Below are positions 1-37,535 of a stretch of DNA of 37,535 bases, piece after piece. Numbering within the stretch: the first letter of the stretch is position 1; each line of letters begins with the position of its first letter. The DNA is from a virus. The position numbers and the translations under genes were made by a program. The stretch spans positions 1 through 37,535 of the IMG/VR virus record IMGVR_UViG_3300036800_000419; one strand, written 5' to 3'. The notes beneath the pieces are model-generated. The model did no database searches, was not told the origin of the DNA, and saw only the letters and a program-made list of their open reading frames with translations.

Positions 1-228
1 CCGTTCAGGATCAAGATCTCGCGGATGCAGTCGCGTCCATTCCCACGGCCGAAAGGGTAGCAGCTGATGACATTCGAGCACGTCAGCAGAAACCTCCAGC
101 TGGTGGGCCCAGCGGAGGTAAAGTGCGGCCATCCGGCGCCGTTTCTTCGCATCCCAGTCGCTCGCGCGGGCTTCCAAAGCGAGTTCCAACTGAACCAGTT
201 TCCGAGGAGTCGTAGCATGGTTATTCAT
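1..228 (-). CDS. Hypothetical protein, N-terminal 76 residues (runs off the left edge)
   Basis: An uninterrupted minus-strand frame starts at the ATG at 226-228 and reads 76 codons to the window edge without a stop. The product begins MNNHATTPRKLVQLELALEA and is rich in charged helix-forming residues followed by Trp/Arg/Pro-rich sequence (about residues 40-72). The composition looks like a real soluble protein, unlike the Arg/Pro-rich plus-strand reading of the same DNA (67-303). There is no clear Shine-Dalgarno site. It is divergent from the gene at 310, leaving 81 nt between them. I do not recognise a family, and the function is unknown. Confidence 0.55.
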   Translation of the reverse strand, partial: MNNHATTPRKLVQLELALEARASDWDAKKRRRMAALYLRWAHQLEVSADVLECHQLLPFRPWEWTRLHPRDLDPER

Positions 229-309
229 GCGCGTAATTTTCCCAGCCACCCTCGGACATTCGCGGGGGCGCCCCCGGCGCGAGTTATTCACAATCGCCGT
301 TGAGGACTG

Positions 310-804
310 ATGGAAATCCCTCCTAAAATTCCCCCGAATTCTGCTCCGCCGCCGGTCATTCAGCAACCTCAATTCGTTTACGTGCTGCCGCAGCCGGCTG
401 CGCCGCCGCGGCGGCGATTTTCCTTTTTGGGGCTGACGGCGGTCATTGTCGGGGTTTTTATCGTCGTGATGATATTCGCGGCTGCGGTTGTCCAGTCCGT
501 CCACTCGGATAATCACAGCAGCTCGTCCCAGGTTGGAAATGTGGCGGCGCCAGTCATCGCCGCGGAAAAAGCTCTCGCTGAGCGAGAGGCGAACATCAAG
601 TCGTGTATAAAAGAACACAAGATTTGCATCGGCATGACTGAGGAAGAATGCCGGCTTTCGTGGGGCAAGCCGCGCAAAATCAATTCCACATCGACCAGAT
701 TTGGGAGATCCGAGCAATGGGTTTATGGCGATAGCTACGTCTATTTTGACGACGGAGTGATTTCGTCCACGCAGATCAGCCGCAGCACAGATGAGGCTCC
801 CTAG
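310..804 (+). CDS. Membrane-anchored protein with BamE/SmpA-like C-terminal domain
   Basis: 164 aa. Residues 1-36 are Pro/Gln-rich and end in an RRRF basic cluster. Residues ~38-62 form one hydrophobic transmembrane helix (LGLTAVIVGVFIVVMIFAAA). A polar linker and short charged helix follow. Residues ~104-155 carry the pattern IGMTEEECRLSWGKP ... SEQWVYG ... VYFDDGVI, typical of small BamE/SmpA-like domains (a Gly-Met-Thr turn, a W-G-x-P step, then two beta strands ending in a YF-x-D/N-G turn). The cytoplasmic Pro-rich tail and trans-membrane domain are inferred. A GAGG lies about 7 nt before the ATG. It is convergent with the small gene at 801-977. Its role, and whether it belongs to the phage or the host, are unknown. 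Confidence 0.75.
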   Translation: MEIPPKIPPNSAPPPVIQQPQFVYVLPQPAAPPRRRFSFLGLTAVIVGVFIVVMIFAAAVVQSVHSDNHSSSSQVGNVAAPVIAAEKALAEREANIKSCIKEHKICIGMTEEECRLSWGKPRKINSTSTRFGRSEQWVYGDSYVYFDDGVISSTQISRSTDEAP

Positions 805-977
805 CGCTTCTGTTGCTGCGCCAGGTCGCGCAAATCGTTTTCCGCCTTTTGCTCTGGCGTTGGGGGTCGGTCCAGCCAGGCCGTCTGTTCTTCGCGCGAG
901 AGGGAATCGAACGGCTCCCACGGCAGCCAGGGATGACGGCAGACAAAACGGTAATGATTGTCCCGCGCCTGGGCCAT
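801..977 (-). CDS. Small hypothetical protein (58 aa)
   Basis: The minus-strand frame from the ATG at 975-977 encodes MAQARDNHYRFVCRHPWLPW and continues with a charged segment ending in DLAQQQKR. A GAGGGG lies 7 nt upstream, which favours this start over the GTG nine codons earlier (1002-1004). The composition is balanced and protein-like, while the competing frames over the same DNA are Arg/Pro/Ser-rich. It overlaps the end of the convergent 310-804 gene by 4 nt. The family is not recognised. It is short, so the call is tentative. Confidence 0.45.
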   Translation of the reverse strand: MAQARDNHYRFVCRHPWLPWEPFDSLSREEQTAWLDRPPTPEQKAENDLRDLAQQQKR

Positions 978-1220
978 CTTCGGCCCCTCGTGAAAGTTTC
1001 GCACGTCATAGCTTCGGCCGCTCCCTGATCATCTGTCAAAATCTGATTTTGCCACAGACATGGGCACCGCCCTACAATTGAGCCCCCGCAAACAAAAAGG
1101 GTCATTTACTATTGTCGCCGTGTCTGGCAACTTCAGCTCATTAGCAGGAACCAACAAACACAAAAGAAGAAAAGTGCCGCTCCCGTAACGGTCACCTTTC
1201 CTTTAGCTTATCCCAAATCT

Positions 1221-1652
1221 TTGTTCGCGAACAGATTTGCGATCAAGTCGGAGGGCCCCTTCAAAATTATAAGTTTCGGACTCATGACGTCATCCGGAAT
1301 GTTGATCGATCGGTTTGATGGCATTCTTGGCCAGGCAACCATCGAGGGCCAAAAAGAGAATTTGGTGCAATATTCCGAATTGGTCGGAACTCCGAAAAAG
1401 AAATTGCCTGATTGGAAGGCTGAATTCGACGCCAACGAGTCGTTTGAATCGCGGTTTCCTGTCATCGATTTTGTGCATGTAACGCATTGGGAAGACAAGC
1501 ACGCCGAGATTTGTTTCATGAATTATTCTCAAGGCATGCTGGGGGATCTAAGTAAAGCGGGAGAGTCGGCCATGGCGGCTTGGGGAGTCGCGTTGATACG
1601 ATGCGAAATTGATTTACAAAGGCGGTTTCTGCACGACCTTTACGAGGGGTGA
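1221..1652 (+). CDS. Hypothetical protein, first gene of the HNH nuclease module
   Basis: 143 aa from a TTG at 1221. The frame is open back to 1047, but I see no ATG, GTG or TTG in frame upstream. The codons just before 1221 (reading SAAPVTVTFPLAYPKS) look protein-like, so the true start may be upstream at a rare codon, or at the internal ATG of codon 22. The product looks like a compact alpha/beta protein, with a C-terminal helix containing AAWGVALIRCEIDLQRR. There is no signal peptide or membrane span. Its stop overlaps the GTG/ATG start of the next gene (GTGATGA at 1649-1655), so the two are probably translationally coupled. The family is not recognised. Base composition is visibly less GC-rich than in the phage genes. 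Confidence 0.6.
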   Translation: MFANRFAIKSEGPFKIISFGLMTSSGMLIDRFDGILGQATIEGQKENLVQYSELVGTPKKKLPDWKAEFDANESFESRFPVIDFVHVTHWEDKHAEICFMNYSQGMLGDLSKAGESAMAAWGVALIRCEIDLQRRFLHDLYEG

Positions 1653-2077
1653 TGATTCTAGTCGATCCAATATCTACCGCAAGCTCAAGCCCCCGGATTG
1701 AGGTTACGCTACAGGTGTCGTCGCGTTCAAAAGCATACGCAGCTGCAGGCATTTCCGGCAACGGGCCGAGTGCAACCGCGGACGGGCCTGAAGCGATATG
1801 CAGTTCTGGCACCACTATAGTGCCGGCGGACATTAGCTATTGGTCTCCGAAAAAAAATCAAGAATACCAAAGGCTGGCCCGAGAAGAAACACGCCGGGAA
1901 TTATCCATTGCAGAGTTGATTGAGTTGGAAGCATTGACCCGGCTCCGGCGCCACGCACATCACCCGCGTTCAGCGGATGAAATCTTGCGAGATCGACGGC
2001 AGGAACGGTTGACCGATGATTTGCTGCGCGCGCTTGCGGCATACGTTGAATTCCATGGATCCCAGAATCGTCCGTAA
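1649..2077 (+). CDS. Hypothetical protein, second gene of the HNH nuclease module
   Basis: 142 aa. The start is GTG at 1649 or the adjacent ATG at 1652, with GAGGGG just upstream inside the previous gene. The first ~65 residues are Ser/Ala/Gly-rich and low in predicted structure. Residues ~68-138 are strongly helical and charged (YQRLAREETRRELSIAELIE and onward), resembling small helical antitoxin or adaptor proteins. That resemblance is general and not a family assignment. Its 3' end overlaps the HNH gene start (2055) by 23 nt, completing a three-gene overlapped set. Confidence 0.55.
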   Translation: MMILVDPISTASSSPRIEVTLQVSSRSKAYAAAGISGNGPSATADGPEAICSSGTTIVPADISYWSPKKNQEYQRLAREETRRELSIAELIELEALTRLRRHAHHPRSADEILRDRRQERLTDDLLRALAAYVEFHGSQNRP

Positions 2078-2687
2078 AAATTTCCCCAAGAACGTCATCA
2101 CCCGCACAAATTACCGGTCCGCATGGCATTGCCTGGCTTCGGATTTCGAGAATCGTTGCGCATATTCGATGCAGCATACAGCACGCGCCGGCGGCCCGAA
2201 GTGTATGGAGGTTGACCACTTTAATCCCAATCGCAAGCGGGACAGCATTCAGAATTATTCCAATCTTTACCCAGCAACGCGTCATTGCAATGGGGCCAAG
2301 CGAGATCGGTGGCCCAAGGGAAAAGATCGCGCTGCCGGAATGCGTTTTCTCGATTGTTGCAAGGAAGCAGATTTTGGGCTGCACATTTTTGAGGACCCTG
2401 ATACCCACGAATTGGTGGGGGTCACGCCGCCAGGGAAATATCATGTGAGAGCTTGCGATCTGAACGCCCCTCACCTCGTGAATGAGCGTCGACAAAGAGC
2501 AGAGGCTCTGCGCTTTTTGAGTTCCCCGCTGAAAATCAAGATGACAAAGGATTGGGATCTGCCTGAGCCAGCGGCCCAACTGCAAGAGTTTGTTCGCGAA
2601 ATGATTCCCCCCATCCCTTATCTTACGGGGCCTGAACTTGAAAAACAGCGCCAGCGAAGAGCCGCAATGGCGGCCGCTCTTCAGTGA
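2055..2687 (+). CDS. HNH endonuclease
   Basis: 210 aa from the ATG at 2055; an in-frame ATG at 2016 would add 13 Cys/Arg-rich residues inside the upstream gene and is less likely. Residues 34-82 hold the HNH core: RCAYS (34-38), EVDHFNP (52-58, with the catalytic Asp54-His55 type pair), N70 in YSNLYP, and RHCNGAK (76-82, with N79 and K82). HNH enzymes cut nucleic acid using one divalent metal ion. The usual zinc-knuckle CxxC pairs are incomplete here: the first is C35-x-x-S38 and the second keeps only C78. The C-terminal ~110 residues are helical with unknown function. It is the last gene of an overlapped three-gene set and is the probable effector. Confidence 0.85.
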   Translation: MDPRIVRKNFPKNVITRTNYRSAWHCLASDFENRCAYSMQHTARAGGPKCMEVDHFNPNRKRDSIQNYSNLYPATRHCNGAKRDRWPKGKDRAAGMRFLDCCKEADFGLHIFEDPDTHELVGVTPPGKYHVRACDLNAPHLVNERRQRAEALRFLSSPLKIKMTKDWDLPEPAAQLQEFVREMIPPIPYLTGPELEKQRQRRAAMAAALQ

Positions 2688-2893
2688 TCAATGCCTCTTA
2701 GCTTAACCAGCTCCGCTTTAATTCCTTTTTCGTAGAATATTCCCGCCCCCACCTCTGCTGCCTCTGTTTCCTCCTGTTAAAACCTCCGTTCCGCGATCCT
2801 TTTTCCTTCCAGCACCCTTTCCCGCCACCCTTCTGTAAAAGATTTTTTCCCTCGTAAAATCGTTTTGATCCGGCGGGCGGTTAGGCGGGAAAC
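2688..2893 (+). other. Intergenic DNA before the phage late region
   Basis: Together with the structured stretch that follows, this is the 385-nt gap between the HNH gene and the first late-phage gene. It contains pyrimidine-rich, A/T-rich runs and one copy of the 9-nt-periodic CTCTG repeat (2753-2778). I find no gene, no tRNA and no convincing sigma-70 promoter. A phage-specific late promoter could lie here but cannot be recognised by eye. Confidence 0.5.
2753..2778 (+). repeat. CTCTGYTKC-type repeat, copy 1 (intergenic)
   Basis: Two 9-nt units, CTCTGCTGC and CTCTGTTTC, are followed by CTCCTGTT and then AAAA. The 26 nt are identical to 3494-3519 inside a phage coding region. Related copies lie at 4967-4994 and, on the minus strand, at 36671-36696. 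Confidence 0.7.
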
Positions 2894-3045
2894 CAGCATC
2901 GGTGTAAAACCGATGCTGTGTTAAAGGGAATCACCAAATCGCCGTCAGAAAAGAAACTGACCCCGGACTTTGATTTCGTCCGTGATGGCCAACTGTGGGG
3001 CGTTGGACCTTTAACACATCTCCAGACACACAGTCCGTCACGGAC
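2894..3045 (+). ncRNA. Candidate structured RNA / 5' leader of the phage late region
   Basis: Several perfect inverted repeats are packed together. A 10-bp hairpin has arms CAGCATCGGT (2894-2903) and ACCGATGCTG (2909-2918). An 11-bp closing stem pairs TGTGTTAAAGG (2917-2927) with CCTTTAACACA (3008-3018). Inside it are three hairpins in series: GTCAG/CTGAC (2944-2948, 2957-2961), CGGAC/GTCCG (2964-2968, 2978-2982) and CCAAC/GTTGG (2989-2993, 3002-3006). A last small hairpin, GTCCG/CGGAC (3033-3037, 3041-3045), can compete with the second inner one through GTCCGTGA (2978-2985) and TCACGGAC (3038-3045). The layout is a four-way junction resembling a cloverleaf. It is not a tRNA: there is no T-loop consensus or CCA end. 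The strand is assumed from the following genes. The structure comes from base complementarity only. Confidence 0.45.
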
Positions 3046-3072
3046 GCTCCTTCTGTCAACGATTAAATACCT

Positions 3073-3300
3073 ATGAAAAAAACACTCGCCCTCTCCGCGG
3101 CTCTCGCCGCCTGCGCTCTGGTCGTGGCCGGCTGCAAAAGCTCCCTGGGCACCGACAAGATCAATCTCACCGGCTCCGTGGCCCGCGACGGCAAGATCGT
3201 CGATGTGGCCGTGAATGTCTCCTCCAACAGCGTCGGCCTGGCGGGCGGCTTCCAAGCCGGCACCAACGCCTACAGCGGCGCGGTGACGATCGAGAAATAA
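3073..3300 (+). CDS. Small lipoprotein
   Basis: 75 aa. It has a textbook lipoprotein signal: MKK, a hydrophobic core, and lipobox VVAGC with Cys21. The mature part is about 54 residues, polar, beta-prone and Gly/Asn/Ser-rich, with no recognised domain. The ATG follows an A/T-rich leader (gattaaatacct) without a Shine-Dalgarno site. It is the first gene after the structured stretch and lies ahead of the lysis-like block. A role as a spanin-type outer-membrane lipoprotein, or as a surface (superinfection-exclusion) protein, is possible but is only inferred from position and the lipobox. Confidence 0.7.
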   Translation: MKKTLALSAALAACALVVAGCKSSLGTDKINLTGSVARDGKIVDVAVNVSSNSVGLAGGFQAGTNAYSGAVTIEK

Positions 3301-3334
3301 TCTGGAACTCCCGAACTCACGAAACGGATTCCTG

Positions 3335-3841
3335 ATGACCTTCAGCGACTACGTAAACCTGGCGACTGGCGGCTGCGTCGTGATCATCGCGCTCCTGGTG
3401 CGCGTGTCCGTGGCGCGCCGCATTCTCATTCGCACTGGCGAGCCGATCACCTCGCAGAGTTTTACGCGCGTCGTGTTGGATCTCCGCCGCTGGCTCTGCT
3501 GCCTCTGTTTCCTCCTGTTGCTCTCGGGCTGCGCTTCACCGCACCGCGAAGCCGTCAGCCGCCACACCACGGAACTTTACCAAGGCCGTCCTGACGGCCT
3601 GGTCAAGCGCGACATCTGGGAGGACCGGGAAAGCGGCGGCGGACATTTCCTTTTCACCGACCCCGCCGTCCAATCGATGAACGCCAACCACGTCAATCAA
3701 TCCTCGCTCGGCGGCTCCAACACGTTCACCACTGGCGCCATGACTTTGGTCGTGGACACGAACACCGGCCAGATCGTCGCCGCCACCGGGGCCGCCGTGG
3801 GCAACATTGTGGGAGCCGCCCTCAAAACAGCAGTCAAGTGA
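3335..3841 (+). CDS. Membrane protein with internal lipobox (lysis-region protein)
   Basis: 168 aa. Residues ~12-27 form a first hydrophobic helix (GGCVVIIALLVRVSVA). Residues 51-66 read RRWLCCLCFLLLLSGC, a full lipoprotein signal with lipobox Cys66. In-frame GTG (3473) and TTG (3476) codons sit 18-19 residues before that Cys, so a second product, a lipoprotein starting there, is possible. The C-terminal half is soluble, ending in a Gly/Ala-rich helix (AATGAAVGNIVGAALKTAVK). The hydrophobic core of the lipobox signal is encoded by the 26-nt repeat shared with the intergenic copy at 2753. The stop overlaps the GTG start of the lipase. Holin- or spanin-like roles are conceivable; no family is recognised. 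Confidence 0.65.
   Translation: MTFSDYVNLATGGCVVIIALLVRVSVARRILIRTGEPITSQSFTRVVLDLRRWLCCLCFLLLLSGCASPHREAVSRHTTELYQGRPDGLVKRDIWEDRESGGGHFLFTDPAVQSMNANHVNQSSLGGSNTFTTGAMTLVVDTNTGQIVAATGAAVGNIVGAALKTAVK
3494..3519 (+). repeat. CTCTGYTKC-type repeat, copy 2 (inside a signal sequence)
   Basis: Identical over 26 nt to 2753-2778. In the reading frame of the 168-aa protein it encodes LCCLCFLLL, the hydrophobic core in front of the lipobox. Confidence 0.7.
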
Positions 3842-4674
3842 ACGCCCCCGTCTTAAACTCTTACGATGTCGCTAACGCCCGCGCGCTTTGCCAGGCGTCC
3901 AAGTGCGCGTATCTGGCTGAGACGCCGGGCGTCACGCGCATCGTGTGCGAGGCCTCGGACACCGTTGTTCTGATCGACCAGCAGCCGAACGATCTGATCA
4001 TTTCTTTTCGCGGCACAGCCGATTTAACGAATTGGCTGACCGATCTTGATTGCGCCTTCTCCTATCTTTGCCTGGATTCCAATGCCGAGGTCCACGCCGG
4101 TTTCCTGAAAGCCTGGCATTCGGTGCGTGATGAAGTGCTGCGCGCTTATGTCGCGCTCGCCGGCAATCGCCGGGTCTGGATCACCGGACATTCGCTCGGC
4201 GGCGCCCTCGCGGTCCTGGCCGCCACGGATTTCTTTTTGCAACGCCTGCCCACCGTCTGCGGCTGTTACACGTTTGGCCAGCCGCGCACCGGCAACCTGG
4301 CCTTTCGCGAGTGGTACCAAGTCTGGCTTGGCGCGCGCACCTTTCGCGTGATTCACGCCGACGACATGGTGGCGCGCATTCCCTGGCTGCTCGGCGCCTA
4401 TCGCCATGTGGGCCATGAAGTTTTTTATCCTTCGCCCGCTGGATCCTCGTCCCTGGCGCCGCAACTGGATCCGCCGCTCTGGTCCAAGCTGCCGTCCGAT
4501 GTGCGCGGGCTCTGGCGCGAACTGGCGCCATGCCTCACCCGCGAAACGCTCTGTCAACTCACAGGCGCGATCGCTCTCCGGGATTGGGTAATGATCGTGA
4601 AGATCGTCCGCACCGCCAAGATCGCGTTGCTCAACGATCACCACGTCAATCTCTACGCCGATTTATTCGCATGA
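3838..4674 (+). CDS. Class 3 (fungal-type) lipase/esterase, phage-encoded
   Basis: 278 aa; GTG start overlapping the previous stop (GTGA). It has an alpha/beta-hydrolase of the lipase class 3 family. FRGT (57-60) forms the oxyanion-loop region, VHAGFLKAW is at 85-93, the nucleophile elbow GHSLGG is at 117-122 with Ser119, YTFGQPRTGN is at 144-153, and the Asp motif HADDMVARIP is at 173-182 (Asp176 best fits). The C-terminal DHHVNLY (267-273) supplies the catalytic His (268 or 269). The family hydrolyses ester bonds of acylglycerols or phospholipids. No signal peptide is seen, so export would need a holin or other help. It lies upstream of the gp25/gp26/terminase genes, where Mu-type phages carry their lysis genes, and I find no peptidoglycan hydrolase in this block. 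A host-envelope esterase role in lysis is inferred. Confidence 0.9.
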   Translation: MNAPVLNSYDVANARALCQASKCAYLAETPGVTRIVCEASDTVVLIDQQPNDLIISFRGTADLTNWLTDLDCAFSYLCLDSNAEVHAGFLKAWHSVRDEVLRAYVALAGNRRVWITGHSLGGALAVLAATDFFLQRLPTVCGCYTFGQPRTGNLAFREWYQVWLGARTFRVIHADDMVARIPWLLGAYRHVGHEVFYPSPAGSSSLAPQLDPPLWSKLPSDVRGLWRELAPCLTRETLCQLTGAIALRDWVMIVKIVRTAKIALLNDHHVNLYADLFA

Positions 4675-4880
4675 AAGCCGCGCCCTTCCAGCCACTGACC
4701 CGCGAGGAGCACGCCAACATGCTCAACTGCGCGATGCTCTGGACGATGAAGCGCGCCGATTGCCTGCTCGCCAAGCGCGGCCGTTGGACCCAGCGCGACG
4801 AAGTGGAGCTAAACGAAATCTACCTGCGCCGCCTCCAGATCGACCGCGACATCGAACGCTTTAACGACCAAGCAGCATGA
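4671..4880 (+). CDS. Small hypothetical phage protein (69 aa)
   Basis: The ATG at 4671 overlaps the lipase stop (ATGA), and its stop overlaps the next ATG in the same way. The product is entirely soluble, helical and charged, ending ELNEIYLRRLQIDRDIERF, with a Cys/Met-containing N-terminal half. Upstream in-frame codons are Arg-rich shadow sequence inside the lipase gene, so they are excluded. It sits between the lipase and the DUF2730-like protein, in the stretch corresponding to Mu genes 23-25. No function is recognised. Confidence 0.7.
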   Translation: MKAAPFQPLTREEHANMLNCAMLWTMKRADCLLAKRGRWTQRDEVELNEIYLRRLQIDRDIERFNDQAA

Positions 4881-5446
4881 AATTATTTACCGGAGCCAGC
4901 AGAGGAAACAGAGATTCTCGCGCCGCCGCGAGGCGCGCGACCGGCTTGGACACCCGGCCTTTCGGTCTCTGTTTCCTCTGTTGCCTCCTGTTGATGGCGC
5001 CGCTGTCCGCCTTCTGCGATCCGGCCAGCCCGCCTGCCGCTGGCGGAGACCACGGGTGGATGATCGCCGTCAGCATATCGTCCGTCCTCTCCATGCTCGC
5101 GGCCGTCGCGGGATTGATCACACTTTGGGTGACGCAACGCTCTTCGCAGGCGCGGTTTGTGACCCTTGCCGCCGAGTATGTAGAACGCCGGACGTTTGAG
5201 CAGCACGTGGCTCAGGACAGCGCGGCGCATCTCAAACTGGAGGACAAAATCTCGCATGAATCCGGGATGGCCACAGCCGGACGGCAACGCCTGCATGAAC
5301 GGATCGATCCGCTGCAGGACGGCGTCGCCTCGCTTACCGCCACTGCCGAGGCGTTGGGCCGCACGACAGCGACGCTTAATGCCAGCGTTTCGGACTGCAA
5401 CACGCAAATCGGGAAATTGGTGGACCACCTCTTGCGCAAGAAATGA
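4877..5446 (+). CDS. Membrane plus coiled-coil protein, DUF2730-like (Mu gp25 position)
   Basis: 189 aa, ATGA-coupled on both sides. Residues 1-28 are basic and hydrophilic. Residues 29-46 form a Cys/Leu-rich signal-like core (LCFLCCLLLMAPLSAF). Residues ~61-84 are a clear transmembrane helix (WMIAVSISSVLSMLAAVAGL), followed by a long heptad-like region to the end (YVERRTFEQHVAQ ... LVDHLLRKK). One membrane helix followed by a coiled coil, lying two genes before the small terminase, matches the DUF2730/Mu gp25 architecture; an i-spanin-like function is an alternative. The first 40 codons are odd: codons 7-36 coincide with an 18-bp stem-loop built from the CTCTG repeat (4897-4983), so the N-terminus may be an acquired extension. 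The next in-frame part from residue ~55 would suffice for the family. Confidence 0.7.
   Translation: MKLFTGASRGNRDSRAAARRATGLDTRPFGLCFLCCLLLMAPLSAFCDPASPPAAGGDHGWMIAVSISSVLSMLAAVAGLITLWVTQRSSQARFVTLAAEYVERRTFEQHVAQDSAAHLKLEDKISHESGMATAGRQRLHERIDPLQDGVASLTATAEALGRTTATLNASVSDCNTQIGKLVDHLLRKK
4897..4994. repeat. Long stem-loop containing the CTCTGYTKC repeat, copy 3
   Basis: The left arm 4897-4914 pairs with 4966-4983 over 18 bp with a single G-U-type mismatch. The 51-nt loop holds two further hairpins: CTCGCG/CGCGAG (4917-4922, 4927-4932) and CCGG/CCGG (4941-4944, 4954-4957). The right arm is the repeat itself: CTCTGTTTC, CTCTGTTGC, CTCCTGTTGA (4967-4994). The element lies inside the coding region for the N-terminus of the 189-aa membrane protein. 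Confidence 0.7.
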
Positions 5447-5712
5447 CTCCTGATCAAATCGAACTTTATCGCCGCCGCATCCTATTTGTGCTCGATGCGC
5501 AGCGGCGCCGCGACGGCCTCCCCGCCGACGTTGTGCAGCTCCACGCCAACGCGCAGACCGGCCTAGAGGGCTCGCTGGACTTTGTGCGGGACCAGCTTGA
5601 CTACCTTTCGCGCCGCGACCCGCCGCTCGTGGAAGAAGCCTTGAAGGCTATCAGCAAAGAGCGGCGCGCCTGGCGCATCACCACCGCGGGCTCGGCTCTC
5701 ATTGATTTTTGA
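5443..5712 (+). CDS. Mu gp26-like small phage protein
   Basis: 89 aa; the ATG overlaps the preceding stop. It is all-helical and charged: RRRILFVLDAQRRRDGLPAD, a middle FVRDQLDYLSRR and a C-terminal WRITTAGSALIDF. Size, helical content and position directly before the small terminase match gp26-type proteins of Mu-like phages. The function of that family is not established. It is soluble with no membrane segment. The assignment rests on order and general character, not on a diagnostic motif. Confidence 0.65.
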   Translation: MTPDQIELYRRRILFVLDAQRRRDGLPADVVQLHANAQTGLEGSLDFVRDQLDYLSRRDPPLVEEALKAISKERRAWRITTAGSALIDF

Positions 5713-5719
5713 CGAATGA

Positions 5720-6259
5720 ATGAAACCGCGCTCGGACTCCAAACTGAAAAACCTGCCGCCCGAACGGCAGGCCGCGATAGCGGCGCGCCTGGGCGCGGGT
5801 GGCCCGGACAGCTCCCTGCAAGCCGTCTGCAACTGGCTGCGCGAGGATGGCGTCGAAACTTCTACCGGGGCGCTCTCGCAATTTTATTCCTGGTGGCAAT
5901 TGCGCCGGCAATGCGAGCAGAACGAAGCGGCGGTGGAGGGTTTGCTGGAGTCGGTCAAGGAGCTGGGGATCACGGCGACGTCCGAGCAGCTGCAAGCTTT
6001 GGGCCAGGCGTTCTTCACCAAGAAAGCGATCGAGCAGCAGGACTCCAAGCAATGGTTCAACGCGCAACGTCTGGCGCTGAAGAAAGAAGAGCTGCTGATC
6101 GACCGGCAAAAATTCCAGCGGGAAACCTGTCAACTATTTCTGGAATGGGCCGAGGACCAGCGCGCCAGGGACATTGCCGCAGGCGCGGCTTCCAATTCGG
6201 AGAAGATCGCCAAACTGGGCGAGTTGATGTTCGGCGAGGATTGGGCGCCGAAACCATGA
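5720..6259 (+). CDS. Terminase small subunit, DUF3486 (Mu gp27-like)
   Basis: 179 aa. The N-terminal part reads LKNLPPERQAAIAARLGAG ... LREDGVETSTGALSQFYSWW (about 8-60), the hallmark helix-turn-helix arrangement of DUF3486 proteins (Mu gp27). A long helical region (60-150) and a short acidic tail follow. The family acts as the small terminase subunit that selects phage DNA for packaging and partners the ATPase encoded next. The start at 5720 is chosen over the out-of-frame ATG at 5716. The stop overlaps the large terminase start (ATGA at 6256). No Shine-Dalgarno site is visible. Confidence 0.8.
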   Translation: MKPRSDSKLKNLPPERQAAIAARLGAGGPDSSLQAVCNWLREDGVETSTGALSQFYSWWQLRRQCEQNEAAVEGLLESVKELGITATSEQLQALGQAFFTKKAIEQQDSKQWFNAQRLALKKEELLIDRQKFQRETCQLFLEWAEDQRARDIAAGAASNSEKIAKLGELMFGEDWAPKP

Positions 6260-7863
6260 CCAAGGAGCGCAAAAACAGCTTTCGCGTCCGCGCCGGCCAG
6301 CGCGAGTTTGAGCGCGGCGTTGAATTGCATCGCATCTGCGCGCTGCTGGCTCGCCGGCAATACGGCAAGACGACGATCTGCGCCCGCATCTCGCTTAAAA
6401 AAATGATGCGCACCGCCGGGCACACGGTTGTTTTCGGCTCGGTCAAATTGGATCTTGGGCGCGAGATCGTGCGCAAGGAAGCCGCCGAGCTGCAAAAAGC
6501 TTTTGGCAAAATGGCGCAGCAAGCCGAGGCGGCCAACAACCTCCTGGATGTCGTGGATGATCGCGGCCAAAGCGTCGCGAAAGTTTCCGCCGATGACTAC
6601 GCCGAACTGTACGAATCCTCCCGCCTGGAGATGCGGCTCTACCACTCCAAGTCCGTTTACTCCCGCACCAAAGTCGTGGCGCTCACGTCGGATGCAGTCG
6701 GCGAAACCGGCGACCTTATCCTGGATGAAGTCGGACGCGTGAAGAAATTCCGCGATGTCGTCGAGGCCGTCACGCCGATCATCGCCAGCAATCCGGATTT
6801 CCGCCTGATCTACACCACCACGCCGCCGCCGGACGACACGCACTATTCGTTTGATCTATTGGCGCCGCCCATCGCCGGCGAGCTGCCGATCAATCCGAAG
6901 GGCAATTGGTATCGCTCCGATTTGGGCGTCTGGGTGCTGCGCGTCACGGCCTGGGACGCTCATGCCGATGGCGTGCCGCTCTATGACGACGACACTGGCG
7001 CCGAGATCACGCCCGAACAATCCCGCGCCTCCAGCCATGACAAGGACGCCTGGGACCGCAATTACGGCTGCAAGTTCGTGGTCGGCGGCACCAGCGCATG
7101 CGGCTTGCTGCAGCTCGACAGCGCGCAACGCCGCGGCCTCGGCCAATGCGCTTATTTTCGCATCGACTCCGATGCTGATCTCGATCTCGCCTTGCGGTTC
7201 CTTGTGGAACACCTGACTTCCGGTCCGGTGGGCCTCGGCTGGGACCTGGCCACCACCACCAAGGCGACGAGCAATCCAAGCTCCCTCGCCGTGGTCGAAG
7301 GCCACGGCAATGAAAAGATTATCCGCGCCATCATCAATTGGAAGGTCTCCGATCCTGCGGTTGCGGTAGAGCGCGTGCGCCGCATTGCGCAGGCCGTGAA
7401 GCTGCGTCGCGAAGGCGGCCCGGCCCGCCGGCTCTGCATCGACGCCACCAACGAGCGTTACTTCGCCCAGGCGTTTCGGAACGACCTTGCTGATCTCGTC
7501 CCCGTCGAACTGGTCATCGCCAGCGAAACGGTCGAAGTCCCCGGCCAGGACGATCCCATCACCCGCAAGCAACTCCTCGGCGGCAATCTCGTGGCGGAGT
7601 TGGACGACAACCACCTGTGGCTGCCGCCCGAGCGGTTTGTACGCGAGGACTGGCGCCTGGTTAAAAAGGAAAAAGGTCAATTCGTCTGTGAGCCGGACGC
7701 CGAAGGCCGCCATGGCGACACCTTTGACGGCGCCAAGCTCGGTTTGGAAGCTCTCACCTCCACCAAAGGAGCCATTGAATCCACCGCCGGCTGGGCGGTG
7801 GGATCCAATCATCGCCACCGGGCGCAATTTACGCCGCGCCGGCTGGCAAGGAGGTTGGCATGA
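6256..7863 (+). CDS. Terminase large subunit (Mu gp28-like)
   Basis: 535 aa. The packaging ATPase half has a deviant Walker A motif ARRQYGKTT (32-40), Walker B DLILDE (153-158) and coupling motif YTTTP (186-190). The C-terminal RNase H-fold nuclease has three acidic positions: D330 in GLGWDLATT, D396 in LCIDATN, and D488/D491 in HGDTFDGAK. The protein powers DNA translocation into the head and cuts the genome. The frame is open upstream to 5716, but that part is shadow of the small terminase gene; the ATG at 6256, overlapping the small-subunit stop, is the start. The length is normal for the Mu gp28 group. Confidence 0.92.
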   Translation: MTKERKNSFRVRAGQREFERGVELHRICALLARRQYGKTTICARISLKKMMRTAGHTVVFGSVKLDLGREIVRKEAAELQKAFGKMAQQAEAANNLLDVVDDRGQSVAKVSADDYAELYESSRLEMRLYHSKSVYSRTKVVALTSDAVGETGDLILDEVGRVKKFRDVVEAVTPIIASNPDFRLIYTTTPPPDDTHYSFDLLAPPIAGELPINPKGNWYRSDLGVWVLRVTAWDAHADGVPLYDDDTGAEITPEQSRASSHDKDAWDRNYGCKFVVGGTSACGLLQLDSAQRRGLGQCAYFRIDSDADLDLALRFLVEHLTSGPVGLGWDLATTTKATSNPSSLAVVEGHGNEKIIRAIINWKVSDPAVAVERVRRIAQAVKLRREGGPARRLCIDATNERYFAQAFRNDLADLVPVELVIASETVEVPGQDDPITRKQLLGGNLVAELDDNHLWLPPERFVREDWRLVKKEKGQFVCEPDAEGRHGDTFDGAKLGLEALTSTKGAIESTAGWAVGSNHRHRAQFTPRRLARRLA

Positions 7864-8036
7864 TTATGTCCGCGGAAAAGGGTAGGGTGAAAATCGTTTA
7901 TAGCGCGTCGGACGCGCCGACCCCATCAAGCCCCGTCCAAACGCCGATCTCGTTCCTGCGGGCTTTTGCACACGGTCTGCATACCGGTTGCGCGAAGTTG
8001 GTCGATGCGGCCCAACCAGGGAGGGAGCGCTCATGA
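7860..8036 (+). CDS. Small protein between terminase and portal (58 aa)
   Basis: The ATG at 7860 overlaps the terminase stop (ATGA), and its own TGA (8034-8036) overlaps the portal start. The 58-residue product begins MIMSAEKGRVKIVYSASDAP and ends PGRERS. It is mildly basic with no membrane helix or known domain. Perfect start/stop coupling on both sides is the main support. An alternative is that it is only a translational relay to the portal gene, whose Shine-Dalgarno-like GGGAGGGAG lies within its last codons. Function is unknown. Confidence 0.55.
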   Translation: MIMSAEKGRVKIVYSASDAPTPSSPVQTPISFLRAFAHGLHTGCAKLVDAAQPGRERS

Positions 8037-9805
8037 TGCAGAACCCCGCTTTCGGATCCGCGCCGCCGCCCGTTTTGGCGCAACCGATCATGCCGCAGGA
8101 TTTCCGGCCGCTCCCGATGGAGGCCACCGCGCCGAGCGTCGTCGCGGCCCCTGGCTTCGATCCACTCCTGCCGTTCATCGTGCCCCAGGCGCGCGATCGC
8201 TGGCTTTCCGTCCTGGTGCGCGGCTATACGCCGGAATTAATCGAAGGCATTTTGCGCGGCGCCTTCTCGGGCAACCTGCTCTACCAGTGGCAGCTCTTCG
8301 ATTTGATGGAAGGCACCTGGCCGCACTTGCAGAAAGACTTGAACGAGCTGAAGCGCGCCGTCCGCTCCATGGATGTGTCGGTCGCGCCGTACGCGGAGAA
8401 AGGCAAGGAGCCCACGCCCGAAGCGCAGCAGCGCGCCGACCTCGTGGAACGCGCGTTGCGGGAAATGCTCGGCCAGCCAGCCAAGGATCAAAACGATTTG
8501 GGCGCGACGATCTACGATCTGCTCGACGCCTGGGGCAAAGGCATCAGCGTTTTGGAAATCGATTGGGAGCTGCGCGCCTCTACGGGCCAGCCGCCCGCTT
8601 ACCTGCCCAAAGGCACGCGCTGGATTCATCCCTGGAATTACGGCTACCCGTCCATCGGCGCGGATCTGATGCTCGACACCACGCGGATCAACACCCAGGT
8701 CAATGCCATCCCAACCTATTACCAGCCGCTGCGCCCGATCGTCCAACAGTACGCCCCGTTTCCGGACAACAAGTTCCTCCTCTCCATTGTCAAACAAAAG
8801 TCCGGCCACCCGATCGGCGGCGCGATGCTGCGCGTCCTGGCGTGGTGGTGGTGCGCGGCCAATTTCAGCTCCGAGTGGCTGCTTAACTACGCCCAGCTCT
8901 TTGGCATCCCTTTCCGCTGGGCTGAATATGACCAGACCAAGCCGGGCTTGCTTGATCTAATTCAGCAGATGATGGAGAACATGGGCAGCGCCGGATGGGC
9001 GGCATTCCCGGCCGGGACCAAGCTGCAATTTATGGAGGGCGCCAAGTCCGCAGCGGAAAACCCCCAGGCCTACGTCTTGACGTTTGCGGACAAGATCGCG
9101 GACATCGTCATCCTGGGCCAGACGCTCACCACCGACGTCGGCGGATCCGGCAGCCGCGCCCTTGGCGAAGTGCATGAAGGCGTGCGCGGCGACATCCTGG
9201 AAGGCGCGGGAACCCACGTCAGCAATATTTTCAGCCATCAATTTGCGCCCGCCGTGCTCTACCTCAATTTCGGGGACCGCGCGCTGTGCCCGACCGTTTT
9301 CCTTGGCGCCGAGGAGGTGACCGACGCGAAAGACCTGGCAGACCGCGATGCGACGCTGCTGGATCGCGGCGTGGAAATGCCAGCCGAATGGTTCTATCGC
9401 CGGCATGACATTCCCCAGCCGCAGCCAGGGCAAGCGGTGATCAAGAAAGCCGCCGCGCCGCTGCCTGGCGGCATCGATGCCGACCAGGCGAGCGTCCAGG
9501 CCAAAGACGCCACCGAGCAGCTCGCCGAGAACGTGATGCAAAATGTCACGGGCGTGGAAGCCCGCTGGCTGGGTGGCATCAAGCCTCTCTTCGTGCGCCT
9601 GGCGGCCGCCGCACAGTCCCACAAATTAACCGACGAAGATTTCATCCGCGTGGTGGAAACGGCCGCCAAGAACATGCCCGAGCTTTTTCCCCAGCTCAAA
9701 ACCAAGGAGCTGGCCAAGGAGCTGGAAAACACCATGGCCACGGCCCTGGTCAACGGCGTCGCCAAAGGCGTCATGCTGCGCGGAGGGGGCAGCGTCACCC
9801 GCTAG
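8033..9805 (+). CDS. Portal protein, DUF935 (Mu gp29-like)
   Basis: 590 aa from the ATG at 8033 (a second ATG follows at 8036), with GGGAGGGAG 6 nt upstream; this is one of few phage genes with a clear ribosome-binding site. The DUF935 signature lies in the second half: ADIVILGQTLTTDVGGSGSR then ALGEVHEGVRGDIL. Earlier, GKGISVLEIDWE and WIHPWNY are typical of the crown/clip region. The family forms the dodecameric ring at the capsid vertex through which DNA passes. Residues ~1-45 are Pro-rich and probably disordered. The C-terminal ~100 residues are helical. An extension of the reading frame to 7988 is discounted. Confidence 0.92.
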   Translation: MMQNPAFGSAPPPVLAQPIMPQDFRPLPMEATAPSVVAAPGFDPLLPFIVPQARDRWLSVLVRGYTPELIEGILRGAFSGNLLYQWQLFDLMEGTWPHLQKDLNELKRAVRSMDVSVAPYAEKGKEPTPEAQQRADLVERALREMLGQPAKDQNDLGATIYDLLDAWGKGISVLEIDWELRASTGQPPAYLPKGTRWIHPWNYGYPSIGADLMLDTTRINTQVNAIPTYYQPLRPIVQQYAPFPDNKFLLSIVKQKSGHPIGGAMLRVLAWWWCAANFSSEWLLNYAQLFGIPFRWAEYDQTKPGLLDLIQQMMENMGSAGWAAFPAGTKLQFMEGAKSAAENPQAYVLTFADKIADIVILGQTLTTDVGGSGSRALGEVHEGVRGDILEGAGTHVSNIFSHQFAPAVLYLNFGDRALCPTVFLGAEEVTDAKDLADRDATLLDRGVEMPAEWFYRRHDIPQPQPGQAVIKKAAAPLPGGIDADQASVQAKDATEQLAENVMQNVTGVEARWLGGIKPLFVRLAAAAQSHKLTDEDFIRVVETAAKNMPELFPQLKTKELAKELENTMATALVNGVAKGVMLRGGGSVTR

Positions 9806-9807
9806 CC

Positions 9808-10410
9808 ATGCTGACGTTCACCTACAACGATCACGGCACGCTGGAACGCATTCACGGCTTGGCCGCCGCGTCGCGCAATCCGCGCCAGTTGATGCTGGGG
9901 ATCGGGCGCGAAGTCGCCAACCAGCTCAAGACGCATTTCCGGATCAAGGACGCCAATCAGCCCAACAAACTCGGAGGACCGCGTGAGCATTTTTGGAATC
10001 AGGTTGGCGCTTCGGTCGGCAATCCGGCGGTGGATACTTCCGGCCTGGTTGTCACTGTCACTGTCAATGACCCGCGTTTCGCCCAAAAAGTCTTCGGCGG
10101 GACGATCACCGCCAAGCATGCCGGCGCGCTGGCCATCCCCCAAACCGCTGATGCCTACGGACGCTACCCCGCCACCTTCGAGGCTGAAACCGGACTCAAG
10201 CTGCAGCTTGTCCGATTGCACGATGACAAAGCGGTCCTCGCCACGATTTCAGAAAACCAGGGCATCACGGTGGAATATGTCCTGACTCCCTCCGTCCACC
10301 AGGATCCCGACCCCACGGCTCTCCCGCTCCCGGAGCTGCTGGAAGCCGCCATTGTGCAGCGCGGGGAAATGATCGTGGAGCGCCAAAACAGAGACTTAGG
10401 TTTGACATGA
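9808..10410 (+). CDS. Virion morphogenesis protein (Mu gpG-like)
   Basis: 200 aa. It contains LMLGIGREVANQLKTHFRIK (about 28-47), REHFWNQVG, and FGGTITAKHAGALAIPQT (97-114), the pattern of the phage virion-morphogenesis/Mu gpG family, which takes part in head completion or tail attachment. The C-terminal ~60 residues are acidic and hydrophobic and end in a helix. It follows the portal by 2 nt, and its stop overlaps the protease gene ATG. Many Mu-type phages carry a gp30/MuF gene between the portal gene and gene G; none is present here. Confidence 0.85.
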   Translation: MLTFTYNDHGTLERIHGLAAASRNPRQLMLGIGREVANQLKTHFRIKDANQPNKLGGPREHFWNQVGASVGNPAVDTSGLVVTVTVNDPRFAQKVFGGTITAKHAGALAIPQTADAYGRYPATFEAETGLKLQLVRLHDDKAVLATISENQGITVEYVLTPSVHQDPDPTALPLPELLEAAIVQRGEMIVERQNRDLGLT

Positions 10411-11456
10411 AAACACAACTCGTCCAATGCCATATTTCCACCCTGCCGGCGATTGACCTGTCCGGCGCCGAGCTGCCGGCGGACATCCAATACATGCCGC
10501 CCGGCGTCAATTACGTCACGCCTGCGAGCGGCGGCGGCAAAAAGCTGAAGATCAACGTCCACGCCGGCACGGCGGAACGCCTGCAGGCGTCCCTGGAAAT
10601 GATGAAGGCCAAGGCTGACGCCGGCGAAGACAACCTGCCGTTCCTGGATTTCGAGCATCGCGACGGCGAGGCCTCCGGCCATCCCACCCGGTTTTTCTGG
10701 GGCGGCGATGACAAGAAGAAAGGCGGCGTGCGCCTGGCGCTTGACTGGACCAGCGACGGCGGCGACAAGGTCAAAGGCAAGGTCTTCACCAAATTTTCTC
10801 CGCAATTTCTGCACAACGCTCAAACCGGCGAGGTCGTCGGGGCGCCCGTGAACATGGGCGGCCTGGTCAATCGCGCCGCCTTTAAAAACATCGCGCCTGT
10901 TCTCGGCAAAGACGGGACGCAAACCCAACACGAAAATATGGAAACAGAAACCGATCAGGCCGAGTTAATCGCGGCCAAGGACCAGGAGATTGCGTCCCTG
11001 CAAAAAAAGGTGACCGATCTCACGGCCAAGACCTCCGAAATCGAAACGCTCAACGGCAAAATCAAACGTCTCGAAGACGCGGCCACGGTGCAAGCCAAGG
11101 AAATCGCGACCGACTATGTGAAGACCCACGGCGTCGCGGCCGGCCGGATCCCGCCCGCGGATGCGGCGCTGATCAAGCATTGCGAGGATTTGTATTTGAC
11201 CAACCCGGTCGCGTGCAAAGCCATGATCGAGCGGATGCAAGTCAATCCCGCCTTGGCCACGGTCGTGCCCAACGGCGCGGGCGGCAGCGCGGTGCAGGCC
11301 AAGGCCGGCGAAGACCCGTTCCTCGTCAAGGCCAAGGAATTTGGCGACGCGCGCAAGATCACCGATCCGATGAAGGCCCAGGCGGAATTCGCCCAGACCT
11401 CCGCCGGCAACGTCCTTTACCAGGCTTACGTGCAGAAGATGCGCGGCGGCAAATAA
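10407..11456 (+). CDS. Mu gpI-like prohead protease / scaffold
   Basis: 349 aa. The N-terminal ~170 residues match the Mu I-type protease region: FLDFEHRDGEASGHPTRFFW (74-93; the His in FEHRDGEASGHP is a family hallmark), KVFTKFSPQF, and PVNMGGLVNRAAFKNI. An in-frame ATG at 10938 (codon 178) begins a charged coiled coil (ETETDQAELIAAKDQEIA ...), the expected scaffold. As in Mu I/Z, a separate scaffold product could start there, although I see no clear ribosome-binding site. The C-terminus is Gly/Ala-rich and helical. The protein should guide capsid assembly and be cleaved during maturation. Confidence 0.85.
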   Translation: MKTQLVQCHISTLPAIDLSGAELPADIQYMPPGVNYVTPASGGGKKLKINVHAGTAERLQASLEMMKAKADAGEDNLPFLDFEHRDGEASGHPTRFFWGGDDKKKGGVRLALDWTSDGGDKVKGKVFTKFSPQFLHNAQTGEVVGAPVNMGGLVNRAAFKNIAPVLGKDGTQTQHENMETETDQAELIAAKDQEIASLQKKVTDLTAKTSEIETLNGKIKRLEDAATVQAKEIATDYVKTHGVAAGRIPPADAALIKHCEDLYLTNPVACKAMIERMQVNPALATVVPNGAGGSAVQAKAGEDPFLVKAKEFGDARKITDPMKAQAEFAQTSAGNVLYQAYVQKMRGGK

Positions 11457-11492
11457 ACGCTCACTCCGCAATTCCCAACTCTTAAAATATTT

Positions 11493-11891
11493 ATGACACG
11501 AATCTCTGTGGTTGATGGCGCCTACGCCAGCTTCGACGCCGCCGTGCCCGCCAACCTGCTGGGCAAGGAAGGCTACGCCGTCGAGCAGGTCGGCGGCGCC
11601 CGCACCGTCCAGCTTTACACCGGCAACGCGCCGCTGCTCGGCTGGCTTTACCAAAAATTGGAAGGCGATGTCGCCTGGACCGTCCGGCTCGCCGGCAAAG
11701 GCGGCACCGTCCGCTGCGTCGCCGGCGGCGCGATCGCGGCCCCGCCCGCTTATGTGAAAGCCTCCGCCGGCGGGACGATGGTCCTGGCCAACAGCGCGGA
11801 CAAGGCGCACGGCGTCAAGGTGGATCCCACCGGCGTCAGCGCCGCCAACGACTTCATTGAAGTCCACGACGCCTTTCAAGTCGTTCCCTAA
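11493..11891 (+). CDS. Putative capsid decoration protein
   Basis: 132 aa, beta-rich and Gly/Ala/Val-rich, without Cys-rich or membrane segments. It sits between the protease/scaffold and the major capsid gene, which is where decoration (head-stabilising) proteins usually lie. The C-terminal section, with MVLANSADKAHGVKVDPTG, resembles the loop-rich sandwich of such proteins. The leader is A/T-rich (cttaaaatattt) with no Shine-Dalgarno site. The name rests on position and general character; no diagnostic motif is seen. Confidence 0.6.
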   Translation: MTRISVVDGAYASFDAAVPANLLGKEGYAVEQVGGARTVQLYTGNAPLLGWLYQKLEGDVAWTVRLAGKGGTVRCVAGGAIAAPPAYVKASAGGTMVLANSADKAHGVKVDPTGVSAANDFIEVHDAFQVVP

Positions 11892-11930
11892 ACCCCACGC
11901 TCAAGACCCAACTTTATTTGACACACAATT

Positions 11931-12917
11931 ATGGATACCAGCGCCACACTTAATCCCATCATGTCCGGCTACGCCGCGCAGTTCATGCGCGAAGCGGAGG
12001 GCTTTGTCGGGCGGGACCTCTTCCCGCCGTTCCCGAGCGCGATTCAATCCGCTTCCTATTACGTCTTCACGGCCGCCAGCCTGGCGAACGTGCCCAAGCT
12101 CAAGCGCCGCGCCCCTGGCAGCGCCTACCCGCGCATCAAGCGCGAGCTGAGCAACGACAGCTTTGCCTGCTCCGATTACGGCGTGGAAGCTCCCGTGCCG
12201 GATGAAGACCGCAAGAAATACGGCGCGTATTTCAATGCCGACCTGGCGGCCATCCACCAGATCACGGACACGATTCTGTTCAATCACGAGAAGCGCGTCC
12301 ATGACGCCGCCACGGATGCCAACGTCGTCCCCAACGCCACGCCGGCGATCAAGTGGTCCGACGCGGCCAGCGATCCCAAGTCGGACGTGGACGCCGCCAA
12401 GGAAAACATCCGCAAGAAAATTGGGTTGCGCGCCAACTTGATGATCATCAGCGAGCCGGTTTTCCTGAAGCTGCAATACCATCCCAAGCTGGTGGATCTC
12501 TTCAAGTTCACCAGCGCGGGCGTGCTGCCTGAGGAGAAGCTTGCCGCTTACCTCGGCATCAAACAGGTCAAGGTGGCCTACAACATCGACGCCACCAACA
12601 ACGAAGGCCAGGTCTTCAACCCGGCGGACATCTGGGGCAACGATGTGGTCATCGCGCACGTCGAGTCCGCGATCGATCTGACCCGCCCCAATTTCGGGCG
12701 CACGTTCTATTGGACGGCCTTCTCCGGAATGCAGGCGGCCCAGACGGGCGGCACGGATGCCGCAGGCGGCTACGACATGCCGGCGGGCGCGGAGCTGATC
12801 CAGATCTCCAGCTACCGCGACGAAAAGCACAAATCGGACATTCACCGCGCCGAGCATTACGTCACGGAAAAAATGGTCGGCAGCGACGCGGGGTTCTATC
12901 TCGCCAACGTGCTGTAA
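11931..12917 (+). CDS. Major capsid protein
   Basis: 328 aa. Size, position and features fit an HK97-fold capsid subunit: FVGRDLFPPFPS near the N-terminus, a central YGAYFNADLAAIHQITDTI helix, NLMIISEPVFLKLQYHPKL, then LAAYLGIKQVKVAYN, WGNDVVIAHV and a C-terminal YRDEKHKSDIHRAEHYV segment, which is the strand pattern of lambda gpE/Mu T-type capsid proteins. It forms the icosahedral shell with the scaffold and portal. The leader is A/T-rich (acacaatt-ATG) and lacks a Shine-Dalgarno site despite presumed high expression. Confidence 0.88.
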   Translation: MDTSATLNPIMSGYAAQFMREAEGFVGRDLFPPFPSAIQSASYYVFTAASLANVPKLKRRAPGSAYPRIKRELSNDSFACSDYGVEAPVPDEDRKKYGAYFNADLAAIHQITDTILFNHEKRVHDAATDANVVPNATPAIKWSDAASDPKSDVDAAKENIRKKIGLRANLMIISEPVFLKLQYHPKLVDLFKFTSAGVLPEEKLAAYLGIKQVKVAYNIDATNNEGQVFNPADIWGNDVVIAHVESAIDLTRPNFGRTFYWTAFSGMQAAQTGGTDAAGGYDMPAGAELIQISSYRDEKHKSDIHRAEHYVTEKMVGSDAGFYLANVL

Positions 12918-12952
12918 TTGACACCGAGCCTTAAATCCAAAACTACAAAATT

Positions 12953-13561
12953 ATGATCGCTCTGAAGACACTCGCCTCCTTCGTGGACCTCGCGGCCCAG
13001 CTCTTAATGACGGCCTTCCTCCTCGCCTTGCTCTGCCGGAAAAAGCGCATCCTGCGCCGTCCGCTGGGTTTAGGTGTGGCGGCGTTGCTGTTGGTTAGCC
13101 TCCTGCTGCAGCCGTGCGCCCAGGCTGGCACTGCCACCGTGACGTTGCCCACTGCGGGCAGCAACACCTGGCAAATGCAAACCAACCTGCCGATCACCGT
13201 CTCTGGCGTAAACGGCAGCTCGAACATCCTGACCCAGCCGCAGTACGTGCAGCGCGGACGCGGGCAGGGCTTCATGGCCGGCATCACGGTGACCAACGCC
13301 ATGACCAATGCCACCGTCACGATCAATTACGCGGTGAGCATCGACGGCCTGACCAACTCGCAGGGGACCGCGACCTGGCCGCTGTCGCAAACGACGACGA
13401 TCACCACGCAGGCAGGCGCCACATTGATAGTGTTCCCCACCAACTTCCCGCCCGCGTTGGTGGACAATTACACGTCGATCACGCCGACGAACATCACGCT
13501 GGCCAATTGGACCAACAATCCCGGCAGCGTCACACTCAACTGGCTGGAAGCTTCGCCCTAG
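12953..13561 (+). CDS. Exported or membrane-anchored beta-rich protein inside the head module
   Basis: 202 aa. Residues ~4-27 form one hydrophobic helix (LASFVDLAAQLLMTAFLLAL). A basic loop CRKKRILRRP follows, then a second helix (GLGVAALLLVSLLLQPC) ending at CAQA-G near residue 59, which resembles a signal-peptidase site. The remaining ~143 residues are Thr/Asn/Gly-rich with regular beta-strand alternation, containing ITVTNAMTNATVTINYAV, and no known motif. It directly follows the capsid gene, in the same direction, behind the leader ctacaaaatt-ATG. A secreted protein at this position is unexpected. It could be a lysogenic-conversion surface protein or a head fibre with an unusual N-terminus. 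Confidence 0.7.
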   Translation: MIALKTLASFVDLAAQLLMTAFLLALLCRKKRILRRPLGLGVAALLLVSLLLQPCAQAGTATVTLPTAGSNTWQMQTNLPITVSGVNGSSNILTQPQYVQRGRGQGFMAGITVTNAMTNATVTINYAVSIDGLTNSQGTATWPLSQTTTITTQAGATLIVFPTNFPPALVDNYTSITPTNITLANWTNNPGSVTLNWLEASP

Positions 13562-13592
13562 CGCGCCGGCTCACGTTCCCATCACTACGATT

Positions 13593-13934
13593 ATGAAACT
13601 GAAAATTCTAAAAAACGTCACCCATCTCGGGGAGTTCCATCGCGCCGGCGCGGTCGTGGAGCTGCCTGACACGCACGCTGCGCTGTTGATTGACAGCGAG
13701 CACGCCAAGTCCGTCAACGGCCAGGCGCCGAAGCTTCCGGAAAAAGCCGACGCCTCCGCCGCGCTGGAGAAAGTCCAGGCCGCCCTGGCGAAAAGCAAAG
13801 AGGAAGCCAAGGAGCTGCGCGCCTTCAACGACGAATATGAGCGCGAGAACAAGGACCTGGCCAAGCGCCTCAACGCGCTGGAGAAGCAATTGAAAGCCGC
13901 GCCCGCCGCCGACGCCAAGCCGCCCGCGGCCTGA
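13593..13934 (+). CDS. Small phage protein with beta N-terminus and coiled coil
   Basis: 113 aa. Residues 1-40 hold the pattern KILKNVTHLGEFHRAGAVVE ... HAALLIDSEHA, a small beta domain seen in several short phage head-region proteins; the start of the 15439-15741 protein is similar in outline. Residues ~50-105 form a charged coiled coil (LEKVQAALAKSKEEAKELRA ...). The tail is Ala/Pro-rich. The ATG follows the A/T-containing leader actacgatt. A head-tail accessory role is likely from position only. Confidence 0.65.
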   Translation: MKLKILKNVTHLGEFHRAGAVVELPDTHAALLIDSEHAKSVNGQAPKLPEKADASAALEKVQAALAKSKEEAKELRAFNDEYERENKDLAKRLNALEKQLKAAPAADAKPPAA

Positions 13935-13954
13935 ACCGAAACTGCAATCAAAAC

Positions 13955-13982
13955 GCGCGGCGGCCGCAGCCGGCTGCCGCGC
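13955..13982 (+). terminator. GC-rich hairpin between the head block and the cold-shock gene
   Basis: GCGCGGC (13955-13961) pairs perfectly with GCCGCGC (13976-13982), and an inner GGC/GCC (13962-13964, 13969-13971) extends the stem. It is followed by ctcctaaaat and then the ATG at 13992, with no T-run. It may be an attenuator or a structured leader rather than a true intrinsic terminator. Confidence 0.4.
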
Positions 13983-13991
13983 TCCTAAAAT

Positions 13992-14210
13992 ATGACTGGC
14001 AAAGTAAAATGGTACAACAGCCAAAAAGGCTATGGCTTCATCTCGGTGGCGGCCGCCCATGGCGCGGAGGATGTGTTCGTTCACGCCAAGGATGTCCGCG
14101 CCGCGGGCCGCGTCACGCTGAACCAGGGCGAGCAAGTTTCGTTTGACACCGAGCCGACCGAGCGCGCCCACGTCAAGGCCGTCCGCCTGCTCGTCACCCC
14201 CGCCGCCTGA
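13992..14210 (+). CDS. Cold-shock domain protein (CspA family), phage-encoded
   Basis: 72 aa, a single cold-shock (OB-fold) domain. It contains GKVKWYNSQKGYGFI with RNP1 KGYGFI (12-17) and RNP2 VFVH (28-31) within EDVFVHAKDV, then GEQVSFDTEPTERAHVKAVR. Such proteins bind single-stranded RNA or DNA, melt secondary structure and can act as antiterminators. The SVAAAHGAED loop is slightly longer than in canonical CspA. It stands alone inside the structural cassette, behind a hairpin and the leader cctaaaat-ATG. Its stop shares bases with the next ATG (TGATG). A role in late translation or antitermination of this hairpin-rich operon is inferred. Confidence 0.92.
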   Translation: MTGKVKWYNSQKGYGFISVAAAHGAEDVFVHAKDVRAAGRVTLNQGEQVSFDTEPTERAHVKAVRLLVTPAA

Positions 14211-14884
14211 TGCCCTACGCGCCCACAGACTTTTTCAGCCAGGACGAAGTCACGTCCCTGGAAGGACAGTTGCAGAACACGGTGGACACCGTGTTGCTGC
14301 AAGACCTGCTGGCTGATTCGGTGCAAAAGGTGCGCGACTACACGCTCAAGTACAACATCGAGCCGGCGCGCCAGAAACGCCTGGTGCGCGCGCTCGTAAA
14401 ATTCGAGGCCTACAAGGAAGTCGGCCCTGTGCCGTCCCAAATCCAAACCGCCTGGGACGATGCCATGCGCGAATTGCGCGAGATTCGCGACAACAAATTC
14501 CCTGACCTGCTGATCCAGGCTCCCGCTGATCCGGCGCTCGCCGCCCCGGCGGGCTCCTTTGGCGGACGACGCCGGATCCGCTTTGGCGGGCTGCCGATCG
14601 GCGGCGATGGCTCGTTCGCGCAAACGTCTGCAACCCCTCTTCCTGATATGGCCCGGCAAGGCACTCTCCCGATCACCGGCTATCCGACCGACGCGTTTAC
14701 CGTGCGCGGCCTCGGCTTGAATTTTCAACCCGTCAACGTGGTGGCCAACGTGATGCAGCCGGCCGGGGCCCTGCAGATCTTCTGCACGATTGTGGCAGGC
14801 AGCCTGTCGAACGACGGATTCACCGTCACGTTCAGCGGCATAATCGACCGCGCCGGCTACCAGATCAGCTATTCCATTTCATGA
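14210..14884 (+). CDS. Head-tail connector (DUF1320/Mu gp36-like) with an extra C-terminal module
   Basis: 224 aa. Residues ~5-105 resemble DUF1320/Mu gp36 connectors: FFSQDEVTSLEGQ, LLQDLLADSVQKVRDYTLKY and a helical MRELREIRDNKFPDLL. A Gly/Pro-rich linker follows. Residues ~164-224 form a separate beta-rich module (VRGLGLNFQP ... QPAGALQIFCTIVAGSL ... DGFTVTF ... YQISYSIS) that recurs at the end of the 26313-26807 protein. The usual family is shorter, so this is a fusion. The connector part should join portal and tail. The start overlaps the cold-shock gene stop, and the end overlaps the next gene's ATG. Confidence 0.75.
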   Translation: MPYAPTDFFSQDEVTSLEGQLQNTVDTVLLQDLLADSVQKVRDYTLKYNIEPARQKRLVRALVKFEAYKEVGPVPSQIQTAWDDAMRELREIRDNKFPDLLIQAPADPALAAPAGSFGGRRRIRFGGLPIGGDGSFAQTSATPLPDMARQGTLPITGYPTDAFTVRGLGLNFQPVNVVANVMQPAGALQIFCTIVAGSLSNDGFTVTFSGIIDRAGYQISYSIS

Positions 14885-15426
14885 ACACGTTCCTTCCCAC
14901 CATCGCGATCATGACGGCCGTCCAGACCTGGATGAAAGCGGCTGTCTTGACGCCGGCCAGCGCTCCCAATCCGGCCGTCAACCTGGTGGAAGATTGTCAA
15001 TTCTATTCCTCGCCTGACCTGGTGCGCGCCTTCCAGGAACTGAAGTCTTTCAAGAACCGCATCTGCCTGATCATCCCGAGCTACGATCACTACCAGGAGA
15101 CGCGCGAGGGCAATTCGTTGAAGATCCATTGCGTCCGCCAATTCACTCTGCTGCTGTGCGATCGCGATGTCGGCAACCGTCAGAAGGCCTCCACCGGCGA
15201 TCCCGCTGATCCCGCGCATCCGGGCGTGCTGGCGATGAAAGATTATGTCGAGAATAATTTGATCGCCCTCAATTTCGATTTCCTTCCGGCCCTGCTGGTC
15301 CTTCACCCGCTTGAAGGGCAGCCGTTCAAATTAGTGGACAAGGACCGGACTGACCTGGCTGGCCGCCTCGGCTGGCTCATGACGTGGCAAGCCGACGCCG
15401 GCGACCGCGTCTTCACGATCCGATAA
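14881..15426 (+). CDS. Tail completion/terminator-type protein (Mu gp37-like position)
   Basis: 181 aa, alpha/beta, with ICLIIPSYDHYQETREGNSL, HCVRQFTLLLCDRDVGN, and a C-terminal LVLHPLEGQPFKLVDKDRTD. The strand-helix alternation, with "RQFTLLLCDR" in mid-protein, resembles minor tail/terminator proteins that cap the tail tube end. It sits between the connector and the tail tube genes, as Mu gp37 and lambda gpU analogues do. ATG overlaps the previous stop. The family name is not certain. Confidence 0.6.
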   Translation: MNTFLPTIAIMTAVQTWMKAAVLTPASAPNPAVNLVEDCQFYSSPDLVRAFQELKSFKNRICLIIPSYDHYQETREGNSLKIHCVRQFTLLLCDRDVGNRQKASTGDPADPAHPGVLAMKDYVENNLIALNFDFLPALLVLHPLEGQPFKLVDKDRTDLAGRLGWLMTWQADAGDRVFTIR

Positions 15427-15438
15427 CCATCAAAAATT

Positions 15439-15741
15439 ATGCCTGCCACTGAACGCAAGAAAGTCCGATTGACCCAAACCCAATTCATCGACGGCCAGCG
15501 CCACGAGGTGGACGAGAAGAAGCCGGAAGCGGCGCCCGTCCTCAATCTGCTGGTCTCGCACGCGGACGATTTGATCGCCGCCGGCGTGGCCGAAGAGCCG
15601 GCGGCTCCCGCCGCTGTCGCCGCGGCCGTCGTTCCGCCCAAGCCCAAACCCGCGGCCAAAGCCGCCCCGTCCGCCCCGTCCGCCCCGTCCGCGCCGCCGT
15701 TGCCGCCGTTGCCGCCGTTGCCACCGTCCACCGCCAGCTAA
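15439..15741 (+). CDS. Small phage protein with Pro/Ala-repeat tail
   Basis: 100 aa. Residues 1-52 form a small domain (KVRLTQTQFIDGQRHEVDEK ... ADDLIAAGVAEE) with the same outline as the N-terminus of 13593-13934 and of the short proteins found beside tail genes in Mu-like phages (gp38 position). Residues 53-100 are low-complexity Ala/Pro, ending in three PSA and three LPP units encoded by exact 9-bp DNA repeats. The leader atcaaaaatt-ATG is A/T-rich. The repeat tail may vary in length between relatives. Confidence 0.65.
   Translation: MPATERKKVRLTQTQFIDGQRHEVDEKKPEAAPVLNLLVSHADDLIAAGVAEEPAAPAAVAAAVVPPKPKPAAKAAPSAPSAPSAPPLPPLPPLPPSTAS
15664..15728 (+). repeat. Two 9-bp tandem repeat arrays in coding DNA
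   Basis: GCCCCGTCC occurs three times in tandem (15664-15690), then GCCGCCGTT three times (15693-15719) with a degenerate fourth unit (15720-15728). They encode the Pro-Ser-Ala and Leu-Pro-Pro repeats in frame, so unit gain or loss would not disrupt the gene. Confidence 0.9.
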
Positions 15742-15771
15742 ACCACCACGCCTTACTGTCACATATAACTT

Positions 15772-16494
15772 ATGAATATTGGAGATTTTCGCACGCGCCG
15801 CAAGGTCACCGGCAAATTCTATTTTGCCGACATCGCCACCCCGGCCGCTTTAAACGACTTCGGCAACGTCACGCTGATCAAGCAAAACCCCAAGGTGGAC
15901 CGCGCGCAAATGATGACCGCGCAAAAAGGCTTCCTGCAAGTCACCCACGAGGAGCCGTCCAAGATCGATTGGCGCTACCAGGTGAAGCTGGACGAGCATA
16001 GCGACGCCTTGCTCTCGCTGCTCCGCCTGGCTTCCACCGTCAGCTCGGTCACGCAGAACTCCGCCTCCGGCGCCTCCTGGTCGATCTCCAGCGCCAGCCC
16101 TGGATTCTGCTATTACGTCGGCGCTCTCGGGCTGACCGCGTTCACCATGACCACTTACACGCTCGGCTCGGATTACACCATCGATCTGGGCAGCGGCATG
16201 TTGACGATCCTGGCCACGGGCACGATCGCCGCCAGCACCAGCCTCTCTGGCACGCTCACCAATCCGCAGGTCAAGCTGCACACCGCCACGGCCTTCACGA
16301 AGACGTTCTGGCGCGGCCAGGCCCAGATCAACACGTTCGATCAAAACAGCCTGCTGCCGCGCGACATCGTCTCCGGCGCCGCGGAATTGATTGTGTCCGA
16401 TTGGGGCGAGCACGACGGGCAGAAGTGGAACGAGGTGCAGATCGAGCTGCTCTTCACTGCCGCGCCGACGCTGCAGGCTCCGGAACTGCCCTAA
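15772..16494 (+). CDS. Major tail (tube) protein, paralog A
   Basis: 240 aa. The N-terminus is MNIGDFRTRRKVTGKFYFA; residues ~28-66 include GNVTLIKQNPKVDR and THEEPSKIDWRYQVKLDE. The middle is beta-rich with YTLGSDYTIDLGSGMLTIL, and the C-terminus has INTFDQNSLLPRDIVSGAAE and DWGEHDGQKWNEVQIEL. Size and position (after the terminator-like gene, before chaperone and tape measure) fit a non-contractile tail-tube subunit. The next gene encodes a clear paralog. The leader acatataactt-ATG lacks a Shine-Dalgarno site. Confidence 0.75.
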   Translation: MNIGDFRTRRKVTGKFYFADIATPAALNDFGNVTLIKQNPKVDRAQMMTAQKGFLQVTHEEPSKIDWRYQVKLDEHSDALLSLLRLASTVSSVTQNSASGASWSISSASPGFCYYVGALGLTAFTMTTYTLGSDYTIDLGSGMLTILATGTIAASTSLSGTLTNPQVKLHTATAFTKTFWRGQAQINTFDQNSLLPRDIVSGAAELIVSDWGEHDGQKWNEVQIELLFTAAPTLQAPELP

Positions 16495-16503
16495 CGCCGG
16501 CCT

Positions 16504-17583
16504 ATGAACATTGGTTCCACGCTTGCGCGGCAGAAACTAACCGGCCGCCTTTACTTTGCCCGCACCGGCTTCGCGCTGGTCGATCTGGGCAACGCCGAGC
16601 TTTTCAAGGAAGCCGGCAAGGTGGACCGCGGCCAGCAGTTGACGCGGCGCGGCGGCCAGATTGTCGTCAGCCACGAGGAGCCGGCCAAGATTGATTGGCG
16701 TTGGAAAGTGAAGCTCGATGAAAAATCAGGCGAGGCCCTGCGCTTGTTGACGCTGGCCACGGCGTCCAGCTTCACCACGCCCACCACCAACGCCGCGCAG
16801 TCCAACTGCGGGGCCGCGGGCGACGTCCTCGCCCCCGGCCAGGTCTGGCTGCCCACGGTGATCACCGCTAACTGGCCGCTGCTCAACCTAAACGCCGGCG
16901 CGGGCTCCTTCATCGTGGTCTCCTGCAACGCCACGACCTACACCTTGAACACCGATTACACGGTGGATCCGGCCACGGGCGCGATCACCGCCCTGAACCT
17001 GTTGGGCGATGGCGTCCACCAATTGCATGCGACCGTCAAGGCCCTGGCCTACACGGCCAGTAAATACACGCTGCTCTCCGAATCATTTGTCCGCGGCAGC
17101 TCGCAAATCAATCTGTTCGATCAAAACGATGAGCTGTTCATCAACCAGGGCGCGCTCAACACCGGCGCCGATCCCGGCCAGCCGATCGGCGCGCCCGGCT
17201 TCATCATCCATGCCGGGACGAGCTATGCCCTGGGCGTTTATCAGATCGCCAATTTCCAGCTCAAAAGCGCCGCCTCCGGCGACACCTCCAACGCCGCGCC
17301 GCTCTACACCGCTGGCGTGGATTACACCTACAACCCGGCGACCGGCGTCATCACGGCCTTGAGCGACCTGGGGCAGTTTCATCTGCCGGGGGACCAGCTC
17401 CTTTGGTTTGGCTCCGCTCCCGCGCTCAAGACGTACGGAAATATTGCGCCGCGCGAAATCATCCTGCTGCCCTCCGCGGAACTCGCGGCCACGGAGTGGC
17501 CGGAGGATGACGGCCAGAAATGGGAAGGCTTCACGCTCGACCTGGCGGGATTAATCGCCCCCGTCGTGCAATCCCGCGAATAA
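16504..17583 (+). CDS. Major tail (tube) protein, paralog B with an inserted beta domain
   Basis: 359 aa. It aligns with the preceding protein at both ends: MNIGSTLARQKLTGRLYFA; GKVDRGQQLTRRGGQIVVSH and EEPAKIDWRWKVKLDEKS; INLFDQNDELFINQG; and EWPEDDGQKWEGFTLDL. It is about 120 residues longer: an extra beta-rich part near residues 215-320 carries a second copy of the YT-x3-DYT-x-(D/N)PATG-x-ITAL motif. Such added Ig-like domains often decorate tail tubes. It starts 9 nt after paralog A's stop. It may form a mixed tube with paralog A or replace it at one end. Confidence 0.75.
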   Translation: MNIGSTLARQKLTGRLYFARTGFALVDLGNAELFKEAGKVDRGQQLTRRGGQIVVSHEEPAKIDWRWKVKLDEKSGEALRLLTLATASSFTTPTTNAAQSNCGAAGDVLAPGQVWLPTVITANWPLLNLNAGAGSFIVVSCNATTYTLNTDYTVDPATGAITALNLLGDGVHQLHATVKALAYTASKYTLLSESFVRGSSQINLFDQNDELFINQGALNTGADPGQPIGAPGFIIHAGTSYALGVYQIANFQLKSAASGDTSNAAPLYTAGVDYTYNPATGVITALSDLGQFHLPGDQLLWFGSAPALKTYGNIAPREIILLPSAELAATEWPEDDGQKWEGFTLDLAGLIAPVVQSRE

Positions 17584-17603
17584 ATCCAACATCCACCACG
17601 CTC

Positions 17604-18125
17604 ATGTCAAATATACTTAATCCCGTTCGTGAAATCACCCTCGGCGCGGGCCGCATCGAAGTGCGCCAGATGCCGTTCGTCCAGGCCATCGAGTTCATCA
17701 AGCGCCTCAGCGTCGTCGCCTCGCGCATGTTTGATGACCACGGCCGCTTCAAACTTTCTCGCGCCGTGGCCAGCCCGGCGGAGCCGCTGCCGGTCATCGA
17801 TCCGGAGCTGGCGCGCACGGGCGTCGCACGCCTCGCGACCCCAACTGAAGTTCACATGGCGTTTGATTTCGACGCCATTCAAAAGGTGATCGCCGAGTCC
17901 GCCGATCTCACCGAGTTTTTGATTCTGCATTCCACCCGCCAGGATGCCGCGTGGCTGAAATCCCTTTCGCTCCTGGAAGGCCTCACGATTCTGGAGGCCG
18001 CCCTGGACTTGAATCTTTCCCCCGAGGTCCTGCGGTTGGGAAACGAAGTCGCCGGCGCGCTCACTCGCCTGCAGAGGAAGAAGACGGCGCCGGCGAAGCC
18101 CTCATCGTCAGCGTCGATTTCCTGA
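17604..18125 (+). CDS. Tail assembly chaperone (G-type, zero-frame product)
   Basis: 173 aa from the ATG at 17604; the upstream open codons are shadow of the tail-tube gene. It is soluble and helical: REITLGAGRIEVRQMPFVQA near the start, then FDAIQKVIAESADLTEFLIL and LSLLEGLTILEAALDLN. It lies directly before the tape-measure gene, the usual place of the overlapping lambda G/GT-type chaperone pair that coats the tape measure during tail assembly. The last ~15 residues (TAPAKPSSSASIS) are low-complexity, as expected when the -1 frame carries the functional continuation. Confidence 0.7.
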   Translation: MSNILNPVREITLGAGRIEVRQMPFVQAIEFIKRLSVVASRMFDDHGRFKLSRAVASPAEPLPVIDPELARTGVARLATPTEVHMAFDFDAIQKVIAESADLTEFLILHSTRQDAAWLKSLSLLEGLTILEAALDLNLSPEVLRLGNEVAGALTRLQRKKTAPAKPSSSASIS

Positions 18126-18253
18126 TCTGGCAAGGCTACGGCTCATGGCGCGAAATCCAACAGTTGACACTGCCCCAGCTCGACGCGTTTCTCGACGCCG
18201 CCGAGGAGCGGCTGCGCCACACCTACGCGGACGAGACCGGAAAGGGGCGTTGA
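18078..18253 (+). CDS. -1 frame extension of the tail assembly chaperone (GT-type)
   Basis: The -1 frame overlaps the end of the chaperone gene and continues to the TGA at 18251-18253, reading EEDGAGEALIVSVDFLIWQG, YGSWREIQQLTLPQLDAFLD and AAEERLRHTYADETGKGR. Upstream of about 18078 this frame is Arg/Pro-rich shadow, so protein-like coding switches frame near 18075-18090. No ATG, GTG or TTG lies in frame at the switch, which points to ribosomal frameshifting from 17604. The local zero-frame codons are AGG AAG AAG ACG; they are not a classical X-XXY-YYZ heptamer, so the exact slip site is unsettled. The end of the frame is 2 nt before the tape-measure ATG. Confidence 0.65.
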
Positions 18254-18254
18254 T

Positions 18255-20855
18255 ATGCCCAACCTGATCACTTTAACGGTCAATGCCCAGACGGCGGACG
18301 CGGCCGCCGCCGTGGAGAATCTGTTCGCCGGCCTCACGGAGGGTTTGGAGCGCTTGACAGGCTTTGGGGATTTTCTCGCCGGGCTTGGCCAGTCCATTGC
18401 CGCCGCCTTCAGCATCGAGAAAATTACAGAGTTCACCGAGCAAGCCATCAATACGGAAGCTGCTTTGGAAAAGCTCTCGGCGAAAACCGGGCTGTCTGTG
18501 GAAGAGCTTTCCGGCCTGCAAAATGCCACGGGCGACGCCGGACTGGGGTTTGAGGAGTTCTCGCTTTTGATAAGTCAATTTAGCGATCGGGTGTTTGCGG
18601 CGGTAAAGCAGGGAGGGCAGCTCGCCGAGGTGTTCCGTGATATGGGCGTCCACATCACCGGCGACTCCGGCCAGCTCTTGCCCATGAACCAAATTCTGGC
18701 CTCCACGGCTGATTGGTTTCAAAAGACGGCGGCCGGAGCGGAAAAAGCAAACACGGCCCGCGAACTGTTCGGGCGCGGCGGCCGGGAGCTGATCCCGATT
18801 CTGAACGAAGGCGCGGCAGGATTGAAGCGCATCCAGGATGCCGCCGCCGCCAACGGCACGCTGATCTCCTCGGACAATGCGCGGTCTGCGGAGGATTTTG
18901 AGCGCTCTTTAAACTCACTGGAAAGCTCGTTGAAAGCGGTCTTCATAGTTTTCGCCAACGACATCCTCCCGTCACTCCAGCAGTTTGTTGACTGGTTGCA
19001 AACCGCGCAACGTGAGACTGGGGCCGTCTCCGGCGCCGCCCAGACGCTGGCGGATATTTTCCACGGCTTGGCCGCCGCCGTCTTTGCTATCAGCGCGGTG
19101 TTTGAATCACTGGGCGAGGCTATCGGCAACAGCCTGGCAGCGCAGGCGCAAATCGGCTCGGACGCGATCATCACCTACATCAAGGTTCTCCAGGCCTTGG
19201 CGCGTGTGATAGAAGACGTCGGGCTCGCGGTGGGAGACTTTGTGCGCCGTCTGGTCCAACTCGCCAAGGTCCAGCTTGATATTGACACGCTCCATTTTAA
19301 AGACGCGGTCAAAGACGCCGCCGGCGCGCTCGGCGGACTTTCGTCGGACGCCAAGAAAATTGGCGGCGACATCGAACAGAATCTCGCGAAAGCCTTTGGC
19401 GCGGTGGCTGGCTTAGGATCCCGCTCCTGGGCGACGCTCAAAAGTGTCGGCCAGCTCACACTGGGGGATCTGCAAAAACAATGGGCGTCCTTTTGGAATT
19501 CCGCTCTCAACTTATTTAACACGCGCAAGCCCGCCAAGTCGGCGGCCACTCCGGAACTCGTCAACGACAAGCCACCGCCGCAATCCGAGGAGGCCAAGCG
19601 CCTCATTGAAGAGATCGACAAAGCGTATGCGGCCGCTGTGCAGGGGCGGCTCGCGTTGTTAGAAACAGAGCATCAAGCGTGGTTAAAAAAGGCTCGAGAA
19701 GAAATCACCAACGCCCAGGAGCGCGCCGATAAAATCCTGGAGATTGATCAGACCTTCGCGGCCAAGGCGCGCGCCATTCGTGAGCAACAAGCCAGGGAGA
19801 AAGGCGCCGAGCAGCTTGGCGGTTTGAAATTCAGCGAGCAGCAGGTCAATCAAAATCCTGACCTGACGATCGAGATGCGCAATGCGCAGCTCATGAACCT
19901 CTACCTGCAGCAGCGCGCCGTGCTGACGCAGCAGATCAACAACGCCGAACAGTCGAAGGCCGCGGCCACCAACGAAGACCAACGCCTGGCGGCGGCCAAG
20001 GAGATCAACGCCCTGACGCAGCAGCAAATTGAGCTGCAAAAGAAAATCAGCGAAGTGGCAATCCAGAAAGATTCCTTTGCGCAGATCAAGCGCTCGCTCA
20101 CCGAGCTGATGAATTCCTGGGGCACGCTGGTACAACAGATCGGGCAGACCTTCAGCAAAACCATTTCCACCGCCATTGATTCCGTCAGCTCCAACCTCAC
20201 CAAGGTGATCCTGCAAACGGAGAGCTGGCGCCAGGCCTTGACGAATATCGGCATGTCCATCCTGGAAACGATCATCCAATCGATCATCAAGATGGCCGTC
20301 ACCTGGATCGCCCAACAGGTCCTCATGGCCACGGTCGGGAAGGCGTTGCAGGCGGCCTCGGTCGCCACGCTGATTCCGATCGCCAGCGCCGCTTCGTTGA
20401 TTTGGGCCGCGCCCGCCGCGCTGGCCACTATCGCCACCGATGGCGAAGCGGCCGACGCCGCGCCTGGCTTGGTCGGCGCCGCGATCATCGGCACGGAAGC
20501 CATCAGCGGGCTCGCCCAGGGCGGCGCGGTGGATGGTGGCGGCACTGAAACCAGCGACTCCATTCTCGCCCGGTTGAGCCGCGGCGAGTATGTGCTGCCC
20601 GCGCTGGCGGCGCGCGAGCTGGGGCCGAACATCCTGCAAGGCTTGCGCGACCGCTCCATCAGCCAGCGCCAGATCATGGCCGGCGTGCGTGGCGGCGGCG
20701 GCTCCGGCCCCGTCCACGTCCAGGGGCACAAGGTCAACGTCGGCTTTCTGCATTCCGCGCGCGACGCCAAGGATTATTTGGCCAGCTCTGAGGGCGAGAC
20801 CCACATCGTCAACATCGTCAAGCGCAAGCGGGGCGACATCGGGATCGGCACATGA
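18255..20855 (+). CDS. Tail tape measure protein
   Basis: 866 aa, the longest protein of the tail-assembly block. It is mostly helical, with Gln/Glu/Ala/Lys-rich coiled coils (about 455-615) and a hydrophobic stretch near 680-735 (WIAQQVLMATVGKALQAASV ...) typical of the part that enters the host membrane. The C-terminal region has LAQGGAVDGGGTETSDSILA and LSRGEYVLPALAARELG, a common tape-measure ending. It sets tail length; at roughly 0.15 nm per residue (a known rule of thumb) a tail near 130 nm is implied. It follows the frameshifted chaperone directly. Confidence 0.9.
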   Translation: MPNLITLTVNAQTADAAAAVENLFAGLTEGLERLTGFGDFLAGLGQSIAAAFSIEKITEFTEQAINTEAALEKLSAKTGLSVEELSGLQNATGDAGLGFEEFSLLISQFSDRVFAAVKQGGQLAEVFRDMGVHITGDSGQLLPMNQILASTADWFQKTAAGAEKANTARELFGRGGRELIPILNEGAAGLKRIQDAAAANGTLISSDNARSAEDFERSLNSLESSLKAVFIVFANDILPSLQQFVDWLQTAQRETGAVSGAAQTLADIFHGLAAAVFAISAVFESLGEAIGNSLAAQAQIGSDAIITYIKVLQALARVIEDVGLAVGDFVRRLVQLAKVQLDIDTLHFKDAVKDAAGALGGLSSDAKKIGGDIEQNLAKAFGAVAGLGSRSWATLKSVGQLTLGDLQKQWASFWNSALNLFNTRKPAKSAATPELVNDKPPPQSEEAKRLIEEIDKAYAAAVQGRLALLETEHQAWLKKAREEITNAQERADKILEIDQTFAAKARAIREQQAREKGAEQLGGLKFSEQQVNQNPDLTIEMRNAQLMNLYLQQRAVLTQQINNAEQSKAAATNEDQRLAAAKEINALTQQQIELQKKISEVAIQKDSFAQIKRSLTELMNSWGTLVQQIGQTFSKTISTAIDSVSSNLTKVILQTESWRQALTNIGMSILETIIQSIIKMAVTWIAQQVLMATVGKALQAASVATLIPIASAASLIWAAPAALATIATDGEAADAAPGLVGAAIIGTEAISGLAQGGAVDGGGTETSDSILARLSRGEYVLPALAARELGPNILQGLRDRSISQRQIMAGVRGGGGSGPVHVQGHKVNVGFLHSARDAKDYLASSEGETHIVNIVKRKRGDIGIGT

Positions 20856-21529
20856 TCACAATCAACAATCACATTTTGCTGCCGCACCCGGCCAACTGGT
20901 CCACCCTGGTGGATTGGCAGCGAACATGGGAAACCAACACGGCTGATTCCGTGCTGGGGCATGAATCCCGCGTGGCCGTGCGCGCCACGCCACGCCGCCA
21001 AATTTCCTTTTTGTTGACGCCGTGGAGCGTGACGGAACAGAACCGGCTCGATGACCGGCTCCGCGCCGCAGCACAGGGCGGCCTGGCCTGCGCGCCGTAT
21101 TGGGGCCGCGGCGCCGTGCTGGAAGGACCCGTCCGCTCGGACAGCCCGCACCTCAGCCTGGATGACGTCGTCTGGACCTGGTCGATCGGGGATTACATTT
21201 TCCTCTTCGACGCCGACGCCTACCCGGCCCATCTCTATTTCGACGTGGGCTTGATTGCCGGCGTGGACGTGGACACGGACGGCGGGGTGACCAACCTTAC
21301 GCTGTCCGCCAATCCCTCGCGCGCCTATCCCGCCGGCGGCCGCGCATGGCCGATGGTGTTTGGGGAATTTTCCGCGCAGGACATGAGCGCTGTCACCGCC
21401 CAGCGCGGCGCGGTGCAGGTCACTTTACGCGAGCTGCAATCGCCCGAGGACGCGGTCGTCAATGGCCCGGTCACCATCGGCTCCGGCCTTGGCGCCACGG
21501 TGGTGGGCTCAACTTTTATCGTCACTTGA
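20852..21529 (+). CDS. Distal tail-type protein
   Basis: 225 aa; the ATG overlaps the tape-measure stop (ATGA). It includes NWSTLVDWQRTWETNTADSV, GHESRVAVRATPRRQISFLL, then LLTPWSVTEQNRLDDRLRAA and a beta-rich C-terminal half. The order (tape measure, this protein, hub, NlpC peptidase, tip) equals the distal-tail position of gene-transfer-agent and lambda-type tails (DUF2460/gpM analogues). The N-terminal part has the same outline as the first ~200 residues of the hub protein at 21971. The family name is inferred. Confidence 0.6.
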   Translation: MITINNHILLPHPANWSTLVDWQRTWETNTADSVLGHESRVAVRATPRRQISFLLTPWSVTEQNRLDDRLRAAAQGGLACAPYWGRGAVLEGPVRSDSPHLSLDDVVWTWSIGDYIFLFDADAYPAHLYFDVGLIAGVDVDTDGGVTNLTLSANPSRAYPAGGRAWPMVFGEFSAQDMSAVTAQRGAVQVTLRELQSPEDAVVNGPVTIGSGLGATVVGSTFIVT

Positions 21530-21530
21530 T

Positions 21531-21971
21531 ATGCAACAAACTTCCACCGTCCTCAAAGGCTATTTCCAAACCGGCGCCACGCCGACGCAGGATCAATTCG
21601 GCGATCTGATTGACACTATCTTCGCCTTGTTCAACGCCGCCTCAGCTCAGGCGCAATCAGTCACGCCTAGCGCGCTCCTGCAAGCCTCCTGGAACGGCAC
21701 GGTCTGGACCATCAACAGCCAAATTAACGTCACCTCCATCGTGGGAAATCCCTCCACGGGCTCGACCATTGTGTTCGCCACCCCGTACGGCAACGCCAAT
21801 TACCTTTGTGTCGGGATGTTCCAAGGCCTGGATGTGCCGGTCAACGCCACGGCCGTTCGCGTCATGTCGCTGAGTCAAACCACGGCGCATGTGGTCGCGA
21901 CAATGCCGGCCTACGGCAACGCCAGCATCGGCGACGCCCCCGCCATGAAATTTTCCATGATCTGCTACTGA
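21531..21971 (+). CDS. Small tail-tip associated protein
   Basis: 146 aa from the ATG at 21531, one base after the previous stop. The N-terminus VLKGYFQTGATPTQDQFGDL (about 7-26), continuing IDTIF, is the short helix-turn pattern often found at the start of tail-fibre/tip proteins. The rest is beta-rich, with SIVGNPSTGSTIVFATPYGN. There are no membrane segments. Its stop overlaps the next ATG (TGATG). It interrupts the usual distal-tail/hub pair. Function is unknown; a tip-decorating or short fibre role is possible. Confidence 0.6.
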   Translation: MQQTSTVLKGYFQTGATPTQDQFGDLIDTIFALFNAASAQAQSVTPSALLQASWNGTVWTINSQINVTSIVGNPSTGSTIVFATPYGNANYLCVGMFQGLDVPVNATAVRVMSLSQTTAHVVATMPAYGNASIGDAPAMKFSMICY

Positions 21972-23449
21972 TGAACTACCTGGGCCGCCCCATCTTCCAG
22001 TTCCCGATCAACTGGGCTGATCCGGTTAATAAAAGCTTTTCCTACGATCTGCGCGAGCAGTCGATCGGCTTTAGCGCGGAGTATTTCGCCGCGCTCCAGC
22101 AATACACCGCCCAAGGCTACAGCTTTTCGGTCTGGCAGCGGAGCGCGGCGGACATCGCCGCCCTGGATGCCTTCACTGCCGCGCTGGTGGGGCGGCTGAA
22201 CGGCTTCTGGCTGCCGGTCCCGGTTGAGGCTATGGCCTTCATCGCCGCCACCAGTTCCACCTCCTTCAGCATCACCGAGCAAGGTTTGAGCGACACGTTC
22301 GCCAGCCAGCCGGATCAATACCTTTATTTTTCGGTGGCCGGGCAGACGCCGATCGCGGCCCGCATCACCTCCGTGACGAACAATGGCGACGGCTCTGAGC
22401 AGGTTGTGATTGACACTGCCGTGGCGTGGCTATCGTCCGCGGTTTTTATTTATCGGCTCAACTACGTGCGCCTGGCGGACGACGTGGAGAAGGGGCAGTT
22501 CCTGGCCGAGGGCAGCCAGACCCGCGCGTTCAAGGTGATCGAGCTGCCGCTGGAATACACTCTGGCGGAAACCGGGCAGCGCAAAATATTTCTTTACAGC
22601 ATCTCGGCGTCTTCCCCGGTCAACCAGGTCTGGCGCTTCACAAACTTCGCCGCGGCCGTGATCTCGCAAAACGCGCAGTACGCGCCGTTTCCCATGATGC
22701 ACAAAAGCCTGCGGCGCGGCATGGCGCTGGACGGCGAGACGTTGGAGATCGATGCGCGCTACGACGCCGGCCATCCGTTCTCGATGTTCTTGCCGGTGCC
22801 GTTCGCGCGCCCCGTCCTGATCACTGTCTCGGAAATTGACTACACGGATCCGGACACGCAGACGGTGGCGTTCGCCGGCCGCATCCTGCGCGTCTCTGAC
22901 CAGGGCGAGCGTGTGACGGCGCAATGCGAATCCTTTGCCTACCTCCTGCAGAACAAAATTCCGGGGCCGATGATCGGGCCGGATTGCCCGTATCACGTGT
23001 ACGAGCCGACGACCTGCAAGGCGTTGCGCGCCAAGTTCGAGACCACGGCCACCATCGCCAGCATTGATTCTTCCGCGCTGCCGCCCACGGTCGCGGTCAC
23101 GCTCGATTATCCGGACGTCCCGCAATTCAACCAGTGGATCCAGGATGATTGGTTTCAGGAAGGCTGGCTCGAAACCGGCCTCGGCGTGGGCTACGAGCTG
23201 CGCGTCATCACGGGCTCGGAATACGATGCGGATTCAGGCCGGCTGACGCTCACGCTCAACGTGGAGCTGGTGCGCGCGGTGGTGGGCCAGGCATTGACGC
23301 TCGTGGCCGGCTGCGATGGCCAGGCTTCGACCTGCCTGCGCAAGTTTAACAATTACGTAAACTTCGGCGGCTTCCCCGGCGTGCCGGTCGTCAATCCGTC
23401 ACTCGCCACGTTCGCCGCCAACCAGGCGCAAGGAGGCAAAGGAAAATGA
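21971..23449 (+). CDS. Tail hub protein, DUF2163-like with a four-Cys cluster
   Basis: 492 aa from the ATG at 21971. Residues ~1-200 form a beta-rich domain of distal-tail type (NYLGRPIFQFPINWADPVNK ...). The C-terminal half carries the DUF2163/BR0599 hallmark: C339-x9-C349 in DCPYHVYEPTTC, and C448-x6-C455 in GCDGQASTC followed by LRKFNNYVNFGGFPGVP. In lambda gpL and gene-transfer-agent hubs the equivalent cysteines hold an iron-sulfur cluster; that is family knowledge, and four suitably placed Cys are present here. It should form the hub ring at the tail tip. An open extension back to 21806 is shadow sequence. Confidence 0.82.
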   Translation: MNYLGRPIFQFPINWADPVNKSFSYDLREQSIGFSAEYFAALQQYTAQGYSFSVWQRSAADIAALDAFTAALVGRLNGFWLPVPVEAMAFIAATSSTSFSITEQGLSDTFASQPDQYLYFSVAGQTPIAARITSVTNNGDGSEQVVIDTAVAWLSSAVFIYRLNYVRLADDVEKGQFLAEGSQTRAFKVIELPLEYTLAETGQRKIFLYSISASSPVNQVWRFTNFAAAVISQNAQYAPFPMMHKSLRRGMALDGETLEIDARYDAGHPFSMFLPVPFARPVLITVSEIDYTDPDTQTVAFAGRILRVSDQGERVTAQCESFAYLLQNKIPGPMIGPDCPYHVYEPTTCKALRAKFETTATIASIDSSALPPTVAVTLDYPDVPQFNQWIQDDWFQEGWLETGLGVGYELRVITGSEYDADSGRLTLTLNVELVRAVVGQALTLVAGCDGQASTCLRKFNNYVNFGGFPGVPVVNPSLATFAANQAQGGKGK

Positions 23450-23898
23450 ACCCATACTTTGACACCGAGGAAAAGGTCGTCGCGTTGTGGCAGGCTGCGC
23501 GCCATTGGGAAAACACTCCGTTTGTCGCCCACGCGGCGTTGCCCGGAGCGGGCGTCGATTGTGTCCATCTCTGCGCGGAGATTTATAAGGAGTCCGGCTT
23601 TTGGTCAAAGTACGAGCTGCCGCGTTACACGCTTGATGCGGGCCGTCACCTGCGCGTGTCCCAAGTGCTCGCCTGGCTGTTGAGCCATCCGTCGTTTGCC
23701 TCGGCGCCTTCGGATCAGCCGCTGCACGCCGGGGATCTCCTCGCGTTGAAGTGGGACCACGTGGAGCATCATGTGGCTATCTATTTGGGTGAGGGCACGC
23801 TGGTGCATTGCCGCAAGCGTCTTGGGGTCCACTTTTCGCCCGCGAAAGATCACTGCCGTTTTCTGACGCATATTTTCCGGCCGCTTTCCCATGTTTGA
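23446..23898 (+). CDS. NlpC/P60 family tail peptidase
   Basis: 150 aa; ATG overlaps the hub stop. The catalytic Cys39 lies in GAGVDCVHLCAEIY, the catalytic His109 in VEHHVAIYLGEGT, and a third polar residue is probably His120 in LVHC. The N-terminal WQAARHWENTPF helix and the GD-L-L strand before the His are normal for the family. The family cleaves peptidoglycan stem peptides; in siphovirus tails the enzyme sits at the tip and locally opens the wall during DNA entry. Its place between hub and tip genes matches gene-transfer-agent and lambda gpK order. It overlaps the next gene by 8 nt. Confidence 0.9.
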   Translation: MNPYFDTEEKVVALWQAARHWENTPFVAHAALPGAGVDCVHLCAEIYKESGFWSKYELPRYTLDAGRHLRVSQVLAWLLSHPSFASAPSDQPLHAGDLLALKWDHVEHHVAIYLGEGTLVHCRKRLGVHFSPAKDHCRFLTHIFRPLSHV

Positions 23899-25501
23899 CA
23901 ACAAGCCAGCTCCAGATCCGACGACGCTGGGCGTGCCCGCCTGGCGCGGCGCGACCAATCAGCAGGCCCGGCCGGTCCCGAACATTATTGGGCGGCAAAA
24001 GGTGGGCGTGACCTGGATCTCAGATCCGTTCGGCGAGTACTCCCAGGACGCGACCTCCAATGGCAAAGGCGGCGGATCGGCGGGCAAGAATTGGTTCTGC
24101 CATATCGCGGCGCTGGTGTGCGTGGGCCCGGCGGATGCGTTCTGGGCCATGTATTTCAACGGCAACCTGGTCTGGGGCAACCCGACCGGCCGCACGCCGC
24201 TCTATGCCCGGTCGGGCGTCGATTCGCAGACGTTTCAGCCCACCTTCAACGGTTCACTCCTAGGCACCGTCCGGCTCTACTGGGGCACAGAGACGCAACC
24301 GATCGATCCGTTGCTGGCCGGCAACACCACGCACCTGCTCAACGACAACACGGTGGAAGCCAACGACACCACCGTCCCCATCCTGCACAGCGCGTATCGC
24401 GGCTTTTGCTACATCGTCTTCGAGAGCCTTTCTCTCGGTTTCAACCAGACCAGCCTGCCCAATGTGGAGGTCGTGATCGCGCGCTATCCAAAGCCGGCTT
24501 GGTGGAACGCGGAAGCCAATCCCTCCGCCAGCCAGTTCGAGGCGAACCCCGTGATGATCGCGGCAGACTGGCTGCAGAACCCGCGCTCCGGCCTGGGCAT
24601 CGCCGATGCTTTGCTTGACACCGACGGGTTGTCCCAGACCGCCATTCGCCTGCAGGACGAAGGGTTGCTGATCTCCGCCATGGTGGATCGGGAGCAGCCC
24701 GCCAAGGACATGCTGGTGAATCTGTGCGACTATTGCGACGGCTATCCCTTCTTGACAGACTCGGGCTTGTTCTCCATCGGACTGCGCCGGCCGTTGGACA
24801 GTTTCAGCAGCGCGCTGTCGGTGGGCGAGGCGCATTTTGCGGAGCGGCCCCAGCTTGATCCGGAGGATTGGTCGCAGGTGGCGGGCGAGACCAGGCTGAC
24901 GTTTCGCAACGCGATCTATGACTTGACAGACGACTACGTGGTGTATCGCTCGCCCGGCAACCGTTTGATCAACGATCAAATGCAGCAGCCCACGACGATC
25001 GACCGGCCCTGGGTGACGGACCGCAACCTGGCCCGCGTGCTGGTCCGCGCCGCCGGCGTGCGCAACTCCGTGCCGCCGATCACTGGCTCGCTCAAGCTGC
25101 GGCGGCTCGCGGGAGAGGATGACATTTTCTTCAGCCTGCCGGTGGGGGCCTTGTTCACTCTCGATTATCCGGAGCGCAACCTGGCGCATCTCCTCTTCCG
25201 CGTGACGGAGCGCTCGGTGGACGATCCATCCATCCCGGAATTTCAAATCACGTTCGCCGCGGACTTGAGCTACATCTATCCGGCTCCCAGCGCGGACGGA
25301 GGGACAGAGGAAGATCCGCCGGCTCCGCCTCCGCCACCGCCGCCCTTGCCGCCCCTGGCTTTCGTCCGCTTCGTGGAGCTGCCGTTGGCCTTGTGCCCTG
25401 GCGGACGGCCCGCCATCGCGATCCTGGCGGCGCGCAATGACAACTCGCTCACCGGCTGCGCGGTTTATCTAGGGCGCAATTACGAAGGGAGCTGGCCATG
25501 A
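23891..25501 (+). CDS. Tail tip/hub protein, N-terminal part (megatron/gpJ-like)
   Basis: 536 aa. It has the conserved core of large tail-tip proteins: VPNIIGRQKVGVTWISDPFG, FNGNLVWG, and FEANPVMIAADWLQNPRSGL followed by GIADALLD (about 215-245), then SVDDPSIPEFQITFAADLSY. A Pro-rich linker (PPAPPPPPPPLPP, ~476-488) leads into a short segment VRFVELPLALCPGGRPA ... CAVYLGRNYEGSWP that looks like the first strands of the next domain. In most relatives this protein continues; here it stops at 25501, and the next gene supplies the rest. It should contact the host receptor complex and hold the fibres. Confidence 0.82.
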   Translation: MFDNKPAPDPTTLGVPAWRGATNQQARPVPNIIGRQKVGVTWISDPFGEYSQDATSNGKGGGSAGKNWFCHIAALVCVGPADAFWAMYFNGNLVWGNPTGRTPLYARSGVDSQTFQPTFNGSLLGTVRLYWGTETQPIDPLLAGNTTHLLNDNTVEANDTTVPILHSAYRGFCYIVFESLSLGFNQTSLPNVEVVIARYPKPAWWNAEANPSASQFEANPVMIAADWLQNPRSGLGIADALLDTDGLSQTAIRLQDEGLLISAMVDREQPAKDMLVNLCDYCDGYPFLTDSGLFSIGLRRPLDSFSSALSVGEAHFAERPQLDPEDWSQVAGETRLTFRNAIYDLTDDYVVYRSPGNRLINDQMQQPTTIDRPWVTDRNLARVLVRAAGVRNSVPPITGSLKLRRLAGEDDIFFSLPVGALFTLDYPERNLAHLLFRVTERSVDDPSIPEFQITFAADLSYIYPAPSADGGTEEDPPAPPPPPPPLPPLAFVRFVELPLALCPGGRPAIAILAARNDNSLTGCAVYLGRNYEGSWP

Positions 25502-26316
25502 GTGATTCGTTTGAAATGATCGCCACCCCGCGCGCGTTCGCGCTGCATGGCCTGCTGCAGGTGGATTTCGCCGCGGCCGTCCAGGTCATCGATCCCGGCG
25601 TCGGTCTCGTGGTGCAATTGGATGGCGTGGATTTTTCTCTCGATGAACAGACGCCGTCCGATGCGATGGGGGACAACCCGCTGCTGGTTTTCATCGATGA
25701 CGAAATCTTCGCGGTGTTTGCGTGGACGCTGCTGGGAAACAACCTGTATCAATTGCTGACGATTCGCGGACGCTACGCCTCCGAGGTGCAAGACCACGCC
25801 GCGGGCGCGGACGTCTTCATTGTCAATAAATCAAACCTCGCGCTTGTGCAGCACCCCCAGTTCGCGCCGAATAATGTGGCGGAGCTGAAGGCTGTGCCTA
25901 TTTCCTTGCAGCGGTCGGGCGATCCGGGTGACGTGGCTCCGGTCAACCTGGCGCTGGCGGGCCGCGCGCTGGCGCTCCCCGCCCCGATCAACCTGATGGC
26001 CAACGCGGTTTCCCAGAACCCTTCCTACCACGCCAGCGCCGATGTGGTTTTCACCTGGGATCAAACCGAACTGGGCGGCGATTGGGAGCAGCCCGGATTG
26101 CTTGCAGTTGACACGCTGCTGACCTTTCTCGACACCGATGCCAATGTCCTCGGCGTGGCCAGCGTGTCGGGCTTGACTGTCACCTACACCTACGCGGCTT
26201 TAACTGGACTGCTCGGCGGCGCGATCGACTTTGTTCTCCAGGCGCAATTTCGCACCACCGGGCCGTGGTTCGAGCTGCTCAGCGATCCGGCTCAACTTCT
26301 CGTCACTCACGAATGA
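25498..26316 (+). CDS. Tail tip/hub protein, C-terminal part (split megatron)
   Basis: 272 aa; the ATG overlaps the stop of the previous gene (ATGA at 25498-25501). It begins FEMIATPRAFALHGLLQVDF and includes LLTIRGRYASEVQDHAAGAD, a motif usually found in the C-terminal half of single-chain gpJ/megatron tail-tip proteins. The last ~90 residues look like a fibronectin-type beta sandwich (SADVVFTWDQTELGGDWEQP ...). Together with the 536-aa protein it reconstructs one tail-tip protein. The break may be a natural split or a decayed/programmed frame change, since the two frames differ by -1. Confidence 0.75.
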   Translation: MSDSFEMIATPRAFALHGLLQVDFAAAVQVIDPGVGLVVQLDGVDFSLDEQTPSDAMGDNPLLVFIDDEIFAVFAWTLLGNNLYQLLTIRGRYASEVQDHAAGADVFIVNKSNLALVQHPQFAPNNVAELKAVPISLQRSGDPGDVAPVNLALAGRALALPAPINLMANAVSQNPSYHASADVVFTWDQTELGGDWEQPGLLAVDTLLTFLDTDANVLGVASVSGLTVTYTYAALTGLLGGAIDFVLQAQFRTTGPWFELLSDPAQLLVTHE

Positions 26317-26807
26317 ACCCTCTCCTGACTCTTCTCAATGCGGCCGACACGCGCGCGATCGCGGAAACAAATTTCCAGCGCCTCTCCGCGTCGCTTGCCT
26401 ACCAGCGCACGCCTTCGCTTGTCGCCGGCGTCGCCACCGCGGCGAGCGGGCCGCCGACTGCTGGCGCTTTCACCAAGGGACAGTTCTGGGTGGATGCGAA
26501 CCTGGCGGTTTTTATGTGCTCCGTGGCTGGCACGCCTGGGACGTGGATCCAGATCGCGCCCGGCATCGGCGCGGCTACTCCTTTTGGCCAGCTTGCCATT
26601 CCCAACGGCGTCGATCGCGTCACGGTCACCGGCTTGGCCTTGGCGGCCGCTCCGACTATTGCTTTGGGAACCATCGTCCAGCCTGCCGGCGGCCTGCAGC
26701 TCTTCTGCACGCTGGAAGCCGGCAGTCTGACCACGGATGGTTTCACCTTCACGCTCAACGCTCACACTGATTCACCCAATTACTTTTTGAATTATGCGTA
26801 CTTTTAA
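26313..26807 (+). CDS. Tail-tip/fibre-associated protein with the duplicated C-terminal module
   Basis: 164 aa from the ATG at 26313 (ATGA overlap). The N-terminus is LLTLLNAADTRAIAETNFQR, a short helix. A middle strip GAFTKGQFWVDANLAVFMCS and GTPGTWIQIAPG is typical of phage tail-needle or fibre-adaptor proteins that display a short W-rich strand. Residues 105-164 repeat the module found at the end of the 14210-14884 connector (VTGLALAAAP ... QPAGGLQLFCTLEAGSL ... DGFTFTL). It overlaps the fibre gene start by 14 nt. It probably links tip and fibre. Confidence 0.65.
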   Translation: MNPLLTLLNAADTRAIAETNFQRLSASLAYQRTPSLVAGVATAASGPPTAGAFTKGQFWVDANLAVFMCSVAGTPGTWIQIAPGIGAATPFGQLAIPNGVDRVTVTGLALAAAPTIALGTIVQPAGGLQLFCTLEAGSLTTDGFTFTLNAHTDSPNYFLNYAYF

Positions 26808-29800
26808 ATCGTTCTTCTTGTCTGTCCTGTTCGTTTGCTCCGCGCACGCCAACACCAACGAAACACCGATCCTCCGTGGCAAGCTGCAAAGCGATCTCAA
26901 TGGCGGCGGCAACAACGTAACCAACGTGACCGATGTGAAGGCATCTGGCACCGTCACGGCGGCGCACCTGGTGGGGGAAGGCTCAGGCATCACGGGATTG
27001 TCGGGTGGACCTGGCGCCGTCTTCTTTGATCCGCTCAACACCGCGACCAACGCGTCGAACCAGATCGTGCCCACCAACGGCCCTGGCTCGCAACTCGCCA
27101 TCTTGGGGGCTGCGGCTACCAACTCTGACGTCACGACATCGAACGCACTCGCCGCTAAAATCATCGCTTCCACCAACACGCTTGCCGCCGGCGCGCTGGT
27201 TGGAACACTTCCGCAAGCAACGCTCCCCACCACCGTCATCACTAATCAGCAGGCTGCTCCACAATTCGGCGCGCCCTTCGCGGATTCAGTTTCGGTTGGA
27301 TCCCCGGCCCCCGCGTCCGGGATGAAATTCCAGGTCTGGCTGGATGCGCCAACCATCGTGAGCAATTTCACGACGGCCAGCGTGCTAACGACGCCCCTCG
27401 GCGCCTATGGCCACGTGCAGGGCTACACGACGGACGGGACCAACCATTACCTTTCGTACACGACCGCAATCTTCAAGATCGCAAATGACGCCGCGTGGTC
27501 GAACAAAACAGGCTTCACTCTCCTGGCTTCCAATACGACCGCGCAAGGCACCACGATCAGCGGCATCGATCACTACGGGGGGTTGAAATATTACAGCGGC
27601 AAAATCTACGTCGCCGGCGAAATGTTCGTCGCCACCAATAATTTTTCCGGGCAGCAGATTTGCCTCTTCAATTCGTCCGACCTTTCGTTCTCCGCGTCTC
27701 ACCCCGCCGTGGATGCCGGCATGGAAATTTCCGGACTCGCGATCGTGCCCGCGCAATCAGCCATCTATGTTACCTCGTTCACCAATTCGAGCGCCAACCC
27801 TGGCAGCTCACCTATTCGCATTTACGATCTGGCCACCTTTGCATACCGCGGCATATTCCCCGTCTCAATGCCGATCGATCTGGCGCAAGGCATCGCCTGG
27901 AGTGCGGCGCTAAATCGCTTCTACGTGTCGGCCAATATGGCGCCGTGGCAGCTCATCAAACTGGAGACCACTGGGCGGGCCGCCTTTGTTCCTGATCCCT
28001 CCAGCGTTGTGCTGACGGGCGTGGACGAAGGGTTGGACATCACGGCCTCGGGGCAGATTCGGATGGCTTACCAAAACACCATCACGGGATCGAACTACAT
28101 CGTCTATCAAACCCTGACCGATCAAAGCGCGGTCTCAGTTGACACCAATTCGGCGACGACCATCAACGGCAATACCACCATCAACGGCAATACCGTCATC
28201 ACAGGCACGTCCCCGTTGGGCGACATTTCCAAGGTGCTGATCAAGATGGCCGGCATCTCCACATTTGGGGAACTCGGCAAGGATGGCACCTCTTTTTCAA
28301 TGATTGACAATGCCGACTTTGCCAACAGCCCTGGATGGTTTTTTCACGATACGAATTATTACGCGGAAGCGATTTTGCTCAATCGCCTGGTTGGTCAAGT
28401 CCAAGTGCGGGCTGCGCCCCCCTCCTTCGGGGCGCTCACCTGGGTTTCCCACATCCTCTTGGATTCCGCCAATAACTCGGATTGGGTTCTCAATTCCAAG
28501 ATCGGCGCGACGGTGCAGGCGTTCTCTGCCGAACTTACAAAGCTGGCCACCGACAATGGAGGCGATCTGACCAACCTCAATGTCCTGTTCGCTTACGGAT
28601 CCCCCAATTCTAACGCGCTTTATGCCGCCATCGCGCCCTACCTGGGCGGAGGCAGCCAAAGCCCGTGGACTGGCCCCATCAACGGCAACGGTCAGACCCT
28701 TTCCAATGCCGTGCTTTTGGGCACCAATGGCTCTGCTCAGGGCTATTTCATCAAGACCGGGGCAACGTCAGGCGCCCAAGTCGAGACCGTTGCCGCAGCG
28801 AACACGAACGCGATGCGCATTGACCTGCCGGCCAGCTACGTCGGCCCGTTGGTGTCGCAGATCGCCTCGAACGGAGCCCCGCTTTTCACCCAGGACGAAT
28901 GGGGCAGCTCCTTCCAAGGCGGCACCAACACCGCCAATTACCAGAGGACCACCAACGGTTATTGGTTCTGGGGCGACAACGCCAGCATCACAGTGGGTGG
29001 TGGAAATATCACGATTGCAGAGCCGACTGGCGCCACCGTTATTGGGGGAACTGGCCATCTTGTCGCCAATACGGACATCACCACGCCAGGTCCGGTGACT
29101 GGCGGCACACTGTTGCCAACAAATTCTCAGAGCGGCGTGGGCGTCGGCGATTACATGCAGGGCTACGATCCCTACACCTTCAACACCGGATGGATGGTGT
29201 TCAGCGTGATGCCCGGCGCCGCCACGGCGTTGGGCGGCTATGGTGAGAATATGGGCTCAAGCGGCACAACCTTGGCTCTCCCTGCCACCAACGGGCTGCC
29301 TCGCGGCATACTGCAATCCAACAATCTCAATAACCCGTGCGGCGTATTCGCCGGAACAACCGCCCTCAACGCTCAAGACACCAACACTCAAATTTGGTCG
29401 GCCACATGGGCGCCGTTGGTTACGTCGAGCAACAACGTTTGGTTCGGCGTTGGGCCCGGCGTGCCCAGCAGCGCAACAGCTGTGGCGCCGTCCTCAACTT
29501 TTGGATTTCGTTTTTTTACCGGCACATCCTCCGCCGATTCTAAGTGGGTCTGCTATGCTAACGACGGTGTTAATACCCAGGCTGTCGCGTCCGCCCTCAC
29601 CCCTTCTGGAAGCAATCTCGTCACGATGGTTCTGTCAAAGATTGGCACGAATGTTTCGTACTATCTCAACGGAACGCTGGTCGCTACACTAGGTTACAAG
29701 CCCGCCAATCCGACTCCTGTCGATTTCTTCATCAATAACCGCAGCGCTGACGCCACGGCGGGAACCGGTCAGTTTTATTTCTGGCGCATGTATGGCCGGG

Positions 29801-29817
29801 TGGCTGTGAACCGATGA
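26794..29817 (+). CDS. Large fibre-like or exported surface protein
   Basis: 1007 aa. Residues 1-20 are a convincing Sec signal peptide (MRTFKSFFLSVLFVCSAHAN, cleavage after AHA). Residues ~30-170 are Asn/Thr-rich fibre-like repeats (LNGGGNNVTNVTDVKASGTV). Residues ~175-430 have repeated short strands with Gly/Tyr turns resembling a beta-propeller (YYSGKIYVAGEMFVATNNFS). Tandem TINGNT units lie near 455-470, and more Asn/Gly-rich fibre sequence follows. Residues ~880-1007 resemble a LamG/concanavalin-like lectin fold (NLVTMVLSKIGTNVSYYLNG ... FYFWRMYGRV). It is last in the tail operon, as host-recognition fibres are, but a signal peptide is abnormal for a virion protein; an exported host-surface protein is the alternative. 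Confidence 0.7.
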   Translation: MRTFKSFFLSVLFVCSAHANTNETPILRGKLQSDLNGGGNNVTNVTDVKASGTVTAAHLVGEGSGITGLSGGPGAVFFDPLNTATNASNQIVPTNGPGSQLAILGAAATNSDVTTSNALAAKIIASTNTLAAGALVGTLPQATLPTTVITNQQAAPQFGAPFADSVSVGSPAPASGMKFQVWLDAPTIVSNFTTASVLTTPLGAYGHVQGYTTDGTNHYLSYTTAIFKIANDAAWSNKTGFTLLASNTTAQGTTISGIDHYGGLKYYSGKIYVAGEMFVATNNFSGQQICLFNSSDLSFSASHPAVDAGMEISGLAIVPAQSAIYVTSFTNSSANPGSSPIRIYDLATFAYRGIFPVSMPIDLAQGIAWSAALNRFYVSANMAPWQLIKLETTGRAAFVPDPSSVVLTGVDEGLDITASGQIRMAYQNTITGSNYIVYQTLTDQSAVSVDTNSATTINGNTTINGNTVITGTSPLGDISKVLIKMAGISTFGELGKDGTSFSMIDNADFANSPGWFFHDTNYYAEAILLNRLVGQVQVRAAPPSFGALTWVSHILLDSANNSDWVLNSKIGATVQAFSAELTKLATDNGGDLTNLNVLFAYGSPNSNALYAAIAPYLGGGSQSPWTGPINGNGQTLSNAVLLGTNGSAQGYFIKTGATSGAQVETVAAANTNAMRIDLPASYVGPLVSQIASNGAPLFTQDEWGSSFQGGTNTANYQRTTNGYWFWGDNASITVGGGNITIAEPTGATVIGGTGHLVANTDITTPGPVTGGTLLPTNSQSGVGVGDYMQGYDPYTFNTGWMVFSVMPGAATALGGYGENMGSSGTTLALPATNGLPRGILQSNNLNNPCGVFAGTTALNAQDTNTQIWSATWAPLVTSSNNVWFGVGPGVPSSATAVAPSSTFGFRFFTGTSSADSKWVCYANDGVNTQAVASALTPSGSNLVTMVLSKIGTNVSYYLNGTLVATLGYKPANPTPVDFFINNRSADATAGTGQFYFWRMYGRVAVNR
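28159..28194 (+). repeat. 18-bp tandem duplication in the fibre gene
   Basis: ACCATCAACGGCAATACC occurs twice in tandem (28159-28176, 28177-28194) and is followed by a degenerate third unit. It encodes repeated Thr-Ile-Asn-Gly-Asn-Thr in frame, a typical way for fibre shafts to grow or shrink. Confidence 0.85.
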
Positions 29818-29836
29818 GCGCGCGCACCTTGCAACC

Positions 29837-29864
29837 GGTCTGCACGACCAATGCAGACCCTTTT
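29837..29864 (+). terminator. Intrinsic terminator of the phage late operon
   Basis: GGTCTGCA (29837-29844) and TGCAGACC (29852-29859) form a perfect 8-bp stem with a 7-nt loop, followed by CTTTTCC. It begins 20 nt after the stop of the fibre-like gene. The T-run is short, but the structure is otherwise standard. Confidence 0.7.
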
Positions 29865-29972
29865 CCAAACTCGTTCAGCGTCCCGGATTTCCACCCTTTT
29901 CACGCCCCAGCGCGACCCTTTTCAAACTTTTCGCCGGGTTCCGCTGCGGCAGCGGGGCCGGGCCCGAAGGGA

Positions 29973-30020
29973 ACAGGATAACGCTTTTTGTTATCCCTGT
30001 AAAGGGATATAATAGGGATA
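29973..30020. repeat. Overlapping inverted repeats at the phage/host gene border
   Basis: GGATAAC (29976-29982) pairs with GTTATCC (29990-29996) around a gcttttt loop, with ACA/TGT extending the stem. TATCCCT (29992-29998) also pairs with AGGGATA (30003-30009) around gtaa, and a second AGGGATA follows (30014-30020). The two main hairpins share bases and exclude each other. The cluster lies between convergent genes and could be a bidirectional terminator or part of the prophage end. No attachment-site copy can be confirmed inside the window. Confidence 0.55.
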
Positions 30021-30022
30021 CA

Positions 30023-31108
30023 TCAAGGGAAGATGCAGGTCACAAATTTGGGCCAGTAAAGGGCGTCGGTTTTAAAGAGGTCGCTGAAATTGGTGGAATT
30101 GTCAGCGTAGGTGAGAACGAGTTCGCGCGGGCCGCTGAGTTCGGGATGCGCTTTGCCGGCGTAACAGAAAACGGATGAGGTCGTCTCCGCGCACTGATAA
30201 ATGGTTTGCGGCGCGCTCCAGGGGCCGCTCGGCGTGGCGGCCGTGCGCAGATTGATGCGAGGCGACAGATCGTTCATGTAAATCATGACGAATTTTTTCA
30301 AGGCCGGCTGCCAGGAAACGGAGCCTTCGGGCGGAGCTTCCTCGCAAATGGGTGTGCCGCGGCGAAAATCGGGCTGCCACTCGTCCACTGCGAGAAACCG
30401 CCAGGTGGAAAGCTGGCCGAGCTTGCCCAGGGGCGCGCGGGCGATCACGGTGGCCACACGCTTGCCGGCGCGATTGACCGAGCCGTAGATATACGTGAAA
30501 TCGCCGTAATTGAGCGCGGCCCAGCCGAATTGACGCTGCACCGTGGAGGCGCCATCGCTGAACGGCAGATCAACCGCCCTGGTTTTCCATTGTGGCGGAG
30601 GATCATCAGGATTGGTGACAGTGACAAGGCTGATGCCGGAGACATCGAAGCCCCACACTGAATCCGGCTTGGTGGCGTGGACGCGCGACATGAACAACTG
30701 CAAGGCCCACCGCTCTCGCACACCGGCCAGCGGCCAGAGATAACCGGCGCCATCAGCCGGCTGGAACAGCGCCTCGGCCTTGCCCGCGGCGTTCGTGCCA
30801 TGGAAAAAATCCGGCGCCTGTCCACGCCTTTGCAGCGCGACCGCGTTGTGAATCATCGTGGCATTGACCCGCTGCCCCGCGCGCACCTCCCCAATAATCG
30901 AATCGCCAAAAAGCCAGAGGGTTGTGTCCGGTCGCAGCGTCAGCGAATAAGCCGCATCCCCGCCAATCCAACCATTCGTCGTACGAAACAAGCCATTCAG
31001 CTCTGGAGCCGCATGAACGCTCACCGCCACATCCACGGCCCCCGCCGGGCGTAACCCACCCAGGCTCAATAGTATCAAACAAAATAGTATTCGCAATATG
31101 CGGCGCAT
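30023..31108 (-). CDS. Secreted DUF4185-like beta-propeller protein
   Basis: 361 aa from the ATG at 31106-31108, chosen because it places a clean signal peptide (RRILRILFCLILLSLGG, AGA cleavage region) at the N-terminus; the upstream in-frame ATG at 31147 adds 13 residues. The mature part carries GWIGGDAAYSLTLRPDTTLW, then LFGDSIIG, the diagnostic start of DUF4185-type five-bladed propellers related in fold to glycoside hydrolases. Later blades have WGFDVSGISLVTV, YGDFTYIYGSVNRAG and GPRELVLTYADNSTNF. It is periplasmic or extracellular and probably acts on or binds carbohydrate; the substrate is unknown. It is convergent with the phage operon and is most likely a host gene. Confidence 0.82.
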   Translation of the reverse strand: MRRILRILFCLILLSLGGLRPAGAVDVAVSVHAAPELNGLFRTTNGWIGGDAAYSLTLRPDTTLWLFGDSIIGEVRAGQRVNATMIHNAVALQRRGQAPDFFHGTNAAGKAEALFQPADGAGYLWPLAGVRERWALQLFMSRVHATKPDSVWGFDVSGISLVTVTNPDDPPPQWKTRAVDLPFSDGASTVQRQFGWAALNYGDFTYIYGSVNRAGKRVATVIARAPLGKLGQLSTWRFLAVDEWQPDFRRGTPICEEAPPEGSVSWQPALKKFVMIYMNDLSPRINLRTAATPSGPWSAPQTIYQCAETTSSVFCYAGKAHPELSGPRELVLTYADNSTNFSDLFKTDALYWPKFVTCIFP

Positions 31109-31195
31109 GCGCGTGAGGGATGGTAGGGCAGCGGTGCGCATTCTCAAACTTTTCCCGCTTCTATCGCGCCTTGAGGACGCCCCAAGGAATTGAAT

Positions 31196-31405
31196 TTACT
31201 TCATGGTGGGAAGCGGGAAACCACATTGCGCCCGCACTTCCAAACACAGGGCAATGGCTTCTCGGATATTCTTGACGGCTTCCGTTTTTGTCACCCCTTG
31301 ACTGACGCAACCGGGAAGCGCCGGACATTCAGCAACCCAAACACCGTCCTCGTCGCGGTTAATTGTAATGGAAAGCTGCGAATTAATATCGACGAGGATG
31401 TTCAC
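31196..31405 (-). CDS. HicB-like antitoxin-type protein
   Basis: 69 aa from a GTG at 31403-31405 that overlaps the stop of the AbrB-like gene (GTGA). The sequence LSITINRDEDGVWVAECPAL then PGCVSQGVTKTEAVKNIREA is the classic HicB partial RNase H fold, with the D-x-W-x-A-x-x-P-x-L-P-G-C signature. The HicB family normally neutralises the HicA mRNA interferase and represses its operon. This is a short form without a C-terminal DNA-binding domain. No HicA gene is adjacent. The same frame is open upstream to an ATG at 31678, behind a good GGAG, giving a possible 160-aa fusion product. Confidence 0.8.
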   Translation of the reverse strand: MNILVDINSQLSITINRDEDGVWVAECPALPGCVSQGVTKTEAVKNIREAIALCLEVRAQCGFPLPTMK

Positions 31406-31650
31406 TTGACGAGCATGGCATACCGCTTCGGCGCCGGCATAGCAACGGGACATTGCGCGAAGAGTTTCCGCAAACCCACCGCGCCTCGGCGTCTGGCGGC
31501 ATTTGGCGTCAATACGATGCTGTTTTTGCCATCGTTCAGCGGGCGCACTTCGACCGTTCCGCCTCTTGTCAGCCCGGACATACGCAGCCACCATTTCGGC
31601 ATAGCGCATCGTCCCACGTTCGAGATTGTTATTGTGCCCAAATCCTTCAT
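31402..31650 (-). CDS. AbrB/MazE-like DNA-binding protein
   Basis: 82 aa from the ATG at 31648-31650. Residues 1-50 read KDLGTITISNVGRCAMPKWW ... GLTRGGTVEVRPLNDGK and SIVLTP, the swapped-hairpin outline of SpoVT/AbrB domains found in transcription factors and antitoxins. The C-terminal 30 residues are basic. It overlaps the HicB-like gene by 4 nt and may supply the DNA-binding function that this HicB lacks. An earlier TTG (31668) would add six residues. It is oriented away from the membrane protein at 31816. Confidence 0.65.
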   Translation of the reverse strand: MKDLGTITISNVGRCAMPKWWLRMSGLTRGGTVEVRPLNDGKNSIVLTPNAARRRGAVGLRKLFAQCPVAMPAPKRYAMLVK

Positions 31651-31815
31651 GTAGCAAGGATTTCGCAAAGTCCGGCATTTGTCACTCCTCGATTATTCGG
31701 GTTCGTACCTGTTCAAGTTTAGACTTTAAGCTGCTTCGCTATTGCCAATTGATCTAGCTGCTTGTCACTTGGACGAAGTCGTTGACAGGGCCAAACGGAG
31801 AGAACACCATGGGGT

Positions 31816-32427
31816 ATGACCCTAAACTGGCCATCTGTGGTGCTTCTCCTAGGTCTAGCAGCACTTTTTTTGTTTCGGTCGGCTTTGGATAGCCTCTTGC
31901 ATCGGATTAACCGAGTAAGAGTTCTTGGTCATTCGCTGGCAGCAACTCCAGAACAAACGTCTCAAGGTTTTGACAATTCCTCGACTAAGACGGACCAATT
32001 GATGGACTTGTTGAATAGCAAGGTTCTTCGCGATGTCGAGGAGTCTATAAAAAAGCATATTCAGAACGAAGGGCCTTCGAAGGCCGAGGAACAGGTCAAG
32101 ATTTTAATTCGTCATTTGGCGTCAAGTCAACTTTCGGAGAAGTTCGAAAGGATTGGCGGTCAAATATTTGGATCACAGCTCGCAATTTTAATCCGAGCAA
32201 ACTCGTCCCCGATAACCGAGGACCAAGCACGCAACTTTTACGATGATGCTGTCAGAAAATTTCCGACGACGTTTGTCAACTACACTTTTGAGCAGTACCT
32301 TTCTTACATGGTAACCTCAGGCCTCTTGGCGAAGGGTGAAAAAGGCATTTTCAACGCCACAGAGCTTAGTCGAGAATTTATGTCGTACCTGGTTAGGTGC
32401 GGGCTAACGCACGAGCGTGGTAATTGA
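31816..32427 (+). CDS. Membrane-anchored hypothetical protein
   Basis: 203 aa. Residues 1-25 are one transmembrane helix (WPSVVLLLGLAALFLFRSAL). A basic segment (HRINRVRVLGHSL) and then a soluble, largely helical domain follow (DVEESIKKHI, AEEQVKILIRHLASSQLSEK, FVNYTFEQYLSYMVTSGLLA). The second half resembles a small winged-helix or helical bundle ending near MSYLVRCGLTH; no family is recognised. The DNA is clearly lower in GC than the phage and the RNR gene. It is convergent with the HEPN-like gene (64 nt apart). It may belong to a small defence or stress island; that is inference. Confidence 0.65.
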   Translation: MTLNWPSVVLLLGLAALFLFRSALDSLLHRINRVRVLGHSLAATPEQTSQGFDNSSTKTDQLMDLLNSKVLRDVEESIKKHIQNEGPSKAEEQVKILIRHLASSQLSEKFERIGGQIFGSQLAILIRANSSPITEDQARNFYDDAVRKFPTTFVNYTFEQYLSYMVTSGLLAKGEKGIFNATELSREFMSYLVRCGLTHERGN

Positions 32428-32491
32428 CTCGTTTTCTGGTTTTTCCAGGCGCGAGAGCGATTTTTTCGATATTTTCGCTTTGGTAAGCGCG

Positions 32492-33313
32492 TCAGATCCC
32501 GTTGTTCAGGATGATACCATGCCCTGCGCTACCTGATGGTGGCGGCGCAACTCCTGAAAGTGACAGCGGAGGGATCGTTTCTGAATTCGCTCGATCGGTA
32601 GGTTTTCCAATTTGTGCGAGAGGCTGCGGCCAAACGATCGGTTCCCACCCTAAGGACCTCGGAAGAACTTTTCGTAATTCAGAAATGCAGCGATCCAGCC
32701 TAACCTCAAGCTCCCGCAATGTATCGGATACCGTTTTAGCGAGAAATTCGTATTCGTCTCCTCGAAGGTCGGCCCACTGTTTTTTGTCGTTCCATTGTCT
32801 TTCGCCTTTACCGAGGGGCGGAACGCAAAGAATTGAGCAGACCCATTTCAATGGAATCTTCGGACCATGCAGTGCGATGTGTCTTTCCTCCCAAAATTGG
32901 GCGAAGGGGCGCAGCAATTCTGAGCTCTTGATCTCACCGCGCTCGCTTATTTTCTTCACCATGTCGTAGATCCTACCTAAATGTGCGTGAAATGCCATCC
33001 ACTGATTTAAGTTCCTCGTATAAGTGTCGAAGCTATCTATTTGCTCCAGATTGATCAATGATTGCTCAATATTCCAACTCAGCACTAAGCTTTCGAGAAT
33101 AGTATAGAGTTTTTGCCAATACTCGCCTCGTGACTTCGATTCCTCATCGCTCGCGCCCGACATTGGCAAAGCATTTGCGTGGCCGTCGTTACCGATATAC
33201 TCCGCCCAAAGGAGCACATACCCGGGAAGTCTTTCGCCGATCTGATCAGCGCAATGATGCTCGATAAGATCGCCGTTGGATCTCAGTTTTTCAATCGCAT
33301 CAGCCAGCGACAT
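32492..33313 (-). CDS. HEPN-like hypothetical protein
   Basis: 273 aa, soluble and mostly helical. Residues 144-149 (RHIALH within FWEERHIALHG) fit the HEPN signature R-x4-H, a metal-independent RNase motif, preceded by long helices (WMAFHAHLGRIYDMVKKISE; SELLRPFAQF), as HEPN domains require. HEPN proteins occur as toxins and phage-defence effectors. Residues after ~225 are Pro/Ser-rich and probably disordered. Another helical pair precedes the motif. The usual polar residue after R is His here (RH), a variant seen in some families. It has lower GC than its neighbours; its start lies 21 nt from the nrdJ stop and points the same way. The assignment rests on one short motif. Confidence 0.55.
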   Translation of the reverse strand: MSLADAIEKLRSNGDLIEHHCADQIGERLPGYVLLWAEYIGNDGHANALPMSGASDEESKSRGEYWQKLYTILESLVLSWNIEQSLINLEQIDSFDTYTRNLNQWMAFHAHLGRIYDMVKKISERGEIKSSELLRPFAQFWEERHIALHGPKIPLKWVCSILCVPPLGKGERQWNDKKQWADLRGDEYEFLAKTVSDTLRELEVRLDRCISELRKVLPRSLGWEPIVWPQPLAQIGKPTDRANSETIPPLSLSGVAPPPSGSAGHGIILNNGI

Positions 33314-33334
33314 AGTTGGTGTTTCCTAATATGA

Positions 33335-36406
<3,072 letters not shown>

Positions 36407-36439
36407 GGTCGAACCTTTGCTTAAAACTTGTTTTTTGTA

Positions 36440-36566
36440 CACTCGCTTGCCTTCGCGTGGGAGGCAACCAGTAAGCTCCCCGGCCTCGTGACTGGGAGCG
36501 TTGCCCGCCACAAAGACCCATTCGGTTGGGAGTCGAGTGAGAAGCTACCACCATATGTAGTGGTGG
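36440..36566 (-). promoter_or_regulatory. Structured 5' leader of nrdJ with competing stems
   Basis: On the minus strand the elements are, from 5': a hairpin TGGTGG/CCACCA (plus-strand positions 36548-36553 with 36561-36566); a closing stem CACTCG (36440-36445) with CGAGTG (36534-36539); a small hairpin CCCA/TGGG (36517-36520, 36527-36530); and stacked stems GTTGCC/GGCAAC (36500-36505 with 36463-36468) and GCTCCC/GGGAGC (36475-36480 with 36494-36499). Two alternative pairings exclude these: TTGCCT (36447-36452) with AGGCAA (36462-36467), and CCAGT (36468-36472) with ACTGG (36491-36495). It ends 33 nt before the nrdJ ATG. The canonical cobalamin-riboswitch B12 box is not visible. A cis-regulatory RNA for nrdJ is inferred. 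Confidence 0.5.
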
Positions 36567-36656
36567 CAAGACTTTTTTGAAAAAAAGTGATTTTGCGAGG
36601 GAAGGGCGAAAATGAGGGGGAAAATGGATGGTTTGGCATGGATTTTGAGGGGGCGG

Positions 36657-36670
36657 AAAACCCGGGTTTT
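36657..36670. repeat. Perfect 14-bp palindrome AAAACCCGGGTTTT
   Basis: Perfect palindrome followed by two more Ts and directly by the CTCTG-type repeat on the minus strand. It could bind a dimeric regulator or act as a weak terminator; there is no further evidence. Confidence 0.6.
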
Positions 36671-36696
36671 TTAACAGGAGGAAGCAGAGGTAAGAG
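36671..36696 (-). repeat. CTCTGYTKC-type repeat, copy 4 (intergenic, minus strand)
   Basis: The minus strand reads CTCTTAC, CTCTGCTTC, CTCCTGTTAA, followed by AAAA. It has the same 9-nt unit spacing and the same CTCCTGTTAAAA ending as copy 1 at 2753, although it lies in host DNA 34 kb away. Confidence 0.6.
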
Positions 36697-36738
36697 AGGG
36701 AGAAGGGAAAAATGGTTGGCGAAGGGAGGTAATCGCGT

Positions 36739-36759
36739 ATGGTGGCGGCGAGCCTATGA
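36739..36759 (+). CDS. Six-codon leader reading frame before the CorA-type gene
   Basis: ATG at 36739 encodes MVAASL and stops at TGA 36757-36759, sharing bases with the CorA-type ATG at 36756 (ATGA). The only strong ribosome-binding sequence, GGGAGGT (36724-36730), is well spaced for this mini-frame and too far (about 25 nt) for the transporter start. Translational coupling is the likely reading. Confidence 0.45.
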   Translation: MVAASL

Positions 36760-37535
36760 TTCGGTCGTTTATATTCAATGCGCAGGGGCAGTTGGCGGGC
36801 AAGCCGGCGGATGCTTCGCAGATCGCAGCGGTGTTGGCGGATCCGGCGCGGTTTATTTGGATCGACTTGGAAAAGCCGCCGGAAAAGGACGCGCGGGCGC
36901 TGTTGGAGGGCGTGTTCCATTTTCACCCGATTTCGGTGGAGGATTGCATCATGGTGAGCCCGTCGCCGAAGGTGGATGATTACACGCCGGGGCCGGACGA
37001 TAAATTTGCGCCGTATATTTTCATGGTGATGCACGCGGTGGATTACAACCGGCGCGATGGGAAATTTGCCACGAGCGAGCTGAATTTCTTTTTGGGGAAA
37101 AATTACCTGGTGACGTATCACGATGTGCCGTTGCGGACGATTGCGACGCTGGAGGCGCGGGTGGAGAAGGAAGCGGGGCGGCTGGCGCACGGGCCGGACC
37201 GGCTGGCGCACCTTCTGCTTGACACTTTGGTGGAGAATTACAAGCCGGCGCTGGATGAATTGTCGCAGGAGATTTCCGAGTTGGAGCAAAGCGCCTTGCA
37301 CGCGCCGCCGCGGAATATGCTGGACCAATTGCTGGGGTTGAAAAAAGAGGTGCGCAATCTGTGCCGCGTGATCGGGCCGCAAAGCGACGTGCTGGCGCGG
37401 TTGGCGACGGGGGAATTCAAGCTGATCCGGCCGAAGCTGCTGCCGTATTTTCGCAATGTGCGCGATGACTTGACGCACATCGGGCAGACCGCGCAGGGCT
37501 ATGTGGAATCGTTGACGGGGATTTTGCAGGTGTAT
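36756..37535 (+). CDS. corA: CorA-type Mg2+ transporter, N-terminal 260 residues (runs off the right edge)
   Basis: The frame from the ATG at 36756 is open for all 260 codons to the edge. The product begins MIRSFIFNAQGQLAG and contains FIWIDLEKPPEKD, FHFHPISVEDCIM, PYIFMVMHAVDYN, ELNFFLGKNYLVTYHD, then a long helical region LLLDTLVENYKPALDELSQE ... LLGLKKEVRNLCRVIGPQSD. This is the cytoplasmic alpha/beta domain and stalk helix of the CorA/MIT family, a pentameric magnesium (or cobalt) channel of the inner membrane. The membrane helices with the GMN motif lie beyond the window. It is divergent from nrdJ. The minus-strand frame over the same DNA (36399-37478) is an Arg/Pro-rich shadow. Confidence 0.92.
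   Translation, partial: MIRSFIFNAQGQLAGKPADASQIAAVLADPARFIWIDLEKPPEKDARALLEGVFHFHPISVEDCIMVSPSPKVDDYTPGPDDKFAPYIFMVMHAVDYNRRDGKFATSELNFFLGKNYLVTYHDVPLRTIATLEARVEKEAGRLAHGPDRLAHLLLDTLVENYKPALDELSQEISELEQSALHAPPRNMLDQLLGLKKEVRNLCRVIGPQSDVLARLATGEFKLIRPKLLPYFRNVRDDLTHIGQTAQGYVESLTGILQVY

What the first reader, a model, noticed from the sequence alone, without database searches (positions are those of the whole stretch)
4897..4994. A repeat-derived stem-loop inserted into a gene supplies its signal-sequence core
An 18-bp stem (one wobble) with two inner hairpins covers codons 7-36 of the 189-aa membrane protein. Its right arm, made of CTCTGTTTC/CTCTGTTGC/CTCCTGTT units, encodes the Leu/Cys-rich hydrophobic core. 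Relatives with the DUF2730-like layout do not need this N-terminal part. This looks like a palindromic mobile element that was domesticated into a signal sequence.
Basis: partly seen in the sequence, partly recalled or inferred. Interest (0 to 1): 0.68.

Follow-up and report, generated by a model that had tools for sequence, protein, structure and literature searches.

The report
Dispersed hairpin repeat extends phage gene
A hairpin-shaped repeat that is scattered through the genomes of Verrucomicrobia and Planctomycetes sits in-frame at the very start of a membrane-protein gene of a Mu-like phage, where one arm spells out a greasy stretch that looks like a signal sequence; whether the phage really translates and uses it is likely but not shown.

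Summary
A 27-nt arm pair (4888-4914 / 4966-4992) gives the strongest inverted repeat in the window, and its core 18-bp stem is as described. It is a copy of a dispersed inverted-repeat element: the right-arm pattern TCTCTGTTnCCTCTGTTnCCTCCTGTT matches exactly in 40 loci of 84,980 species genomes, nearly all Planctomycetota or Verrucomicrobiota. MAGs carry 3-100 copies within 3 mismatches, often as inverted pairs, against 0 for the reversed control. The phage's relatives are Verrucomicrobiota prophages. Twenty syntenic homologues begin about 3-25 residues before their membrane helix and lack the element. In-frame copies in FolC and a DUF3516 helicase show that the family does enter genes.

Two points stay open. 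Removing 105 nt leaves AAATTATTT|ATGGCG, so the ancestral start was probably Met40 and the element landed flush against it. Translation of the 39-residue extension is favoured (in-frame ATGA-coupled start; Met40 is now locked in the stem) but unproven, and signal function is inference. In-frame palindromic repeats are known (Rickettsia RPE, Opitutus REPs). This is a different repeat, in a phage, with an arm that encodes a hydrophobic core; a second phage contig (L051) shows the same frame and layout.

The parts
4888..4992 (+). whole element: dispersed palindromic repeat copy, 105 nt = 35 codons (edges uncertain by 1-2 nt)
   Evidence: alignment of arms to the copies in L009-L048; inverted repeat I1
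4888..4914 (-). left arm, TACCGGAGCCAGCAGAGGAAACAGAGA; diverged copy of consensus AACAGGAGGnAACAGAGGnAACAGAGA; read in the gene frame as TGASRGNR(D)
   Evidence: reading frame
4966..4992 (+). right arm, TCTCTGTTTCCTCTGTTGCCTCCTGTT; perfect match to the pattern with two free positions; read in the gene frame as LCFLCCLLL
   Evidence: exact pattern in 40 genome loci and 3 viral loci; frame hydropathy
4897..4983 (+). main hairpin: 20-bp RNA stem 4897-4916/4964-4983 with inner hairpins 4918-4940 and 4943-4959
4877..5446 (+). 189-aa ORF (protein P0001), DUF2730/releasin-like by position and layout only; first ATG overlaps the stop of the upstream ORF (ATGA)
   Evidence: no Pfam or PHROG match
4994..4996 (+). 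Met40, in-frame ATG directly after the element; probable ancestral start codon
   Evidence: empty site AAATTATTT|ATGGCG and N-tail length of homologues; start region now needs 25.6 kcal/mol to open
4967..5014 (+). first hydrophobic segment, residues 31-46 (LCFLCCLLLMAPLSAF): nine residues from the right arm, seven from older sequence
   Evidence: hydropathy
5060..5137 (+). second hydrophobic segment, residues 62-87; the single membrane helix shared with the homologues
4671..4880 (+). 69-aa ORF upstream, ATGA-coupled to the lipase-like gene (3838-4674) and to the 189-aa ORF
   Evidence: sequence; ORF list one search gives the longer 4530-4880 form
5443..5712 (+). 89-aa ORF downstream, ATGA-coupled; terminase (5716-7863) follows

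Best explanation
A copy of a palindromic repeat (27-nt arms of three 9-nt units, variable loop) that is dispersed in Verrucomicrobiota and Planctomycetota chromosomes was inserted into this Verrucomicrobiota Mu-like phage between the AT-rich leader and the old start codon (Met40) of a small gene, next to the lysis and packaging genes, that codes for a membrane protein with one helix and a coiled coil. The insert is 105 nt, stop-free and in frame with an upstream ATG that overlaps the stop of the preceding gene. The insertion buried the old start in a very stable hairpin, so the gene is now most likely started at 4877 by translational coupling. The protein so gains 39 residues: a basic n-region (net about +5) from MKLF, the left arm and the loop, and a hydrophobic core from the right arm fused to the old N-tail. 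That would work as a signal sequence or first membrane segment, so the old helix keeps its N-out/C-in orientation although the new N-tail is positive. Shown: the repeat, its family, its absence from homologues, the open frame, the hydropathy. Inferred: insertion as an event, use of 4877, membrane topology, any benefit.
For: Right arm exact in 40 loci of genome contigs, nearly all PVC bacteria, mostly with the reverse-complement arm nearby; 3-100 copies per MAG with 0 for the reversed pattern; 10 of 366 further Verrucomicrobiota genomes against 0 of 377 further Pseudomonadota genomes at up to 2 mismatches. Terminase relatives in 18 of 387 Verrucomicrobiota and 0 of 294 Planctomycetota genomes. 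Twenty syntenic homologues start about 3-25 residues before the helix with net charge 0 to -2, and no element arm within 5 mismatches lies in 693 kb of relatives' loci. Start-region opening energy 4.5 kcal/mol at 4877 against 25.6 at 4994 and 23.2 at 5060. Right-arm frame LCxLCxLLF has GRAVY 2.73 and no stop for any choice of the free bases. The family enters genes in-frame: FolC in L107 and a DUF3516 helicase in L125, with shorter linkers in order-level relatives. A second viral contig, L051, has the element in the same frame at the start of an ORF: MDTNLTGGNRGNREGLLRCLCLLMLISVLPASGA.
Against: One contig, no expression or protein data. No close relative with the empty site was found. A TGA stop is preceded by A, giving ATGA, one time in four by chance. 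N-terminal repeat copies are often extragenic because translation starts further down (PMC3733652). Met40 gives an N-tail length (about 21) and charge (-2) normal for the family, 4877 does not. Elements are not enriched just upstream of ATGs of long ORFs (8 sites against 2-16 in shifted controls), and only about 3 of 98 palindromes lie convincingly inside genes.
Confidence: 0.55

Rival explanations
1. Same repeat insertion, but it lies in the untranslated leader. The gene still starts at Met40 (4994) or Met62 (5060), and the open frame through the element back to 4877 is fortuitous. The hairpin only separates two genes or lowers expression.
For: Met40 start gives a homologue-like N-tail; empty-site leader AAATTATTT is of a type seen at other starts of this phage (100% AT in -9..-1; 2% of all ATGs but 5 of 21 gene starts reach 0.8); most family copies are outside genes; the literature warns of exactly this for N-terminal repeats.
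Against: The 4994 and 5060 start regions are locked in structure (25.6 and 23.2 kcal/mol) and the leader is now 105 nt away; the insert is a multiple of 3 and stop-free; the neighbouring genes are also coupled by ATGA/GTGA.
Confidence: 0.33
2. The hairpin is kept for an RNA function: a double-stranded stem of about 20 bp in a polycistronic late message, cut by RNase III or slowing ribosomes, that sets the ratio of upstream lysis-type genes to downstream packaging genes.
For: Very stable stem; MITE and REP hairpins in transcripts are said to act this way in other bacteria (text of PMC3733652).
Against: No Rfam match; no relative carries the element here, so no conserved need; nothing here tests processing.
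Confidence: 0.08
3. An old signal sequence conserved at the protein level that happens to resemble the repeat.
For: The C-terminal part of the hydrophobic run (MAPLSAF) is not from the repeat.
Against: None of 20 homologues has an earlier separate hydrophobic segment or a basic N-region; the likeness to the repeat is at DNA level on both arms.
Confidence: 0.03
4. A chance palindrome in GC-rich coding DNA with no relation to any repeat.
For: None beyond the fact that short hairpins are common.
Against: z = -5.8; the 27-nt arm recurs exactly in 40 genome loci and in inverted pairs.
Confidence: 0.01

Closest known systems
Rickettsia palindromic elements (RPE-1, RPE-4, RPE-6; the latter two CGTC-tagged)
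   Same: Palindromic repeats inserted in-frame in ORFs; N-terminal RPE-1 copies are reported as expressed (PMC3733652).
   Different: Unrelated sequence; CGTC tag not seen here; bacterial chromosome genes, not a phage gene; no hydrophobic core from the arm noted in the text read.
GTAG-tagged REPs of Opitutus terrae and other Verrucomicrobia/Planctomycetes
   Same: Same phyla; [quoted passage not shown] terrae.
   Different: The element here shows no GTAG tag; it is a pair of 27-nt arms of 9-nt units around a variable loop.
TIR repeats of TIRtrons / MITEs
   Same: Short non-coding element bounded by inverted repeats and dispersed in the genome.
   Different: No transposase with these arms found: 30 Y1-type transposase loci in element-bearing genomes carry no arm. 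Target-site duplication not identified.
Mu gp25 / DUF2730 releasin
   Same: Position downstream of lysis-type genes and upstream of terminase; one helix near the N-terminus then a long coiled coil; N-out/C-in layout (PMC9239132).
   Different: No match to PF10805 even at E = 5; the window protein has an extra basic and hydrophobic N-terminus that the homologues lack.

Membership tests
dispersed PVC inverted-repeat family (AACAGGAGGnAACAGAGGnAACAGAGA - loop - TCTCTGTTnCCTCTGTTnCCTCCTGTT) | right arm matches the consensus | tested here: met
   0 mismatches in 25 fixed positions; note that the pattern was taken from this arm and then found in 40 other loci
dispersed PVC inverted-repeat family (AACAGGAGGnAACAGAGGnAACAGAGA - loop - TCTCTGTTnCCTCTGTTnCCTCCTGTT) | inverted left arm within about 130 nt | tested here: met
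   loop 51 nt; family loops 0-131 nt
dispersed PVC inverted-repeat family (AACAGGAGGnAACAGAGGnAACAGAGA - loop - TCTCTGTTnCCTCTGTTnCCTCCTGTT) | many copies in the host genome | not testable with these tools
   the host genome of this phage is not known; the phage record holds one copy; related genomes hold 3-100
REP (GTAG or CGTC type) | GTAG or CGTC tetranucleotide at one end of the palindrome | tested here: not met
   not in the arms or at the edges of the element in the sequence
RAYT / TIRtron-mobilised element | Y1 tyrosine transposase gene flanked by the same repeats | tested here: not met
   no arm (up to 7 mismatches) in 30 Y1_Tnp loci with up to 1.5 kb flanks; the remaining hits were not scanned
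MITE | target-site duplication and sign of transposition | tested here: inconclusive
   no clear duplication at the two edges by eye; copies at many sites with different flanks, but no empty-site pair at DNA level
in-frame intragenic palindromic element (RPE-like) | ORF stays open and in frame through the element | tested here: met
   105 nt
in-frame intragenic palindromic element (RPE-like) | the element is translated | not testable with these tools
   no expression data; see start-codon argument
DUF2730 / releasin | match to PF10805 | tested here: not met
   no hit at E up to 5 for the window protein or eight homologues
DUF2730 / releasin | gene position and TM-plus-coiled-coil layout | tested here: met
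   description in PMC9239132
Sec signal sequence | basic n-region, hydrophobic core, small residues at -3/-1 | tested here: inconclusive
   n- and h-regions present by hydropathy and charge; cleavage site weak (AFC|D); no dedicated predictor or export test available

The most novel reading that the evidence does not exclude
The repeat's pyrimidine arm is a portable hydrophobic core. Whenever it lands in the LCxLCxLL frame at the start of a phage gene it creates a signal sequence or membrane anchor in one step, and this has been kept at least twice in unrelated phage genes (window and L051).
Probability: 0.22. Interest if true: 0.72.

Novelty: new variant of a known kind. Interest (0 to 1): 0.5.

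Why it matters
In-frame palindromic repeats are known mainly from Rickettsia and a few REP-rich chromosomes. A case in a phage, where the arm itself encodes a hydrophobic core and a second phage contig shares the frame, gives a concrete, testable route by which non-coding repeats create export or membrane signals. It also puts on record a palindromic repeat family of Verrucomicrobiota and Planctomycetota for which I found no description in the papers searched.

Tried and rejected
Close relatives of the 189-aa protein itself: none in viral contigs and one weak, unconvincing phage match. Exact pattern with both arms in viral contigs: none. RNA family: none in Rfam. RAYT link: no arm near 30 Y1_Tnp loci. 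Enrichment of the element just before start codons: none. DUF2730 and PHROG membership: no match. Loop of the window element against other copies: only the arms matched in the hits listed. ORFs through the element in L021, L009 and L029 were judged probably spurious from base composition by codon position. Relatives of the L051 ORF: only itself.

Full report
Observation. The sequence shows the stem 4897-4914/4966-4983 with one wobble and the pyrimidine-rich right arm exactly as written. Folded alone, 4897-4994 gives -53.7 kcal/mol with a 20-pair stem and two inner hairpins; no dinucleotide shuffle of 200 reaches it, z = -5.8. A repeat search extends the complementarity outward to 26-nt arms, 88% complementary, 51 nt apart, the best inverted repeat in the window. 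The 189-aa ORF (4877-5446) runs through it without a stop.

The element. The right arm, with its two variable positions left free, was sought exactly in one genome per species of 84,980 species. It occurs in 40 loci, nearly all in MAGs named Planctomycetota, Pirellulales, Verrucomicrobia, Limisphaerales or Pedosphaera, plus six loci of a MAG named only 'bacterium' and one of a Burkholderiales MAG. In most of them the reverse-complement arm lies a short way upstream, giving a consensus AACAGGAGGnAACAGAGGnAACAGAGA - loop - TCTCTGTTnCCTCTGTTnCCTCCTGTT, often followed by CAA. With up to 3 mismatches, 20 of these genomes hold 3 to 100 copies each, in both orientations; the pattern read backwards gives none. 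In an even draw of genomes with up to 2 mismatches, 11 of 367 Verrucomicrobiota (10 of 366 without the seed genome) and 1 of 378 Pseudomonadota (the seed itself) have it. Among the loci fetched, 98 distinct palindromes have loops of 0 to 131 nt, mainly 3-27 and 76-108 nt. The window copy has a perfect right arm and a left arm diverged in its outer part.

The phage. The window is a virus record of 37,535 bases with a Mu-type portal, a Mu I-type protease and a terminase. Its terminase has relatives in 18 of 387 Verrucomicrobiota genomes (up to 52% identity) and in none of 294 Planctomycetota genomes; the portal has relatives in 65 of 387 Verrucomicrobiota genomes. Genomes G001 and G030 carry both a relative of the phage genes and the repeat. 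The phage therefore most likely lives in a phylum where the repeat is found; its own host is not known.

The gene. No database model matches the 189-aa protein. From the loci of terminase and portal relatives I collected 20 genes in the same position. They share one helix near the N-terminus, then a charged coiled coil, in many with a motif like EYVxKxDFE. They start about 3-25 residues before the helix with net charge 0 to -2, and none has a separate, earlier hydrophobic segment; the start codons of eight of them were trimmed by eye to the ATG nearest the family pattern. No element arm within 5 mismatches is found in 693 kb of these loci. Position and layout are those described for the Mu releasin gp25/DUF2730, N-out and C-in (PMC9239132), but PF10805 itself does not match, so I call it releasin-like by layout only.

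Where it was inserted. Taking out 105 nt leaves GCATGAAATTATTT|ATGGCGCCGCTG. The joined site has an in-frame ATG (Met40) behind AAATTATTT. Starts in this phage show no clear Shine-Dalgarno sequence and several have AT-rich leaders of this kind, and a protein starting at Met40 has an N-tail (MAPLSAFCDPASPPAAGGDHGW) normal for the family. The simplest history is that the element landed directly before the old start codon. This is inference: no empty site was found in another genome.

What it does now. The 4877 start overlaps the stop of the upstream ORF as ATGA; the genes at 3838, 4671 and 5443 are coupled in the same way. The region around 4877 is easily opened (4.5 kcal/mol), those around 4994 and 5060 are not (25.6 and 23.2 kcal/mol). 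I therefore think translation from 4877 is more likely than not. The product would have a basic N-tail and a hydrophobic run of 16-17 residues, about half of it from the right arm, before the old helix. By the positive-inside rule (established knowledge) a basic N-tail would resist export, and the new hydrophobic run lets it stay inside while the old helix keeps its direction. The arm read in this frame is LCxLCxLLF, GRAVY 2.73, without stops for any choice of the free bases; the other frames are less hydrophobic or hydrophilic. Cleavage (AFC|D) is doubtful, so an uncleaved hairpin of two helices is as possible as a signal peptide.

Other genes with in-frame copies. In one Verrucomicrobiota MAG (G013) copies sit inside FolC (L107; Pfam Mur_ligase_M runs across it) and inside a DUF3516 helicase (L125); order-level relatives have shorter linkers there (about 14 and 9 residues less in the clearest rows). 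A Limisphaerales MAG has one in a 1076-codon open frame of unknown family (L033). These use a hydrophilic frame (EQExTEKTE or similar). In the viral contig L051 the element stands at the start of a 190-aa ORF in the same frame as here, giving MDTNLTGGNRGNREGLLRCLCLLMLISVLPASGA; codon-position composition after the element supports a real gene (GC by position 0.55/0.48/0.72). It too has an ATG within the right arm (MLISVLPASGA), so the same doubt about the start applies.

Known background. In-frame palindromic repeats are described for Rickettsia (RPE) and for GTAG/CGTC REPs, with O. terrae (Verrucomicrobia) the richest in intragenic GTAG copies; the same paper warns that N-terminal copies may be extragenic and notes that N-terminal RPE-1 proteins are expressed (PMC3733652). 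The present repeat lacks those tags. No Y1 transposase with these arms was seen in 30 loci. Two searches for a description of such a repeat in Verrucomicrobia or Planctomycetes found only that paper and unrelated ones; absence there is weak evidence of novelty.

Verdict.

Noticed in passing
L051:1351-1923: Second viral contig with the same repeat at the start of an ORF, in the same frame, giving a signal-like N-terminus (LLRCLCLLMLISVLPASGA); weak, below-cutoff likeness to a tail-fibre N-terminal domain.
   Followed up: partly
L107 (FolC ORF 683-2275, minus strand; element near 1469-1527): Copy of the repeat in-frame inside folylpolyglutamate synthase of a Verrucomicrobiota MAG; relatives have a shorter linker there.
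   Followed up: yes
L125:1501-1562: Copy in-frame inside a DUF3516 helicase; the same protein seems to hold a second insert-like stretch (EALSCSRLQQANCGDKAVPAPTASWSSGRLQQA).
   Followed up: partly
L033:5479-5544: Copy in-frame in a 1076-codon open frame that looks like a P-loop NTPase by eye (GLGGEGKTSL); no Pfam match.
   Followed up: partly
window 3838-4674: Class 3 lipase gene next to the lysis-side genes of the phage, starting with a GTGA overlap to the gene before it.
   Followed up: no
window gene starts, e.g. 11493, 12953, 15439, 26794: Phage genes mostly start without a clear Shine-Dalgarno sequence; several have AT-rich stretches right before ATG.
   Followed up: partly
G019:C89 and C647 (L043, L047); L009:1521-1851: In some genomes the palindrome seems to be part of larger units of some 170-370 nt repeated in tandem.
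   Followed up: no
G013 against G018: Loop length looks species-specific: about 5 nt in one genome, about 90 nt in the other.
   Followed up: no
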